Below are positions 1 through 55,685 of a DNA stretch of 55,685 nt, in pieces. Position numbers and translations under genes: made by a program. Source of the stretch: Prevotella sp. (GTDB lineage Bacteria > Bacteroidota > Bacteroidia > Bacteroidales > Bacteroidaceae); the NCBI GenBank assembly GCA_017645905.1, contig JAGCNO010000095.1, positions 1 through 55,685 on the forward strand, read 5' to 3'. The notes beneath the pieces are model-generated. The model saw only the letters and a program-made list of their open reading frames with translations, ran no database searches and was not told the DNA's origin. The first letter of the stretch is position 1. Every line of letters starts with the position of its first letter.

Positions 1-1
1 C

Positions 2-1765
2 ACTATCTGTGGCATCATTATTCTCTTCGTAGTCTTAGGCATCTTCTTCATGATCAGCATCGCCGGCATGGTGGCCAGCGGCAGTTCGACCGTCAAGGTG
101 GAGAAGAACTCCGTCCTCGTGCTGAAGATGGACGGCATAGTCGATGAACGGGCCGACGACGGCAATCCCCTGGCCGAACTGCTCGGACAGGCCGACATGT
201 CGATGATGGGCCTCGACGACATCGTGAACGCCATCCGCAAGGCTAAGGACAACGACGACATCAAGGGTATCTACATAGAGGGCGGCGCCACGTCGTACGA
301 CGCTCCCGCCACGGCTCAGCAGGTGCGCGACGCCTTAGAGGACTTCAAGACGAGCGGCAAGTGGGTCGTCGCCTACGCTGACCAGTACACGCAGGGCGCC
401 TACTACGTGAGCACCGTGGCCGACTCGCTGTTCCTGAACAAGACGGGCATGATTGACCTCAAGGGTCTGGGCGGCAAGGGATACTACCTGACCGGACTCT
501 ACGAGAAGGTGGGCGTGCGCTACCAGTGCACCCGCGTGGGAAAATATAAGAGCGCCGTGGAGCGCGTCACCCGCAAGGACATGAGCGAGAACGACCGCGA
601 GCAGCGACTGGCTTACATGCAGGCTATCTGGAAGAACATGAGCGAGGCCATGGCCAAAAGCCGCGGCATCTCTACGGAACAGCTGAACCAGCTGGCCGAC
701 GACAGTATCATGGTCTTCGCCAACATCGACGACTACAAGGCAAACAAGCTCATCGACGGATATTTCTACCCCGAGGACATCAAGAAAGTGATTCGCGGAA
801 AGCTGGGCATCGGCGACGATGACGACATCAACCAGCTGACGCTGAAGGAAATGCTCAACGTGAAGGACAGCAAGAAGGACAAGGGCGACAAGATTGCCGT
901 CTACTATGCCTTCGGCGAGATTATCGACGAGCGCAGCAGCGCCTTCAATACCGAGCACGCCATCATCGGCAAGACGATGGTGAAAGACCTGAACGACCTG
1001 GCCAAGGACGACGACGTGAAGGCTGTCGTGCTGCGTGTGAACTCGCCCGGCGGCAGCGCCAATGCCTCGGAGCAGATATGGCACGCCCTGAAGCAGCTGA
1101 AGGAGAAGAAGCCCATCGTGGTGAGCATGGGCGGATATGCCGCATCGGGCGGCTACATGATCAGCGCCCCGGCCAGCTATATCATCGCCGAGCCGACCAC
1201 CGTGACGGGCTCCATCGGTATCTTCGGACTGGTGCCCAACGCCAGCGAACTGGTAACGGACAAGCTGGGCGTGACATGGGACGGCGTGGCCACGAACAAG
1301 AACACCGACTATGAGACGAACCTCGTCTTTGCCAAGGAGAACGCTGAGGAACTGCGACAGATGCAGAACTACGTGGACCGCGGCTACGAGACGTTCCTCA
1401 ACATCGTGGCCGACGGGCGCGGCATGACCCGCGACGAGGTGCACGAGATAGCTCAGGGCCGTGTGTGGATAGCTACCGACGCCCTGCCCATCAAGCTCGT
1501 CGACCAGCTGGGCTCAATGGACGATGCCGTGAAGAAGGCTGCCGAACTGGCCAGCATCAGCGGCGACTACTACACCGCCAACTATCCTGCTAAGGAGAGC
1601 TGGTTTGAGAACCTCATGAAGTCGGCATCGGAGGAAAAGGGCACGTACCTCGACGAACAGCTGCGCGAGACGCTGGGCGCACTCTACGAGCCCATCATGC
1701 AGGCCCGCAAGGACGCACAGCGCAACCGCCTGCAGGTGAGACTGCCGTATCTGGTCAATATGTAA
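2..1765 (+). CDS. sppA: Signal peptide peptidase SppA, 67K type (5' end outside the window)
   Basis: Membrane-anchored serine protease that degrades leftover signal peptides in the cell envelope. The frame is open from the second base, so the true start lies left of the window. The visible part opens with a hydrophobic anchor (TICGIIILFVVLGIFF), followed by two S49 peptidase modules. The general-base Lys is expected in VGKYKSAVE (about visible residue 180) and the nucleophile Ser in GYAASGGYMIS (about residue 380), after an NSPGGSA loop. This matches the Lys-Ser dyad split between modules in E. coli-type SppA. The first internal ATG is at 50, but starting there would cut the membrane anchor. 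A long composite repeat follows, before lpxK. Confidence 0.93.
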   Translation, partial: TICGIIILFVVLGIFFMISIAGMVASGSSTVKVEKNSVLVLKMDGIVDERADDGNPLAELLGQADMSMMGLDDIVNAIRKAKDNDDIKGIYIEGGATSYDAPATAQQVRDALEDFKTSGKWVVAYADQYTQGAYYVSTVADSLFLNKTGMIDLKGLGGKGYYLTGLYEKVGVRYQCTRVGKYKSAVERVTRKDMSENDREQRLAYMQAIWKNMSEAMAKSRGISTEQLNQLADDSIMVFANIDDYKANKLIDGYFYPEDIKKVIRGKLGIGDDDDINQLTLKEMLNVKDSKKDKGDKIAVYYAFGEIIDERSSAFNTEHAIIGKTMVKDLNDLAKDDDVKAVVLRVNSPGGSANASEQIWHALKQLKEKKPIVVSMGGYAASGGYMISAPASYIIAEPTTVTGSIGIFGLVPNASELVTDKLGVTWDGVATNKNTDYETNLVFAKENAEELRQMQNYVDRGYETFLNIVADGRGMTRDEVHEIAQGRVWIATDALPIKLVDQLGSMDDAVKKAAELASISGDYYTANYPAKESWFENLMKSASEEKGTYLDEQLRETLGALYEPIMQARKDAQRNRLQVRLPYLVNM

Positions 1766-1823
1766 TTCAAACACGATAACCACTAAATTATTTTACCACG
1801 AATTTTTCGAATTTCACGAATTA

Positions 1824-2267
1824 TTCTAATTTCGAGCAATTCAAAAATTAATTCGAGCAATTCGTATAATTCGTAAAATTCGTGGTCAAAGAAAAAAAGT
1901 GGTCAAAGAAATAAAATAATTCAAGTTTCGGAAGTAATGAAGTATCGCATAGCAAAGCCCCGTAGGGGCAAGATAGGGGTAGCCAGCCATTCTTATGGCT
2001 GGTATGTAGAAGCCGCAGGGAAAGCATGCCGTAGGTATGCGATATGCATTACCTATTTATCGCGTACCTACGGCACGCCCGTTACCGCCACCATTTTACC
2101 AGCCATAAGAATGGCTGGCTACCCCTATCAGATGCCTACGGCATCACTATGCTGAACTTCCGAAACTTGAATTTTTCTAATTTCGAGCAATTCAAAATTA
2201 ATTCGAGCAATTCGTGTAATTCGTAAAATTCGTGGTCAAAGAAAAAGTGGTCAAAGAAATAAAATAA
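1824..2267. repeat. Composite repeat: long imperfect palindrome between two AT-rich direct repeats
   Basis: This fills most of the 526-bp gap between sppA and lpxK. Direct repeats of about 95 bp lie at 1824-1919 and 2175-2267 and share motifs such as AATTCGAGC and AATTCGTAA with a 9-bp rhythm. Between them lies an imperfect palindrome of about 254 bp. Its outer arms of 17 nt match perfectly (1919-1935 with 2156-2172). Its middle arms of 31 nt match perfectly (1972-2002 with 2099-2129). Its inner arms (2027-2042 with 2060-2075) have one mismatch. No convincing protein is encoded. It could be a MITE-like or REP-like element; no transposase is nearby. Confidence 0.8.
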
Positions 2268-2291
2268 GTGGTATAGTAATAATTTGCAGTA

Positions 2292-3476
2292 TTGGAAGGG
2301 GACTTCATCAAAATAAACAAGGCGTTGCTGCCGCTGAGCTGGTGCTACGGTCTCGGGGTGCGCTTCAGGAACATGCTCTTCGACATGGACGTGCTGAAGA
2401 GTCAGGCGTTCTCCGTACCCATCATCTCCGTGGGCAACATCACCGTGGGCGGCACGGGCAAAACGCCCCACGTGGAGTTTCTCCTGAACCAGCTGTTAGG
2501 ACTGGGGAAGGTGGCCGTGCTCAGCCGAGGCTACAAGCGCTCCACAAGGGGTTTCGTCCTTGCCGACAGCACGTCCACGGCCAGGACCATCGGCGACGAG
2601 CCCTTCCAGGTGAAACGAAAGTTCCCCAACGCCATCGTCGCCGTTGACAGCGACAGGGTGCGAGGCATCAACCAACTGCTGCAGACCGACCCCGACATCG
2701 ATGTCATCCTCCTTGACGACGCCTTCCAGCACCGCTATGTCAAGCCCGGCATCAACATCCTGCTCGTGGACTACCACCGGCTCATCATCTACGACCGTCT
2801 GCTGCCCGCCGGCCGGATGCGCGAACCGCTCAACGGCAAGAACCGCGCCGACATCGTCATCGTCACGAAGTGTCCCAAGGAGCTGAAGCCCATGGACTAC
2901 CGCGTCATCACGAAGGCCATGGACCTCTATCCCTACCAGCACCTTTTCTTCACCACCTTTAACTATGCGCCGCTGAAGCCGCTGTTCCCACAAGAGGCCA
3001 AGGGAACCAATGGGGCCTGCCCTACCCTGGAAGCCCTTTCCAGCCATAACATCCTGCTGCTGACCGGCATCGCTTCGCCACGACAGCTGAAGGAAGACCT
3101 GGAGCAGTTCACCCCTCACATCACTTCCCTCTCCGTCCCCGACCATCACCGCTTCCGTCAGAAAGACGTGAACAGCATCAACAGCACGTTTGAAGCCCTT
3201 CCCCAGCCGCGCTGCATCATCACCACCGAGAAGGACGCCGCCCGACTGGCAGACGTCGAGGGACTGAGTGACGAAGTCCGACGCAACATCTTTGCGCTGC
3301 CCGTCCACGTGAGCTTCATGCTGGAACAAGAATCTACGTTTAACGAAAATATCTTAGGCTATGTACACAAAAATTCAAGAAACAGCATCCTGGCTAAAGG
3401 AAAGGATGACCACAAACCCAAGGACAGCCATCGTCCTGGGAACGGGACTCGGACAATTAGCTTCCGAAATAACTGA
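2292..3476 (+). CDS. lpxK: Tetraacyldisaccharide 4'-kinase LpxK
   Basis: Adds the 4'-phosphate to the lipid A disaccharide precursor at the inner membrane, the sixth step of lipid A synthesis. The N-terminus (NKALLPLSWCYGLGVRFRN) is the usual membrane-association segment. The P-loop reads GNITVGGTGKTPH near residue 50, and LLDDAFQHRYV near residue 140 is a family signature. About 394 residues. The chosen start is a TTG, because no ATG precedes the conserved N-terminus. The last 116 nt overlap the first codons of the purine nucleoside phosphorylase gene in another frame. The P-loop and DDAFQH motifs make the identification firm; the exact start is less sure. Confidence 0.93.
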   Translation: MEGDFIKINKALLPLSWCYGLGVRFRNMLFDMDVLKSQAFSVPIISVGNITVGGTGKTPHVEFLLNQLLGLGKVAVLSRGYKRSTRGFVLADSTSTARTIGDEPFQVKRKFPNAIVAVDSDRVRGINQLLQTDPDIDVILLDDAFQHRYVKPGINILLVDYHRLIIYDRLLPAGRMREPLNGKNRADIVIVTKCPKELKPMDYRVITKAMDLYPYQHLFFTTFNYAPLKPLFPQEAKGTNGACPTLEALSSHNILLLTGIASPRQLKEDLEQFTPHITSLSVPDHHRFRQKDVNSINSTFEALPQPRCIITTEKDAARLADVEGLSDEVRRNIFALPVHVSFMLEQESTFNENILGYVHKNSRNSILAKGKDDHKPKDSHRPGNGTRTISFRNN

Positions 3477-4233
3477 CACCCAAGAGTTTCCTTACTCCGA
3501 AATTCCCAACTTCCCCGTCTCTACGGTCGAGGGCCACAGCGGCAAGCTCATCTTCGGCAAGCTGGGCGGCATCGACATCATGGCCATGCAGGGCCGTTTC
3601 CACTACTACGAGGGCTACACGATGAAGGAAGTGACGTTCCCCGTTCGTGTGATGTACGAACTGGGCATCAAGACGCTCTTCGTCTCGAACGCCGCCGGCG
3701 GCATGAACCCCGGCTTCAAGATCGGCGACCTGATGGTCATCACCGACCACATCAATTTCTTCCCTGAGCACCCACTGCGTGGCAAGAACTTCCCCACCGG
3801 TCCCCGCTTCCCCGACATGCACCAGACCTACGACCCGTCGCTCATCAAGCTGGCAGGAATGATTGCCCGCGAGAAGAGGATTCGTCTGCAGTATGGCGTC
3901 TACATGGGCGTTCAAGGTCCGACCTTCGAGACCCCGGCAGAATATAAGATGTATCGTGCGCTGGGAGGCGACACCGTGGGCATGAGCACCGTGCCAGAGG
4001 TCATCGTGGCCCACCACTGCGGCATCCGTGTCTTTGGCATCAGCATCGTCACCGACCTGGGCGGCTTCGACATTCCCGTCGAGGTGAGCCACGAGGAGGT
4101 GCAGGAGGCTGCCAACAAGGCACAGCCCATCATGACCGAACTGATGCGTGAGATGATTGTGAGGTCGGAGAAGGTGGAGAGCCGCAAAGTGCAGAAGATC
4201 AATCCCGAACACCCCACTGAAGGATGGAAATAG
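3361..4233 (+). CDS. punA: Purine nucleoside phosphorylase (trimeric class)
   Basis: Cleaves purine nucleosides with phosphate to free base and (deoxy)ribose-1-phosphate, for purine salvage in the cytoplasm. 290 residues, normal for the trimeric PNP/MTAP family. Visible motifs: the phosphate loop GTGLGQLA (residue about 27), GHSGKLIFG, QGRFHYYEGY, SNAAGGMNPGF, and the base-binding VGMSTVPEVIVAHH with VTDLGG. The ATG at 3361 gives the typical start (MYTKIQETASWLK), although it lies inside the end of lpxK. Its 3' end overlaps thiL by 10 nt, so lpxK, this gene and thiL are probably co-transcribed and translationally coupled. Confidence 0.95.
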   Translation: MYTKIQETASWLKERMTTNPRTAIVLGTGLGQLASEITDTQEFPYSEIPNFPVSTVEGHSGKLIFGKLGGIDIMAMQGRFHYYEGYTMKEVTFPVRVMYELGIKTLFVSNAAGGMNPGFKIGDLMVITDHINFFPEHPLRGKNFPTGPRFPDMHQTYDPSLIKLAGMIAREKRIRLQYGVYMGVQGPTFETPAEYKMYRALGGDTVGMSTVPEVIVAHHCGIRVFGISIVTDLGGFDIPVEVSHEEVQEAANKAQPIMTELMREMIVRSEKVESRKVQKINPEHPTEGWK

Positions 4234-5336
4234 CTCAGCTCGGAGAATTCGGACTCATCGACCGCCTCACCAAGGACGTCACGCCGAAGAACGAGAGCAC
4301 GCTGAAGGGTGTGGGCGACGACTGCGCCGTGCTCCACTATCCCGACAGGGAAGTGCTCGTCACCACGGACATGCTCATGGAGGGCGTGCACTTCGACCTG
4401 ACGTACATCGACCTGAAGCATCTGGGCTATAAGTCGGCGATGGTGAACATCAGCGACATCTTCGCCATGAACGGCACGCCGCGGCAGCTGACCGTCTCGC
4501 TGGCCCTGAGCAAGCGCTTCACCGTGGAGGACATCGAGACCTTCTACCAGGGGCTGCGCCTGGCCTGTGAGAAATGGGGCGTAGACATCGTTGGCGGCGA
4601 CACCACGAGCAGCTACACCGGCATGGCCATCAGCATCACCTGCATCGGCGAAGCCCGCCGCGAGGACATCGTCTACCGCAACGGGGCTCGTAACACCGAC
4701 CTCATCTGTGTCTCGGGCGACCTCGGTGCCGCCTACATGGGCCTGCAGCTATTAGAGCGGGAGAAAAGCGTCTACTACGGGCAATATAATGACTTGAAGA
4801 AGAAAATAGCGGAGGCTAAGGCGGCAGGAGACGAAGGAAGGCTAAAGTCTCTCAACGAGCAACTCTCAGCTCTCAACGACTTCCAGCCGGAGTTCGCTGG
4901 CAAGGAGTACCTCATCCAGCGGCAGATGCAGACCGAGGCCCGGGGTGACATCATCGAGAAGCTGCGGCTGGCCGGCATACGGCCCACGGCGATGATGGAC
5001 ATCAGCGACGGTCTCTCGTCGGAACTAATGCATATCTGCAAGCAAAGCCACTGCGGCTGCCGCATCTTCGAGAAGAACATCCCCATCGACTACCAGACGG
5101 CTGTCATGGCTGAGGAGATGGAGATGAACGTCACCACCTGCGCCCTCAACGGCGGCGAGGACTACGAACTGCTCTTCACCGTGCCCATCGGCGACCTGGA
5201 GAAAGTACAGGAAATCGAAGACGTGCACCTCATCGGACACATCACCGAGGAGAAGTTCGGCCACATCCTCGTCACCCGCGACGACCAGGAGTTCGAGCTC
5301 AAAGCCCAGGGATGGAACCCGCTGAGCGACGCTTAA
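4224..5336 (+). CDS. thiL: Thiamine-monophosphate kinase
   Basis: Phosphorylates thiamine monophosphate to the active cofactor thiamine diphosphate. The AIR-synthase-like fold shows GDDCAVL near residue 32, TTDMLMEGVHFD, NISDIFAMNG, IVGGDTTSS, DISDGLSSEL and GGEDYELLFTV, all conserved in ThiL. It overlaps the phosphorylase gene by 10 nt. About residues 190-225 form an extra charged segment not expected in compact ThiL proteins. Part of it (nt 4849-4876) is a degenerate 7-bp tandem repeat read in frame, so this loop probably grew by repeat insertion. Confidence 0.95.
   Translation: MEIAQLGEFGLIDRLTKDVTPKNESTLKGVGDDCAVLHYPDREVLVTTDMLMEGVHFDLTYIDLKHLGYKSAMVNISDIFAMNGTPRQLTVSLALSKRFTVEDIETFYQGLRLACEKWGVDIVGGDTTSSYTGMAISITCIGEARREDIVYRNGARNTDLICVSGDLGAAYMGLQLLEREKSVYYGQYNDLKKKIAEAKAAGDEGRLKSLNEQLSALNDFQPEFAGKEYLIQRQMQTEARGDIIEKLRLAGIRPTAMMDISDGLSSELMHICKQSHCGCRIFEKNIPIDYQTAVMAEEMEMNVTTCALNGGEDYELLFTVPIGDLEKVQEIEDVHLIGHITEEKFGHILVTRDDQEFELKAQGWNPLSDA
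4849..4876. repeat. In-frame 7-bp repeat inside thiL
   Basis: Four degenerate heptads of type CTCTCAA in a row. They encode part of SLNEQLSALND within the extra loop of ThiL. Confidence 0.7.
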
Positions 5337-5355
5337 CTCTGAACACTCAACTAAA
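5335..5355. repeat. 7-bp repeat in the thiL-lipoprotein spacer
   Basis: Three degenerate heptads of type AACTCTG begin within the thiL stop codon and end 5 nt before the next ATG. They form almost the whole spacer. Confidence 0.55.
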
Positions 5356-5360
5356 AGCCT

Positions 5361-5783
5361 ATGAAAAAGAACTATATCCGTGTACGTAACGCCCTGATGA
5401 CCAAGGCCCTGACATTGCTGGGCTTCAGTTCTCCGCTGGCCCTGATGGCATGTTATGGCACGCCCACTACCGGCTATCCCACCGAGACCTATATGGAGGT
5501 AAAAGAGCTGAGCGCTCTGAAGGGTGACTCGACGAGCCTCTCCATCGTGGCCGAGGGCAAATGGGAGGTGGTCTCTGTGCCCGACTTCCTTACCGTGTCG
5601 GCCGACAGCGGTGAAGGCACCTCTTGGATTACCGTCAAAGCCGCCGAGGACAACCAGACCGGTGAATACCGCGAGGGACAGATTGTCATCCGCGATGAGA
5701 CTGGCGAGCAGAGCCTGTCCGTCTGCCAACTGCCATTAGAGGAAGTACAGGAAGAAGTAACTGAAGACCCAATGGAAGACTAA
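5361..5783 (+). CDS. Small lipoprotein with a BACON-like beta-sandwich domain
   Basis: 140 residues. The N-terminus is basic, then hydrophobic, and ends in a lipobox-like LALMAC (Cys about residue 31), so it is probably exported and lipidated. Residues about 45-125 fit one BACON-type domain: VPDFLTVSADSGEGTSWITVKAAEDNQTGEYREGQIVIRD has the usual order of short strands (shown here only as a position guide, residues 74 onward). BACON domains often take part in binding carbohydrate or mucin, but no partner is evident here. The tail is acidic. It follows thiL by 24 nt and precedes rlpA by 4 nt, so it is likely in the same operon. The lipobox and fold are inferred from pattern alone. Confidence 0.7.
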   Translation: MKKNYIRVRNALMTKALTLLGFSSPLALMACYGTPTTGYPTETYMEVKELSALKGDSTSLSIVAEGKWEVVSVPDFLTVSADSGEGTSWITVKAAEDNQTGEYREGQIVIRDETGEQSLSVCQLPLEEVQEEVTEDPMED

Positions 5784-5787
5784 CACG

Positions 5788-6243
5788 ATGCGCTGTTGCT
5801 GGTGTGTCATATTCAGCCTGTTGTGCTGCTGTGCCTATGCCCAGCAGCAGTCGGGCATTGCCTCCTACTACGCCAAGTCGGCCACCGGCGCCCGGACTGC
5901 CAATGGCGAGCGTCTGCACCACGACAGCCTGACGTGTGCCCACCGTTCACAGCCTTTCGGGACACGGCTGAAAGTAACCTGTCCCGTTACCGACCGCACC
6001 GTCGTAGTACGTGTCAACGACCGCGGTCCTTTTGTGCGCGGCCGTATCATCGACCTCTCATGGGGAGCGGCACGCCAGCTGGGCATCCTCACCATGGGAC
6101 TGGCCAAGGTGACGGTCGAACCGGCAATTCCTATTAACTACATTGTACTGCCATTAGACACGCTCCACAAGAAGGTGGAACTGCCCACTATTTACGAAGA
6201 ATTAGAGCAAGAGGTCTTACCGTTAAGAATCCCCTTGCCCTAA
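5788..6243 (+). CDS. rlpA: RlpA-like double-psi beta-barrel protein (septal ring lytic transglycosylase family)
   Basis: Secreted protein of 151 residues. A short hydrophobic signal ends near CCAYAQ. The RlpA/DPBB domain follows: SGIASYYAKSATGARTANGE (residues about 22-41), then FGTRLKVTC, VVVRVNDRGPFV and GRIIDLSWGAARQLGI. In E. coli and Pseudomonas, RlpA cleaves peptidoglycan strands lacking stem peptides. This protein has no SPOR domain, as is common for short Bacteroidetes versions, so its substrate is not certain. The conserved His/Asp region of the barrel appears present (NDRGPF). It ends close to the convergent gene at 6262. Confidence 0.85.
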   Translation: MRCCWCVIFSLLCCCAYAQQQSGIASYYAKSATGARTANGERLHHDSLTCAHRSQPFGTRLKVTCPVTDRTVVVRVNDRGPFVRGRIIDLSWGAARQLGILTMGLAKVTVEPAIPINYIVLPLDTLHKKVELPTIYEELEQEVLPLRIPLP

Positions 6244-6267
6244 TTATTCATTTTTCAATCTTCAATC
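6244..6267. repeat. 7-bp repeat between convergent genes
   Basis: Three heptads of type TTTTTCA fill the 18-nt gap between rlpA and the convergent lipoprotein gene. The stop codon of the leftward gene lies inside the repeat. Confidence 0.55.
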
Positions 6268-7059
6268 CCTGAAACCTTTCGCCGTCGGTATGGTGTAGTA
6301 GCGTGTCTGCGAGCTTACAACGTGCTGCCGATGCGATACGCCGACCATCACCTTTATCTCGCCCTCCTTCAGTTTCTTGCCGCCAACGATGGTAGCCGTG
6401 TACCTGATGCCCTGATGCGGGGCGATGCTCTCAATGCGCAGATTAGGCGAAATCTTCACATGCTTGTTGCCAGTCACTTCGCCCACTATCGGAAGCACGT
6501 CGAAGATGGGTTTTCCAGACATATTGAAAATCTCGAACCTCACCGTGCACTCCTCGCCACGTGTGAGGACGCCGTCGCGATTTTTCTCAGTGATGGCAGC
6601 ATTGCGAATCTCCAACGTCGGCTCGCTGCTCAGGCTTTTGCTGACAGTACCTTTAGGACCATTACCCTCGGGACCGGCAATGCCAAAGTCCACACGGTCG
6701 TCGCCACGCCCACGGTCATCGTAGTCGCTCTCGTCATACCTTGACCGCTCGCGATTGTCGTAGCCGCTGTTGCGATCATAGCTGTCGGAGCGTTGGCGCC
6801 GACGTTCACGTGCAGCCTCCATTTGTCGTTCCTCACGTGCATTCTCCGTTGCAGCACCGATGGCTGCACCGGTAGCAACACCACTCACCGTACCTATGAG
6901 TGCACCCCAGTCGTGGCCACGGCCACCGCCCGTGATACCACCAATGGCCGAACCGAGGACATAACCGAAGTGACCACCCGTGACGGCACCCTGGCCGGCA
7001 TCGTAACAGCTGGAGAGCAGCAAGGCTCCACCTAACAATAATAACAGATTCCTTTTCAT
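6262..7059 (-). CDS. Lipoprotein with glycine-zipper segment and charged linker
   Basis: 265 residues, not recognised as a characterised protein. It begins with a lipoprotein signal (MKRNLLLLLGGALLLSSC, Cys at 18). A glycine-rich stretch follows (GGHFGYVLGSAIGGITGGG, then GTVSGVATGAAIGAATE, residues about 27-70) that resembles the glycine-zipper 2TM motif of outer-membrane-associated proteins. Residues about 75-125 are low-complexity Arg/Asp/Tyr-rich. Residues about 145-260 look like a beta-sandwich (LEIRNAAITEKNRDGVLTRG, residues 148-167), similar to domains that bind or decorate the envelope. It is monocistronic with its own canonical promoter at 7089-7119. Confidence 0.75.
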   Translation of the reverse strand: MKRNLLLLLGGALLLSSCYDAGQGAVTGGHFGYVLGSAIGGITGGGRGHDWGALIGTVSGVATGAAIGAATENAREERQMEAARERRRQRSDSYDRNSGYDNRERSRYDESDYDDRGRGDDRVDFGIAGPEGNGPKGTVSKSLSSEPTLEIRNAAITEKNRDGVLTRGEECTVRFEIFNMSGKPIFDVLPIVGEVTGNKHVKISPNLRIESIAPHQGIRYTATIVGGKKLKEGEIKVMVGVSHRQHVVSSQTRYYTIPTAKGFRD

Positions 7060-7088
7060 AGTCGCAATGTTTGAGTTGTTTGACGCTG

Positions 7089-7119
7089 CAAAATTATTCT
7101 TTTTTTCGTTCCTGCCAAA
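7089..7119 (-). promoter_or_regulatory. Sigma-A type promoter for the glycine-zipper lipoprotein
   Basis: On the minus strand TTTG (7119-7116) and TAATTTTG (7096-7089) are separated by 19 bp, a very good match to the Bacteroidetes consensus. The ATG follows 29 nt downstream. Confidence 0.8.
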
Positions 7120-7178
7120 GGGAATTCCCCGAATTGTGAGAGGAAAATCCCTAAACAGCTGAGAGAGGTTCCGACTTT

Positions 7179-7262
7179 AAGCCGTTCTTTCTGCCAGAAT
7201 AAGCCGTTCTTTCTATAAGAAAAAGCCGTTCTTTCTATAAGAAAAAGCCGTTCTTTCTCTAA
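7179..7262. repeat. 22-bp array, locus 1 (4 units)
   Basis: The core GCCGTTCTTTCT starts at 7181, 7203, 7225 and 7247, exactly 22 bp apart. It lies between the end of the leftward acetyltransferase gene and the promoter of the leftward lipoprotein gene. Confidence 0.9.
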
Positions 7263-7264
7263 GG

Positions 7265-8326
7265 CTAATCACGGTAGAACCAGGAGAAGAGCCTGTTGAG
7301 CCAGCCTATGGAGCAGCGGAACCAGCGGTAGGTGCTCGTGGGCTTCCCTCCGAAGCTGAGGATGAAGTCGCGGAAGGCGTTCTTCTGGAAGGGCAGTCCC
7401 ACGTCCATGAAATAGATGTGCTCATAGCCCTGCTCATACGACGACTTGATGGCGTGCCAGATGGTGAGCACGTCGGGCCTAAGCCAGACATAGCTCTTAC
7501 GGCGGTAGGCGGCATACAAGAGGTAGGCCTGCCGCTGACTGTAGGCCACCGCCGAACAGCCCACCACGTGACCGTGATAGCGGGTAAGGAACAGCCGTCC
7601 GTTGGGTGATGGGTGGTGGGTGGTGGGTGTTAGAGTCGTCCGTTGGGTGATGGGTGGTGGGTGGTGGGTGTTAGAGTCGTCTTGGGTGAGAGAGGCTTGC
7701 AGTCCGCGGAAGAACTCGTCGGCAGGTATGTAGCGCTTGGGCTTCGTCCAGTTATGGTGGCGCAGCAGTTTTATGAATGAGCGGAAGTCTTCGTCGGTCT
7801 GCACCTCGTCGGTGACAATGCCCCGCTCGTATGCATGGTTGATACGCCGCAGCATCTGCTCGCTGAGACGCTCCTCGGGTGTACGGGAATGGAGCGAGTT
7901 GTGGATGCTCATCCATCGCACGGGGAAATAGCCACAGTCGCGGAACTGACTGTAGCCCATCATCTTCTGCGAGAGATTACTGAACTCAATGTAGAGAATC
8001 CAGCGTCCCAGCCGGTCGGTCAGCGCACGCAGCATGAGACCAAAGAGCTCTGTTTTCAGGTCATCACGGGCATAGACACCCTCGCCCAGCACACGGCAGT
8101 GACGGTACAGATAGGGCGGGAACCACGACGTGCGGTAGCGCACCACGGCCAACAACTGGGCTACGACGCTGCCGTCGGGTGTTTCTACGGTGACAAGATA
8201 GGGCTTTTGGCGGGGTGTGTTGCGGCACAGCATGAAAAACTGAGTACTGTGAAAGAAATCATCAGTCAGCAACCCAGAAGGAAACGTGCCGGGCGAGGTG
8301 TATATGCGGGCCTCATAGTCGCTCAT
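7265..8326 (-). CDS. GNAT/FemAB-like acyltransferase
   Basis: About 353 residues, resembling the double-GNAT (FemAB/Acetyltransf_6) proteins that transfer acyl or aminoacyl groups. The closest visible match is the C-terminal GNAT part (VVGCSAVAYSQRQAYLLYAA and GYEHIYFMDVGLPFQKNAFR). The substrate is unknown. I chose the ATG at 8326 (MSDYEARIY) over an upstream TTG, because the -7 element TATCTTTG ends only 6 nt before that ATG; the message would be almost leaderless. Between the two halves sits a 41-bp tandem duplication (7597-7678) translated in two different frames. Loss or gain of a single copy would shift the frame. Confidence 0.75.
   Translation of the reverse strand: MSDYEARIYTSPGTFPSGLLTDDFFHSTQFFMLCRNTPRQKPYLVTVETPDGSVVAQLLAVVRYRTSWFPPYLYRHCRVLGEGVYARDDLKTELFGLMLRALTDRLGRWILYIEFSNLSQKMMGYSQFRDCGYFPVRWMSIHNSLHSRTPEERLSEQMLRRINHAYERGIVTDEVQTDEDFRSFIKLLRHHNWTKPKRYIPADEFFRGLQASLTQDDSNTHHPPPITQRTTLTPTTHHPSPNGRLFLTRYHGHVVGCSAVAYSQRQAYLLYAAYRRKSYVWLRPDVLTIWHAIKSSYEQGYEHIYFMDVGLPFQKNAFRDFILSFGGKPTSTYRWFRCSIGWLNRLFSWFYRD
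7597..7678. repeat. 41-bp tandem duplication built of 7-bp units, in frame in the acyltransferase gene
   Basis: Two copies of a 41-bp unit made of heptads such as GGTGGGT. On the coding strand the first reads as DSNTHHPPPITQR and the second as TLTPTTHHPSPNG: the same DNA in two frames. Confidence 0.9.
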
Positions 8327-8333
8327 ACGCGGC

Positions 8334-8341
8334 AAAGATAA
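8334..8341 (-). promoter_or_regulatory. -7 promoter element of the acyltransferase gene
   Basis: TATCTTTG on the minus strand, 6 nt before the ATG at 8326. It implies a 5' leader of only a few nucleotides. Confidence 0.6.
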
Positions 8342-8415
8342 TAAAATAATGTGAAACAGACGGCAACATCCAAGTTAAAGGGAGTTAAAGCCGTCTATAC
8401 TAACCGCAAAATGAG

Positions 8416-8423
8416 TAATTTTG
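8416..8423 (+). promoter_or_regulatory. -7 promoter element of the nitroreductase operon
   Basis: TAATTTTG, 24 nt before the ATG at 8448. No clear TTTG -33 element is seen. Confidence 0.6.
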
Positions 8424-8426
8424 CAT

Positions 8427-8447
8427 CGTAATTCGTAATTCGTAAAT
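8427..8447. repeat. 7-bp repeat forming the 5' UTR of the nitroreductase gene
   Basis: Exactly three heptads (CGTAATT, CGTAATT, then CGTAAAT) run up to the start codon. Confidence 0.8.
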
Positions 8448-8978
8448 ATGGAAGATTTCAAGACCCTGGCGCAGATGCGCCGTTCACACCGTAAGTTTAC
8501 CGACCAGGAGATTGACGCCGACGACGTGAAGCTCATCCTCCGTGCCGCCCTCATGGCACCCACGTCGAAGGGCCAGCGGGCATGGCAGTTCGTGGTGGTC
8601 GACGACAAGATGGACCTGGAGAAACTCTCCGACGCAAAGGACATGGGCGGACAGTTCATCAAGGGAGCACCGCTGGCCGTCGTCGTGCTGGGCGACCCCG
8701 TGCAGAACGACTGCTGGGTGGAGGATGGCTCTATTGCCGCCATCTCCATGCAGTATCAGGCCGAAGACCTTGGACTGGGCTCCTGCTGGGTGCAGATGAG
8801 AGGACGCGGACTGAGCGACGGTACTACTGCCGACACGGTCATACGCGGCATCCTCGACATACCGGAGAATCTCTCCGTGCTCTGCATCATCGCCATCGGA
8901 CACAAAGCCGACGAGCGTAAACCTCAGAATGAGGATAAGCTGAAATGGGAGAATGTACACGTGGGGAAATGGAACTGA
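8448..8978 (+). CDS. Nitroreductase family protein
   Basis: FMN-dependent NAD(P)H oxidoreductase of the nitroreductase superfamily, 176 residues. Motifs: RRSHRKFTDQEI (residues about 9-20, FMN phosphate contact), APTSKGQRAWQFVVV (residues about 33-48), KGAPLAVVVLGDP, and the C-terminal GLGSCWVQMRG. The physiological substrate cannot be told from sequence. It overlaps the next gene by 10 nt (ATGGAACTGA), which suggests translational coupling with the Rossmann protein and kdsC. Confidence 0.88.
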   Translation: MEDFKTLAQMRRSHRKFTDQEIDADDVKLILRAALMAPTSKGQRAWQFVVVDDKMDLEKLSDAKDMGGQFIKGAPLAVVVLGDPVQNDCWVEDGSIAAISMQYQAEDLGLGSCWVQMRGRGLSDGTTADTVIRGILDIPENLSVLCIIAIGHKADERKPQNEDKLKWENVHVGKWN

Positions 8979-9727
8979 TATTCATCGGAGCAGGACGACT
9001 GGCTACCCAGCTGGCACAGGCTCTTCACGACAAGGGTCATCACATACTGATGGTGTATAGCCGTACGATGGCCTCTGCCAAGGCACTTGCCGAGAAGGTG
9101 GGCGCCGTGGCTACTGATGACATCGCCACTGTTAGAGGGGATGCCGATGCTATCATCATGGCCGTGAAGGACGATGCCCTGCCCTCGCTGGCCGCACAGA
9201 TAGCAGTAGAGTGTCCTGTCTTTCACACCGCCGGTTCTGTGTCCATAGACGTACTGAAGGCATTGCCACGCTACGGCGTCATCTACCCCATGCAGACGTT
9301 CTCCAAGGAGCGGCAGGTTGACTTTTCCCATATCCCCTTCTTTATTGAGGCATCGGACGATGCAACGCTTGCCGTTGCCCGGAGTATCGCCACATCAGTG
9401 AGCGACCATGTCACCGTGCTTGATAGCGAACGTCGGCGACAGCTTCATCTGGCAGCTGTCTTCGCCTGTAACTTCGCCAACCACTGCTACACCCTGGCTG
9501 CTGACATCCTGGAGCGCAACGGACTGGACTTCAATCTCCTGCTTCCCCTCATCGAGGAGACGGCGGCAAAGGCTGGCGACATGCACCCGAGGGAAGCCCA
9601 GACCGGCCCTGCCGTGCGCTACGACAAGACGGTCATTGACCGACAAAGTGAGATGCTGGCTGATGAGCCGCTGACCAGACAAATCTACGAACTGATGAGC
9701 GAAAGCATCCACCAGCACAGCAATTGA
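8969..9727 (+). CDS. Rossmann-fold NAD(P)-binding protein (DUF2520 type)
   Basis: About 252 residues. The N-terminal dinucleotide-binding fold opens with IFIGAGRLATQLAQ. The C-terminal half (HLAAVFACNFANHCYTLA, then PLIEETAAKA) matches the DUF2520 helical domain found in proteins related to pyrroline-5-carboxylate reductase and F420-dependent NADP reductases. The reaction is unknown. I chose the ATG at 8969 over the one at 8945, because it starts right before the conserved strand and overlaps the nitroreductase stop in the usual way. kdsC follows after 24 nt. Confidence 0.8.
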   Translation: MELIFIGAGRLATQLAQALHDKGHHILMVYSRTMASAKALAEKVGAVATDDIATVRGDADAIIMAVKDDALPSLAAQIAVECPVFHTAGSVSIDVLKALPRYGVIYPMQTFSKERQVDFSHIPFFIEASDDATLAVARSIATSVSDHVTVLDSERRRQLHLAAVFACNFANHCYTLAADILERNGLDFNLLLPLIEETAAKAGDMHPREAQTGPAVRYDKTVIDRQSEMLADEPLTRQIYELMSESIHQHSN

Positions 9728-9753
9728 AAATCGAAAATCCGCAAATCGTAAAT
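9726..9753. repeat. 7-bp repeat before kdsC
   Basis: Four heptads of type GAAAATC run from the end of the previous gene into the ATG of kdsC. Confidence 0.65.
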
Positions 9754-10270
9754 GATAAGTTACGACCTTACAAAGATTCGCGCCATCGTCTTCGACGTGG
9801 ACGGCGTGCTCAGCCGACAGACCATCACGCTGTCGCCTGACGGCATCCCATTGCGCACGGTGAATATCAAGGACGGGTATGCCATACAGCTGGCCGTGAA
9901 GCTGGGCCTTCGACTGGCCATCATGACCGGGGCCAACATCAAGTCGATACGCACGCGCTATGAGGGTCTGGGCATGACGGATATCTACATCGGCTGCTCT
10001 GTGAAGATTCGCACCTACGAAGAATTCAAGGCTAAGTACAATCTACGTGACGAGGAGGTGATGTTCATGGGCGACGACGTGCCCGACCTCCAGGTGCTGC
10101 ACCGTGTAGGCTGTCCTGTCTGTCCCCGCGATGCCTGTCCTGAGGTGCAGCAGGCCTGTCTCTACATCAGTCACCTCAATGGCGGCGAGGGCTGTGCCCG
10201 CGATGTCATCGAGCAAACTCTCCGTGCTCAGGGACTCTGGCAGATGAACGACACCGCCTTCGGATGGTGA
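9752..10270 (+). CDS. kdsC: 3-deoxy-D-manno-octulosonate 8-phosphate phosphatase (KdsC), HAD family
   Basis: Removes phosphate from Kdo-8-phosphate, giving Kdo for the lipopolysaccharide core. 172 residues, the size of cap-less C0-type HAD phosphatases. Motif I is FDVDGVLSRQ (nucleophile Asp about residue 15), motif II IMTGAN (Thr), and motif III/IV is MGDDVPDLQVL (Asp pair). GYAIQLAVKLGLRLAIMTG is typical of KdsC tetramers. It is the last gene of the rightward nitroreductase group. The stop codon lies inside a hairpin that probably terminates transcription before the convergent metH. Confidence 0.88.
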   Translation: MISYDLTKIRAIVFDVDGVLSRQTITLSPDGIPLRTVNIKDGYAIQLAVKLGLRLAIMTGANIKSIRTRYEGLGMTDIYIGCSVKIRTYEEFKAKYNLRDEEVMFMGDDVPDLQVLHRVGCPVCPRDACPEVQQACLYISHLNGGEGCARDVIEQTLRAQGLWQMNDTAFGW

Positions 10271-10290
10271 CGCGCCATCCGACTTTTCCA
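10261..10290 (+). terminator. Probable terminator of the kdsC operon
   Basis: 7-bp stem CGGATGG / CCATCCG with a 7-nt loop holding the kdsC stop codon, followed by ACTTTTCC. The U-tract is weak. It lies between convergent genes. Confidence 0.5.
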
Positions 10291-10297
10291 CTATCAA

Positions 10298-13200
10298 TTA
10301 GGAAATATATTTCGAGAGCAGTTGTTCGCCCTCGGCTTCCGTAATGCCACGCCGGCTACAATAGTCGGCCAGTTGCTCACGGTCGATGCGACCCACTGGG
10401 AAATAACGGGCAGCAGGATGGGCCAGGAGCATGCCACAGATGGAGGTGGAGGGCTGTATGGAATAGTGGTCGGTGAGGGTGACGCCGAGGCGCTGCTCTG
10501 CCTGGAGGCGGTCAAAGACGATGCGCTTCAGCGAGTGGTCTGGACAGGAGGCATAGCCGAAGGCAGGACGGAGAGACTGAAGACTGAAGAGTGAAGAGTG
10601 AGGAGTGAGGAGTGAAGATTGGAGCCACTCGGCGGCGGCTTCAGCCAGACGGGAACAGATGGCGTGGGACATGAGACGCTGTTGCTCGTCGGAGGGTTGT
10701 TCCTTGGGGGCAGCCACGATGGTAAAGAGGGTCAGCGGGCGCGGTTGCTGCTCGTCAAAGAAGTCGGAGAGGCAGTGATAATGTCCGATGGTCTCACTCT
10801 GGCTGCGCAGCATAGGCAGCACGGTGTCGTCGGCAAGGACGATATCATTGTCATGGCGGGTAGCAGCCTCCACCTTCACCAGTACTTGGAGACGCAGGCT
10901 GTCGGCGGTGATGGCATTTGCCAGCCACTGTTTTCCTTCCTGGAGCGTCTTGGCAGCCTCGGGATTGACTAACAGCTGCGGCAGCGTCTCGCCCTTGAAG
11001 CCCCAGAAGAGCAGGAACATCCGCCAGTCGATGAGATCGATCATCGAGGTGAGAGGTGAGGGGTGAGAGGTGAGAGGAATGACGGTGTCACCGATGAATG
11101 ACGAGGTGATTCTTGCAACGGCCTGCTCCATGTCCTCCACATTGGGATAGCTGTCATCGTAGTCCAGCTGCGGGGCCTTCGCATTGGCCTCGGCATAGGG
11201 CGTGAGGGGAACCGTATGATGGTCGTCGTAGGCCTCGCGCAGCTCTTGCTGTTCCTTCTTGACCTCGGCGACGGTCTCCGCAGCGTTCATCTGCAGGCGC
11301 TTAGCCAGGACGGCGGTACGCGAGGCATCACCGCCATAGATGACACAGCCATCGGGATAGAGCGGGGCAAGCTTGACGGCGGTATGGAGGGCCGAGGTAG
11401 TGGCGCCGCCCACATTGACAGGCACCGTCAGCCCCTCGCGCTGGAACAGCTGACAGAGTTTTTCCATCTCTTTGAGTGACGGAGTAATCAGACCGCTGAC
11501 GCCCACGAAGCAAGGTTTCAACCGCAATGTCTCTTCCAAAATCTTCTCTCCGGGCACCATCACACCGAGGTCATGAACGTCAAAGCCATTGCAGCGCAGG
11601 ACGATGTCGACGATATTCTTGCCGATATCGTGCACATCGCCGTTGGCCGTGGCGGTGATGACGAGCGGCCGCTCCGTCCGCTCCGTACTGGCAGCCTCGA
11701 TATAAGGCTGCAAGAGGGCGACGGCATCGCGCATCACCTTGGCCGCCTTCACGACCTGCGGGAGGAACATTTTTCCTTCTCCAAAGAGTTTTCCCACGTG
11801 TTCCATAGCCTCCATCAGCGGACCTTCTATGACAGCCATCGCATCGCCATGCTCTTTAAGTGCCTGAGGAATCAGTTCCGGCAGGAAGTCACTCACACCA
11901 TGAGAGAGGGCGTAGACGAAGGAATGAGGAACCACCCCTCCACTTTCTTCAGCGAGAGGTCGGTTGACAGTCTGCTGATTCTGGTTAATCTGCTGGGCAA
12001 GGGCGATGAGCCGCTCGGTAGCCCCGTCGTCGGTGTTGAGGATAACATCCTCGACGGCCTTCAGCAACGTAGGCTCTATGTCGTCGTAGACCTGGAGCAT
12101 GGCGGGATTGACGATAGCCATGTCGAGGCCGGCGCGTATGGCATGATAGAGGAAAACAGAGTGCATGGCCTCGCGCACCGTATTGTTCCCTCGGAAGGCA
12201 AAGGAAAGGTTGCTCACACCACCGCTCGTCCTGGCCAGTGGCAGGTGTTCCTTGATCCAGGCCACGGCACGGATAAAGTCGCGGGCATAATCCTGATGCT
12301 CGGCGATGCCCGTACCCACGGAGAGAATATTCACATCGAAGATGATGTCCTGCGGGGGGATGATGCAGGGATGGGTGGTAAGCAGCCGGTACGCCCTCTC
12401 TGCGATGGCAATCTTCCGGTCGTAGGTCGTGGCCTGTCCCTCTTCGTCAAAGGCCATGACGACCACCGCGGCCCCTAATCGGTGCAGTTCGCGGGCCTTG
12501 TTGAGGAACTCCTCCTCGCCGCCCTTCAGACTGATGCTGTTGACGATGCATTTGCCCTGAGCGTTCTTCAGTCCAGCGAGCACCGTCGGCCAGTCGCTGC
12601 TGTCAATCATCAGAACAGAGCAAGCCACGGCGGGGTCGCCGCTGATATATCGCACGAAGGTCTCCATCTCCCGACGGCTGTCGAGCATGGCATCGTCCAT
12701 GTTGATGTCGATGATAGTAGCCCCGCCCTCTATCTGCTGACGGGCCACGGAGAGTGCCTCGTCGTATTTCTTCTCAGCAATAAGACGGGCAAAGCGACGG
12801 GAGCCGGCCACGTTCGTACGTTCACCGATATTAATAAAGGAAGAAGAAGAAGACCCTCCCCCTACCCCTCCCTGTGAGGGAGGGGAGTATATACCTCCAA
12901 GCGCAGAACTGCCACCAGAAGTAACCACTCCCCTCCCTCCAGGGAGGGGTTGGGGGAGGGTCTTCTCCTCCAGTCCAGAGAGATGCATAGCTTTATCGGC
13001 CTGTGGCACCTGCCGAGGCTTCAGTCCTCGCAGGGCCTCACTGATAGCACGGATATGGTGCTCGTCGGTTCCGCAACAGCCTCCGGCAATGTTCAGCAGT
13101 CCGTCAGTAGCCATCTGTCTGAGGTGACTCGCCGTGTAGGCCGGCAGCTCGTCGTACTCGCCCATCTCGTTGGGCAGCCCGGCATTGGGATGCAGGGAGA

Positions 13201-14026
13201 TAAAAGCAGGAACGATGGCGGCGAGCTGCTCCACGAAAGGCCGCAGGTCAGTCACGCCGAAAGAGCAGTTCAGTCCGAAGCTGAGCAGATGAGGATAGTG
13301 GGCGATGCTGGTGTAGAACGCCTCTAATGTCTGTCCTGTTAGCGTTCGTCCGCTACGGTCGTTGATGGTTGCCGAGACCATGACGGGAATCTCCCTGCCG
13401 AGCCTTTCGCCCAGCAACGAAATGGCGTAAAGCGCCGCCTTGGTGTTCAGCGCGTCGAAGCACGTCTCCAACAGCAGCACGTCGGCACCGCCCTCGAGCA
13501 ATGCCTCCGCCTGTTCGCCGTAGGCCGCAGCCATCTCGTCGAAGCTGACGGCACGAAGTGCGGCATCGCCCATGTCAGACGGCAGGGACAACGACTTCGC
13601 CGTAGGGCCCATCGACCCCGCAACGAATATCTTCTTGGAGGAACCCACCCCCGCCCCCTCCCGAGGGGAGGGGAGATGAGCCGTGATATATTCATCGGCC
13701 ACCCGCCGGGCAATCCTGGCACCCGCTAAGGCCATCTCGCGGGCAAAGTCCTCACAGCGGTATTCATGCTGACTGATGCGGTTGGAGGAGAACGTATTGG
13801 TGGTGATGATGTCGGCACCGGCATCGACATAGAGGCGGTGGACGGTGGCCACCACGTCGGGGGCAGTAAGACAGAGCAGGTCGTTGTTGCCCGTCAGTTC
13901 CACGTCCCACTGGGCGAAGCGTCCCTGGTGAAATGTCTCACGACCCAGGCCCATGGCCTGCAGACGGGTGCCCATAGCCCCGTCGAGTATCAGTATTCGC
14001 TCACGAAGGAGTTCTCGGATATTCAT
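10298..14026 (-). CDS. metH: Cobalamin-dependent methionine synthase
   Basis: Transfers the methyl group of methyltetrahydrofolate to homocysteine through B12. About 1,242 residues with the full module order. Homocysteine domain (zinc Cys pair in NIAGGCCGTDE, about residue 310). Pterin domain starting at INIGERTNVAGSRRF (about residue 400). B12 domain with the axial His in DVHDIGKN (about residue 760). C-terminal AdoMet reactivation domain with RPAFGYASCPDH. The ATG at 14026 is preferred over an upstream GTG because the -7 element TAATTTTG sits at 14068-14061. Unusually, four linkers carry in-frame repeat insertions (10574-10622, 11046-11080, 12849-12963, 13645-13663). No B12 riboswitch is visible upstream. 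Confidence 0.95.
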   Translation of the reverse strand: MNIRELLRERILILDGAMGTRLQAMGLGRETFHQGRFAQWDVELTGNNDLLCLTAPDVVATVHRLYVDAGADIITTNTFSSNRISQHEYRCEDFAREMALAGARIARRVADEYITAHLPSPREGAGVGSSKKIFVAGSMGPTAKSLSLPSDMGDAALRAVSFDEMAAAYGEQAEALLEGGADVLLLETCFDALNTKAALYAISLLGERLGREIPVMVSATINDRSGRTLTGQTLEAFYTSIAHYPHLLSFGLNCSFGVTDLRPFVEQLAAIVPAFISLHPNAGLPNEMGEYDELPAYTASHLRQMATDGLLNIAGGCCGTDEHHIRAISEALRGLKPRQVPQADKAMHLSGLEEKTLPQPLPGGRGVVTSGGSSALGGIYSPPSQGGVGGGSSSSSFINIGERTNVAGSRRFARLIAEKKYDEALSVARQQIEGGATIIDINMDDAMLDSRREMETFVRYISGDPAVACSVLMIDSSDWPTVLAGLKNAQGKCIVNSISLKGGEEEFLNKARELHRLGAAVVVMAFDEEGQATTYDRKIAIAERAYRLLTTHPCIIPPQDIIFDVNILSVGTGIAEHQDYARDFIRAVAWIKEHLPLARTSGGVSNLSFAFRGNNTVREAMHSVFLYHAIRAGLDMAIVNPAMLQVYDDIEPTLLKAVEDVILNTDDGATERLIALAQQINQNQQTVNRPLAEESGGVVPHSFVYALSHGVSDFLPELIPQALKEHGDAMAVIEGPLMEAMEHVGKLFGEGKMFLPQVVKAAKVMRDAVALLQPYIEAASTERTERPLVITATANGDVHDIGKNIVDIVLRCNGFDVHDLGVMVPGEKILEETLRLKPCFVGVSGLITPSLKEMEKLCQLFQREGLTVPVNVGGATTSALHTAVKLAPLYPDGCVIYGGDASRTAVLAKRLQMNAAETVAEVKKEQQELREAYDDHHTVPLTPYAEANAKAPQLDYDDSYPNVEDMEQAVARITSSFIGDTVIPLTSHPSPLTSMIDLIDWRMFLLFWGFKGETLPQLLVNPEAAKTLQEGKQWLANAITADSLRLQVLVKVEAATRHDNDIVLADDTVLPMLRSQSETIGHYHCLSDFFDEQQPRPLTLFTIVAAPKEQPSDEQQRLMSHAICSRLAEAAAEWLQSSLLTPHSSLFSLQSLRPAFGYASCPDHSLKRIVFDRLQAEQRLGVTLTDHYSIQPSTSICGMLLAHPAARYFPVGRIDREQLADYCSRRGITEAEGEQLLSKYIS
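10574..10622. repeat. In-frame 7-bp array in metH (C-terminal domain)
   Basis: Seven degenerate heptads of type AGAGTGA, encoding roughly QSSLLTPHSSLFSLQSL just before the RPAFGYASCPDH motif. Confidence 0.85.
11046..11080. repeat. In-frame 7-bp array in metH (B12/activation linker)
   Basis: Five heptads of type GAGGTGA, encoding LTSHPSPLTS in the linker before the activation domain. Confidence 0.85.
12849..12963. repeat. In-frame GC-rich inverted repeat in metH
   Basis: 24-nt arms (12849-12872 and 12940-12963, one mismatch) built of CCCTCCC blocks. They encode about 40 extra residues (PLPGGRGVV and SPPSQGGVGGG) in the linker between the homocysteine and pterin domains. Confidence 0.9.
13645..13663. 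repeat. In-frame GC-rich palindrome in metH (N-terminal domain)
   Basis: 8-bp stem CCCCTCCC / GGGAGGGG with a 3-nt loop, encoding LPSPREGAGVG before KIFVAGSMGP. Confidence 0.85.
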
Positions 14027-14060
14027 AGCTTTTGTGCTGGTAAGTTGCGCTAACACGCTG

Positions 14061-14068
14061 CAAAATTA
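14061..14068 (-). promoter_or_regulatory. -7 promoter element of metH
   Basis: TAATTTTG on the minus strand, 34 nt before the chosen ATG. No good TTTG partner at the right distance. Confidence 0.55.
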
Positions 14069-14169
14069 CTGCAAAATTTCCAAACGGCCATCGATAACGG
14101 CAAAAATGTGCTCAAAGGACCCAAAATATACCACACAACTGTTAAAGTTTAGTTAAAAACACCCAAATA

Positions 14170-14201
14170 TTTGGTGGGTATAAGAAATACGCCTACTTTT
14201 G
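14170..14201 (+). promoter_or_regulatory. Promoter of the GntR-linked ABC transporter operon
   Basis: TTTG (14170-14173), 20 bp, TACTTTTG (14194-14201). The ATG lies about 60 nt downstream. Confidence 0.75.
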
Positions 14202-14203
14202 CA

Positions 14204-14225
14204 GTGTACTATTGTACTATTACAC
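14204..14225. promoter_or_regulatory. Possible GntR operator
   Basis: Starts right after the -7 element. GTGTA at 14204 and TACAC at 14221 form an inverted pair around two direct GTACTATT copies. The position over the likely transcription start, and a GntR gene in the operon, suggest autoregulation. This is inference. Confidence 0.4.
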
Positions 14226-14261
14226 AATAAAACTAAATTTTTACACATTAAATTATATAGT

Positions 14262-15077
14262 ATGATTGAGATTAAAAACATGAGTTTCAAGTACGCCGGG
14301 CAGCGCAGCCTGGTGTTCGACCACTTCAATCTCAGGATTGAGGAAAACAAGATTTACGGTCTGCTGGGCAAGAACGGGACGGGCAAGTCTACCCTACTCT
14401 ACTTGGTGGCGGGCTTGCTGCGACCCACATCGGGTTCCGTCTGCTGCGACTCCGTCGCACCCTCCGAGCGACGGGCAGAGACACTACGGGAGATGTTCCT
14501 CGTGCCGGAGGAGTTCGAACTGCCCGCGATGACGCTGAAGCGCTACGTGGAGCTAAACGCACCGTTCTATCCTCGGTTCAGCCAGGAACGCTTGGAGACC
14601 TGTCTGCGCGACTTCGAGTTAGACACCGACCTGCAGTTGCAGTCGCTCTCGATGGGTCAGAAGAAAAAGGTCTTTATGTCTTTCGCCCTCGCCACGAACA
14701 CGAAACTGCTGTTGATGGACGAACCGACGAACGGACTCGATATTCCTTCGAAAAGCCAGTTCCGTAAGACCGTGGCACAGAACATGAGCGACGACCAGAC
14801 GGTCATCATCTCCACCCATCAGGTACACGACGTGGAGGCGCTGCTCGACCACATTCTCATGATGAGCCAGCGGGAGCTGCTGCTCAACGCCTCCGTGCAG
14901 GAGATCATGGACAAGTACGTCTTCGAGTACCGCCCCGTAGACGACAGTCGTGCCGTCGTGTATGCCGAGCCGACGCTGCAGGGCAACGCTGTGATGGCCC
15001 TGCGGCAGGAAGGCCAGGCCGAGACGCAGGTGAACCTCGAACTGCTCTTTAATGCCGTTGCGAATAAACGGCTGTGA
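14262..15077 (+). CDS. ABC transporter ATP-binding protein
   Basis: ATPase subunit of about 271 residues. Walker A is GLLGKNGTGKST (residue about 33), the signature is a divergent LSMGQKKKVFMSFALA, and Walker B is LLLMDEPTNGLD, with the switch His in IISTHQ. It is paired with the permease at 15251 and the GntR regulator at 16081. This arrangement resembles the YtrA-type GntR/ABC cassettes that respond to envelope stress, but the substrate cannot be deduced. I chose the ATG at 14262 (MIEIKNMSFKYAG) because it directly precedes the conserved first strand. Confidence 0.9.
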   Translation: MIEIKNMSFKYAGQRSLVFDHFNLRIEENKIYGLLGKNGTGKSTLLYLVAGLLRPTSGSVCCDSVAPSERRAETLREMFLVPEEFELPAMTLKRYVELNAPFYPRFSQERLETCLRDFELDTDLQLQSLSMGQKKKVFMSFALATNTKLLLMDEPTNGLDIPSKSQFRKTVAQNMSDDQTVIISTHQVHDVEALLDHILMMSQRELLLNASVQEIMDKYVFEYRPVDDSRAVVYAEPTLQGNAVMALRQEGQAETQVNLELLFNAVANKRL

Positions 15078-15083
15078 GGAATA

Positions 15084-15149
15084 GTCTGAACGTATCTTTC
15101 TCTGAGTTTGAACGTATCTTTATCACAGTTTGAACGGCTCTAATGTCAA
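15084..15149. repeat. 22-bp repeat of a second type
   Basis: GTCTGAACG, GTTTGAACG and GTTTGAACG start at 15084, 15106 and 15128, exactly 22 bp apart. The third unit reads into AACGGCTCT, which recalls the main 22-bp family. It is directly followed by the 21-bp array. Confidence 0.75.
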
Positions 15150-15236
15150 AACCACGTCGTAGTTTGTAGAAACTACGTCGACGTTTGTAAAAACCACGTC
15201 GTAGTTTATAAAAACCACGTCGACGTTTATAGATTT
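15150..15236. repeat. 21-bp array, locus 1 (4 units)
   Basis: Near-palindromic cores ACCACGTCGTAGTTT and variants, with ACGTCG at 15154, 15175, 15196 and 15217, exactly 21 bp apart. They lie in the spacer between the ATPase and permease genes and end 14 nt before the permease ATG. Confidence 0.9.
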
Positions 15237-15250
15237 TAAAACAACCAACA

Positions 15251-16084
15251 ATGATGAAAAAATTTGATATGAAACGCTTCGGCCAGGTGCTGAAGCTCGA
15301 CTTTGCCGAAGGCCGCAAGGCCATGATGTGGGGCGCACTGTGCATGACGCTGCTCTACCTGTTCTTTTTCTGGTTTGCCTGGAACATCGGGTTCCACGAC
15401 AGCAGATTTGATTATATCAACAATCCCGATGAGAGATTACGACTGCAAGTAAGTGTCATATGTGAGGCCGTGGGTAGTTTCAGCGCTATAGCCATGTTTT
15501 TCTTCTTACTGATAGGTGCCAGCACGCTCTATCGCGGCGAGCAGAAGAAACAGCAGCGCATCGCCTGGCTGATGCTGCCGGCATCGAACCGGGAGAAGTT
15601 CCTCTCGCGCTGGATATACTTAGTTGTCTTTTCCTTGGTGGGCGGCTTGTTGTCCTTCTTCGTGGCCGACCTCGCCCATATAGCTTATCTCTGGATGTCG
15701 GACAACCCCGTGATGACAACCATCGACGACTTCTTCTACATCATGCCCCATGTGCCTGAAGGTGGGGGCATCATCGACCTGCTGAGCACCATTATGATGT
15801 ACAGTTTCCTGATTGCCCTCCACGCCTTCTACCTCCTGGGCGGCGTGTTCTTCAAGAAGTTTCATTTCATCGCCGTCTCAGCCCTGGTGGTCATCCTATT
15901 CGTGGGCTTCGTCGGGGTGTTCAACATGTTGGTCTCGCCCGGACAGCCCAACCCTGTCAGCCATACATTCTATTACATCAGCGTGACCATCTTCTGGACA
16001 CTCGTCATCACCCTCTTCACCTGGCTCGCCTACCGTCTCTTCTGCCGCTGGCAGGTTGTCACCCATAAATTTGCAAACGTATGA
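15251..16084 (+). CDS. ABC transporter permease (ABC-2-like)
   Basis: 277-residue integral membrane protein, with about six hydrophobic segments. They include MWGALCMTLLYLFFFWFAW near residue 26, FSAIAMFFFLLIGAS near residue 77 and VSALVVILFVGFVGVFNML near residue 215. No enzymatic motif is seen. It is the membrane partner of the ATPase at 14262, separated from it by a 173-bp spacer full of 22- and 21-bp repeats. Its stop overlaps the GntR start (ATGA), so the two are translationally coupled. The transported molecule is unknown. Confidence 0.8.
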   Translation: MMKKFDMKRFGQVLKLDFAEGRKAMMWGALCMTLLYLFFFWFAWNIGFHDSRFDYINNPDERLRLQVSVICEAVGSFSAIAMFFFLLIGASTLYRGEQKKQQRIAWLMLPASNREKFLSRWIYLVVFSLVGGLLSFFVADLAHIAYLWMSDNPVMTTIDDFFYIMPHVPEGGGIIDLLSTIMMYSFLIALHAFYLLGGVFFKKFHFIAVSALVVILFVGFVGVFNMLVSPGQPNPVSHTFYYISVTIFWTLVITLFTWLAYRLFCRWQVVTHKFANV

Positions 16085-16440
16085 ACTTCACCAACGACAA
16101 ACCCATTTACGTCCAGATGGCAGACCGCCTCTGCGACGAGATACTGGCCGGCACCTACAAGGACGACGACCGCATACCCTCGGTACGCGAGTATGCCGTG
16201 CTCCTCGAAGTGAACACGAACACCGCCGTAAAGGCCTACGACGAGCTGGCTCGCGCGAACATTATATATAATAAGCGAGGCCTGGGCTACTTCGTCACGC
16301 CCGGTGCCCGCAAAGAGATACTCACCTCGCGCCGCAAGACCTTCCTCGAAGAACAGCTGCCCGAACTGTTCCGGCAGATGCAGCTCCTCGGACTGGGCAT
16401 CGAGGACATCGTGGGCACATGGCAGCACCAGAACCGATAG
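16081..16440 (+). CDS. GntR family transcriptional regulator (YtrA-like, short)
   Basis: 119 residues. An N-terminal winged helix (KPIYVQMADRLCDEILAGTY, then RIPSVREYAVLLEVNTNTAV and ANIIYNKRGLGYFV) is followed by a short helical tail of about 45 residues instead of a ligand-binding domain. That is the YtrA subfamily layout. Such regulators usually repress their own ABC transporter operon, which agrees with the gene order here. A candidate operator lies at 14204-14225. Confidence 0.88.
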   Translation: MNFTNDKPIYVQMADRLCDEILAGTYKDDDRIPSVREYAVLLEVNTNTAVKAYDELARANIIYNKRGLGYFVTPGARKEILTSRRKTFLEEQLPELFRQMQLLGLGIEDIVGTWQHQNR

Positions 16441-16510
16441 GAATTAGACAAAAATATACTAAATATTCTAATTTCTTTTCAAAAAGAACGACAGACTGCA
16501 ACTTTATATG

Positions 16511-16518
16511 TACTTTTG
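16511..16518 (+). promoter_or_regulatory. -7 promoter element of the MacAB-TolC type operon
   Basis: TACTTTTG, 24 nt before the ATG at 16543. The -33 element is not clear. Confidence 0.6.
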
Positions 16519-16542
16519 CCGTCAAACTGAAAAAACGAAACG

Positions 16543-17220
16543 ATGATTAAACTACGTGACGTCAACAAGACCTACTTCGGGGCACAGCCGCTGCACGTGC
16601 TGAAGGGCATCAACCTCGACATCGACGAGGGGGAGTTCGTCTCCATCATGGGCGCCTCAGGCTCGGGCAAGAGCACGCTGCTCAACATCCTCGGCATCCT
16701 CGACAACTACGACTCGGGACTCTACGAGCTGGCAGGGGTGAAGATTTGGAACCTGTCGGAGCGCAAGGCCGCCGAGTACCGCAACCACATGATCGGCTTC
16801 ATCTTCCAGTCGTTCAACCTCATCAGTTTCAAGACGGCCGTGGAGAACGTCGAGCTGCCGCTGTTCTACCAGGGTGTCTCGCGCCGCAAGCGCCATACCC
16901 TCGCCCTGGAATATCTGGAGCGGCTGGGACTGCTCGACTGGGCCACCCACTACCCCAATGAGCTATCGGGCGGTCAGCGGCAGCGCGTGGCCATCGCCCG
17001 GGCCCTTATCACCCGTCCGCAGATCATCCTCGCCGACGAGCCCACCGGTGCCCTCGACTCGAAGACTTCCGTAGAGGTGATGGAACTGCTCAAGAGGCTC
17101 AACGAAGAGGAACACATCACGCAGATCATCGTCACCCACGACCCCGTGGTGGCCGAGAAGACCAACCGGGTCATCAGAATTAAAGATGGAGTAATCGAAG
17201 GACATGGAGTTGCTGAATGA
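16543..17220 (+). CDS. MacB/LolD-type ABC transporter ATPase
   Basis: 225-residue ATPase. Walker A is IMGASGSGKSTLLN (residue about 35), the Q-loop QSFNLI, signature LSGGQRQRVAIARAL, Walker B IILADEPTGALD and the H-loop VTHD. The DEPTGALDSKTS sequence is typical of the MacB/LolD/FtsE class, which drives mechanotransmission rather than classical membrane transport. It is the first gene of a five-gene operon with two MacB-like permeases, an adaptor and a TolC-like protein, so it probably powers efflux or export across both membranes. It overlaps the next gene by 17 nt. Confidence 0.92.
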   Translation: MIKLRDVNKTYFGAQPLHVLKGINLDIDEGEFVSIMGASGSGKSTLLNILGILDNYDSGLYELAGVKIWNLSERKAAEYRNHMIGFIFQSFNLISFKTAVENVELPLFYQGVSRRKRHTLALEYLERLGLLDWATHYPNELSGGQRQRVAIARALITRPQIILADEPTGALDSKTSVEVMELLKRLNEEEHITQIIVTHDPVVAEKTNRVIRIKDGVIEGHGVAE

Positions 17221-18493
17221 AATATGGCAGACCGCGCGGCGCAACAAGCTGCGCACGGGACTGACGGGCTTTGCGGTGGCATGGGGCATCTTCATGCTCA
17301 TCGTACTGCTGGGCGCCGGCAACGGACTCATCAATGCGAACATCAAGCAGAGGAACCGCTTCTTATCAAGTTCGATGGTGGTCTACGGCGGATGGACGTC
17401 GAAGCCTTACCAGGGACTGGAGGAGGGGCGCAACGTCAGGCTGCACGACCGCGACATGGAGATCACGGCCAAGGAGTTCAAGAAGAACGTCGACGAGGTA
17501 GGCGCCATGTACAACACCAGCGCGACCATCAGTCGGGGACAGCAGTATATCACTTCGACCATCAGCGGCGTCTATCCCAACCATACGCAGATCAACAAGG
17601 TGGAGATGCTCTACGGCCGCTTCATCAACGACATTGATATTAGAGAAAGCAGAAAGATCCTCGTCCTGGGCAACAAGCAGGCAGAGGAGCTGGTAGCCTC
17701 CAACAACCTCCCCCAGAAGGGGGAGGCTGCCAGCGACAAAAGCGGGAAGCTGGTGGGAGCCTTCGTCAATGTGGGTTCCATTGCCTTCAAGGTGGTGGGC
17801 ATCTACAAGGAAAACGAGAACGGGCGCGCCGATGCCTTCTCGTCCTACACGGCCATCAAGCGTATCTATGGTGCCAACACCGACGATATCGGCCGTCTGG
17901 AGTTCACCTTCCACGGTCTGCCAACGGAGGAGGCTAACGAGGCCTTCGAGAAGGACTACCGCCGACGCCTGAACGCCGAGCACCAGGCGCACCCCGACGA
18001 CGAGGATGCTGTATGGCTCTGGAACCGCTTCACGCAAAACCTACAGATGGAGCAGGGCATCGGCATCATCCGCACCGCCCTATGGATTATCGGTCTTTTC
18101 ACACTCCTCTCCGGCATCGTCGGCGTGTCGAACATCATGCTCATCACCGTCAAGGAGCGCACCCATGAGTTCGGCATCCGCAAGGCCATCGGTGCTAAGC
18201 CCTGGAGCATCCTGAAGCTCATCATCATCGAGAGCGTCATCATCACCACCTTCTTCGGCTATATCGGTATGGTGCTGGGCGTCGCTGCCAACGAATACAT
18301 GGACGCGACCCTCGGCCACGAGACCATCGACACCGGCCTGTTCAAGGCCACCATGTTCCTCGACCCTACCGTCGGCCTCGACGTCTGCATCGAAGCTACG
18401 ATGGTGATGATCATCGCCGGCACCATCGCCGGTCTCGTCCCCGCCTATAAGGCAAGCCGTATCCGCCCAATAGAAGCGCTACGCGCCGAATAA
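17204..18493 (+). CDS. MacB-like ABC permease 1
   Basis: 429 residues with the MacB/FtsX plan. The first transmembrane segment is GFAVAWGIFMLIVLLGAGNG (residue about 22). A large periplasmic MacB_PCD domain follows, then three C-terminal membrane segments (GLFTLLSGIVGVSNIMLITV, then MVMIIAGTIAGLVPAYKASR) and the conserved ERTHEFGIRKAIGAKP loop that contacts the ATPase. The permease is separate from the ATPase, as usual in Bacteroidetes. A small in-frame GC-rich palindrome (17707-17726) encodes NNLPQKGEAA inside the periplasmic domain. Confidence 0.9.
   Translation: MELLNEIWQTARRNKLRTGLTGFAVAWGIFMLIVLLGAGNGLINANIKQRNRFLSSSMVVYGGWTSKPYQGLEEGRNVRLHDRDMEITAKEFKKNVDEVGAMYNTSATISRGQQYITSTISGVYPNHTQINKVEMLYGRFINDIDIRESRKILVLGNKQAEELVASNNLPQKGEAASDKSGKLVGAFVNVGSIAFKVVGIYKENENGRADAFSSYTAIKRIYGANTDDIGRLEFTFHGLPTEEANEAFEKDYRRRLNAEHQAHPDDEDAVWLWNRFTQNLQMEQGIGIIRTALWIIGLFTLLSGIVGVSNIMLITVKERTHEFGIRKAIGAKPWSILKLIIIESVIITTFFGYIGMVLGVAANEYMDATLGHETIDTGLFKATMFLDPTVGLDVCIEATMVMIIAGTIAGLVPAYKASRIRPIEALRAE
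17707..17726. repeat. In-frame GC-rich palindrome in the permease gene
   Basis: 8-bp stem CCTCCCCC / GGGGGAGG with loop AGAA, in frame in the periplasmic domain. Confidence 0.75.
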
Positions 18494-18540
18494 AACCCAC
18501 AAAACCCATTAAACCCACAAAGCCCATTAAGCCCATAAGA
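18494..18540. repeat. 9-bp repeat in the spacer between the two permease genes
   Basis: Five CCCA cores, at 18496 and then every 9 bp (18505, 18514, 18523, 18532), fill the 50-nt spacer up to the next ATG. Confidence 0.85.
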
Positions 18541-18543
18541 ACC

Positions 18544-19791
18544 ATGAGAATAGACCTTGATTCCTATCGCGAAGTCCTCGACACCCTGACCCGCAACAAG
18601 AGCCGCTCGTTCCTCACCGGCTTCGGCGTCTTCTGGGGTGTGTTCATGCTCGTGGCCCTCATGGGTGGCGGTGCGGGCCTGAAGGAGCTGCTCGAGCAGA
18701 ACTTCGCGGGCTTCGCCACCAACTCGGCCATGGTCTGGGCACAGCCCACGAGCAAGGCCTACAAGGGCTTCCGCAAGGGTCGCTTCTGGTATATGGACCA
18801 TAAGGATGTGGACCGCATCCGCCGCGCCGTACCGGAGCTCGATGTGGTCACGCCCATCCTCTTCAGCAACGGCGGAACGGCCTACTACGGCGACCGCAAG
18901 ACTACCATCGGCGTCAGCGGTGCCATGCCTGACTACCAGCGCGTCAACGAGCCTATGATGTACTACGGCCGCTACATCGACGAGGCCGACATACGCGACC
19001 ACCGCAAGGTCTGCGTTATCCAGAAGAAGACCTACAAGGAGCTGTTTCCCGGCGGCGGCGACCCCTGCGGCAAGCGCATTCGCATCGACAATATCTATTA
19101 TCAGATTGTGGGGGTTGACTACAACATGTCTGAGGCCATCAGCTTCGGCAGTGAGGCCGGCACGGGCGTCGTACTGCCCCTGACCTTCATGCAGCAGGCC
19201 TACAACCGTGGCAATGCCGTCGACATGATTGCCGTCACCGGTCGTCCGGGCGTGGTGATGTCGAGCCTCACCGACCGCATCCGCGAGACCGTAGCCCGAG
19301 CACACTTCATAGACCCAACCGACGAGCAAGGAGCGATGGTGTTCAACACCGAGGTACTCTTCCAGTTGCTCGACAACCTTTTCCGAGGGGTCAATTTCCT
19401 CATCTGGCTTGTAGGCTTAGGAACGCTGCTGGCCGGAGCTATCGGCGTATCGAACATCATGATGGTAACGGTACGTGAACGTACGACAGAGATAGGCATA
19501 CGCCGCGCCATCGGTGCCACGCCCCGTAACATCCTCTCGCAGATTATCTCGGAGAGCATCGTCCTGACACTCGTCGCCGGCATGAGCGGCATCCTCTTTG
19601 CCGTCCTCATCCTGCAGATGCTGGAACTGGCGAACACCGAGGACGGCATCCTCGCCGCCCACTTCCAAGTGGGTTTCTGGACGGCCATCATGGCAGCCGT
19701 AGCCATCGCCACCATGGGTGTACTCGCCGGACTGGCTCCCGCCGCCCGCGCCATGGCTATCAAGCCCGTCGATGCCATGAGAGATGAATAA
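18544..19791 (+). CDS. MacB-like ABC permease 2
   Basis: 415 residues with the same plan as permease 1. The first membrane segment is GFGVFWGVFMLVALMGGGAG, then a MacB_PCD periplasmic domain, then three membrane segments (IWLVGLGTLLAGAIGVSNIM and others), and the ATPase-contact loop RERTTEIGIRRAIGATP. Two different permeases with a single ATPase suggest a heterodimeric transporter. The spacer to the next gene is an 8-bp repeat. Confidence 0.9.
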   Translation: MRIDLDSYREVLDTLTRNKSRSFLTGFGVFWGVFMLVALMGGGAGLKELLEQNFAGFATNSAMVWAQPTSKAYKGFRKGRFWYMDHKDVDRIRRAVPELDVVTPILFSNGGTAYYGDRKTTIGVSGAMPDYQRVNEPMMYYGRYIDEADIRDHRKVCVIQKKTYKELFPGGGDPCGKRIRIDNIYYQIVGVDYNMSEAISFGSEAGTGVVLPLTFMQQAYNRGNAVDMIAVTGRPGVVMSSLTDRIRETVARAHFIDPTDEQGAMVFNTEVLFQLLDNLFRGVNFLIWLVGLGTLLAGAIGVSNIMMVTVRERTTEIGIRRAIGATPRNILSQIISESIVLTLVAGMSGILFAVLILQMLELANTEDGILAAHFQVGFWTAIMAAVAIATMGVLAGLAPAARAMAIKPVDAMRDE

Positions 19792-19820
19792 TGACATAAT
19801 AACGAAATAACGAAAAAGAA
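19789..19820. repeat. 8-bp repeat up to the adaptor start codon
   Basis: Four 8-mers of type TAATAACG, beginning in the permease stop codon and ending exactly at the ATG at 19821. Confidence 0.7.
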
Positions 19821-20951
19821 ATGAAACGCTACTCAAAACTCATCATCGCCGCGATTATCGCGCTGATTTTCATCGGAACCTTCGTGTTCCTCTGGCAGAA
19901 GAGCCAGAAGAAGCCCGTCGTCTACTCAGAACTTGCAGCCGAGACTATGGACATTCGAAAGACCACCATCATCACGGGAAAGATTGAGCCCCGCAACGAG
20001 GTCAATGTGAAGCCACAGATCTCGGGCATCATCGCCGAACTCCTCAAAGAGCCCGGCCAGCATGTTCAGCAAGGAGAGGTCATTGCAAAGGTCAAGGTCA
20101 TCCCCGACATGGGGCAGCTGTCGTCCGCCGAGAGCCGTGTGCGCCTTGCTGACATTAACCTGAAACAGATCGAGACCGACTATGAACGCATAAAAACGCT
20201 ACACGACCAGAAAGTGGTCAGCGACGAGGACTACGAGAAAAGCCGGCAGCAGTTGCAACAGGCTCGGGAAGAAAAGAGTGCTGCCGTAGATGCTCTTCAG
20301 GTAGTGCGTGACGGTGTCAGCAAGTCAAATGCCTCAGCATCGTCCACACTGATAAGAAGTACCATCACCGGTGTCATCCTCGACATCCCCGTGAAGGTCG
20401 GTAACTCGGTCATTAACTCCAACACCTTCAACGATGGAACGACTATCGCCACCGTGGCCAACATGAACGACCTCATCTTCCGTGGCAACATTGACGAGAC
20501 CGAGGTAGGCCAGCTCGCTATCGGCATTCCCATGAAGATTACCATCGGTGCCCTCCAAGACCTCGAGTTCGATGCAAACTTGGAATATATCTCGCCGAAA
20601 GCCACCGAGAGTAACGGCGCCAACCAGTTTGAGATCAAGGCTGCTGTCATGCTGCCTACCACTTCGAATACACTCCGTAGTGGCTACAGCGCCAACGCCG
20701 AGATAGTGCTTGCTTCAGCTACTCAGGTTCTCACCGTCCCCGAGAGCGCTATTGAGTTCAGCGGAGACAGCACCTTCGTCTACGTCCTCAAAGGCAAGGC
20801 CGACAAACCAGCCGACCAGCAGTACGAGCGTACAGCCGTGGAGACTGGCCTCTCAGACGGTGTAAACATAGAAATCAAGTCTGGCCTCAAGAAGGGCGAT
20901 AAAGTCCGCGGCCCGCAGATCATCACCGACGACGAAACCCAAAATAACTAA
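19821..20951 (+). CDS. Periplasmic adaptor subunit (MacA/HlyD family)
   Basis: 376 residues. An N-terminal membrane anchor (LIIAAIIALIFIGTFVFLW) is followed by a barrel-sandwich half with TGKIEPRNEVNVKPQISGII. Next comes a coiled-coil hairpin at about residues 95-160 (RLADINLKQIETDYERIKTL, then KSRQQLQQAREEKSAAVDAL), the second lipoyl half (STITGVILDIPVKVGNSV) and a beta-barrel domain. It connects the MacB-like permeases with the TolC-like channel encoded next. Confidence 0.92.
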   Translation: MKRYSKLIIAAIIALIFIGTFVFLWQKSQKKPVVYSELAAETMDIRKTTIITGKIEPRNEVNVKPQISGIIAELLKEPGQHVQQGEVIAKVKVIPDMGQLSSAESRVRLADINLKQIETDYERIKTLHDQKVVSDEDYEKSRQQLQQAREEKSAAVDALQVVRDGVSKSNASASSTLIRSTITGVILDIPVKVGNSVINSNTFNDGTTIATVANMNDLIFRGNIDETEVGQLAIGIPMKITIGALQDLEFDANLEYISPKATESNGANQFEIKAAVMLPTTSNTLRSGYSANAEIVLASATQVLTVPESAIEFSGDSTFVYVLKGKADKPADQQYERTAVETGLSDGVNIEIKSGLKKGDKVRGPQIITDDETQNN

Positions 20952-20954
20952 GCC

Positions 20955-22283
20955 ATGAAGCACCTCGGATTATTATTTATCATTTTTCATTTATCATTTA
21001 GCCCCGTAAAGGCGCAAAGCCCCTGGACTCTTCAGCAGTGCTGCGACTACGCCGTAGAACATAACATCGCCATCCGCCAACAGCAAAACAGATGCGACCA
21101 GCAGGCCCTGCAGCTCTCCACCGCTAAGAACCAGCGGCTACCCGACCTCAGTGCCTCCTCCAGTCAGAACTTCAGCTTCGGTCGAGGTCTCACTGCCGAA
21201 AACACTTACACAAACACCAACACCAGCAGCACCAGCTTCAGCCTCGGCACCAGCGTCCCCATCTTCACCGGCTTCCAGATTCCCAATAACATCCGTCTGA
21301 ACGCACTGAACCTCGAAGCTGCCACCCAGGACCTTGAAAAGGCTAAGAACGACATTCGTGTTCAGGTCGCCCAACAATACGTCCAGATACTTTACGACAT
21401 GGAAATTCTCGACGTTGCCCACCGCCAGACTGCCATCGACAGTGCTCAGGTAGCCCGTCTACAGGCACTCCTCGAGGTTGGTAAGACCAGTGAGGCCGAA
21501 CTTGCCCAGCAGCGCTCCACCCTCGCCCAGGCACTCCTCACCGTTACCCAGGCCGACAATAACCTACGCCTGGCTCTGCTCGCCCTTTCCCAACTCCTCG
21601 AGCTCGACAGTCCAGAAGGCTTCACTATTGAACGCCCCGCCGATGTCCCCGCGTTCATTGCTGGCGAAAACTCCGTCGCCTCTCCCGATGATATTCTCTC
21701 TGCTGCCCTCACCACCCGACCAGAGATTCAAGCTGAGCAGATCCGCCTCAGTGCCACAGACCGCAGTCTCGCCATCGCCCGAGCCGGTTACTACCCCACC
21801 TTGTCTTTCTCTGCCGGCCTCGGTACAAATTATTATACCACTTCGGGCTTCAAGGCCGACCCCTTCGGCAAACAGATTAAGAACAACTTCAGCCAGTATC
21901 TCGGACTCAACCTTAACATTCCCATCTTCAACCGCTTCCAAACCCGCAACAACATTCGCTCGGCCAAAATTGACCGCCTTAATCAGCAACTCACTCTTGA
22001 CAACACGAAGAAGGCCCTCTACAAGGAAATCCAGACAGCCTGGTACAACACGATTGCAGCCCGTCAAAAGGTGGAGAGCAGTACGGAGGCCCGTCACTCC
22101 AGCGAGACCGCCTTCCGCCTCGTCCAGACCAAGTACGAAAACGGCAAGGCTACCATCACCGAGTTCAATGAAGCGAAGAACAACCTCATGAAAACGGAAA
22201 GCGACCTGACACAGGCTCGCTATGAGTACCTGTATCAGACCGCTCTTCTTAAGTTCTATCGCGGAGAGCCCCTCCGCTTCTGA
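20955..22283 (+). CDS. TolC-family outer-membrane channel protein
   Basis: 442 residues with two OEP repeats and long amphipathic helices (residues about 30-230 and 250-440). Examples are QRLPDLSASSSQNFSFGRGL in the first strand pair and YYPTLSFSAGLGTNYY in the second. The start is an ATG 3 nt after the adaptor gene. The signal peptide (LGLLFIIFHLSFSPVKAQ) is encoded partly by a 7-bp repeat at 20975-21000, so the hydrophobic core may derive from repeat DNA. Last gene of the export operon. Confidence 0.9.
   Translation: MKHLGLLFIIFHLSFSPVKAQSPWTLQQCCDYAVEHNIAIRQQQNRCDQQALQLSTAKNQRLPDLSASSSQNFSFGRGLTAENTYTNTNTSSTSFSLGTSVPIFTGFQIPNNIRLNALNLEAATQDLEKAKNDIRVQVAQQYVQILYDMEILDVAHRQTAIDSAQVARLQALLEVGKTSEAELAQQRSTLAQALLTVTQADNNLRLALLALSQLLELDSPEGFTIERPADVPAFIAGENSVASPDDILSAALTTRPEIQAEQIRLSATDRSLAIARAGYYPTLSFSAGLGTNYYTTSGFKADPFGKQIKNNFSQYLGLNLNIPIFNRFQTRNNIRSAKIDRLNQQLTLDNTKKALYKEIQTAWYNTIAARQKVESSTEARHSSETAFRLVQTKYENGKATITEFNEAKNNLMKTESDLTQARYEYLYQTALLKFYRGEPLRF
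20975..21000. repeat. 7-bp repeat encoding the TolC-like signal peptide core
   Basis: Heptads of type ATTTATC / ATTTTTC, translated as FIIFHLSF. Confidence 0.75.
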
Positions 22284-22298
22284 CTCAACGATTAAGCA

Positions 22299-22403
22299 AA
22301 AGCCGTCCTTTCCCGTAGAAAAGATAGTCCTTTCCCATAGAAAAAGCCGTTCTTTCTTGGAGAAAAAGCCGTTCTTTCTATGGGAAAGGATAGTCTTTTC
22401 TCC
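22299..22403. repeat. 22-bp array, locus 2 (5 units, two sub-types)
   Basis: GTCC or GTTC cores at 22305, 22327, 22349, 22371 and 22393, exactly 22 bp apart. Two units read GATAGTC instead of GCCGTTC. It lies in the 206-bp gap between the convergent TolC-like and restriction genes. A 16-nt palindrome (22454-22469) before TTAGTTTTTG could be a weak terminator in the same gap. Confidence 0.9.
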
Positions 22404-22489
22404 TATGCGCTCTTATAGCAATTCTACCGCAACTTTACCCCACCAACATACCGCTATATTGCAATATAGTTAGTTTTTGTAAACTGCCA

Positions 22490-24643
22490 TCATGCTAACA
22501 GTGAATTGACATCCGTCACATACGACTGGCGGACGGTATATCCCATTGGTGGATGCGTCAGGGCGTGCTGGTTCACCTTATAGGCAAGAGCTGGCCGTTC
22601 CTGCTCAATCTGGAACAGGATATAAATCGCCTGCCCCTTCATCTTGTAAGGGGTGTCCTTGAGTTGGTCGGCGGTTATCAGCTTTGGGCCAGCCTTCAGC
22701 TCAAAGACGATGGGCGAGCGCAGTTTGTGGAGCAACAGATAGCGGACACTCATAAACCCTTCTGCCAGTGCCAAAGAGCCAGACGTGTCGCCCAAGCCGA
22801 TGGCATAACGGCCCACGCGGCGTATCGCCTCCGCAGTCTGTTCGCAATAATTATCGTCCACCACGATGCACTTTCCTACAGGCATTTGTCCTTGTCTCTG
22901 TATCTGCTCGTCTATCTTCTCCTGCGGATTGTCTTTCAGCTTACATTCCGTCAGGTAGAAATGCTGGCGCAGTTCGTGAATCAGCCCGCCTTCTCCATCG
23001 CTCTTTTGCTCTATGGCCAGCGTATAGATGCGCTGTTCATTGGGCGTGCGATACACTTTGCCCAGCAATTCCTGGAAGTGGGTAGTGATGTACTGCTCAG
23101 AGTCCTCGGCATCATAGCCTTGCATGGCAAAGAAGGTGTATCGCTGTTCCAATACCTGCTGCACCCTATCACGGAAGCACTGGCGCACCTCTTCACGCCA
23201 TGCCCGCTTGCTGCCTGCATGATTACGGGCATACATGGCCAGCACAAACAAGAAGTTCACGTCGTAATGACTCAACAGCAATGTGTCGCGGTCAAACAGT
23301 CGGTCGCTGAACTGCGACGATTCATGCAGGTTCTTTCCTTGGTGCAACTGAAGTGCATCGTCGTTATAGTCCAGTCGTTTGAAGTCCACCTTCGCGCTGA
23401 TGAAGAAGTTGGGCAGCACGTTGTATCCCTCTGTCCTGTCGTCACGCAGCCGCAGCTTGTAATGTTCGTCTTCACAGCTCGTCACGCCTCGCAGGGCATC
23501 GAAGCTCCATTGAATCACATTGCGGGCATAGGTAAACTGCTTGCTAATGGAGTTCTCACCCACAGGGGTGCTGTGCTTGTAGTATTTGCTGTCACCAATG
23601 TAGTACACCGATGTTTCCTCGCTCGTAGGCATCAGTATGGAGTCTATCCACAGGTGGTCCACGGTCTTGCCGTCGCTCTGGTCGGCTAGTCGTGGAGGAA
23701 GCAGGTTACGGTCGGTGCCTATCAGTTCGTCGATGATGGCCTCAAAGACAATGTTGAAGTTCTTCACCAGGATATACTCCTGATTGTTCACTTCCACCTT
23801 CACCCTTGGACTCCAGTCAAAGAAGGCATAGCAGAGTTCCCACAGGTAGAGGGCCTTGTCAGAGAAATACTTGTGCTTGATGCGCAGCAGCCTTGTACGT
23901 CCCTGTCCGCTGAGCAACGCCTCAAATCTCGCCCCCGTGATGAGGTCGAAGTTTACGGGTATGCGGACAGGGAAACCATAATGGCGGTGCATGTGCTCCA
24001 GTATGGAGAAGAAAATAATGAGCAGTTCTTCGTCGAAGTTCACCTGCCGCCGCTTGTTCACGGGGTTCAGGTAGACAGGCACCCCGTCCTGCACCAGGGC
24101 CTGGCTCTTGCTGATGGTGCGTGTCCAGTTAATCTTGTTGAGGCCGGAATGGAGGTTGCGCAGCACGAAGAAAAAGAAGTGCTCGTTGTCGCGATTGAAC
24201 TTCTGCAAAGCAAGCAGAATGTCGAGGTAGGTGGTGCACTCCTGCAGACGACCGTTTGACATGTGCTGCACCAGCTGTTGCTGCACCACATCACTGTCAG
24301 GATGGGCGTCACGAAACACGACGATGGAGCGATAGACCCATACCGACAACTCATAGACGAAATCATATTCCTGAGGAGTGAGCAACTGCTGTTCCGCAAG
24401 ATTAATGACCGCCTCCGGCTGGTATTTGCCGAAGAGCAGTTCCTCTCCGTCCTTGTCCTCCAGTAGCACCTTGGGCAGAATAAACACCGTGTCGCCACGG
24501 CCGTCGTTCAGCACGGGGTTGTAATAATAGCCCACATGATTCACCTGAACCTTTCCTTTGATGTTACGCAGGTTGGTCAGCCCAACAATGATGTTCTCCA
24601 CCACCTCGGCCCTATACTGGTGCTCTTCAATAAGGATACGCAT
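22490..24643 (-). CDS. LlaJI/McrC-like restriction endonuclease subunit
   Basis: 717 residues. It resembles the nuclease subunit of LlaJI-type systems, McrC-like partners of an McrB-like motor. A PD-(D/E)XK-type core can be read in HLWIDSILMP followed by YYIGDSKYYKHS (about residues 350-385). No methyltransferase motif. It is encoded downstream of the AAA+ subunit (22-nt gap) and the cytosine methyltransferase, so it probably cuts DNA that lacks the cognate methylation. Base composition is close to that of the chromosome (one 60-nt line counted at about 53% GC), unlike the methyltransferase gene. The family assignment is from recognition and not a search. Confidence 0.75.
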   Translation of the reverse strand: MRILIEEHQYRAEVVENIIVGLTNLRNIKGKVQVNHVGYYYNPVLNDGRGDTVFILPKVLLEDKDGEELLFGKYQPEAVINLAEQQLLTPQEYDFVYELSVWVYRSIVVFRDAHPDSDVVQQQLVQHMSNGRLQECTTYLDILLALQKFNRDNEHFFFFVLRNLHSGLNKINWTRTISKSQALVQDGVPVYLNPVNKRRQVNFDEELLIIFFSILEHMHRHYGFPVRIPVNFDLITGARFEALLSGQGRTRLLRIKHKYFSDKALYLWELCYAFFDWSPRVKVEVNNQEYILVKNFNIVFEAIIDELIGTDRNLLPPRLADQSDGKTVDHLWIDSILMPTSEETSVYYIGDSKYYKHSTPVGENSISKQFTYARNVIQWSFDALRGVTSCEDEHYKLRLRDDRTEGYNVLPNFFISAKVDFKRLDYNDDALQLHQGKNLHESSQFSDRLFDRDTLLLSHYDVNFLFVLAMYARNHAGSKRAWREEVRQCFRDRVQQVLEQRYTFFAMQGYDAEDSEQYITTHFQELLGKVYRTPNEQRIYTLAIEQKSDGEGGLIHELRQHFYLTECKLKDNPQEKIDEQIQRQGQMPVGKCIVVDDNYCEQTAEAIRRVGRYAIGLGDTSGSLALAEGFMSVRYLLLHKLRSPIVFELKAGPKLITADQLKDTPYKMKGQAIYILFQIEQERPALAYKVNQHALTHPPMGYTVRQSYVTDVNSLLA

Positions 24644-24665
24644 ATTACCCCTGCTGATGCCCTAG

Positions 24666-26243
24666 TTATTCCTTGTCCTCATTCTCAGGTTCCCCCTCGG
24701 GACCGATTTTCAGCCTTCTCATCAGTTCCTCTACCTTGGCCTCGTCTACCGAACCGTCCGTGTGGTAGAACTTGGTGTATGCCCACTCCTTGCTGCTGCC
24801 GATAGCCGACGGTATGCCGTACACCTTGAACACATCGTTCCAGAGATAGAACAACACCTTACCCACGAAGGTCTTGACGGCAATTTCATTGTCCACTGCC
24901 TTGCAGAAATAAAAGCCCAGATGCTTGTCTTCAGCAGTCTCGTCGGTCAGTATCTCGTTGTTTATCTTCTCCAAAAACGCCGACCACGAATAGTATTTAT
25001 CGCCAATCACTATGTGCCACGTCTCCTTTCGTGTGTCGATGGGCATATACACCCAGTCCCACCTGCGCTTGAAAGCCGAGTCGATAGGGAATAGGCTCTG
25101 GTCGCTGGTGTTCATCGTGGCCCAGATGTAGAGGTTGGAGGGAAGTAGCAATTTGCCATCCTTAATGCCATCTTTATTGGATAAAACATCCTTTCCGTTT
25201 TCGTCTTTACCCTCAAGGTAGCTCTTCAAATCTGTATCTGCTTTTATGGGATATTCAGAAAAACCGTCATCGCCCCTGTCAAGCAGTTGGAACAGGTCGC
25301 CAAATATCTGTGCACAGTTACCACGATTGATTTCCTCAATAATCAGGAACACCTTTTCTTCCTGATTGTTCCATGCGGCAATGTACGCTTGCAAGAAGGC
25401 CTGCGGCACATACGAATAGGTGATTTCCTCATCTTTTCCTGCAACCGCCTTATATTTATCAGCAACAGGCCGCATCACAGGCTTATATGCTCCCACGAAA
25501 GTCGAATAATCGCTGTCAGGATGAAAGGTCGTGCGGAACACCAGCCCTTCCTTCTCTGCAGCTGCCGTCTGCTCCTTGATGGCATGAGACTTGCCCGTGC
25601 CGGGAGCACCGTAGTAGATTTGCTGACAAGGGAGATCTTGTTGAGTAAACAATATAAATTGACGTTTTCCATCTTTTGGCAATTTGCTTAGAAAGGCATT
25701 CCTTCTTTCCTCATTGTTCCTGTACGACTTAGGTTCTTGGCTTAATTCAAAAGCAGTAAAATGCAACTCGTCCTGATTATTAATAAAGATTTCATAGACA
25801 AACCATGCCGCATTTTCAGGCAGCCCCATAGTTAAAGCCATTTTACGATAACAATCTTCATTGATATACTCACCACGATAGGTCATTCGTGGATTGTATT
25901 TGATAGTTCGTCTCCCCACATGGTGTTCACCATTTAGTTTTTTAACAACGAGAAGAAGGAAACGCGCATTCATAACCCGCTCACCATTTACAAAAACATT
26001 ATCAAAAAGGCTTGCTATAACAAAATCATAATCAGCACGCTGATTTCCTCCTTTACCCAAGGGACAAGTCACGTTATTGGTATCTGGAATTGATTTATAA
26101 ACCATACCTGTGAAGAAATCAGACATGTCTTCAAAAACAAACTTATAGCCTTCTCCTTGACCAAGTTCTGTACCCCATGAAGGATTTCCACCTGGAGTTT
26201 CAATATCTGCATTAAATGCCAATGAGCCCAAATTCAGTATCAT
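24666..26243 (-). CDS. McrB-like AAA+ restriction subunit with an N-terminal specificity-type domain
   Basis: 525 residues. The C-terminal two thirds is an McrB-type AAA+ motor: Walker A YYGAPGTGKSHAI (residue about 210), Walker B FLIIEEINRGNCAQIFGDL, sensor ATMNTSDQS and the arginine region DSAFKRRWDW. Residues 1-200 are a separate domain of unknown fold, probably for DNA recognition. The start ATG overlaps the methyltransferase stop (ATGA), so the two are coupled. The N-terminal part is clearly AT-richer (a 60-nt line at 25681 is 40% GC) than the motor part, a sign of domain exchange. Confidence 0.82.
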   Translation of the reverse strand: MILNLGSLAFNADIETPGGNPSWGTELGQGEGYKFVFEDMSDFFTGMVYKSIPDTNNVTCPLGKGGNQRADYDFVIASLFDNVFVNGERVMNARFLLLVVKKLNGEHHVGRRTIKYNPRMTYRGEYINEDCYRKMALTMGLPENAAWFVYEIFINNQDELHFTAFELSQEPKSYRNNEERRNAFLSKLPKDGKRQFILFTQQDLPCQQIYYGAPGTGKSHAIKEQTAAAEKEGLVFRTTFHPDSDYSTFVGAYKPVMRPVADKYKAVAGKDEEITYSYVPQAFLQAYIAAWNNQEEKVFLIIEEINRGNCAQIFGDLFQLLDRGDDGFSEYPIKADTDLKSYLEGKDENGKDVLSNKDGIKDGKLLLPSNLYIWATMNTSDQSLFPIDSAFKRRWDWVYMPIDTRKETWHIVIGDKYYSWSAFLEKINNEILTDETAEDKHLGFYFCKAVDNEIAVKTFVGKVLFYLWNDVFKVYGIPSAIGSSKEWAYTKFYHTDGSVDEAKVEELMRRLKIGPEGEPENEDKE

Positions 26244-27232
26244 AACACTTGACTAAATATATGGTTCAACAAAATACCTACTAAATTAACATCCCATCCA
26301 TTTCCAGCCCTTGTAGACAATTGCGAATAAGATTGACCTGCATAGTTTAATTCGCCATCTTCAAATCCCATAAATCGAAATTGTTCATCAACAGACATTT
26401 TTCTTACAATTTCCAATCCATCTTCTTTGGGGACTTCAATAACACGTAAACTATTGTGTTCTGGCTGAGTGATAGTAATACTCAGTCCATTGGTTTTTAT
26501 TTTTTTGTTGTAAACATCAAAACAAAGTGGTTCGTCAACTACAAAAGAATCTATATGATGTTTTTCCTTTAGATGAGAAATTTGCGCTTGAGAGAGATAT
26601 AAGTATGATGGTGCATTGGTATCCAAGAAATCACCAAACCTTTTGGTCAGCTTAATCTTGGGTGGAATAATATTAAACCCATCTGGAACACCTCCTAACA
26701 TAGCAAACATCCAAATTCTCTCACGATTCTGTGGTATCCCATAGTCACATGAGTTTAGAACAGCATATTGAAGTTCGCCATATCCTAATTCACGCAAGAT
26801 ATCTTTTATTCTATTTCTCGTTGGCTCAAACTTCTTTGCTGTAAAACCTTTGACATTTTCGAGTAAAAGGTAGCGTGGATGCTTTTCTCTTAAAATTCTC
26901 ATGATTTCATAGAACAACGTTCCTCTGCCATATCTGTCTTCCTCTCCCATCTGCATTCCAGCAGAAGAGAAAGGCTGACAGGGGAATCCTCCAGTAAACA
27001 TATCGAAATCAGGAAGTTCTTTCGGATTTAGCTTAGTTATATCTCCCCAATTTTTAATGTTTGGGAAATTAGCTTCAAGCAATTTGCTGGCAAACGGATT
27101 AAATTCTGACATACCAATAACCTTATAATTTAAGCCAGATCGTTTTAATCCAAATGATGCTCCACCATATCCAGCAAAGCCTTCAAAAACTCTTATAACC
27201 TCATGCTGAGGTAATTTGTGTTTCTTTGGCAT
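26240..27232 (-). CDS. DNA (cytosine-5) methyltransferase
   Basis: 330 residues. The C5-methyltransferase motifs are in order: I (RVFEGFAGYGGASFGLKRSG), IV with the catalytic Cys (TGGFPCQPFSSAG), VI (LLLENVKG), VIII (PQNRERIWM), then a target-recognition region, and IX/X (RAGNGWDVNLVGILLNHI; a Gln is often an Asn-type residue here). Start chosen at 27232 (MPKKHKLPQHEVIRVFEGF); a longer frame upstream reads into structured non-coding DNA. It is AT-rich (one 60-nt line at 26641 is 38% GC), so recently acquired. It protects host DNA from the downstream McrB/LlaJI-like nuclease. Confidence 0.92.
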   Translation of the reverse strand: MPKKHKLPQHEVIRVFEGFAGYGGASFGLKRSGLNYKVIGMSEFNPFASKLLEANFPNIKNWGDITKLNPKELPDFDMFTGGFPCQPFSSAGMQMGEEDRYGRGTLFYEIMRILREKHPRYLLLENVKGFTAKKFEPTRNRIKDILRELGYGELQYAVLNSCDYGIPQNRERIWMFAMLGGVPDGFNIIPPKIKLTKRFGDFLDTNAPSYLYLSQAQISHLKEKHHIDSFVVDEPLCFDVYNKKIKTNGLSITITQPEHNSLRVIEVPKEDGLEIVRKMSVDEQFRFMGFEDGELNYAGQSYSQLSTRAGNGWDVNLVGILLNHIFSQVL

Positions 27233-27254
27233 ATAAAAGCCCTCTCTTCGTTGT

Positions 27255-27519
27255 CGAAAAGGGGGCGTGGGAGAAGATGTGCTTAACCAAGGCTTAGGAC
27301 AGCCCACATCAGACAACAATCATTCAGTCCACGCCCTAATGAGCGCAAACATCCTGTTGCTTGTCCGACTGATGTGTTTCCTGAGGTCCTAATTCTGGTT
27401 AATCAGTCAATCAAGGATGTCAATGACGCTATGTTTCCTTATCTGTTTCTTGTAGTTCTACCATCAAGACTGTTCGCAAACACCCTGTACGAACGGGTTC
27501 TACATGATACGATGACTAC
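27255..27519 (-). other. Structured leader region upstream of the methyltransferase gene
   Basis: No protein is evident. Near the methyltransferase start a long hairpin is possible (27263-27270 with 27329-27336, inner arms 27276-27281 with 27305-27310). On the minus strand it is followed by CCCCCTTTTCG, so it could act as a terminator or attenuator before the gene. No convincing promoter was found here; the nearest is at 27853-27860. Confidence 0.4.
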
Positions 27520-27610
27520 AAAAAGAAAAACGTGGGTGCTTACATCTGCCTGTTCGCTGTTCGCGGCCTACCACAGCCTTTGAGGAAAAACAGGCAGAGA
27601 AACACCCACG
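27520..27610 (-). terminator. Intrinsic terminator of the candidate ncRNA
   Basis: Two-part stem (8 bp outer, 10 bp inner) directly followed on the minus strand by TTTTTCTTTTT. Confidence 0.7.
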
Positions 27611-27849
27611 TGGGAGTATACTATACACCGTAAAGTGTGCGTTGAGGAAACCCGTTCCTCGCGGCACACTACGGAGAGTACAAGCTACACCCCGTGGCAG
27701 TTATCCCTGCAATGTTTTTGTCCTCAATTCGAGTGTGGTAGTTTCGAAACAGCCAAAAACAAAGCGCGATAACGCCTTTCAATATGTAGTGCTCCATCCG
27801 TCAGCTCCGCACAACACATTGTGCATCGCAGCTACTCGGACAGATGCGG
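27520..27849 (-). ncRNA. Candidate structured non-coding RNA of unknown family
   Basis: About 330 nt without a protein frame, bounded by a promoter-like TACCTTTG (27860-27853) and, at its end, a long hairpin followed by a U-tract (minus strand TTTTTCTTTTT, 27530-27520). Stems seen: hairpin 1 at 27797-27840 (three nested helices, loop TGTG); hairpin 2 at 27628-27674 (5 + 6 + 5 bp); terminal hairpin with 27531-27538 pairing 27603-27610 and 27545-27554 pairing 27589-27598. It lacks the signature sequences of tmRNA, RNase P RNA and SRP RNA as I know them. It could instead be a long structured leader of the methyltransferase operon. Confidence 0.55.
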
Positions 27850-27852
27850 GTG

Positions 27853-27860
27853 CAAAGGTA
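27853..27860 (-). promoter_or_regulatory. Promoter element for the candidate ncRNA
   Basis: TACCTTTG on the minus strand with a TTG-containing -33 region 20 nt upstream. Confidence 0.6.
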
Positions 27861-27912
27861 CGAAATATTTTCAGAACGAGCAACCCTTTTGATAAATAAA
27901 ATATTGGTGTCT

Positions 27913-27975
27913 TCAAAAAACAGCGTGAAAGGCCAGCAAGCACATAGCCTTGTGCTCATTGGCCTTTCACGCTGT
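27913..27975 (-). terminator. recA terminator
   Basis: Perfect 16-bp stem (27920-27935 with 27960-27975) and an inner 6-bp stem, followed on the minus strand by a run of six T. It lies just downstream of the recA stop. Unusually long and strong. Confidence 0.9.
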
Positions 27976-28002
27976 GTTAAAGTTCCTTCGCCTGAGGAGG
28001 AG

Positions 28003-29034
28003 CTACACCTGGCTGTCGCCGATGGCCTGCATGATCTGTGCCTCTAACTCTTCGCACAGCTCGGGGTTGTCCTTCAGCAGTTGCTTGGTGGCATCGCGTC
28101 CCTGTGCCAGCTTCGAGTCCTGATAACTGAACCACGAGCCGCTCTTCTTGATAATGCCAAACTCCACACCGAGGTCGATGATTTCGCCAATCTTCGATAT
28201 GCCCTCGCCGAAGGTAATCTCAAACTCTGCCTTGCGGAAGGGCGGAGCCACCTTGTTCTTTACTACCTTCACACGCACCTGGTTGCCGATGACGTTGTCT
28301 CCGTCCTTGATGCTCGTCACGCGACGGATATCGAGGCGCACGGAAGCATAGAACTTCAGGGCATTACCACCAGTCGTTGTCTCAGGATTGCCAAACATCA
28401 CACCTATCTTCTCACGCAACTGGTTGATGAAGATGCAGGTGGTATTGGTCTTGGCAATGGTCGACGTCACCTTGCGCAGTGCCTGGCTCATCAGTCGGGC
28501 ATGCAGACCCACGGCAGAGTCGCCCATATCGCCCTCAATCTCCTTCTTCGGCGTCAAGGCAGCCACGGAGTCGATGACGATGATGTCGATGGCGGCCGAG
28601 CGTATGAGCTGATCGGCAATCTCCAGCGCCTGCTCTCCATTGTCAGGCTGCGAGATGTAAAGGTTGTCCACGTCTACTCCCAGCTTCTGAGCATAGAATC
28701 GGTCGAAGGCATGTTCCGCATCAATAAACGCAGCGATGCCGCCAGCCTTCTGTGCCTCGGCAATAGCGTGGATGGCCAACGTAGTCTTACCGCTTGACTC
28801 TGGGCCGTAGATTTCTATGATACGTCCCTTGGGGTAGCCGCCCACGCCGAGCGCTGCGTTCAGTCCGATGGAGCCTGTCGGTATGACATCCACATGCTCC
28901 ACCTGCTCGTCGCCCATGCGCATGATGCTCCCCTTGCCAAAGTCCTTTTCAATCTTTGACATAGCAGCCTGAAGAGCCTTCAGCTTCTCCTGCTGAGGAT
29001 TCAAAGCCTCTGTGTTTTCTTCTTTCTTTGCCAT
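28003..29034 (-). CDS. recA: Recombinase RecA
   Basis: Forms filaments on single-stranded DNA for homologous recombination and triggers the SOS response. 343 residues, normal length. Walker [14 protein letters not shown] (residue about 75), Walker [13 protein letters not shown], loop L1/L2 region [20 protein letters not shown] and [20 protein letters not shown] (shown as position guides), and the characteristic N-terminal [20 protein letters not shown]. No LexA box was recognised upstream. GH105 lies 27 nt upstream on the same strand, so co-transcription with it is possible; a strong terminator follows. Confidence 0.97.
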
Positions 29035-29061
29035 AATGATTCTGATATTTTTTGGTTTAAG

Positions 29062-30225
29062 TTATTTCAGCAGTTTGTAATATTCCGTGGCCCCCAGCAG
29101 GAAGCAGCCCGTACCATAGTCCTCGAAGTCGGGGATGCGGGTGTAGCTCAACGGCTGTCCGGCAGAGGGGTCCTTGCCGGTACCCTGCATCCATCCGAGG
29201 AAGCCATCGGGGTGAACGCAACCTTTGACCATAGCCTGCCAGGCGCGGTCAGCAGCAGGACGGTAGGTCTCCGCCTTGAGATAGCCTTTCTGCATACCCC
29301 AGGCAAAACCATAGAGGAAGAGCGATGTGCCGCTGGTCTCGGGCATGGCATAGTTCGACGAGACGAGGCTGGGCTGCCAGAATCCGTCCTCACGCTGACA
29401 CTTCAACAGTCCTTGGCTCATGAGCATGAAGTCGCGCTTCAGTTCCTTATACTCCTTTGACTTCTCGGGCAGCAAATCCATGCAGCGAACCAATGCGGCA
29501 TACACCCATCCGTTGCCACGACTCCAGTAACATTGCTGGCCATCAGGCTCCTTGTAGGGCGGCACATAGTCGGCATCACGCCACCATAGTCCCTCCTTCA
29601 CATTGAAGAGTCCGCCGCCGCACTCATTGCGGCTCCATCGGTACATCTTCATGGCGTGGTCAAGATACTTCTTCTCGCCCGTCACCTTGTACATCTGCAC
29701 GTAGAGCGGCATGGCCATCTGTATGGCGTCAATCCAGGTCCACCAGCCATAGAGCGAACCGTTCTTCGGGTTCACGGTCTTCATCTGGTAGTCCAAATTC
29801 TCGCGTACATTATTAATATATTTACCCTCGACCAATGACCATTGTCCTTTTTCCATTTGACCAAGTTCCAGATAAGTCTGGCCACAGCACTGGTCGTCGG
29901 CATCGCAGGTCTGATTACCGTTGCGCGGCGTCCACTTGTGGAACTCGGCCCAGGTAAGGGCATAGTCCAGATAGCGCTGCTGCGGGTCGATGCGCTGCAG
30001 GGCCATCAGTCCCTCGTAGTAGACGGCGCGTGTCCAAAGGCTGCTGGGACGGATTTTCTTAACGTTGGTAGGTACGGTAGGATCCTCATACTTCGCCATG
30101 AAATAGTCATTCGCCAATCGGGCGGTCTTCAGCACGTCGTCGGCCGTTGTCTGGGCAGCGGCGAAAAGTGAACAAAGGGAAAAAGCCGTAATGGAAAGTA
30201 GTCTTTGAATGTTCATCATAGTCAT
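29062..30225 (-). CDS. GH105-type unsaturated rhamnogalacturonyl hydrolase
   Basis: 387 residues with a signal peptide (LLSITAFSLCSLFAAAQ). The alpha/alpha-barrel of families 88/105 is visible in SLWTRAVYYEGLMALQRI, CDADDQCCGQTYLELGQ (region of the catalytic Asp), WTWIDAIQMAMPLYVQM, WWRDADYV, YWSRGNGWVYAALVR and MPETSGTSLFLYGFAWG. Such enzymes remove the unsaturated uronic acid left on pectin fragments by lyases. It is exported, probably to the periplasm. No SusC/D pair lies nearby, so it is an isolated CAZyme. recA follows 27 nt downstream on the same strand. Confidence 0.85.
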   Translation of the reverse strand: MTMMNIQRLLSITAFSLCSLFAAAQTTADDVLKTARLANDYFMAKYEDPTVPTNVKKIRPSSLWTRAVYYEGLMALQRIDPQQRYLDYALTWAEFHKWTPRNGNQTCDADDQCCGQTYLELGQMEKGQWSLVEGKYINNVRENLDYQMKTVNPKNGSLYGWWTWIDAIQMAMPLYVQMYKVTGEKKYLDHAMKMYRWSRNECGGGLFNVKEGLWWRDADYVPPYKEPDGQQCYWSRGNGWVYAALVRCMDLLPEKSKEYKELKRDFMLMSQGLLKCQREDGFWQPSLVSSNYAMPETSGTSLFLYGFAWGMQKGYLKAETYRPAADRAWQAMVKGCVHPDGFLGWMQGTGKDPSAGQPLSYTRIPDFEDYGTGCFLLGATEYYKLLK

Positions 30226-30242
30226 AAAATATTTTTATGGCG

Positions 30243-30250
30243 CAAAGATA
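30243..30250 (-). promoter_or_regulatory. -7 promoter element of the GH105 gene
   Basis: TATCTTTG on the minus strand, 17 nt before the ATG. Confidence 0.65.
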
Positions 30251-30357
30251 CGAAAAAAGTTGTGACCGAGAAGGTTTTCTAACAGTTTTTTATAGCTTTT
30301 TTTACTTTATCATAAAGATTTTCCAAAAAACATAATGGCCGAACAAATAATTATTTG

Positions 30358-30365
30358 TATATTTG
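30358..30365 (+). promoter_or_regulatory. -7 promoter element of the small orphan ORF
   Basis: TATATTTG; about 80 nt of untranslated leader precede the ORF at 30447. Confidence 0.55.
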
Positions 30366-30446
30366 CAGCCACAAAGCCGACCGAGACAATGAGGAGCTAA
30401 CAGGAATAGCATGACCAATGATTAGGAACTAAAACGTTATAGAAAT

Positions 30447-30701
30447 ATGGACAGACTTGAACATATATACTCAATCATTGCCAAGGAGGGCTTTGCCGAC
30501 ACAGCATTACAAGAAATAAATAACTATATAACAGCTATCCAAAATGGGACAGAAGATTTTTCTCGATTCAATCTATCAGAGCATGCGGGACTCTGCAAGG
30601 GAGGCGCGCCTCTCATTGGGGCGTCCATCATCGCATGCTACGCGACAGCAAGCATTACAGCAGGTGGCAATGCTGAAGGCGGCAAAGGATACATAGTATA
30701 A
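30447..30701 (+). CDS. Small orphan protein, possibly the remnant of a larger gene
   Basis: 84 residues; function unknown. The first half is amphipathic helical (RLEHIYSIIAKEGFADTALQ, residues 3-22). The second half is Gly/Ala/Ser/Thr-rich with two Cys (HAGLCKGGAPLIGASIIACY, residues 46-65). From memory, the FNLSEHAGLC...LIGASI pattern recalls the N-terminus of longer polyvalent or mobile-element-associated proteins of Prevotella, so this may be a truncated copy. I cannot verify that. The GG after LCK and the small-residue tail could also suggest a processed peptide, but no modification or export genes are adjacent. It has its own promoter-like sequence. Confidence 0.45.
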   Translation: MDRLEHIYSIIAKEGFADTALQEINNYITAIQNGTEDFSRFNLSEHAGLCKGGAPLIGASIIACYATASITAGGNAEGGKGYIV

Positions 30702-30764
30702 TTTCGCATAGTAATACAATAGAAATACAAACTGACGCTATTTTGTAAAAATTCCTGCAAATTG

Positions 30765-30796
30765 TTTGGTGGTTTCAGGGAAAAGTTGTAATTTTG
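30765..30796 (+). promoter_or_regulatory. Promoter of the aromatic amino acid operon
   Basis: TTTG (30765-30768), 20 bp, TAATTTTG (30789-30796). It precedes the leader peptide ATG by 27 nt. Confidence 0.8.
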
Positions 30797-30823
30797 CCGC
30801 CAGAATCTGAAAAAGGTAACATT

Positions 30824-30883
30824 ATGACATATCAGAGTGCATACTTCTACGGCTATTATTATTACTTTGCAGCAAAGTTGTGA
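30824..30883 (+). CDS. Tyr/Phe-rich leader peptide (attenuator)
   Basis: 19 codons: MTYQSAYFYGYYYYFAAKL, with 7 Tyr and 2 Phe, including four Tyr in a row at codons 11-14, followed by Phe. It lies between a canonical promoter and the gene for DAHP synthase-chorismate mutase. Its stop codon is inside the left arm (30878-30888) of an 11-bp antiterminator that is exclusive with a terminator at 30932-30964. By analogy with known leader peptides, a ribosome stalled at Tyr codons would leave the arm free and allow read-through, and a ribosome at the stop codon would mask it and allow termination. Too short for standard gene callers. Confidence 0.85.
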   Translation: MTYQSAYFYGYYYYFAAKL

Positions 30884-30946
30884 AGCGGTTAGACGTATGT
30901 AGATAATAGGACAATGCAGACAGAAAGATAAAGCCCCGCTTCACAA
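30878..30946 (+). promoter_or_regulatory. Antiterminator of the Tyr/Phe attenuator
   Basis: TTGTGAAGCGG (30878-30888) is a perfect complement of CCGCTTCACAA (30936-30946). The right arm overlaps the left arm of the terminator. Confidence 0.8.
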
Positions 30947-30973
30947 GATAGTGACAGCGGGGCTGTTCGTTTG
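30932..30973 (+). terminator. Attenuator terminator before DAHP synthase-chorismate mutase
   Basis: AGCCCCGCT (30932-30940) pairs with AGCGGGGCT (30956-30964), extended by TCAC/GTGA in the loop with one bulged C. It is followed by the modest U-tract GTTCGTTTG. Confidence 0.8.
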
Positions 30974-31009
30974 AAATAAATTACGTAATAACATAAAAAC
31001 ATTTGAAAA

Positions 31010-32074
31010 ATGGAACTAGAGCTTCAACCCCTGAACTTACCAAGTGACAACGAACGCCCCTTCGTGATTGCCGGCCCGTGTAGTGCCGAGAGCGAGGAGC
31101 AAGTGATGGAAACTGCCACGCAGCTGGCCATGAAAGGCTGCCACAACTTCCGTGCAGGCGTGTGGAAGCCGCGCACGAAGCCCGGCGGCTTCGAGGGTCA
31201 CGGCGAAAAGGCCCTGCCTTGGATGCAGCGCGTGAAGAAGGAGACGGGCATGAACGTGGCCACCGAAGTGGCTACACCCGAGCATGTCGAACTTGCCCTG
31301 AAATACGGCATTGATATCCTTTGGATAGGAGCCCGCACGACTGCCAACCCCTTCGCCATGCAGGCACTGGCCGATGCGCTGCAGGGAACCGACATCCCCG
31401 TCTTCGTGAAAAACCCCGTAAACCCCGACCTGGAACTGTGGATTGGTGCTATGGAGCGACTGAACCAAGCCGGCGTGAAGCGTCTCGGTGCCATCCACCG
31501 CGGATTCTCCAGCTACGAGCAGAAGATTTACCGCAATGCACCGATGTGGCAGATTCCCATCGAACTGCGCCGCCGCATGCCTGAGCTGCCGCTCATCAGC
31601 GACCCCAGTCACATTGGCGGTCGCCGCGAACTGATAGCCCCGCTGTGCCAGCAAGCTATGGACCTGGGCTTCGACGGCCTTATCGTGGAGAGCCACTGCG
31701 ACCCCGACAAGGCATGGAGCGACGCCAAGCAGCAGGTGACGCCCGACGTGCTCGACTACATCCTCTCGCTGCTCGTCATCCGCGACGAGCATGCCACCAC
31801 CGAGGGCATACACGAGCTGCGCAAGCAGATAGACGAGCTGGACAACCAGATTATGGACATCCTGGCCAAGCGTATGAAGGTGTGCCGCGAGATTGGCAAC
31901 TACAAGAAGGATCATAACATTACCGTGCTGCAAGCCTCACGCTATAACGAGATTCTGAACAAGCGCGGCGTGCAGGGAACGCTCAGCGGCATGGCCCCCG
32001 AGTTCGTCGCCAAGGTCTTCGAGAGCATCCACGAGGAGTCTGTCCGCCAGCAGATGGAAATCATCAACAAGTAA
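31010..32074 (+). CDS. Bifunctional DAHP synthase / chorismate mutase (type II)
   Basis: Catalyses the first step of the shikimate pathway and the conversion of chorismate to prephenate. 354 residues. Residues 1-265 are a DAHP synthase of the KDO8PS-like type (VIAGPCSAES, RAGVWKPRTKPGGFEGHG, RTTANPFAMQ, FVKNPVNPD, SDPSHIGGRR, VESHCDPDKAWSDAKQQ). Residues about 270-350 are an AroQ chorismate mutase (ELRKQIDELDNQIMDILAKR, then REIGNYKKDHNITVLQASRY). Transcription is probably controlled by the Tyr/Phe attenuator upstream. tyrA follows after a 157-bp spacer holding a 22-bp array. Confidence 0.93.
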   Translation: MELELQPLNLPSDNERPFVIAGPCSAESEEQVMETATQLAMKGCHNFRAGVWKPRTKPGGFEGHGEKALPWMQRVKKETGMNVATEVATPEHVELALKYGIDILWIGARTTANPFAMQALADALQGTDIPVFVKNPVNPDLELWIGAMERLNQAGVKRLGAIHRGFSSYEQKIYRNAPMWQIPIELRRRMPELPLISDPSHIGGRRELIAPLCQQAMDLGFDGLIVESHCDPDKAWSDAKQQVTPDVLDYILSLLVIRDEHATTEGIHELRKQIDELDNQIMDILAKRMKVCREIGNYKKDHNITVLQASRYNEILNKRGVQGTLSGMAPEFVAKVFESIHEESVRQQMEIINK

Positions 32075-32090
32075 AACCGACCTTGGAGAA

Positions 32091-32176
32091 TAAGCCGTTC
32101 TTTCTTTGAGAAAAAGCCGTTCTTTCTTTGAGAAAAAGCCGTTCTTTCTTTGAGAAAAAGCCGTTCTTTCTCCAGG
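32091..32176. repeat. 22-bp array, locus 3 (4 units)
   Basis: GCCG at 32094, 32116, 32138 and 32160, exactly 22 bp apart, between the DAHP synthase and tyrA genes. The units are nearly identical. Confidence 0.92.
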
Positions 32177-32231
32177 CCAGATTACCCGGACTTCGAACTA
32201 ACAGGCATAAGCAATTGAAAAACAGTCATAT

Positions 32232-33026
32232 ATGAAAATATTAGTCATGGGAGCAGGCAAGATGGGGAGCTTCTTCATCGACCTGCTGAGTTTTGACCAT
32301 GAGGTCGCCGTCTTTGAGCGCGACCCGAAGCGAATGCGCTTCACCTACAACTGTCAGCGGTTCACGACCATGGAGGAGATACAGGCGTTCCGGCCGGAAC
32401 TGCTCATCAACGCCGTCACGCTGAAGTACACCATCCCCGTCTTTGAACAGGTGCTCCCCTACCTCACCGACGACTGCATCATCAGCGACATCGCCTCGGT
32501 GAAGACCGACCTGAAGGAGTATTACGAGAAGACAGGCCGCCGCTACGTAAGCACCCACCCGATGTTCGGCCCCACGTTTGCCAACCTGCAGCAGCTCTCC
32601 GAGGAGAACGCCATCATCATCAGCGAGGGCGACTACATGGGCCGCATCTTCTTCAAGGACCTCTACCAGCGGCTCGGCCTCCACATCTATGAATATACGT
32701 TCGAGGAGCACGACCGCACCGTGGCCTATTCGTTGTCCATTCCCTTCGTCTCCACCTTCGTATTCGCTGCCGTGATGAAGCATCAGGACGCGCCGGGCAC
32801 CACCTTCAAGCGTCACATGCGCATTGCCAAGGGCGTGCTCAACGAGGACGACTACCTGCTGCAGGAAATTCTCTTCAACCCCTACACCCACGACCAGGTG
32901 TCGCAGATACGCACCGAACTGAAGGAGCTGCTCGAGATTATCGACACGAAGAACGGCGAGGGCATGAAGGCCTACCTGACGAAGATACGCGACAATGTGC
33001 GACGCGATATCGAAATCAAGCCGTAA
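32232..33026 (+). CDS. tyrA: Prephenate dehydrogenase
   Basis: Oxidatively decarboxylates prephenate to 4-hydroxyphenylpyruvate in tyrosine synthesis. 264 residues. NAD-binding VMGAGKMGSFF at the N-terminus, ERDPKRM, SDIASVKTDL and the active-site His in STHPMFGPT (about residue 110); the helical dimerisation part follows. Its place right after chorismate mutase fits channelling of prephenate to Tyr. A tyrosine-specific output makes the Tyr-rich leader upstream more convincing. Confidence 0.92.
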   Translation: MKILVMGAGKMGSFFIDLLSFDHEVAVFERDPKRMRFTYNCQRFTTMEEIQAFRPELLINAVTLKYTIPVFEQVLPYLTDDCIISDIASVKTDLKEYYEKTGRRYVSTHPMFGPTFANLQQLSEENAIIISEGDYMGRIFFKDLYQRLGLHIYEYTFEEHDRTVAYSLSIPFVSTFVFAAVMKHQDAPGTTFKRHMRIAKGVLNEDDYLLQEILFNPYTHDQVSQIRTELKELLEIIDTKNGEGMKAYLTKIRDNVRRDIEIKP

Positions 33027-33116
33027 TATATGCATAAATATTGACAAAAATCAACATTGTGCGGGCAAACAGGCAAAAACAGCAGTAATAATTATGCGTA
33101 TTCCGGAATAACTCCC

Positions 33117-33124
33117 TACCTTTG
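33117..33124 (+). promoter_or_regulatory. -7 promoter element of the outer-membrane protein gene
   Basis: TACCTTTG, 56 nt before the ATG. The leader is A-rich. Confidence 0.65.
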
Positions 33125-33180
33125 CACCCGCTTTTCAGAAAGCACAATTAATTATTAATTTATTAAAGCAAAAAGGAAAA

Positions 33181-33714
33181 ATGAAAAAGATTGTTTTGAC
33201 AATGATGGCCGCAATGGTGGCAGTTGTTATGGATGCACAGATTTATGTTGGTGGTGCCGTTGGTTTCCAGACCGTTTCTCACGATGGTGACAGCGAGACT
33301 GCTTTCACCCTGAAGCCCGAGGTTGGCTACAACCTCAATGAGGACTGGGCCATCGGTATGGCTGTAGGATACGGCGAGACCGGTAAGGACCAGACCAAGG
33401 TGAAGACCTTCATCATCAACCCCTACGTGCGTTACAACGCCGTAAAGCTCGACAAGGTGACCCTCTTCCTGGATGGCTCTTTCGCTTATCAGAGCATTGA
33501 CCCGAAGGCCAGCTACAAGACTAACGAGTGGGGTATTGGCGTGAAGCCCGGCCTGGCTGTTGCCCTGACCAATCACCTCAGCTTCGTCTCTCACCTGGGA
33601 TTTGTTGGATATGAGAGCTCCAAGCCCGACTTCGACGGTGCCAAGGCTACCAATACCTTCGGTGTTGCCATCGATGCCAACAGCCTCGACTTCGGTCTCT
33701 ACTTCAACTTCTAA
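33181..33714 (+). CDS. Small outer-membrane beta-barrel protein
   Basis: 177 residues. A signal peptide (MKKIVLTMMAAMVAVVMDAQ) precedes alternating strands ending in the aromatic C-terminus GLYFNF. That is typical of the OmpW/OmpX-like 8-stranded barrels (Outer_membrane_beta-barrel domain). Examples of strands are YNLNEDWAIGMAVGYG and FIINPYVRYNAVKL. Codon use looks biased to common codons, as in highly expressed genes. It is monocistronic with its own promoter and terminator. The role is unknown. Confidence 0.8.
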   Translation: MKKIVLTMMAAMVAVVMDAQIYVGGAVGFQTVSHDGDSETAFTLKPEVGYNLNEDWAIGMAVGYGETGKDQTKVKTFIINPYVRYNAVKLDKVTLFLDGSFAYQSIDPKASYKTNEWGIGVKPGLAVALTNHLSFVSHLGFVGYESSKPDFDGAKATNTFGVAIDANSLDFGLYFNF

Positions 33715-33736
33715 GCAGAAGCGACCAAAGACAATA

Positions 33737-33779
33737 ATCCCCAGCCAGATTCCGATTTGGCTGGGGATATTTGTTTTTT
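33737..33779 (+). terminator. Terminator of the outer-membrane protein gene
   Basis: 11-bp stem (33737-33747 with 33758-33768) followed by ATTTGTTTTTT. It lies between convergent genes, 23 nt after the stop codon. Confidence 0.88.
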
Positions 33780-34605
33780 AGTCAAAAAGGGAAAGCTGAC
33801 AGGGCACCAAATCGTAGGGTCCTGTGGGCATGGTGCGCTTCAGCACGTCAATCTGAAGGTCCTTGCCTGCAATGATGCCATAGCTGCGCAGGACGGTCTC
33901 TACGGTCTTTCTGGCGAGCTCAGGATGGTTGTTCTCCTCAGAGAGGTGACAGAGCCACACGTGGCGCAGCTGCTCGTTCATGTACTGGGCGATGGCCTCG
34001 GCGCAGGCCTGGTTGTTCAGATGGCCCGATCCGCTCTGTATGCGCGTCTTCAGGTGCTCGGGGTATGGGCCGTTGCGCAGCATCTCCACATCGTGGTTGG
34101 CCTCCAGCACGAGAAAGTTGGCCCGGCCGATGTACTGCCCCATCTCCTCGGTGACGCGGCCGGCATCGGTGATGATGCAGAAGGTGATGCCCTGCGCCTC
34201 TATCTGGTAGCCCACGTTGTCGCTGCTGTCGTGGGGGACGGTGAAGGGCGTCACACGAAAGGAGCCCAGTTCTACTGAGTTTCCTGGCACGACATACCGG
34301 CGCAGGGATGCGTCGACCTTGTGCACTACGCAGTAGTTGCGGTCCATGCCTTTGTGAACCTCCTCGGTGGCATAGACAGGCAGGTTCAGCTCGTGGCTCA
34401 TGCTGCCCACGCACTTGATGTGGTCGGCATGGTCGTGGGTGACGAGCAGGCTGTGCACGCGAGTCATGGCCAGACCGTAGTTCTTGGCGTGCTTCTTCAA
34501 TGTGCGCACACCGACGCCGGCATCAATCATCAGCGCGTCGTTGTCGGAGTACAGCGCATAGCTGTTGCCACTGCTTCCGCTGCCAAAAGAAATGAATTTC
34601 AGCAT
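33778..34605 (-). CDS. MBL-fold metallohydrolase (WalJ/YycJ-like)
   Basis: 275 residues of the metallo-beta-lactamase fold. Metal ligands in VTHDHADHIKC (HxHxDH, residue about 58), H in VPHDSSDNVGY, D in ITDAGRV and H in LCHLSEENN. The N-terminus FISFGSGSSGNSYALY is typical of the YycJ group, often found with two-component genes in Firmicutes; there is none here. It may act as a nuclease or phosphodiesterase, but the substrate is unknown. Convergent with the outer-membrane protein gene. Confidence 0.88.
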   Translation of the reverse strand: MLKFISFGSGSSGNSYALYSDNDALMIDAGVGVRTLKKHAKNYGLAMTRVHSLLVTHDHADHIKCVGSMSHELNLPVYATEEVHKGMDRNYCVVHKVDASLRRYVVPGNSVELGSFRVTPFTVPHDSSDNVGYQIEAQGITFCIITDAGRVTEEMGQYIGRANFLVLEANHDVEMLRNGPYPEHLKTRIQSGSGHLNNQACAEAIAQYMNEQLRHVWLCHLSEENNHPELARKTVETVLRSYGIIAGKDLQIDVLKRTMPTGPYDLVPCQLSLFD

Positions 34606-34628
34606 TAAGGTTATTTTTTAATTGGCTG

Positions 34629-34636
34629 CAAAGGTA
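34629..34636 (-). promoter_or_regulatory. -7 promoter element of the MBL gene
   Basis: TACCTTTG on the minus strand, 23 nt before the ATG. Confidence 0.65.
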
Positions 34637-34750
34637 GAAAAAAAAACAGGTAAGATGAGCCGTATAGGCGGTTAAATATTGTTAAACACCAACCCTTCAT
34701 ACTGACAGACTTATCGCCCTGCTATACAAAGACGTACGAGCAGCCTGTCA

Positions 34751-34840
34751 GAAAAAGCCGTTCTTTCTCATTGAAAAAGCCGTTTATTCTCTTTGAAAAA
34801 GCCGTTCTTTCTCATTGAAAAAGCCGTTCTTTCTTGGTAA
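34751..34840. repeat. 22-bp array, locus 4 (4 units) in a divergent promoter region
   Basis: GCCG at 34757, 34779, 34801 and 34823, exactly 22 bp apart. The 329-bp gap between the divergent MBL and acidic-protein genes contains this array and both promoters, and nothing else that I can recognise. Confidence 0.92.
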
Positions 34841-34877
34841 ATATCTCGTTAAAGGTTGTTAAAGAACGGGTGTTTTA

Positions 34878-34907
34878 TTTGCGGAATAACAAAATTTGCT
34901 ATCTTTG
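34878..34907 (+). promoter_or_regulatory. Promoter of the acidic-protein gene
   Basis: TTTG (34878-34881), 18 bp, TATCTTTG (34900-34907), 27 nt before the ATG. Confidence 0.75.
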
Positions 34908-34934
34908 CAGACGTAAACAACGAAAAGCAAGAAT

Positions 34935-35735
34935 ATGGAACAAGAGAAAAAGGTATTATCGCTCAAAACGCTTACCAAAAGTACCGTGTGGGACGTTCAG
35001 GAGAACGACATCTTCCGGCTGCTGGAGAGTGCTGAGAAGGATGCTGAGCAGAAGGAGAACATCCGCCACTATGCCGACATCATCCGCTCGGCCTTCATGA
35101 TAGAGGACATCACGCGTGAGCCACAGCCCGTCAGGACGAAGTACGAGAAGCTCGGATACAAGGTGGGACAGGTGCGCCTCGAAGAGGGCATGAGAAGCCT
35201 CTGGGCCATCAAGAAACGGCCTATCACGCGCGTCACGGACCTCACCTACGAGAACATACGCCACATCTCGGCAGCAAAGCTTATCGAGGTGCTGGACCGC
35301 AATTTCGGAGGCGGATGGGACTCGCTCTCGCAGAGCATCAAGGACATCATCGAGAACGGATTCGACATCTCGACCACTACCCTGCCGAAGGAACGGCTGC
35401 ACAAGAAGGGCGGCATGTACGAGAAGAAAATCGAGGACGGATTCGAGGTTCTCGAAGTGCCCAAGGGCTCGTGGGTGGAGGCTATCTTCGCCAAAGCCAA
35501 GCCCGAGGCGGAGCGACCCAGGATGAAGTTCAACACCTACCCTGACGACGAGGAGAACGAGGACGAGGATGTCGAGATAGAGGACACCTTCAACAAGCCC
35601 GACGAGGACGACATAGAGATTGTGGAGCCCAACGACGACGAGATTACCGAGGAGAACTACTCCACCATGATGGACCTCGGCTCAGGAGACCCCGACGAGG
35701 AGGCAGAGGAAATGTCTGAGTACGTCGATGAATAA
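34935..35735 (+). CDS. Conserved-looking protein with acidic C-terminal tail, function unknown
   Basis: 266 residues, not recognised. Residues 1-180 appear folded, with helices (IFRLLESAEKDAEQKENIRH) and a helical-hairpin-like part (YENIRHISAAKLIEVLDRNF). Residues about 195-266 are very acidic and probably disordered (DDEENEDEDVEIEDTFNK). Acidic tails like this occur in DNA- or ribosome-mimic and chaperone proteins, but that is only analogy. No signal peptide, so probably cytoplasmic. An 8-bp repeat joins its stop codon to the amylase start. Confidence 0.6.
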   Translation: MEQEKKVLSLKTLTKSTVWDVQENDIFRLLESAEKDAEQKENIRHYADIIRSAFMIEDITREPQPVRTKYEKLGYKVGQVRLEEGMRSLWAIKKRPITRVTDLTYENIRHISAAKLIEVLDRNFGGGWDSLSQSIKDIIENGFDISTTTLPKERLHKKGGMYEKKIEDGFEVLEVPKGSWVEAIFAKAKPEAERPRMKFNTYPDDEENEDEDVEIEDTFNKPDEDDIEIVEPNDDEITEENYSTMMDLGSGDPDEEAEEMSEYVDE

Positions 35736-35757
35736 ACCACCAAAACACCAAACCACT
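35734..35757. repeat. 8-bp repeat up to the amylase start codon
   Basis: Three 8-mers of type AAACCACC, starting in the stop codon and ending exactly at the ATG at 35758. Confidence 0.8.
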
Positions 35758-37668
35758 ATGAAACACACATTATTAGTATTTAGCCTTGCACTTTGCGCAC
35801 TTACCATGAGCGCTGCACCCAAAATGAAAACTACCATCGACCGTATTGACCCCACCGACTGGTACGTGGGACTGAAGAACCCGAGCGTGCAGCTGATGGT
35901 CTACGGGCAGAATATCCGCAACGTGGATGACGTCACCATCGACTATCCGGGCGTCACCATCGACAGCATCGTACGCCTCGACTCACCCAACTACCTGCTC
36001 GTCTACCTCAACGTGAAGGGCGCACAGCCGGGCACGATGACGCTGAACTTCAAGACGGGGAAGAAGAAGCCCATGAAGGTGGACTACCTGCTGAAGGCCC
36101 GCGAGATGAAGGGCACGGAGCGTCGGGGCTTCGACATTACCGATGTGCTCTACCTGCTCATGCCTGACCGCTTCGCTCAGTCGGAGGGCCACAAGAGCCT
36201 GCTGCCCGGCATGCGACAGTATCGCGAGGACCGCAACGCCCCGTCACTCCGTCACGGTGGCGACCTGGAGGGTCTGCGACAGCATCTGGACTACTTCAAC
36301 GAGCTGGGCGTCACGGCCTTATGGTTCACGCCCATCCTAGAGAACGACTCGCCCGACATGATGGACACCTACTCCACCTATCACGGCTATGCCTGTACCG
36401 ACTACTACCGCGTTGACCCGCGCTTCGGCACGAACGAGGAGTACCGCAAGCTCATCGATGAGTGTCACCAGCGCGGCCTGAAGGTGGTCATGGACATGAT
36501 CTTCAACCATTGTGGCTTTGAGCATCCCTGGGTGGCCGACATGCCCTCGAAGGACTGGCTCAACCTCTCAGACTGGCTGAAGGAGAGCGGCGGCAAGAGC
36601 GACCCGCGCGGCACGAGCTTCCTGCAGACGTCGTATAAGCTGACGCCCGTGCTCGACCCCTACGCCTCGGAGGTCGACCGTCGTGAGACCCAGGAGGGAT
36701 GGTTCGTCTCGACGATGCCCGACCTGAACCAGCGCAACCCGCACCTCATGCGCTACCTCATCCAGAACAGCATCTGGTGGATTGAGACAGCCGGCATCGA
36801 CGGCATACGCATGGACACCTATCCCTACGCCTTCCGAGAGCCGATGGCACAATGGATGAAGGAGCTCGACGACGAATACCCGAACTTCAACACCGTGGGC
36901 GAGACGTGGGTCACCGTGCCCGCTTATACCGCCACGTGGCAGAAGGGCTCGAAGCTCTCCGACCAGAACTCCTACCTCAAGACCGTCATGGACTTCTCGT
37001 TCCAGGAGGCGCTCGACTCGTGCCGCTATGAGGAGACCGACAACTGGTGGCGCGGCTATAACCGTATCTACAACTCGTTCGTCTACGACTACCTCTACCC
37101 CAACCCGTCGAGCGTGATGGCCTTCATCGACAACCACGACACGGAGCGCTTCCTTGCCAACGGGCAGGACTCGCTAATGCTCAAACAGGCGCTGGCTTTG
37201 CTGCTGACCGTCAACCGTATACCGCAGCTCTACTACGGCACGGAAATCATGATGAACGGCACGAAAGAGGTGACCGACGGCTATGTGCGCAAGGACTTCC
37301 CGGGCGGATTCCCAGGCGACACGCAGAACGCCTTCACCAAGGAGGGACGCACACGGGTGCAGAGCAACATGTTCAACTGGCTGTCGAAGCTGCTCCATTG
37401 GCGCAAGTCCACCAACCTGATCAGCAAGGGAACGATGACACAGTTCATACCCTCTAACGGCATCTACGTCATCGCCCGCCGACTGGGCAACCAGACGTCG
37501 CTCACCATCCTGAACGGCACGAAGAAACCCGCCACGCTCGACCCCAAACGCTATGAGGAGGTCATCAAAGGCGTTGCCCGCTGGAAAGACGTTCCCACCG
37601 GCCGGTACTTCGACCTCTCGAAGCCACTTGAGCTGAAACCTCGCCAGACGCTGGTACTTACTAATTAA
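35758..37668 (+). CDS. Secreted GH13 alpha-amylase family protein (SusA/neopullulanase-like)
   Basis: About 636 residues with a signal peptide (MKHTLLVFSLALCALTMSAA). I chose the ATG at 35758 for that reason, over an in-frame ATG at 35728. An N-terminal Ig-like cyclomaltodextrinase domain is followed by the GH13 barrel: region I VVMDMIFNHCG, region II GIDGIRMDTYP (nucleophile Asp), region III VGETW (acid/base Glu), region IV FIDNHDTERF. C-terminal beta domain ends at TLVLTN. It hydrolyses starch, pullulan or maltodextrins in the periplasm. No SusC/D pair is present in the window. Confidence 0.9.
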   Translation: MKHTLLVFSLALCALTMSAAPKMKTTIDRIDPTDWYVGLKNPSVQLMVYGQNIRNVDDVTIDYPGVTIDSIVRLDSPNYLLVYLNVKGAQPGTMTLNFKTGKKKPMKVDYLLKAREMKGTERRGFDITDVLYLLMPDRFAQSEGHKSLLPGMRQYREDRNAPSLRHGGDLEGLRQHLDYFNELGVTALWFTPILENDSPDMMDTYSTYHGYACTDYYRVDPRFGTNEEYRKLIDECHQRGLKVVMDMIFNHCGFEHPWVADMPSKDWLNLSDWLKESGGKSDPRGTSFLQTSYKLTPVLDPYASEVDRRETQEGWFVSTMPDLNQRNPHLMRYLIQNSIWWIETAGIDGIRMDTYPYAFREPMAQWMKELDDEYPNFNTVGETWVTVPAYTATWQKGSKLSDQNSYLKTVMDFSFQEALDSCRYEETDNWWRGYNRIYNSFVYDYLYPNPSSVMAFIDNHDTERFLANGQDSLMLKQALALLLTVNRIPQLYYGTEIMMNGTKEVTDGYVRKDFPGGFPGDTQNAFTKEGRTRVQSNMFNWLSKLLHWRKSTNLISKGTMTQFIPSNGIYVIARRLGNQTSLTILNGTKKPATLDPKRYEEVIKGVARWKDVPTGRYFDLSKPLELKPRQTLVLTN

Positions 37669-37673
37669 GAATT

Positions 37674-37712
37674 GAAAGGGGAGTGAAAAGAAAGAGAGTT
37701 CACTCCCCTTTC
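37674..37712. other. Perfect 14-bp hairpin in the leader of tex
   Basis: 37674-37687 pairs with 37699-37712 (core GGGGAGTGAA / TTCACTCCCC), loop of 11 nt. No U-tract follows, so it is not a normal terminator. It ends 18 nt before the tex ATG. Confidence 0.7.
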
Positions 37713-37730
37713 ACTCCCTCAAATAGAATT

Positions 37731-39878
37731 ATGGAAAATAATATATTTGCCAAGCTGATTTCCCAAGACCTGGGCCTCAGCCTGGAGGTAGTGGCCAACA
37801 CCCTGACCCTGCTTGAGGAGGGTTGCACCATACCCTTTATATCACGCTACCGCAAGGAGCGCACCGGTGGCCTCGACGAGGTGCAGATAGCTGCTATCAG
37901 CGACCAGAGCCAACGTCTGCAGGATATTACCAAGCGCAAGGAGACCATCGTCAAGACCATTACCGAGCAGGAGAAGATGACGCCCGAACTGCAGAAGCGC
38001 ATAGACGACTGCTGGGACGCTACCGAACTGGAGGACATCTACCTACCCTACAAGCCACGTCGCCGCACCCGTGCCCAGATAGCCCGTGAGCAAGGCCTGG
38101 AGCCCTTGGCCGAAATCATTATGCTCCAGCGAGAGCGCGACCCCGAACAGGCTGCTGCCCGTCAGTTGTCAATCATCAACAGTCAGTTATCAGTTGAAGA
38201 AGCCCTTCGTGGGGCGCAGGACATTATTGCCGAGAACATCAGCGAGAACGAACGCTCACGCCAGCAGATTCGCGGCTTCTTCCGTCGCACGGCCATCATC
38301 AGCTCGAAGGTGGTGAAGGCAAAGGCCGATACTGACGAGGCTGCGAAGTATAGCGACTACTTCGACTGGAGCGAGCCCCTGCGTCGTTGTTCCAGTCATC
38401 GTCTGCTGGCCATGCGCCGAGGCGAGAACGAGGGCATCCTGCGCCTGAGCATCGACCCTATAGATGACGAGGAGTGTACCGACAAGCTGAAGAGCTATTA
38501 CGTAAGGGGCAATAACGCCTGCTCCCGGCTTGTTGCTGAGGCTGTCGACGACAGCTACAAGCGTCTGCTCAAGCCATCGATAGAGACCGAGTTCGCCAGT
38601 CTGAGCAAGCAGAAGGCCGATGAGGAGGCCATCAGCGTCTTTGCTGAGAACCTGCGCCAGCTGCTCCTCGGAGCACCCTTGGGACAGAAGCGCGTGATGG
38701 GCATTGACCCGGGCTTCAGGACAGGTTGTAAGGTGGTGTGCCTCGATGCTCAGGGCAACCTGCTCCACCACGAGGCAATCTTCCCACACCCGCCCATCAA
38801 CAAGCGCATGCAGGCCACCGTACACCTGCAGCAGATGATTGCCGACTACCAGATTGAGGCCATCGCCATCGGTAACGGAACGGCCAGCCGGGAGACACGG
38901 GCCTTCGTGGAGGACTGCATCAAGACCCAGCAGACGGGGGTGGGTCTCTTTGTGGTCAGCGAGGATGGCGCCTCTGTCTATTCTGCCTCAAAGGTGGCCC
39001 GCGATGAGTTCCCCGACGAGGATGTTACCGTGCGTGGGGCTGTCTCCATAGGCCGTCGCCTCATGGACCCTTTGGCCGAGCTGGTGAAGATTGACCCCAA
39101 GAGCATCGGCGTGGGACAATACCAGCACGACGTGGACCAGACGAAACTAAAGCACCAGCTCGACCAGACCGTCGAGAGCTGCGTCAACCTCGTGGGCGTG
39201 AACCTCAATACAGCCTCCAGCCACTTGCTGCAATACGTCAGCGGACTGGGGCCTGCCCTCGCTAAGAACATCGTGGACTTCCGTCGTGAGAACGGTCCCT
39301 TCGCCTCACGTGCCCAGCTGAAGAAGGTCCCGCGCTTAGGACCGTCAGCCTTCCAGCAATGTGCCGGTTTCCTGCGCATCCCTGGAGCCAAGAACCCGCT
39401 GGACAATAGTGCCGTACATCCCGAGTCATACAACATCGTGGAGCAGATGGCACGAGACCAAAAGTGTACCGTCTCCGACCTTATCAGCAACAAGGAATTG
39501 CGCTCGCGCATAGACATCAAGCGCTACACCACCGATACCGTAGGACTGCCCACCCTGCAGGACATCATGCACGAGCTGGAGAAGCCCGGTCGTGACCCAC
39601 GAGAGCAGCTTGAGGAGTTCAGCTTCGACAGCCGCGTCCACGAAATCGAGGACCTTGCTCCCGGCATGATTCTACCGGGCATCGTCACGAACATCACAAA
39701 CTTCGGAGCTTTCGTAGACATCGGCGTCCATCAGGACGGACTCGTGCACATCTCGCAACTCGCTAACCGTCGCGTGAATCATCCCACAGACGTGGTAAAG
39801 CTCCACCAGCAAGTCGAGGTGAAGGTCCTTGAAGTAGACCTCCGCCGCCACCGCATCTCACTCACCATGAAGTTTTAG
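37731..39878 (+). CDS. tex: Tex-family RNA-binding protein
   Basis: About 715 residues. The domain order matches Tex/Yqgf proteins: N-terminal helical part ([20 protein letters not shown]), YqgF-like RNase H fold ([17 protein letters not shown]), helix-hairpin-helix repeats ([20 protein letters not shown], then [18 protein letters not shown]) and a C-terminal S1 domain ([20 protein letters not shown]). Tex binds RNA and supports transcription or stress functions. The start ATG at 37731 ([15 protein letters not shown]) is the conserved one. A 7-bp repeat (38163-38197) inserts [13 protein letters not shown] near residue 145. Its 3' end overlaps miaA by 21 nt tail-to-tail. Confidence 0.93.
38163..38197. 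repeat. In-frame 7-bp repeat in tex
   Basis: Five heptads of type CAGTTAT / CAATCAT, encoding [11 protein letters not shown]. Confidence 0.75.
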
Positions 39879-40760
39879 TATCATTTCAAGGATTTCCTCC
39901 TCCTGGTCGGGCGCGAGCCAAGTCACCTGTGGGTCGCGCTTAAACCAGGTGAGCTGTTTGCGGGCATAGCGGCGGGTGTTCCCCTTCAGGCGCTCAACAG
40001 CCTCATCAAGCGTCCAAGTGCCGTCGAGATAGGCAAACATCTCCTTGTAACCCACGGTGTTAAGGGCGTTCAGATGGCGGAAAGGTAAAAGCCGACGAGC
40101 CTCTTCGAGAAGCCCTTGCTCCATCATCAGGTCTACACGACGGTTGATGCGCTCATAGATTTCCTCGCGGGGCAGGGTGAGGCCAATCTTAACGATGCGG
40201 AAGGGGCGCTCCCCGACTTCCTTCTTCCTGAACGACGTATATGTGCGTCCCGTCATGTGGCAGATTTCCAGCGCATGAACCACGCGACGAGGATTCTTAC
40301 GGTCCACGATGGCCCAATGTTCGGGGTCCAGCTGGCGCAGTTCTTCACAAAGCGCCTCTAATCCTTCCTCCGCCAAGCGACGCTTCATCGTGGCGCGTGT
40401 CTCATCATCGACGGTAGGAATGTCGTCAATACCGTTGCACACCGCATCAATATACATCATCGAGCCGCCAGACATCAGGGCGTAGTCGCTCTGGGCAAAG
40501 AGCTGTGACAGCAGATTCATGACCTGTTGCTCGTACATCGACGCGCTATAATACTCGTCAAGGGCCAGCGTGCCCACGAAGTAATGCTTCACCCTTCGCT
40601 GTTCCTCCTCAGTAGGCGCAGCAGTCCCAATGGGCATGTCCTGATATATCTGCCGGCTGTCGGCATTGATAATAGGCACACCCAGACGCTCGGCCAGCGA
40701 GAGGCAAAGCCGCGTCTTGCCCACAGCAGTAGGACCGGTAATGACTATCAGCGTTTTCAT
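39858..40760 (-). CDS. miaA: tRNA dimethylallyltransferase
   Basis: Adds the dimethylallyl group to adenosine 37 of tRNAs reading UNN codons. 300 residues. P-loop [14 protein letters not shown] (residues about 6-19), [17 protein letters not shown], the catalytic region [14 protein letters not shown], and the tail motif [12 protein letters not shown] with the zinc-less C-terminus ([16 protein letters not shown]). The promoter element TAAATTTG (40778-40771) lies 10 nt upstream of the ATG, so the leader is very short. Tail-to-tail overlap of 21 nt with tex. Confidence 0.95.
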
Positions 40761-40770
40761 ATTCCGGGTG

Positions 40771-40778
40771 CAAATTTA
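40771..40778 (-). promoter_or_regulatory. -7 promoter element of miaA
   Basis: TAAATTTG on the minus strand, 10 nt before the ATG. Confidence 0.55.
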
Positions 40779-40878
40779 CGAAAAGAAGAGATAAAAAGAA
40801 AGGAATTTGGGAAGATTAACGCCCCACTTTTCAGATTTATGTCCATGTGCCCAACTAAACATTATAGCAGGCACAGGG

Positions 40879-40958
40879 AAAGAACGGCTTTTTCGCATCG
40901 AAAGAACGGCATATTCGCATCGAAAGAACGGCTTATTCGAATGGAAAGAACGGCTCAA
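40879..40958. repeat. 22-bp array, locus 5 (4 units, opposite orientation)
   Basis: CGGC at 40885, 40907, 40929 and 40951 (reverse complement of the other arrays), exactly 22 bp apart, between the divergent miaA and kinase-like genes. Confidence 0.92.
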
Positions 40959-41041
40959 AGTCCAAGAGGGGGCAAAAAGAGGAGAAAAATGCAATAATGC
41001 GACGGTTTCGGTGTTATTATATTAAGGTATAAAGGTGAATT

Positions 41042-41509
41042 ATGGACTATGAACAGCAAATAACCCTGCCTAACGACGTTGCCGCTGTGCCCCGTCTGGC
41101 TGAGTTCATCGACCAAGCCTGTGAGGCAGCCGGCCTGGACATGGGCATCACGATGCAGATGAACCTGGCGGCCGAAGAGGCAGTGGTCAACGTGATGAGC
41201 TATGCCTACCCTCAGGGCACGAAGGGTGACATAGAGATCAGCTTACGGATAACCGACAGCAACCTCACAGACGAATTACGAAATCCGAATTCCGCATCAC
41301 GAATCTTCACGCTCACCATCAAGGACAGCGGTGTGCCCTTCGACCCTACTGCCAAGGCCGATGCCGACACTACACTTTCTGCTGAAGAGAGGTCCATCGG
41401 CGGACTGGGCATTCACTTGGTGCGACAGCTCATGGACGACATTTCCTACGAGCGCACAGCCGACGGAAAGAACATTCTTACGATGAGACGAATTATGAGT
41501 GAAGAGTGA
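41042..41509 (+). CDS. ATP-binding anti-sigma-factor-type protein (RsbW/HATPase_c_2 family)
   Basis: 155 residues with the single-domain GHKL ATPase fold of RsbW/SpoIIAB: N-box MNLAAEEAVVNVMSYAY (residues about 40-56), G1 IKDSGVPFDP and G2 GGLGIHLVRQLMDDISYER. In other bacteria such proteins phosphorylate an anti-anti-sigma partner; neither a sigma factor nor an STAS protein is adjacent. A 7-bp repeat (41273-41307) adds ELRNPNSASRIF between two strands, and the stop codon lies in another 7-bp array. Confidence 0.85.
   Translation: MDYEQQITLPNDVAAVPRLAEFIDQACEAAGLDMGITMQMNLAAEEAVVNVMSYAYPQGTKGDIEISLRITDSNLTDELRNPNSASRIFTLTIKDSGVPFDPTAKADADTTLSAEERSIGGLGIHLVRQLMDDISYERTADGKNILTMRRIMSEE
41273..41307. 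repeat. In-frame 7-bp repeat in the kinase-like gene
   Basis: Five heptads of type GAATTAC, encoding ELRNPNSASRIF. Confidence 0.75.
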
Positions 41510-41563
41510 AGAGTGAAGGGTTGAGAGTTGAGAGTTGAGGGTTGAGAGTTGAGAGATGGAGAG
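41499..41563. repeat. 7-bp array across the stop codon and up to the SLC13 start
   Basis: About nine purine-rich heptads (types GTGAAGA, GTTGAGA) covering the stop of the kinase-like gene and the whole spacer to the next ATG. Confidence 0.88.
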
Positions 41564-43357
41564 ATGGAGAGCATAATGTTCTTAGGCCTCAGTGCCTACG
41601 CCTGGATTACGATTGTCACGGTACTGAGTATCTTTTTCGTCATGGCCCGCACGCGGATTCCCGCCGAGGTAGCTTTCCTTGGCGCGCTTACCGTACTGTT
41701 AGTAACGGGCGTGGTGGACGAGGAGGAGGGCATGGCGGGTTTCGGCTCCGAGCCGGTGGTCATCCACGCCGCTTTCTTTGTCATCATCGCTGGTCTGCTG
41801 CAGTCGGGTGTGCTCTATTGGCTGACGAAGAACATGCTGGGCACGCCTCGCAACTATAACGACGCGCTGCGTCGGCTTATGTTCCCCATCGCCGTACTTT
41901 CGGCTCTGCTCAATGCCGTGAACGTGGTTGCCCTCTTCATCGATGCGGTTAAGATTTGGGCCCGCAAGTTAGACATCCCTGCCTCGAAGTTGCTGCTGCC
42001 GCTGAGCTATGCCGCGACGTTAGGTGGTATGTGTACACTGCTGGGCAGCTCGTCGAACCTTGTTGTGGCTGGTCTTTACCTCTCTTCCACCAATCATTCG
42101 CTGAATGTCTTCGCGCCGCTATTGCCTGGAGCGGCTGTGGCCATCGTGGGGTTCACCATGATTGTGCTGCTGCAGAAGTATATCCCCGGGCGTGAATCGC
42201 CTGAACAATCGTTTGAGACCACGAGCGACTACACGGTGGAACTGCTCGTGCCGACAGACAATCCGGCCGTGGGCAACAGTGTGGATGAGGCTGGACTTTA
42301 CGACGTGAAGGGCGGCTCGCTGGTGGAGATTGTGCGCTTTGACAAGGAGATTATCATGCCTGTGACCCGCGACGAGTGGGTACTGGGCGGCGACCGTCTC
42401 ATCTATGCCGGACAGATTAACGAGATTCTGGAACTGAAGCGAACCCACGGACTTGCCGCTGCCGACCGCCACGTGTGGAGCATTGACGACATCGACAAGA
42501 AGCGCAAGATGCGCACGGCCTACGTCACCTTTGGCAGTCCGCTCATTGGCACCTCTATGACCCAGAGCAACTTTGAGCAAGAGAACGACGTGGTGCTTGT
42601 GGCAGTAGCCCGTCAAGGGCGCCGTGTGGAGGGTCAGCCGCGCCAGATACGTCTGCAGGCTGGCGACACGCTGCTGCTGGAGTGCCCGCCAAAAGGTGAC
42701 GAGCAGCTGGAGCATGCAAACAGGCGCAATCTCACCTTCTTCGACTCACACTTTGTGCCACAGTTAGGACCACGCACGGTGACGGCAGCCATCATTCTCA
42801 TCGTGATGTTCATTGTGTCCTATTTCCACGTCATCCCTCTCATGGCCATCACCATGCTGGCGGCAGGTGCCATGATTCTGTTCGGATGCTGTCGAAAGAA
42901 TGAGGTGGCCAAATACATTGAGTGGGAACTGCTACTCATCTTGGGTTCTACGGTGGTGTTCTCTACGGCCATCACCAAGACGGGCATTGCTGAGACCATC
43001 GCAACGGGCGTGCTCGACATGTGCGGCACCAATCCCTATATCACCTTGGTGGTGATGTGCCTCCTGGCATCGCTCGTCAGCGAGTTTGTAAGCGATATGG
43101 GAGCGGGCGCCATTTTCTTCCCCATCATGTTCCAGCAGGCGCAGCTCCTGGGCTGCAACCCGATGCCCTTCGTCATGTCGCTCATGATTAGCGTCTCGAT
43201 CAGCTTCGCCTCCCCCATTGGCAGCTCCACCCACATGCTCATCTTCGGACCTGGTGCTTTCCACTTCACCGATTTTGCCCGTCTGGGAGTCATCATGCAT
43301 GCCGTGCTCCTGGCTGTTGCCATCACGACGGTGTGCCTCATCTATCCCTTGTATTAA
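41564..43357 (+). CDS. SLC13-family permease with RCK_C domains
   Basis: About 597 residues, probably a sodium-coupled anion transporter (sulfate or dicarboxylate). Both membrane halves show the family helix-hairpin motif: GSSSNLVVAGLY (near residue 160) and GSSTHMLIFGPG (near the end). Between them lie one or two TrkA_C/RCK_C domains (ELLVPTDNPAVGNSVDEAGL, then WVLGGDRLIYAG; GSPLIGTSMTQSNFEQ, then GDTLLLECP). The start is uncertain, as the region upstream is 7-bp repeat: ATG at 41564 (MESIMFLG) or at 41576 (MFLGLSAYAW). Confidence 0.88.
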   Translation: MESIMFLGLSAYAWITIVTVLSIFFVMARTRIPAEVAFLGALTVLLVTGVVDEEEGMAGFGSEPVVIHAAFFVIIAGLLQSGVLYWLTKNMLGTPRNYNDALRRLMFPIAVLSALLNAVNVVALFIDAVKIWARKLDIPASKLLLPLSYAATLGGMCTLLGSSSNLVVAGLYLSSTNHSLNVFAPLLPGAAVAIVGFTMIVLLQKYIPGRESPEQSFETTSDYTVELLVPTDNPAVGNSVDEAGLYDVKGGSLVEIVRFDKEIIMPVTRDEWVLGGDRLIYAGQINEILELKRTHGLAAADRHVWSIDDIDKKRKMRTAYVTFGSPLIGTSMTQSNFEQENDVVLVAVARQGRRVEGQPRQIRLQAGDTLLLECPPKGDEQLEHANRRNLTFFDSHFVPQLGPRTVTAAIILIVMFIVSYFHVIPLMAITMLAAGAMILFGCCRKNEVAKYIEWELLLILGSTVVFSTAITKTGIAETIATGVLDMCGTNPYITLVVMCLLASLVSEFVSDMGAGAIFFPIMFQQAQLLGCNPMPFVMSLMISVSISFASPIGSSTHMLIFGPGAFHFTDFARLGVIMHAVLLAVAITTVCLIYPLY

Positions 43358-43361
43358 ACCA

Positions 43362-46031
43362 TTAATAATGGAAGAACTGTTCGATGGCTGTCAAGTAAGG
43401 AGAAGGCCGGCGCGGATATGAACGTCCCCAAGGGCTGATTCCCTGACGGCAGTAGCTCACGATGAGGCGGCGACGAGCACGCGAGATGGCTACGTAGAAC
43501 TTCCGGGCTTCCTCCTCGGCCCCGCCAGCACGTGTATTGGCGTAAGTGCTGGGGAACTTTCCCTCCACTGCATCGTAGACAATGACGTGGTCAAACTCCA
43601 GGCCCTTGGCCTTATGTACCGTAGAGACGAAGACGCGCTCCGTCATGCTTTGTGCTCCACAGAGGTCGGCCTCCTTCAGCGTCGTCAGGTCTTGTATGTG
43701 GGTAGCCAGCTGTTGTCCCAGCGAACGGCCCGAGGAAGGGGTGAGCAGATCTTTTTCAATATACCTTATTATATAAGGCAGCTTGGGCAGTGCCTCCAGT
43801 CGTGCCACCCGCATCAGCTCGCCGTAGGCATTACCCAATTCATGAGCCAGCAAGGGACCATCGGCCTCGACGTATAGCCGCTTGCGTGCTTGATGGTATA
43901 TGTCAGCATAAAGGAGGCAGAAGCGTTCGACGGTCTTACGATGACGACTGATGAACTCACGCTGTCGGCCGATAATGCTACGGGCACGGTCATAGCAATG
44001 CACCATGAGGCTCTGTGTGGCAACAATGTCGTCGCTGGCCAAATGGGAGTTCTCGCCCTCCAAGCCCAGTTGCGCAAGAAGGTCTTTCAGTTTGTAGCTG
44101 CGCTGCCGGGGGTGTAGCAGCCGCGCCAGCTTCAACGAGTCAAGACAGGTGGGCCAATTGCTGCTCATAGTCAGGGATTGCAAATCCCCTCCGACAGGGG
44201 CATAACGCCGCATGTTATTCTCCATAATCTGGTAGTCGTAGGTGGCGTTATGACCCAGGATGGCGCATCCCTTTGCAAAGGCCACAAAGCGCTCCAAGGC
44301 TTCGGAATGGCTGAGGTGCGGATGGCGGCGGTATTCCTCCACCAACGGGTTCGCCACGTCACCCAGCATGGACGGTATCTCGCGGTCGGTCTCTACATAA
44401 AGGTCGAGGGAGTCTACCACCCGGCCCCGGCGCACCTTGATAGCCGCCAGTTGCACCACATCGTCGGTGAACACGTCCAAGCCCGTGGTCTCGGTGTCGA
44501 AGACCACAATGTCGCGCGTCTCATATTCGTGCACGAACTCCGCAAGGTAGGTCGACTGTCCGCCGTAGTCCAACAGGTCGGCGGGTGTTAGCGCCAGCTC
44601 CATCATCGCACGGACGAACTGACGCGAGCTGCTCGCACTGTTGTAGAGGCGCAGGCCTGTTAGCAGCTGTGACCATGCTATGAAGTTGTGCTCCATGTTC
44701 ACTACGGAGAGGTGGGCCAGCAGGGTGCGCATGGTGGTCGTGGAGAAGACATCGGTGCCCGAAACCTTGAAATGAGGGATGCCCACAAGCGCCTGGCTCA
44801 CCTCGTCGGCATCGCTGTTGAAGGCCACTACAACGGCAATGGTCTCTTCGGGACACTGTGTGTAGATGCGCTCCACCTCGCGGGCCACCATGTTGGCCTC
44901 GTCGACGCTGGTCTCGGCCTCCATGACCAGCAGGTCGCCAGGTCGGCGGGCTGTATCGTTGATAGTACGGGGGAGGAGGTCGGAACTGATGCCCAGAAGG
45001 TGCTCGGCATAGGCATTGAACACGTCGAGCAGGTACTTAGGCGAGCGGTAGTTAACGTGGAAGTTGTAGAAATGGGCGTCACCGCAACGGCGGTAAAGAG
45101 CATCCAGCATACTGGTCTGAGCACCCATGAACGAGAATATGGCCTGCTGCGCGTCTCCGAGGTAGACGACGGTCGGGGATTGCAAATCCCCTCCAACAGT
45201 GAAGAGGTCGATGATGGCGAGCTGCAGCGGGTTCAGGTCCTGTACCTCGTCTACCTGTATCCATGAATAAAGATGCTTGTCATGCACTCCCTCATCCTTC
45301 ATGGCCTCGTAAGTACAGAGCAGCAGGTCCTCAAAGTCGAGCAGGTCGTTGCTCCGTTTATACTGGTCATACTGCAACGCGACCCGCATCTGCTGGAGCA
45401 GCTGGCGGGCATCGCGACTGAGCGGCACCGGCTGGTCCAGATAGAAGTCGGCATGACGATAAAGCTCAAGGGTGCTGTCCTTGGTATAGGGCAACGAGAA
45501 AGCTATACAAAGTTCCTTGAGCAGCAAGGACGGGATGGCGTCGCGGTGGACCATGAGCGAACTGGGATAGCCGTGCTCACACTGATAAAGAAGGTGTTGC
45601 AGGTTAATGACCTGCGAATAGCGCTGCCGTTCCTTCGTATCACCCAGTATGCGCAGCTCGTCGTCGCCGAAGAAGTCGGCCAAGATGCTCATACTCGTGT
45701 CGGTGTCGATGACGGCGGCATGCTCAGGCACGGCACCACTCTCGAACAGGAAGCGCGAACAGAAGCGGTGCACATTGCCCACGAACAGCTGGTCAAGGTC
45801 ATCACTGTTGCCTGAGCGCTGTTCTATTCGCTCACGCATACCCCGGGCGGCACGGTTCGTGAACGTGAGGCAGGCCATCTCGCTGAATGGCACACCCCGT
45901 TCATGAGCCCATACGATTCGCTCAGCCAGCACCGCCGTCTTACCACAGCCCGGAGGCGCCAGCACTAAATGGTAGCCGCCCTCCGCACGGATAACGGTTT
46001 GCTGCTGCTCGTTGAACTGCCGCTCTTCCAT
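43362..46031 (-). CDS. UvrD/Rep-type DNA helicase with an embedded DnaQ-like exonuclease domain
   Basis: 889 residues. Superfamily 1A helicase: Walker A LAPPGCGKTAVLAE (residue about 28), LTFTNRAARGMRERI, motif II IQVDEVQDLNP, GDAQQAIFSFMGA, NYRSPKYLLD, and at the C-terminus STVHKAKGLEFDHVIVYDAV and KFYVAISRARRRL. Between the halves, at about residues 500-680, lies a DEDDh 3'-5' exonuclease: VVFDTETTGLD, ILGHNATYDYQIME, then HLASDDIVATQ. A single protein may thus unwind and trim DNA. Two in-frame copies of a short palindromic repeat (44174-44198 and 45175-45200) each encode GGDLQS. Cytoplasmic; role in repair is inferred. Confidence 0.88.
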   Translation of the reverse strand: MEERQFNEQQQTVIRAEGGYHLVLAPPGCGKTAVLAERIVWAHERGVPFSEMACLTFTNRAARGMRERIEQRSGNSDDLDQLFVGNVHRFCSRFLFESGAVPEHAAVIDTDTSMSILADFFGDDELRILGDTKERQRYSQVINLQHLLYQCEHGYPSSLMVHRDAIPSLLLKELCIAFSLPYTKDSTLELYRHADFYLDQPVPLSRDARQLLQQMRVALQYDQYKRSNDLLDFEDLLLCTYEAMKDEGVHDKHLYSWIQVDEVQDLNPLQLAIIDLFTVGGDLQSPTVVYLGDAQQAIFSFMGAQTSMLDALYRRCGDAHFYNFHVNYRSPKYLLDVFNAYAEHLLGISSDLLPRTINDTARRPGDLLVMEAETSVDEANMVAREVERIYTQCPEETIAVVVAFNSDADEVSQALVGIPHFKVSGTDVFSTTTMRTLLAHLSVVNMEHNFIAWSQLLTGLRLYNSASSSRQFVRAMMELALTPADLLDYGGQSTYLAEFVHEYETRDIVVFDTETTGLDVFTDDVVQLAAIKVRRGRVVDSLDLYVETDREIPSMLGDVANPLVEEYRRHPHLSHSEALERFVAFAKGCAILGHNATYDYQIMENNMRRYAPVGGDLQSLTMSSNWPTCLDSLKLARLLHPRQRSYKLKDLLAQLGLEGENSHLASDDIVATQSLMVHCYDRARSIIGRQREFISRHRKTVERFCLLYADIYHQARKRLYVEADGPLLAHELGNAYGELMRVARLEALPKLPYIIRYIEKDLLTPSSGRSLGQQLATHIQDLTTLKEADLCGAQSMTERVFVSTVHKAKGLEFDHVIVYDAVEGKFPSTYANTRAGGAEEEARKFYVAISRARRRLIVSYCRQGISPWGRSYPRRPSPYLTAIEQFFHY
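44174..44198. repeat. In-frame palindromic repeat in the helicase gene, copy 1
   Basis: GGGATTGCAAATCCC (44174-44188) plus flank; coding strand reads PVGGDLQSLT in the exonuclease domain. Confidence 0.8.
45175..45200. repeat. In-frame palindromic repeat in the helicase gene, copy 2
   Basis: GGGGATTGCAAATCCCC (45175-45191) plus flank; coding strand reads VGGDLQSPT just before the GDAQQAIFSFMGA motif. Confidence 0.8.
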
Positions 46032-46034
46032 CTT

Positions 46035-47273
46035 TTAAAGCTCCAGGTCGCCGTCGTGAATCTCGTGCCAAGGCAGGCCCTGCTTGTTCAGCTGCTCCAT
46101 GAAGGGGTCGGGGTCGAACTCCTCGACGTTGTAGACGCCAGGCTTCTTCCACAGTCCCTTGCAGAACATCATGGCACCAATCATGGCGGGAACACCAGTG
46201 GTATAAGAGACGCCCTGCATACCCGTCTCCTCATAGGCGGCACGATGCGAGCAGTTGTTGTAGACGTAGTAGGTGTGCTCCTTACCGTCCTTGCCGATGC
46301 CACGTATGCGACAGCCGATGGAGGTCTGGCCCTCGTAGTTCTCGCCGAGGTCCTGTGGGTTGGGCAGCACGGCCTTGAGGAACTGCAGAGGAACAATCTT
46401 CACCTTAGCGGTGCCCGTGCCGTCGGCCAGCGGTGCTTCGTACTCCACCTCATCGATACGGCTCATGCCAATGTTCTGAATTACCTCCAGGTGCTTCAGA
46501 TATTGCTGGCCGAAGGTCATCCAGAAGCGGGCACGCTTAATGGTCGGGTAGTTGATGACCAAGCTCTCAATCTCCTCATGATGGAGCAGATAGCTGTCGC
46601 GGGGACCAATCTCAGGGTAAGTCAGGTCCTTGTGAATCTCTAACGGCTCGGTCTCCACCCACTTACCGTCTTCCCAATAGAGGCCCTTCTGGGTAATCTC
46701 GCGGATATTGATTTCGGGATTGAAGTTCGTAGCGAAAGCCTTGTGGTGATCACCGGCGTTACAGTCCACGATATCGAGATACTCGATTGCCTTGAAGTGA
46801 TGCTTTGCAGCGTAGGCCGTGAAGATACTCGTCACGCCCGGGTCGAAGCCACAGCCCAGGATAGCCGTCAGTCCGGCCTTCTCGAAACGCTCGCGGTAGG
46901 CCCACTGCCAGGAATACTCGAAGTGTGCCTCGTCCTTCGGCTCATAGTTGGCCGTGTCGAGATACGAGCACCCACAGGCCAGACAGGCATCCATAATGGT
47001 GAGGTCCTGATAAGGCAGGGCCAGGTTGACAACCAGGTCGGGCTTGTAGTCGTTGAAGAGTGCCTTCAGCTGCTCCACGTCATCGGCATCCACCTGCGCC
47101 GTCTTGATGGGCATGGTGTAGCCCTTCTTGTGGATCGCCTCTACCAGTGCATCGCACTTTGCCTTACGGCGACTGGCAATCATAAACTCAGTGAACACGT
47201 CGGCGTTCTGCGCAATCTTGAACGCAGCCACCGTAGCGACGCCTCCGGCGCCAATCATTAATACTCTACTCAT
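46035..47273 (-). CDS. Saccharopine dehydrogenase-family protein, probably carboxy(nor)spermidine dehydrogenase
   Basis: 412 residues. N-terminal Rossmann fold with MIGAGGVATVAAFKIAQ, then ASRRKAKCDALV and VVNLALPYQDLTIMDACLAC. The catalytic part has CGFDPGVTSIFTAYAAKH and the C-terminal TTGVPAMIGAMMFCKG. The length and the sequence GCGFDPGVT match carboxynorspermidine/carboxyspermidine dehydrogenase, which joins aspartate semialdehyde with a diamine in the alternative spermidine pathway used by gut Bacteroidetes. The decarboxylase partner is not in this window. Saccharopine dehydrogenase proper is less likely. Confidence 0.8.
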   Translation of the reverse strand: MSRVLMIGAGGVATVAAFKIAQNADVFTEFMIASRRKAKCDALVEAIHKKGYTMPIKTAQVDADDVEQLKALFNDYKPDLVVNLALPYQDLTIMDACLACGCSYLDTANYEPKDEAHFEYSWQWAYRERFEKAGLTAILGCGFDPGVTSIFTAYAAKHHFKAIEYLDIVDCNAGDHHKAFATNFNPEINIREITQKGLYWEDGKWVETEPLEIHKDLTYPEIGPRDSYLLHHEEIESLVINYPTIKRARFWMTFGQQYLKHLEVIQNIGMSRIDEVEYEAPLADGTGTAKVKIVPLQFLKAVLPNPQDLGENYEGQTSIGCRIRGIGKDGKEHTYYVYNNCSHRAAYEETGMQGVSYTTGVPAMIGAMMFCKGLWKKPGVYNVEEFDPDPFMEQLNKQGLPWHEIHDGDLEL

Positions 47274-47344
47274 AGGTTTTTATATTTTAGGTTATATATT
47301 ATTGCTAATTGTTGTGCAACCGCTCCCCTCCCCTGGGGTAGGTT

Positions 47345-48253
47345 CTACCTCACTCTCAGTTCATCGCCCACTCTCAGGTCATAGTCAGGCGAGAGGCGGT
47401 TCATCTTGTAGAGCGACTTCAGTCGTATGCCGTAGTGCTGGGCGATGGAGTACATCGACTCGCCCTGCCTGACGTAGTGTCTCCGTTTCTTGTATTCCTT
47501 CGGTGCTTTCTTCTGTTTCTTCTTCAGCCAGATGATTTCGCCCTCCTGCAGCAGCGAGTTACGGTCGCGCTCGTTATACTTTGCAATCTTCTTATAGCTC
47601 ACGTCTATCTCCTCACCTATGGAGCGGAAGGTGTCGCCGCGCCGGGCGATGATGTAGTAGTTCTTGTTGTAAATCTTGATGAGGTGGAGGGTCTGCCCGC
47701 CTGTCACCGGAGCCTTGGTGTGATGATTGAGGAACTTGTCATACTTCTTCTCCTTGTCATACTGGTAGAGTTTGTAGAGCTGTATGACGTCGATGAGCTG
47801 CTGGGCATACTTTGGGTTGGTGGCATATCCGGCGGCCTTCAGCCCCTTTGCCCATCCCTGATAGTCGGTCAGCTTCAACTTAAAGAGACTGGCGTAGCGC
47901 GACCCCGTGGCCAAAAAGCGTGAGTGGTCCTCAAACGACTCGAAGGCCGATACGTAGGCCCGGAAACACTCGCCACGGGCATCGTCGTCATGATAGATGG
48001 TGGCACCCTGCCAGCCGTGACACTTGATGCCGAAATGGTTGTTGCCCTTCACCGCCAGCCTACTCTTGCCAGCGCCGCTCTCTAAAAGTCCCTGCGCCAG
48101 CGTGATGCTTGCCGGCACCTTCCACTTCAGCATCTGCTCTATGGCACAGTCCTTGTACTGGTCGATGTACTGCTGGAACTGGGCGTTCCACGTCGACTGG
48201 CCAGAGACACGCAACGACGAGAGAATGATAAATAGCAGACAGTATTTCTTCAT
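47345..48253 (-). CDS. Secreted GH73-type N-acetylglucosaminidase with LysM domains
   Basis: 302 residues with a signal peptide (YCLLFIILSSLRVSGQ). The glucosaminidase domain at residues about 25-165 shows ITLAQGLLESGAGKSRLAVK (catalytic Glu in LLESG), NNHFGIKCHGW and YATNPKYAQQLIDVI. Two LysM modules follow: YYIIARRGDTFRSIGEEI (residues about 200-245) and HYVRQGESMYSIAQHYGIRL (residues about 262-302). It cleaves peptidoglycan during cell growth or division. Confidence 0.9.
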   Translation of the reverse strand: MKKYCLLFIILSSLRVSGQSTWNAQFQQYIDQYKDCAIEQMLKWKVPASITLAQGLLESGAGKSRLAVKGNNHFGIKCHGWQGATIYHDDDARGECFRAYVSAFESFEDHSRFLATGSRYASLFKLKLTDYQGWAKGLKAAGYATNPKYAQQLIDVIQLYKLYQYDKEKKYDKFLNHHTKAPVTGGQTLHLIKIYNKNYYIIARRGDTFRSIGEEIDVSYKKIAKYNERDRNSLLQEGEIIWLKKKQKKAPKEYKKRRHYVRQGESMYSIAQHYGIRLKSLYKMNRLSPDYDLRVGDELRVR

Positions 48254-48293
48254 TTCTTAGAGGTCTTTTTCATGTAGTTTTTCAGCCGCAAGG

Positions 48294-49514
48294 TTAGGGG
48301 ATGAGCAGCGAGCTGTCGCCGTAGCTCAGGAAGCGGAAGTCGTGGCTGAGGGCATAGTCATAGATGGTGTGCCAGTCGCCATGAACGAAGGCGCTGACAA
48401 GGAGCAGAAGGGTGCTTTGCGGTTGGTGGAAATTGGTGACCAGCATCCTCACGATCTTGTATTCATAGCCCGGGGCGATGATAATCTGCGTGCTGCCGTG
48501 AAAGACTTCCTGATGATTACGGTCGAGCCAGTCGAGGATGTTACGAATTAAGAGTTGGGTGCTGGGTGTTGGGTGTTGGGTGTTCAGGCCATAGGGTTCC
48601 CACTGGTCGATGTGCAGCTGCTCGGCAGTCAGGTTGGGGTTTGCCTGCAGACGGAGGCCTATGTAGTAGAGGCTCTCCAAGGTGCGCACGCTGGTGGTGC
48701 CCACGGCAATGGCCTGGCAATCGTGCCGCAACAGCTTCTCCAAAGTCTGGCGGCGAACGGCGAAATACTCGGTGTGCATCTCGTGGCCGCCTATCTCCTC
48801 GCTCTTCACGGGCTTGAAGGTTCCTGCGCCGACATGAAGGGTCAGCTCCTCGCGGTCTATGCCCTTGGCGTCGATGGCCGAGAGCACCTCAGGGGTGAAG
48901 TGCAGGCCGGCGGTGGGTGCCGCCACGCTACCCTTTATCTTCGAGTAGACGGTCTGATAGGTGGTCTTGTCGCTCTCCTCGCTGTTGCGGTTCAGATAGG
49001 GAGGAATGGGCAGTTCGCCGATGGCATCGAGCACTTCGGCGAAGGAGACTGAAGATGACCATTCGAACTCTACGAGATGACTGGTACCATGCTCGCCTCG
49101 GCGTGTAGCCTTGATCTTCAATCTTCCATCTTCTATATTCAATTCCCTCGTCAGCTCTCCTTCCTTCCATTTCTTCAGGTTACCGATGAGGCAATACCAC
49201 GAACAGCGGCCTCGCGTCTGGAACATCTGCTCGTAGTCGGCAGGAACAGCCGGCTCTAAGAGGAATATCTCTATCAGGGCACCCGTCTCTTTATAAAAAT
49301 GTAGGCGTGCCTGAATGACCTTCGTGTTGTTGAACACCATGAGGGCACCTTTCGGAAGGTAGTCGGGCAGGCGGCAGAAGATGCTCTCCCCTACCCTGCC
49401 CTTGTCGTAGATGAGGAGCTTCGACTGGTCGCGTCGGGCCAGCGGATACTTGGCGATGCGCTCATCGGGAAGCTCGTAGTTATAGTCGCTGATACGGATG
49501 TTTTGAGTATTCAT
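48294..49514 (-). CDS. queA: S-adenosylmethionine:tRNA ribosyltransferase-isomerase QueA
   Basis: Adds the cyclopentene ring precursor in queuosine synthesis. About 406 residues. RISDYNYELPDERIAKYPL at the start, DQSKLLIYD, VFNNTKVIQARL, the conserved APTAGLHFTPEVL and THVGAGTFKPVK-like LHVGAGTFKPVK. I chose the ATG at 49514, because TACTTTTG (49527-49520) ends 5 nt before it; the message is almost leaderless. Two in-frame 7-bp repeats (48554-48588, NTQHPTPSTQL; 49110-49144, LNIEDGRLKIKA) lie in loops. Confidence 0.94.
   Translation of the reverse strand: MNTQNIRISDYNYELPDERIAKYPLARRDQSKLLIYDKGRVGESIFCRLPDYLPKGALMVFNNTKVIQARLHFYKETGALIEIFLLEPAVPADYEQMFQTRGRCSWYCLIGNLKKWKEGELTRELNIEDGRLKIKATRRGEHGTSHLVEFEWSSSVSFAEVLDAIGELPIPPYLNRNSEESDKTTYQTVYSKIKGSVAAPTAGLHFTPEVLSAIDAKGIDREELTLHVGAGTFKPVKSEEIGGHEMHTEYFAVRRQTLEKLLRHDCQAIAVGTTSVRTLESLYYIGLRLQANPNLTAEQLHIDQWEPYGLNTQHPTPSTQLLIRNILDWLDRNHQEVFHGSTQIIIAPGYEYKIVRMLVTNFHQPQSTLLLLVSAFVHGDWHTIYDYALSHDFRFLSYGDSSLLIP
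48554..48588. repeat. In-frame 7-bp repeat in queA, C-terminal loop
   Basis: Five heptads of type GTTGGGT; coding strand reads NTQHPTPSTQL. Confidence 0.85.
49110..49144. repeat. In-frame 7-bp repeat in queA, N-terminal loop
   Basis: Five heptads of type TTCAATC; coding strand reads LNIEDGRLKIK. Confidence 0.75.
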
Positions 49515-49519
49515 GTCGG

Positions 49520-49551
49520 CAAAAGTACTAAGAAAAGTTGTAACAGCCAAA
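49520..49551 (-). promoter_or_regulatory. Promoter of queA
   Basis: TTTG (49551-49548), 20 bp, TACTTTTG (49527-49520) on the minus strand, 5 nt before the ATG. Confidence 0.8.
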
Positions 49552-49568
49552 CGATTTCGGGGAAAACT

Positions 49569-49600
49569 TTTGGCCGTTGTAAAAATATTGCTTATTTTTG
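49569..49600 (+). promoter_or_regulatory. Promoter of pyrE
   Basis: TTTG (49569-49572), 20 bp, TATTTTTG (49593-49600). Back-to-back with the queA promoter. Confidence 0.75.
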
Positions 49601-49610
49601 CAGTCGGAAA

Positions 49611-49645
49611 CTCTTAACTCTCAACTTTTAACTCTCAACTCTCCT
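49611..49645. repeat. 7-bp repeat forming the 5' UTR of pyrE
   Basis: Five pyrimidine-rich heptads of type CTCTCAA ending exactly at the ATG. No Shine-Dalgarno sequence is present. Confidence 0.85.
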
Positions 49646-50272
49646 ATGATTAAAAGTATTTTTGCCAAGAAACTGCTGGCGGTGAAGGCTATTAAGCTTC
49701 AGCCTAATGAGCCGTTCACATGGGCCAGCGGATGGAAGTCGCCCTTCTACTGCGACAATCGTAAGACGCTGTCTTATCCTGACTTACGCTCATTTGTAAA
49801 ACTGGAACTTTGCCACATTATTCAGGAGCAGTTCCCCGAGGCCGAGGCCGTTGCCGGAGTGGCTACAGGGGCAATCGCCCAGGGAGCGTTGGTGGCCGAC
49901 CAGCTGGGACTGCCCTTCTGCTACGTGCGCTCGAAAGCCAAGGACCACGGTATGCAGAACCTCATCGAGGGCCAGGTGGCCGAAGGAGCGAAGGTGGTGG
50001 TCGTCGAGGACCTTATCTCTACCGGAGGCTCCTCGCTGAAGGCCGTCGAGGCCCTGCGCCAGGCCGGCGTAGAGGTGGTAGGCATGGTGGCCAGCTACAC
50101 CTACGGATTCCCCGTTGCCGAGGAGGCGTTCCGCGAGGCCGGCGTACGTCTGGTGACGCTCACTGACTACGAAGCCGTCGTGGAAGAGGCTCTCAAGACA
50201 GGCTACATCAGTCAGGACGACGTGCCTCTGCTGGCCGAATGGCGGAAGAATCCCAGCGAGTGGAGACAATAG
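49646..50272 (+). CDS. pyrE: Orotate phosphoribosyltransferase
   Basis: Converts orotate and PRPP to orotidine monophosphate in pyrimidine synthesis. 208 residues. WASGWKSPFYCDNRK near residue 27, the family loop VRSKAKDHGMQNLIEG, and the PRPP loop VVVVEDLISTGGSSL (residue about 115). Start chosen at 49646 (MIKSIFAKKLL); an in-frame ATG at 49598 would translate the repeat. The 5' leader is almost entirely 7-bp repeat. Confidence 0.95.
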   Translation: MIKSIFAKKLLAVKAIKLQPNEPFTWASGWKSPFYCDNRKTLSYPDLRSFVKLELCHIIQEQFPEAEAVAGVATGAIAQGALVADQLGLPFCYVRSKAKDHGMQNLIEGQVAEGAKVVVVEDLISTGGSSLKAVEALRQAGVEVVGMVASYTYGFPVAEEAFREAGVRLVTLTDYEAVVEEALKTGYISQDDVPLLAEWRKNPSEWRQ

Positions 50273-50290
50273 ATTTATTGGGTCTCACAG

Positions 50291-50377
50291 AGAAAGCCGT
50301 TTTCTCTATTTGAAAGAACGGCTTATTCGCATAGAAAGAACGGCTTTTTCTACCTGAAAGAACGGCTTTTTCTCACA
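50291..50377. repeat. 22-bp array, locus 6 (4 units, one inverted)
   Basis: CGGC at 50319, 50341 and 50363, 22 bp apart; the first unit, at 50296, is inverted (GCCG) but in phase. It fills the spacer between pyrE and the glucuronidase gene. Confidence 0.88.
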
Positions 50378-50412
50378 GACAGTATATTACATTATTCCAC
50401 AAATATATATTT

Positions 50413-52380
50413 ATGACGAAAAGAATCCTTATCTTCCTGCTCGTCGTGCTGACGACAGGATGGAGCGCCGCATACGGCGAGGACGGCAGTCAGTTGTGGC
50501 TGCGTCTTGACAAAGTCAGTAATCCGACAATGATAACCGGCATCAAGGGCACCGCGATGACGGAGTTGCAAACATACTGGAAGGGCGGGCCCGTCGTGCT
50601 GAAACGGCAGAAGGGCCTGGCCCGCGACGGCTACACTATCAAGAGCCTGGGCGGAAAGACCGTCATAGCCGCTGCTAACGATGCCGGCCTGCTCTATGGA
50701 GCCTATCACCTGCTGCGCCTGCAGCAAGAGGGGCAGCCGACGGACCAGCTCGACATCCGCGAGGAACCCTTCTACGACCTGCGCATCCTGAACCACTGGG
50801 ACAATCCTAACGGCACCGTAGAGCGCGGCTTTGCTGGAAAGAGTATCTTCCTCAATCCCGACCCGGAGCGTATGAAGCTGTATGCCCGGGCCAATGCCTC
50901 GGTGGGCATCAACGGCACGGTGCTCAACAATGTGAACGCCAAGCCCGAAGCGCTGACTACTGAGAGTCTGCAGAAGGCCAAGGACATCGCCGACCAGCTG
51001 CGACCCTACGGCATCCGCGTCTTTCTCTCCATCAACTTCGCCTCGCCTATCAAGGTGGGCGGACTGAAGACTGCCGACCCGCTCGACACGGAGGTCGTAG
51101 GCTGGTGGAAGAACAAGGTGAACGAGATTTACCAGCTCATTCCCGACTTCGGCGGCTTCCTGGTGAAGGCCAACTCCGAGGGTGAGCCTGGTCCGCAGGA
51201 CTTTGGACGCACGCACGCTGACGGTGCCAACATGCTGGCCGACGTGCTGAAGCCTCACAAGGGCATCGTCATGTGGCGTGCCTTCGTCTACGCTCCTCAG
51301 AGTCCCGACCGTGCCAACCAAGCCTACCTGGAGTTCATGCCGCTGGACGGACAGTTCCGCGACAATGTCATCATCCAGATAAAGAACGGTCCCGTAGACT
51401 TCCAGCCCCGTGAGCCTTACAGTCCGCTGTTCACCGCCATGCAGAAGACTCCGATGATGGTGGAGTTCCAGCTGACGCAGGAGTACCTCGGCGCCGCCAA
51501 CCACCTGGCCTATCTTGCCCCGATGTGGGAGGAGTTCTTCTCGTTTGTGAAGCCTGCCAGCCTGAGGGCGATGGCCGGAGTTGCCAACATTGGCGACGAC
51601 ACGAACTGGTGCGGACACCACTTCGCACAGGCCAACTGGTATGCTTTCGGCCGCACGGCATGGAACCCCTCGCTCACGCCGAAGGCTATCGCCGATGAAT
51701 GGCTCGCCCAGACCTTCACCAATAACCCGACGTTTGTAGCGCCTGCATCGAAGGTCATGCTGGAGAGCCGCGAGGCCATCGTCAACTACATGATGCCGCT
51801 GGGTCTGCACCACATCTTCGCAGGAGGCCACCACTACGGCCCGGAGCCTTGGTACGCTCCCCGTGGTGTGCGGTCTGACTGGACACCGCCCTACTACCAC
51901 AAGGCCGACAGCATCGGGCTGGGCTTCGACCGCACGACGAAGGGCTCGGCCAACGTCCAGCAGTATCCCGACGAGCTCTGCAAGCTCTACAACGACCTCA
52001 ACACCTGCCCTGAGGAGCTGCTGACATGGTTCCACCACGTGCCCTGGGACCATAAGATGAAGAGCGGCCGCACCTTCTGGGACGAGCTTTGCCATAAGTA
52101 CGACGACGGCGTTCACGAGGCCCGGCACTTCCTCGCCGTTTGGGACGGCATGAAGACCTACGTCGACAAGCAGCGCTTCGACGAGGTGCAGCGCAAGCTC
52201 CGCATCCAGGCCCGTGACGCTGAGTGGTGGCGCGATGCCTGCCTGCTCTATTTCCAGACGTTCTCCCACCGCCCTATTCCGCAAGACATGGAGCATCCCG
52301 TACATAACCTCGACGAGATGATGAAGTTCAGGATTCCCATCAGTATGTACGAGAATCCCGAGAGTGGGTATAACAAGTAA
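50413..52380 (+). CDS. aguA: Secreted alpha-glucuronidase, GH67
   Basis: Removes (4-O-methyl-)glucuronic acid from xylo-oligosaccharides. 655 residues with a signal peptide (RILIFLLVVLTTGWSAAYG). The catalytic residues of the family can be read: general acid Glu in KANSEGEPGPQDFGR (residue about 255), Asp in IKNGPVDFQPREP and Glu in VEFQLTQEYLGAA. The start of the domain shows DNPNGTVERGFAGKSIF. Its place between pyrE and the SRPBCC gene, with a 22-bp array and a GC-rich palindrome on its two sides, suggests insertion of a CAZyme gene into a housekeeping cluster. Confidence 0.94.
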   Translation: MTKRILIFLLVVLTTGWSAAYGEDGSQLWLRLDKVSNPTMITGIKGTAMTELQTYWKGGPVVLKRQKGLARDGYTIKSLGGKTVIAAANDAGLLYGAYHLLRLQQEGQPTDQLDIREEPFYDLRILNHWDNPNGTVERGFAGKSIFLNPDPERMKLYARANASVGINGTVLNNVNAKPEALTTESLQKAKDIADQLRPYGIRVFLSINFASPIKVGGLKTADPLDTEVVGWWKNKVNEIYQLIPDFGGFLVKANSEGEPGPQDFGRTHADGANMLADVLKPHKGIVMWRAFVYAPQSPDRANQAYLEFMPLDGQFRDNVIIQIKNGPVDFQPREPYSPLFTAMQKTPMMVEFQLTQEYLGAANHLAYLAPMWEEFFSFVKPASLRAMAGVANIGDDTNWCGHHFAQANWYAFGRTAWNPSLTPKAIADEWLAQTFTNNPTFVAPASKVMLESREAIVNYMMPLGLHHIFAGGHHYGPEPWYAPRGVRSDWTPPYYHKADSIGLGFDRTTKGSANVQQYPDELCKLYNDLNTCPEELLTWFHHVPWDHKMKSGRTFWDELCHKYDDGVHEARHFLAVWDGMKTYVDKQRFDEVQRKLRIQARDAEWWRDACLLYFQTFSHRPIPQDMEHPVHNLDEMMKFRIPISMYENPESGYNK

Positions 52381-52407
52381 AGGAATGTTCAAACTACGCG
52401 CTGCCAC

Positions 52408-52427
52408 TCCCCTCCAAAGGGAGGGGA
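52408..52427. repeat. GC-rich palindrome after the alpha-glucuronidase gene
   Basis: 8-bp stem TCCCCTCC / GGAGGGGA, same family as the in-frame copies in metH. It could work as a terminator, but no U-tract follows. Confidence 0.6.
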
Positions 52428-52496
52428 GGGGCTGCGCACCATTTAACAAAATTAATAGACGATACATTTTATATATAGACATTAATATAATAGAAC

Positions 52497-52910
52497 ATGG
52501 CAAGTTTTGAAAGCAAAGTTAAGGAAATACCCTATCCGCAAGAGTCCGTCTACCGCCTCATCAGCGACCTGAACAACCTGGAGCGTATTCGTGACCGCAT
52601 ACCTACCGACAAGATACAGGACTTCAGTTACGACTCCGACAGCGTGACCGTCAATGTGCCGCTTGTGGGCACCGTCTCCATGCGTGTCGTTGAGCGCACG
52701 GAACCCGAATGTGTGAAGTTTGAGTCGGTGCAGTCGCCCATGTCCTTCAATCTCTGGGTCGAGGTGATGCCCGACGATGACAACGCGTCGAAGGTCAAGG
52801 TGAGCGTGAAGGCCGACATCCCCTTCATGCTTGCGCCCCTCGTCAGCGGCCCGCTGCAGGACGGCTTGGACAAGGTGGTAGAAGCCTTGTCGATGATTCA
52901 ATACGAATAG
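52497..52910 (+). CDS. SRPBCC-family (polyketide cyclase/dehydrase-like) protein
   Basis: 137 residues with a START/Bet v1-like fold: amphipathic start YPQESVYRLISDLNNLERI, strands VNVPLVGTVSMRVVER and LWVEVMPD, and a long C-terminal helix (PLQDGLDKVVEALSMI). These proteins bind hydrophobic ligands; no ligand can be named here. In Bacteroides, as I recall, a gene of this kind follows pyrE directly, so the glucuronidase gene may have split the pair. Confidence 0.75.
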   Translation: MASFESKVKEIPYPQESVYRLISDLNNLERIRDRIPTDKIQDFSYDSDSVTVNVPLVGTVSMRVVERTEPECVKFESVQSPMSFNLWVEVMPDDDNASKVKVSVKADIPFMLAPLVSGPLQDGLDKVVEALSMIQYE

Positions 52911-52944
52911 ACCGTTATTGTTTGTTAAATAATACGGAGTTTCC

Positions 52945-52975
52945 ATTGCCATTCCAAGAATAGTATATATCTTTG
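52945..52975 (+). promoter_or_regulatory. Promoter of the SPFH protein operon
   Basis: TTG-containing -33 element (ATTG 52945-52948), 19 bp, TATCTTTG (52968-52975). The leader is about 55 nt and A-rich. Confidence 0.65.
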
Positions 52976-53035
52976 CAGTATCAAAATGATATCATTTATA
53001 AATCTACTGTTAAACATCTAAACAAAAACTATTCA

Positions 53036-54010
53036 ATGGAAACAAAAGAGTATTCATTCAACGGAATGGTGGTGAACGGCTTCGTGATGCTGTTCGTTAA
53101 CATTATTATGCTGGCCCTGGCCATCTACGGGCTGTACACTGGTTTCGTTGTCATTAAGTATGCCCACAACGGCTTCGTCTTCATTGCCAGCATCTTGTTG
53201 CTGATTATAAACCTGTTCATGTGGGCAGGCTTCATCCAGCAGGAACCCAACGAGGCCCGTGTGACGACATGGTTCGGCAAGTACAGCGGCACGTTCTCCG
53301 AGACAGGCTTCTACTGGATTAACCCCTTCTACCTGAAGAAAAAGGTGTCCCTGCGTGCCCGTAACCTCGACGCTGAGCCTATCAAGGTGAACGACAAGAC
53401 GGGAAACCCCGTGATGATTGGTCTGGTGATGGTGTGGAAGCTGAAGGACACCTACAAGGCCATGTTCGAGGTTGACTCGCAGACCATGGCCCAGGGCAAC
53501 ATTGTCAACAAGAACGAGATCAGCTTCGGCACGTCGACGGTGAACATCATGAACGCCCTGGAGCGCTTCGTACGTGTGCAGAGCGACGCCGCCCTTCGCC
53601 AGGTGGCCGGACAGTATGCCTACGACGATGAGGACGCCCGCAGCGGCGAGCCTACCCTACGCTCCAGCGCCGAGGAAATCAACCAGCAACTGGAGCAGAA
53701 GCTCGACGAGCGCCTGGCACTGGCCGGCATCGAGGTGGTCGAGGCGCGCATCAACTACCTGGCCTACGCTCCCGAGATAGCTGCCGTGATGCTGCGCCGT
53801 CAGCAGGCTTCAGCCATCATAACCGCCCGTGAGAAGATTGTTGAGGGAGCCGTGTCGATGGTGAAGATGGCGCTCGACAAGCTCGCCGACGACAACGTCG
53901 TGGAGCTCGACGACGACAAGAAGGCCGCCATGGTGAGCAACCTCCTCGTAGTGCTCTGCGGAGACGACGCTGCACAGCCCGTGGTGAACACCGGTACCCT
54001 GAACCATTAG
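53036..54010 (+). CDS. SPFH/Band 7 domain membrane protein
   Basis: 324 residues. Two N-terminal membrane segments (FVMLFVNIIMLALAIYGLY and FIASILLLIINLFMWAGFI), then the SPFH domain (PNEARVTTWFGKYSGTF, VSLRARNLDAEPIKVNDKTG, VMIGLVMVWKLKD) and a coiled-coil region (ALAGIEVVEARINYLAYAPE, then MLRRQQASAIITAREKIVEG). Flotillin/stomatin-type scaffolds organise membrane microdomains and control proteases. It forms an operon with the ribbon-helix-helix protein and probably the GH43 gene. Start chosen at the ATG after the A-rich leader. Confidence 0.88.
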   Translation: METKEYSFNGMVVNGFVMLFVNIIMLALAIYGLYTGFVVIKYAHNGFVFIASILLLIINLFMWAGFIQQEPNEARVTTWFGKYSGTFSETGFYWINPFYLKKKVSLRARNLDAEPIKVNDKTGNPVMIGLVMVWKLKDTYKAMFEVDSQTMAQGNIVNKNEISFGTSTVNIMNALERFVRVQSDAALRQVAGQYAYDDEDARSGEPTLRSSAEEINQQLEQKLDERLALAGIEVVEARINYLAYAPEIAAVMLRRQQASAIITAREKIVEGAVSMVKMALDKLADDNVVELDDDKKAAMVSNLLVVLCGDDAAQPVVNTGTLNH

Positions 54011-54019
54011 TATGTCACT

Positions 54020-54214
54020 ATGTCTGAGAAGAAGACAAAGAGTTTCATACTGCGTATCGACAGCGATACGATGGACGCTATAGAGGCCTGGGCTGCGGAC
54101 GAGTTCCGCAGCACCAACGGCCAGCTGCAGTGGATCATCACCGAGGCGCTGCGCAAGGCCCGTCGGCTGCCTAAGAAAAAGAAGAAAGGGGACGACGAGG
54201 CCGACGCCCCGTAA
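54020..54214 (+). CDS. Small Arc/CopG-like ribbon-helix-helix protein
   Basis: 64 residues. KSFILRIDSDTMDAIEAWAA forms the strand and first helix, and STNGQLQWIITEALRKARR the second helix of an Arc-type DNA-binding fold; the tail is very basic (LPKKKKKGDD). It is 9 nt after the SPFH gene, so co-expressed with it. Its DNA target is unknown; it could regulate this operon. Confidence 0.75.
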   Translation: MSEKKTKSFILRIDSDTMDAIEAWAADEFRSTNGQLQWIITEALRKARRLPKKKKKGDDEADAP

Positions 54215-54232
54215 ACATAACCCCAACAGACT

Positions 54233-55270
54233 ATGAGAAAGACAACATTCCGTCTGGCCGTCATGGCCTCCATCATGTCGCTGCCCGTCATGGCCCAGAA
54301 CCCGCAGAAAGGCGACTACGGCTACCTCTACTGCCACATGAGCGACGGAGGCGAGTATACGGCCTACGCCCTAAGCCGCGACGGCTACCACTACGAAGAC
54401 GTCCTTGGCGGCAAGCCCATCATGGACCCCACCGAGCATGCCCGCATAGAGGGCGGACAGCGCGATGCCTTCATCTGCCGCACCTACGACGCTAAAGCTT
54501 ACATCATGGTCACCACCGATATGTGCGTGGCTAAGAGCAAGATATGGGACAACTACGGCATCGACCTGCTACGCAGCGACGACCTCATCCACTGGGAGAG
54601 CAAGACCTTCGACTTCCGCGAGGGCACGAAGATTTTCTCCGACCCCGAGTCGCCCAGCGTTTACCGTGACTGGAGCACCATCAACCGCGTGTGGGCACCC
54701 CAGATATTCTGGAACCCCGCCTACGTATGGCCCAACGGCGAGAAGGGCGGCTACTTCGTCTACTACTCCATGTGGAACCGCGCCGAGGAGCCCTACGACC
54801 GCATGTACTACTCCTACGCCGACAAGACCTTCACACAGCTCACGCAGCCCCGACTGCTCTTCGACTGGGGCTATGCCACCATCGATGCCGACATCAACCT
54901 GCTCACAGACGGGAAGTATCACATGCTCATCAAGAAGGAGGGCGGTAAGCCCGGCATCTACACCGCCACCAGCGACCGCCTGGAAATCGGATGGGGAGAG
55001 CCCGTGGAGGACGACTACGTCAGCTTCGAGGGGAAGAAGAAATGCGAGGGCAGCAGCGCCTTCCAGCTCATCGGCGACAGCACCTGGCGCGTGGCCTACA
55101 TACAATACAGCGACCGCCCGAAGCACTACCGCATCTGCAAGGCCGACGAGAACCTGCGCAACTTCCACGACCCCGTCGACATTGAGGGCGTCACCGGCCC
55201 GCAGCACGGCTCCTTCATGCGACTGACGAAGAAGGAGTACAAGCGGCTGCGGAAGCTGACAACAGAATGA
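54233..55270 (+). CDS. Secreted GH43-type glycoside hydrolase
   Basis: 345 residues with a signal peptide (FRLAVMASIMSLPVMAQ). The five-bladed propeller of GH43-like enzymes is visible in YGYLYCHMSDGGEYTAYALS, GGQRDAFICRTYDAKAYIMV (region of the first catalytic Asp), NRVWAPQIFWNPAYVWP, DADINLLTDGKYHMLIKKEG (second Asp) and KKCEGSSAFQL (probable acid Glu). Likely an arabinofuranosidase or xylosidase acting on plant fibre. It follows the ribbon-helix-helix gene by 18 nt. Confidence 0.82.
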   Translation: MRKTTFRLAVMASIMSLPVMAQNPQKGDYGYLYCHMSDGGEYTAYALSRDGYHYEDVLGGKPIMDPTEHARIEGGQRDAFICRTYDAKAYIMVTTDMCVAKSKIWDNYGIDLLRSDDLIHWESKTFDFREGTKIFSDPESPSVYRDWSTINRVWAPQIFWNPAYVWPNGEKGGYFVYYSMWNRAEEPYDRMYYSYADKTFTQLTQPRLLFDWGYATIDADINLLTDGKYHMLIKKEGGKPGIYTATSDRLEIGWGEPVEDDYVSFEGKKKCEGSSAFQLIGDSTWRVAYIQYSDRPKHYRICKADENLRNFHDPVDIEGVTGPQHGSFMRLTKKEYKRLRKLTTE

Positions 55271-55370
55271 CCCCGTAACGGCCTCCCTTTAACCCCAAAT
55301 CGGTTGTTAGAGGCATCTCAGAGTTTGCGCTCGGCATCCCGCAGGGCGACGCTTGCGTAGTACAACGGAG

Positions 55371-55478
55371 CAAGAACGGCTTTCTCTCATAGAAAGAACG
55401 GCTTTCTCTACCACAGAGAACGGCTTATTCTATGAGAGAAAGCCGTTCTTTTTCCGAGAAAAAGCCGTTCTTTATAAA
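55371..55478. repeat. 22-bp array, locus 7 (5 units, orientation switch)
   Basis: CGGC at 55377, 55399 and 55421, then GCCG at 55442 and 55464. The first three units face one way and the last two the other, keeping the phase (21 or 22 bp). Confidence 0.9.
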
Positions 55479-55498
55479 CCGAAGGTCGGTTGCATTGT

Positions 55499-55584
55499 TA
55501 AAACTACGTCGTAGTTTGTAGAAACCACGACGGCGTTTGTATAAACTACGACGTAGTTTGTAGAAACCACGTCGTAGTTTTGAC
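55499..55584. repeat. 21-bp array, locus 2 (4 units)
   Basis: ACTACGTCGTAGTTT-type units with their ACG core at 55506, 55527, 55548 and 55569, exactly 21 bp apart, directly after a 22-bp array. The remaining 100 bp to the window edge show no gene that I can support. Confidence 0.9.
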
Positions 55585-55685
55585 TTTTTTGAAACAGCAT
55601 CCATCCTCGCCCTTCTGGTCTGAGTTGGCAACAACTCCTTGCCTCCTTAGATATGTACTTAGCTGGGATACCGCATTGATGGACA

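Follow-up and report, generated by a model that had tools for sequence, protein, structure and literature searches.

The leader upstream of the DAHP synthase gene

The stretch of DNA analysed here (the window, 55,685 nucleotides from Prevotella sp.) carries a gene for a fusion of type I DAHP synthase and type II chorismate mutase at 31010..32074 (Pfam PF00793, PF01817), which is the gene proposed to be regulated. The next gene, tyrA (prephenate dehydrogenase, 32232..33026, PF02153), lies 157 nt downstream and is possibly on the same transcript. These genes and all leader features described below are on the forward strand. The leader is directly 5' of the DAHP gene, with neither pheA nor aspC upstream. 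Its promoter (30765..30796) was identified by direct reading, and TTTG at 30765-30768, a 20-nt spacer and TAATTTTG at 30789-30796 agree with TTTG / TAnnTTTG, the consensus for Bacteroides promoters given in PMC7366714. Just 5' of the promoter is an 84-aa ORF (30447-30701) without a Pfam match.

The leader peptide ORF (30824..30883) has 19 codons, 7 for Tyr and 2 for Phe, and translates to MTYQSAYFYGYYYYFAAKL*. When both strands of the 55.7-kb window were scanned for ATG ORFs in which a stretch of 14 residues holds 9 or more F/Y, a single one was found, and 100 mononucleotide shuffles of the window gave none. The stop codon falls inside segment B, TTGTGAAGCGG (30878..30888), the 5' strand of the putative antiterminator, which starts 9 nt past the last F/Y codon. 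By direct reading, B is the exact reverse complement over 11 nt of segment C, CCGCTTCACAA (30936..30946), and the B:C duplex has a predicted energy of -19.0 kcal/mol. Direct reading and folding place C in both the antiterminator and a terminator-like hairpin, C:D (30932..30964). In this hairpin 30932-30944 pair with 30951-30964 (13 pairs, one bulge, -23.8 kcal/mol), and its 3' end is 45 nt from the DAHP gene. An earlier note on this DNA had read the promoter, the peptide and the B/C complement correctly to the base. The terminator arms it gave (30932-30940 and 30956-30964) are right and belong to this longer stem, and the two structures are mutually exclusive as it proposed, since the B:C complement overlaps the left arm of C:D. 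Its design of two structures was nevertheless incomplete, because a pairing of B with a further segment, A, completes a set of four. Segment A, the predicted protector, covers Tyr/Phe codons at 30852..30872 (RNAalifold helix and window fold). Its boundaries are approximate because the consensus fold pairs 30865-30872 with 30878-30885, whereas the minimum-energy fold of the window pairs 30852-30862 with 30880-30886.

The 196-nt leader of the window folds with z = -3.86, which was equalled by 0 of 200 shuffles. At equilibrium, both the whole leader and the stretch 30874-30965 are predicted to adopt C:D and not B:C. The antiterminator must therefore win kinetically, before D is transcribed, as it does in known attenuators. 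The T-tract at 30964-30973 is weak (TGTTCGTTTG, 5 T among the first 8 bases) and C:D is absent from the list of a simple terminator scan, so the copy in the window may be leaky or decaying. A second leader copy in the window's genome was considered and rejected, as model R1 matched this locus alone (E 6e-22) and the other two hits had E values of 2.6 and 4.3. The hisG and ilvD genes of the same genome showed no comparable leaders. PF00800 (pheA) had no match there, and the closest aspC candidates were aminotransferases at just 25-30% identity. Loss of pheA and aspC from the genome cannot be claimed, as the assembly is 87.5% complete.

Recurrence of the leader at the operon head

Relatives comprised the 80 nearest loci found (the genome_contigs sample, Prevotella or Prevotellaceae/Bacteroidales by title). 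To these were added loci, mostly the better matches, from searches at three taxonomic ranks: 60 loci from 149 genomes in the order, 39 from 201 in the family and 20 from 118 in the phylum. A leader was counted when at least 7 F/Y fell within 14 residues at most 500 nt from the first gene, and 7 loci too short to assess were set aside. A Phe/Tyr-rich leader preceded the first gene in 161 of the 166 assessable relatives with pheA and/or aspC upstream of the DAHP gene (76/76 genome_contigs, 35/39 order, 34/35 family and 16/16 phylum loci), and the same rule was passed by 78 of 5770 control windows. None of the 26 relatives that lack both genes upstream passed the rule. These were judged at the DAHP locus alone; in at least two of them (L118 and L135) a leader lies farther upstream, before a gene that the search did not recognise. 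The window is the 27th locus of this kind, yet it has the leader and so breaks the rule of such loci. Tyr-rich codons and both stems, whose absence from relatives the earlier note had held to be decisive against it, were seen in the sampled relatives.

The leader is a feature of the pheA/aspC/DAHP operon head rather than of the DAHP gene itself. Its position before the DAHP gene, as the earlier note had it, applies to the window, whereas in relatives it stands at the operon head. No comparable ORF was found in the 300 nt before the DAHP gene of the 80 closest loci, because pheA and/or aspC precede the DAHP gene there, and this apparent refutation was undone at the operon head. In the 76 closest loci with enough upstream sequence the operon is headed by pheA (68) or aspC (8), and a tyrA-like ORF lies behind the DAHP gene in 7 of the 8 close loci followed that far downstream. 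The distance from leader start to first gene has a median of 193 nt. When the 120 nt 5' of the leader were searched for a promoter pattern of TTG/TTTG, about 17-23 nt and TAnnTTTG, 135 of 158 loci (window counted) had it, compared with 38 of 1570 random 120-nt windows. T-runs lie 3' of the listed hairpins of the relatives. The loci L105, L123, L125 and L142, which failed the leader rule, contain a weaker F/Y-rich ORF, and L120 passed the peptide rule and failed the terminator rule. L098, from a 1.2-Mb genome, keeps the normal gene order of pheA, aspC, DAHP gene and tyrA, and no Phe/Tyr leader was found at this locus.

Pairing of the leader segments across loci

Swap tests were applied to 54 loci of the order and phylum samples, mostly from different genera. 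B:C with its own partner had a mean energy of -17.16 kcal/mol versus -11.26 (sd 0.41) for permuted partners (0/2000 permutations), although shared ancestry is not fully removed by such permutations (L110/L113 and L181/L184/L185 are each of the same genus). The result was also 0/2000 in the 16 phylum loci alone and in the 22 distant order loci alone. For the pairing of the Phe/Tyr codon region with the B region, own partners gave -18.42 kcal/mol versus -13.15 for permuted ones (0/2000, 54 loci), and A:B swaps gave 0/2000 in 32 family loci and 66 genome_contigs loci as well. Loci without a hairpin or with a short upstream stretch are excluded from the swap tests, as are L098, L103 and L127. The predicted A:B and B:C pairings have at least 6 nt of B in common in 151 of 157 loci (raw count) and are therefore mutually exclusive. 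The automatic terminator finder chose the wrong hairpin at a number of loci (among them L001, L002, L030, L034, L068, L075, L078 and the window), and counts built on it are weakened because these were left uncorrected.

The B core AGCGG, present in 101 loci, is not tied to one frame of the peptide: the three frames hold it in 9, 22 and 70 loci, and it lies past the stop codon in 14, which argues that it is conserved as RNA. The last F/Y codon is 8-10 nt from B in 102 of 154 loci, a count that also excludes L122 and the weak pairings of L001 and L030. Such a gap is what a stalled ribosome leaving B free would need. Covariation was assessed by RNAalifold in alignment A1, which holds 30 Prevotella-group sequences (the window and 29 hand-picked of the 80 relatives, with L050 left out). 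Of the alignment cells, 99.6% are paired in the A:B helix and 96.2% in the terminator. For a structure derived from A1 itself, A:B and the terminator had 22 double-change cells versus 6.9 in shuffles (0/500) and a covariation score of 0.195 versus 0.141 (0/500 shuffles). Pairs with double changes (5 versus 3.7, 92/500 shuffles) and further pair types (289/500) in A1 were not above shuffles. Both-side changes occur at 4 of the 13 pairs of C:D. B:C is paired in 93.7% of A1 cells and had no covariation there, since 326 of 500 shuffles scored as high.

Codon content of the leaders

Both Phe and Tyr occur in the core of all 161 detected leaders. What the earlier note called a Tyr version is better described as a leader of Phe plus Tyr. 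Mean F/(F+Y) lies at 0.54-0.57 for the order, family and phylum samples; among the 76 closest loci it is 0.38-0.42, and the window has 0.22. The leader core AYFYGYYFYF is much alike among Prevotella relatives. Cores of 49 order and phylum leaders, which were picked for F/Y richness, consist of F to 36% and of Y to 28%, and no common order is visible among them. DAHP synthase supplies all three aromatic amino acids. A Trp codon lies in or beside the Phe/Tyr run in L021, L027, L030, L061 and L075, and also in 9 of the 49 order and phylum leaders.

In 8 close relatives with an aspC-headed operon, pheA is located elsewhere in the genome. An ATG-only scan of the 330 nt ahead of the relocated pheA was negative for an F/Y leader in all of these 8. 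Further aspC-headed loci occur among the 80 (3 short ones) and in the order sample (5). A shift from Phe to Tyr codons after pheA leaves the operon was considered and rejected, as F/(F+Y) of 0.383 (8 loci) versus 0.422 (68 loci) is a small difference from few lineages. In L202, L203 and L206 the relocated pheA is directly 3' of an ORF that we take to be TrpA-like.

Proposed mechanism and alternative explanations

The leader combines a short ORF rich in codons for the end products of the pathway upstream of the operon, a mutually exclusive antiterminator and terminator with one common strand, and a predicted, recurrent protector pairing able to sequester B. On the sequence evidence it is very probably a classical ribosome-mediated transcription attenuator of the trp/pheL type, reading charged tRNA-Tyr (and tRNA-Phe), and we infer that it would regulate the operon by aromatic supply. 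When Tyr and Phe are plentiful, the ribosome would reach the stop codon and cover B, so that C pairs with D and transcription ends before the DAHP gene. When Tyr (or Phe) is scarce, the ribosome would stall in the run and cover A, leaving B free. B would then capture C ahead of the synthesis of D, allowing transcription to continue into the operon. Without translation, A:B would hold B and the terminator would form by default.

The C:D hairpin is strong alone (-23.8 kcal/mol), as would be expected if the intergenic region held a constitutive terminator or an insulator hairpin that happens to lie near an F/Y-rich ORF. That reading is very improbable, because an F/Y-rich ORF precedes the same operon in 161/166 relatives versus 78/5770 control windows, and because B:C and A:B of a locus pair better than partners taken from other loci. 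The likeness of the AYFYGYYFYF core among Prevotella relatives could instead point to a small protein with a function of its own or to a nascent-chain arrest peptide, neither of which would sense codons. The variable composition of the 49 order and phylum cores, without visible common order, and the change of frame after the run while the RNA stays, leave very little room for such a peptide.

Control by an aromatic riboswitch, a T-box or a protein-controlled antiterminator within the same leader would have a parallel in other bacteria, where tyrosine operons are under T-boxes and phenylalanine is under attenuators (PMC1262725). In the window and 15 relatives, however, no Rfam family matched above threshold except Flavo-1 in L184, which lies away from the leader, and neither Bacteroid-trp (RF01692) nor the Rfam T-box model had a match. 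The recurring parts are moreover those of a ribosome-controlled switch, and we regard control of these other kinds as extremely unlikely.

With attenuation by the ribosome as the preferred reading, we think it rather probable that the leaders form a class-wide, unnamed family of dual Phe/Tyr ribosomal attenuators on the aromatic operon of Bacteroidia, sometimes in tandem, and that the lineage of the window is mainly Tyr-sensing, with its leader directly before the DAHP gene after break-up of the operon. Here class-wide refers to genomes with the fused DAHP gene, because at its threshold the phylum search detected this gene in no more than 30 of the 118 genomes searched, a number that includes the genome of the window. 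The class name Bacteroidia is extended to the sampled relatives from the Prevotella relatives, and L187, among the loci taken, is from outside the class.

Relation to known systems

In E. coli, pheL-pheA and trpL-trpEDCBA have a residue-rich leader peptide, four mutually exclusive segments and a terminator before the first structural gene. The present leader shares the residue-rich peptide and the four segments, and has a terminator-like hairpin before the first gene. It differs in its mixed Phe and Tyr codons, in its pheA/aspC/DAHP genes and in its Bacteroides-type promoter; the likeness is one of design. Bacteroid-trp is a Trp leader. It is likewise a cis-regulatory motif of Bacteroidetes (RF01692; PMC2864571 Table 1), but its model does not match the present leader.

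The suggestion of the earlier note that the leader may be undescribed was too strong. Table 7 of PMC1173090 gives a putative attenuator before the B. thetaiotaomicron genes pheA>hisHb>aroAIbeta-aroQ>tyrA, taken from Merino's website of predicted attenuators. The operon is of the same type as here, but the entry covers one species and does not itself state a peptide, its codons or how widely the attenuator is conserved. In Flavobacteriaceae, pheA has been described as preceded by a conserved 5' element (PMC9723704), a source that also treats leader-peptide attenuation before amino-acid operons in general. This element resembles the present leader in being conserved, structured and without an Rfam match; it differs in the group of bacteria, and section 19 of that paper gives no peptide for pheA. 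Short ORFs reminiscent of leader peptides have been noted in B. thetaiotaomicron generally (PMC7366714), and PMC6429828, a study of five genomes, mentions two uORF candidates containing F and Y ahead of shikimate genes. In the portions of the open-access literature covered by our search, no Phe/Tyr leader peptide was found described for Bacteroidia. The abstract of Vitreschak et al. (FEMS Microbiol Lett 2004) reportedly mentions Bacteroidetes/Chlorobi, and an earlier prediction of such leaders is therefore possible.

If the proposed mechanism is true, tyrosine would join the residues read by classical attenuators, and the Phe/Tyr pathway would be under RNA-level control in a class prominent in the gut. 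The leader would also provide for annotation a motif that is missing from Rfam 15. The relatives form a natural series of arrangements (an intact operon, an operon that pheA has left, a leader immediately 5' of the DAHP gene, tandem units), and this series allows tests of the ribosome-control model. Tandem units might give steeper control. By a strict script, two tandem leader-plus-terminator units precede the operon in L117, L126 and L131 (3/166), and by eye tandem units are also present in five more loci, L085, L087, L088, L192 and L197.
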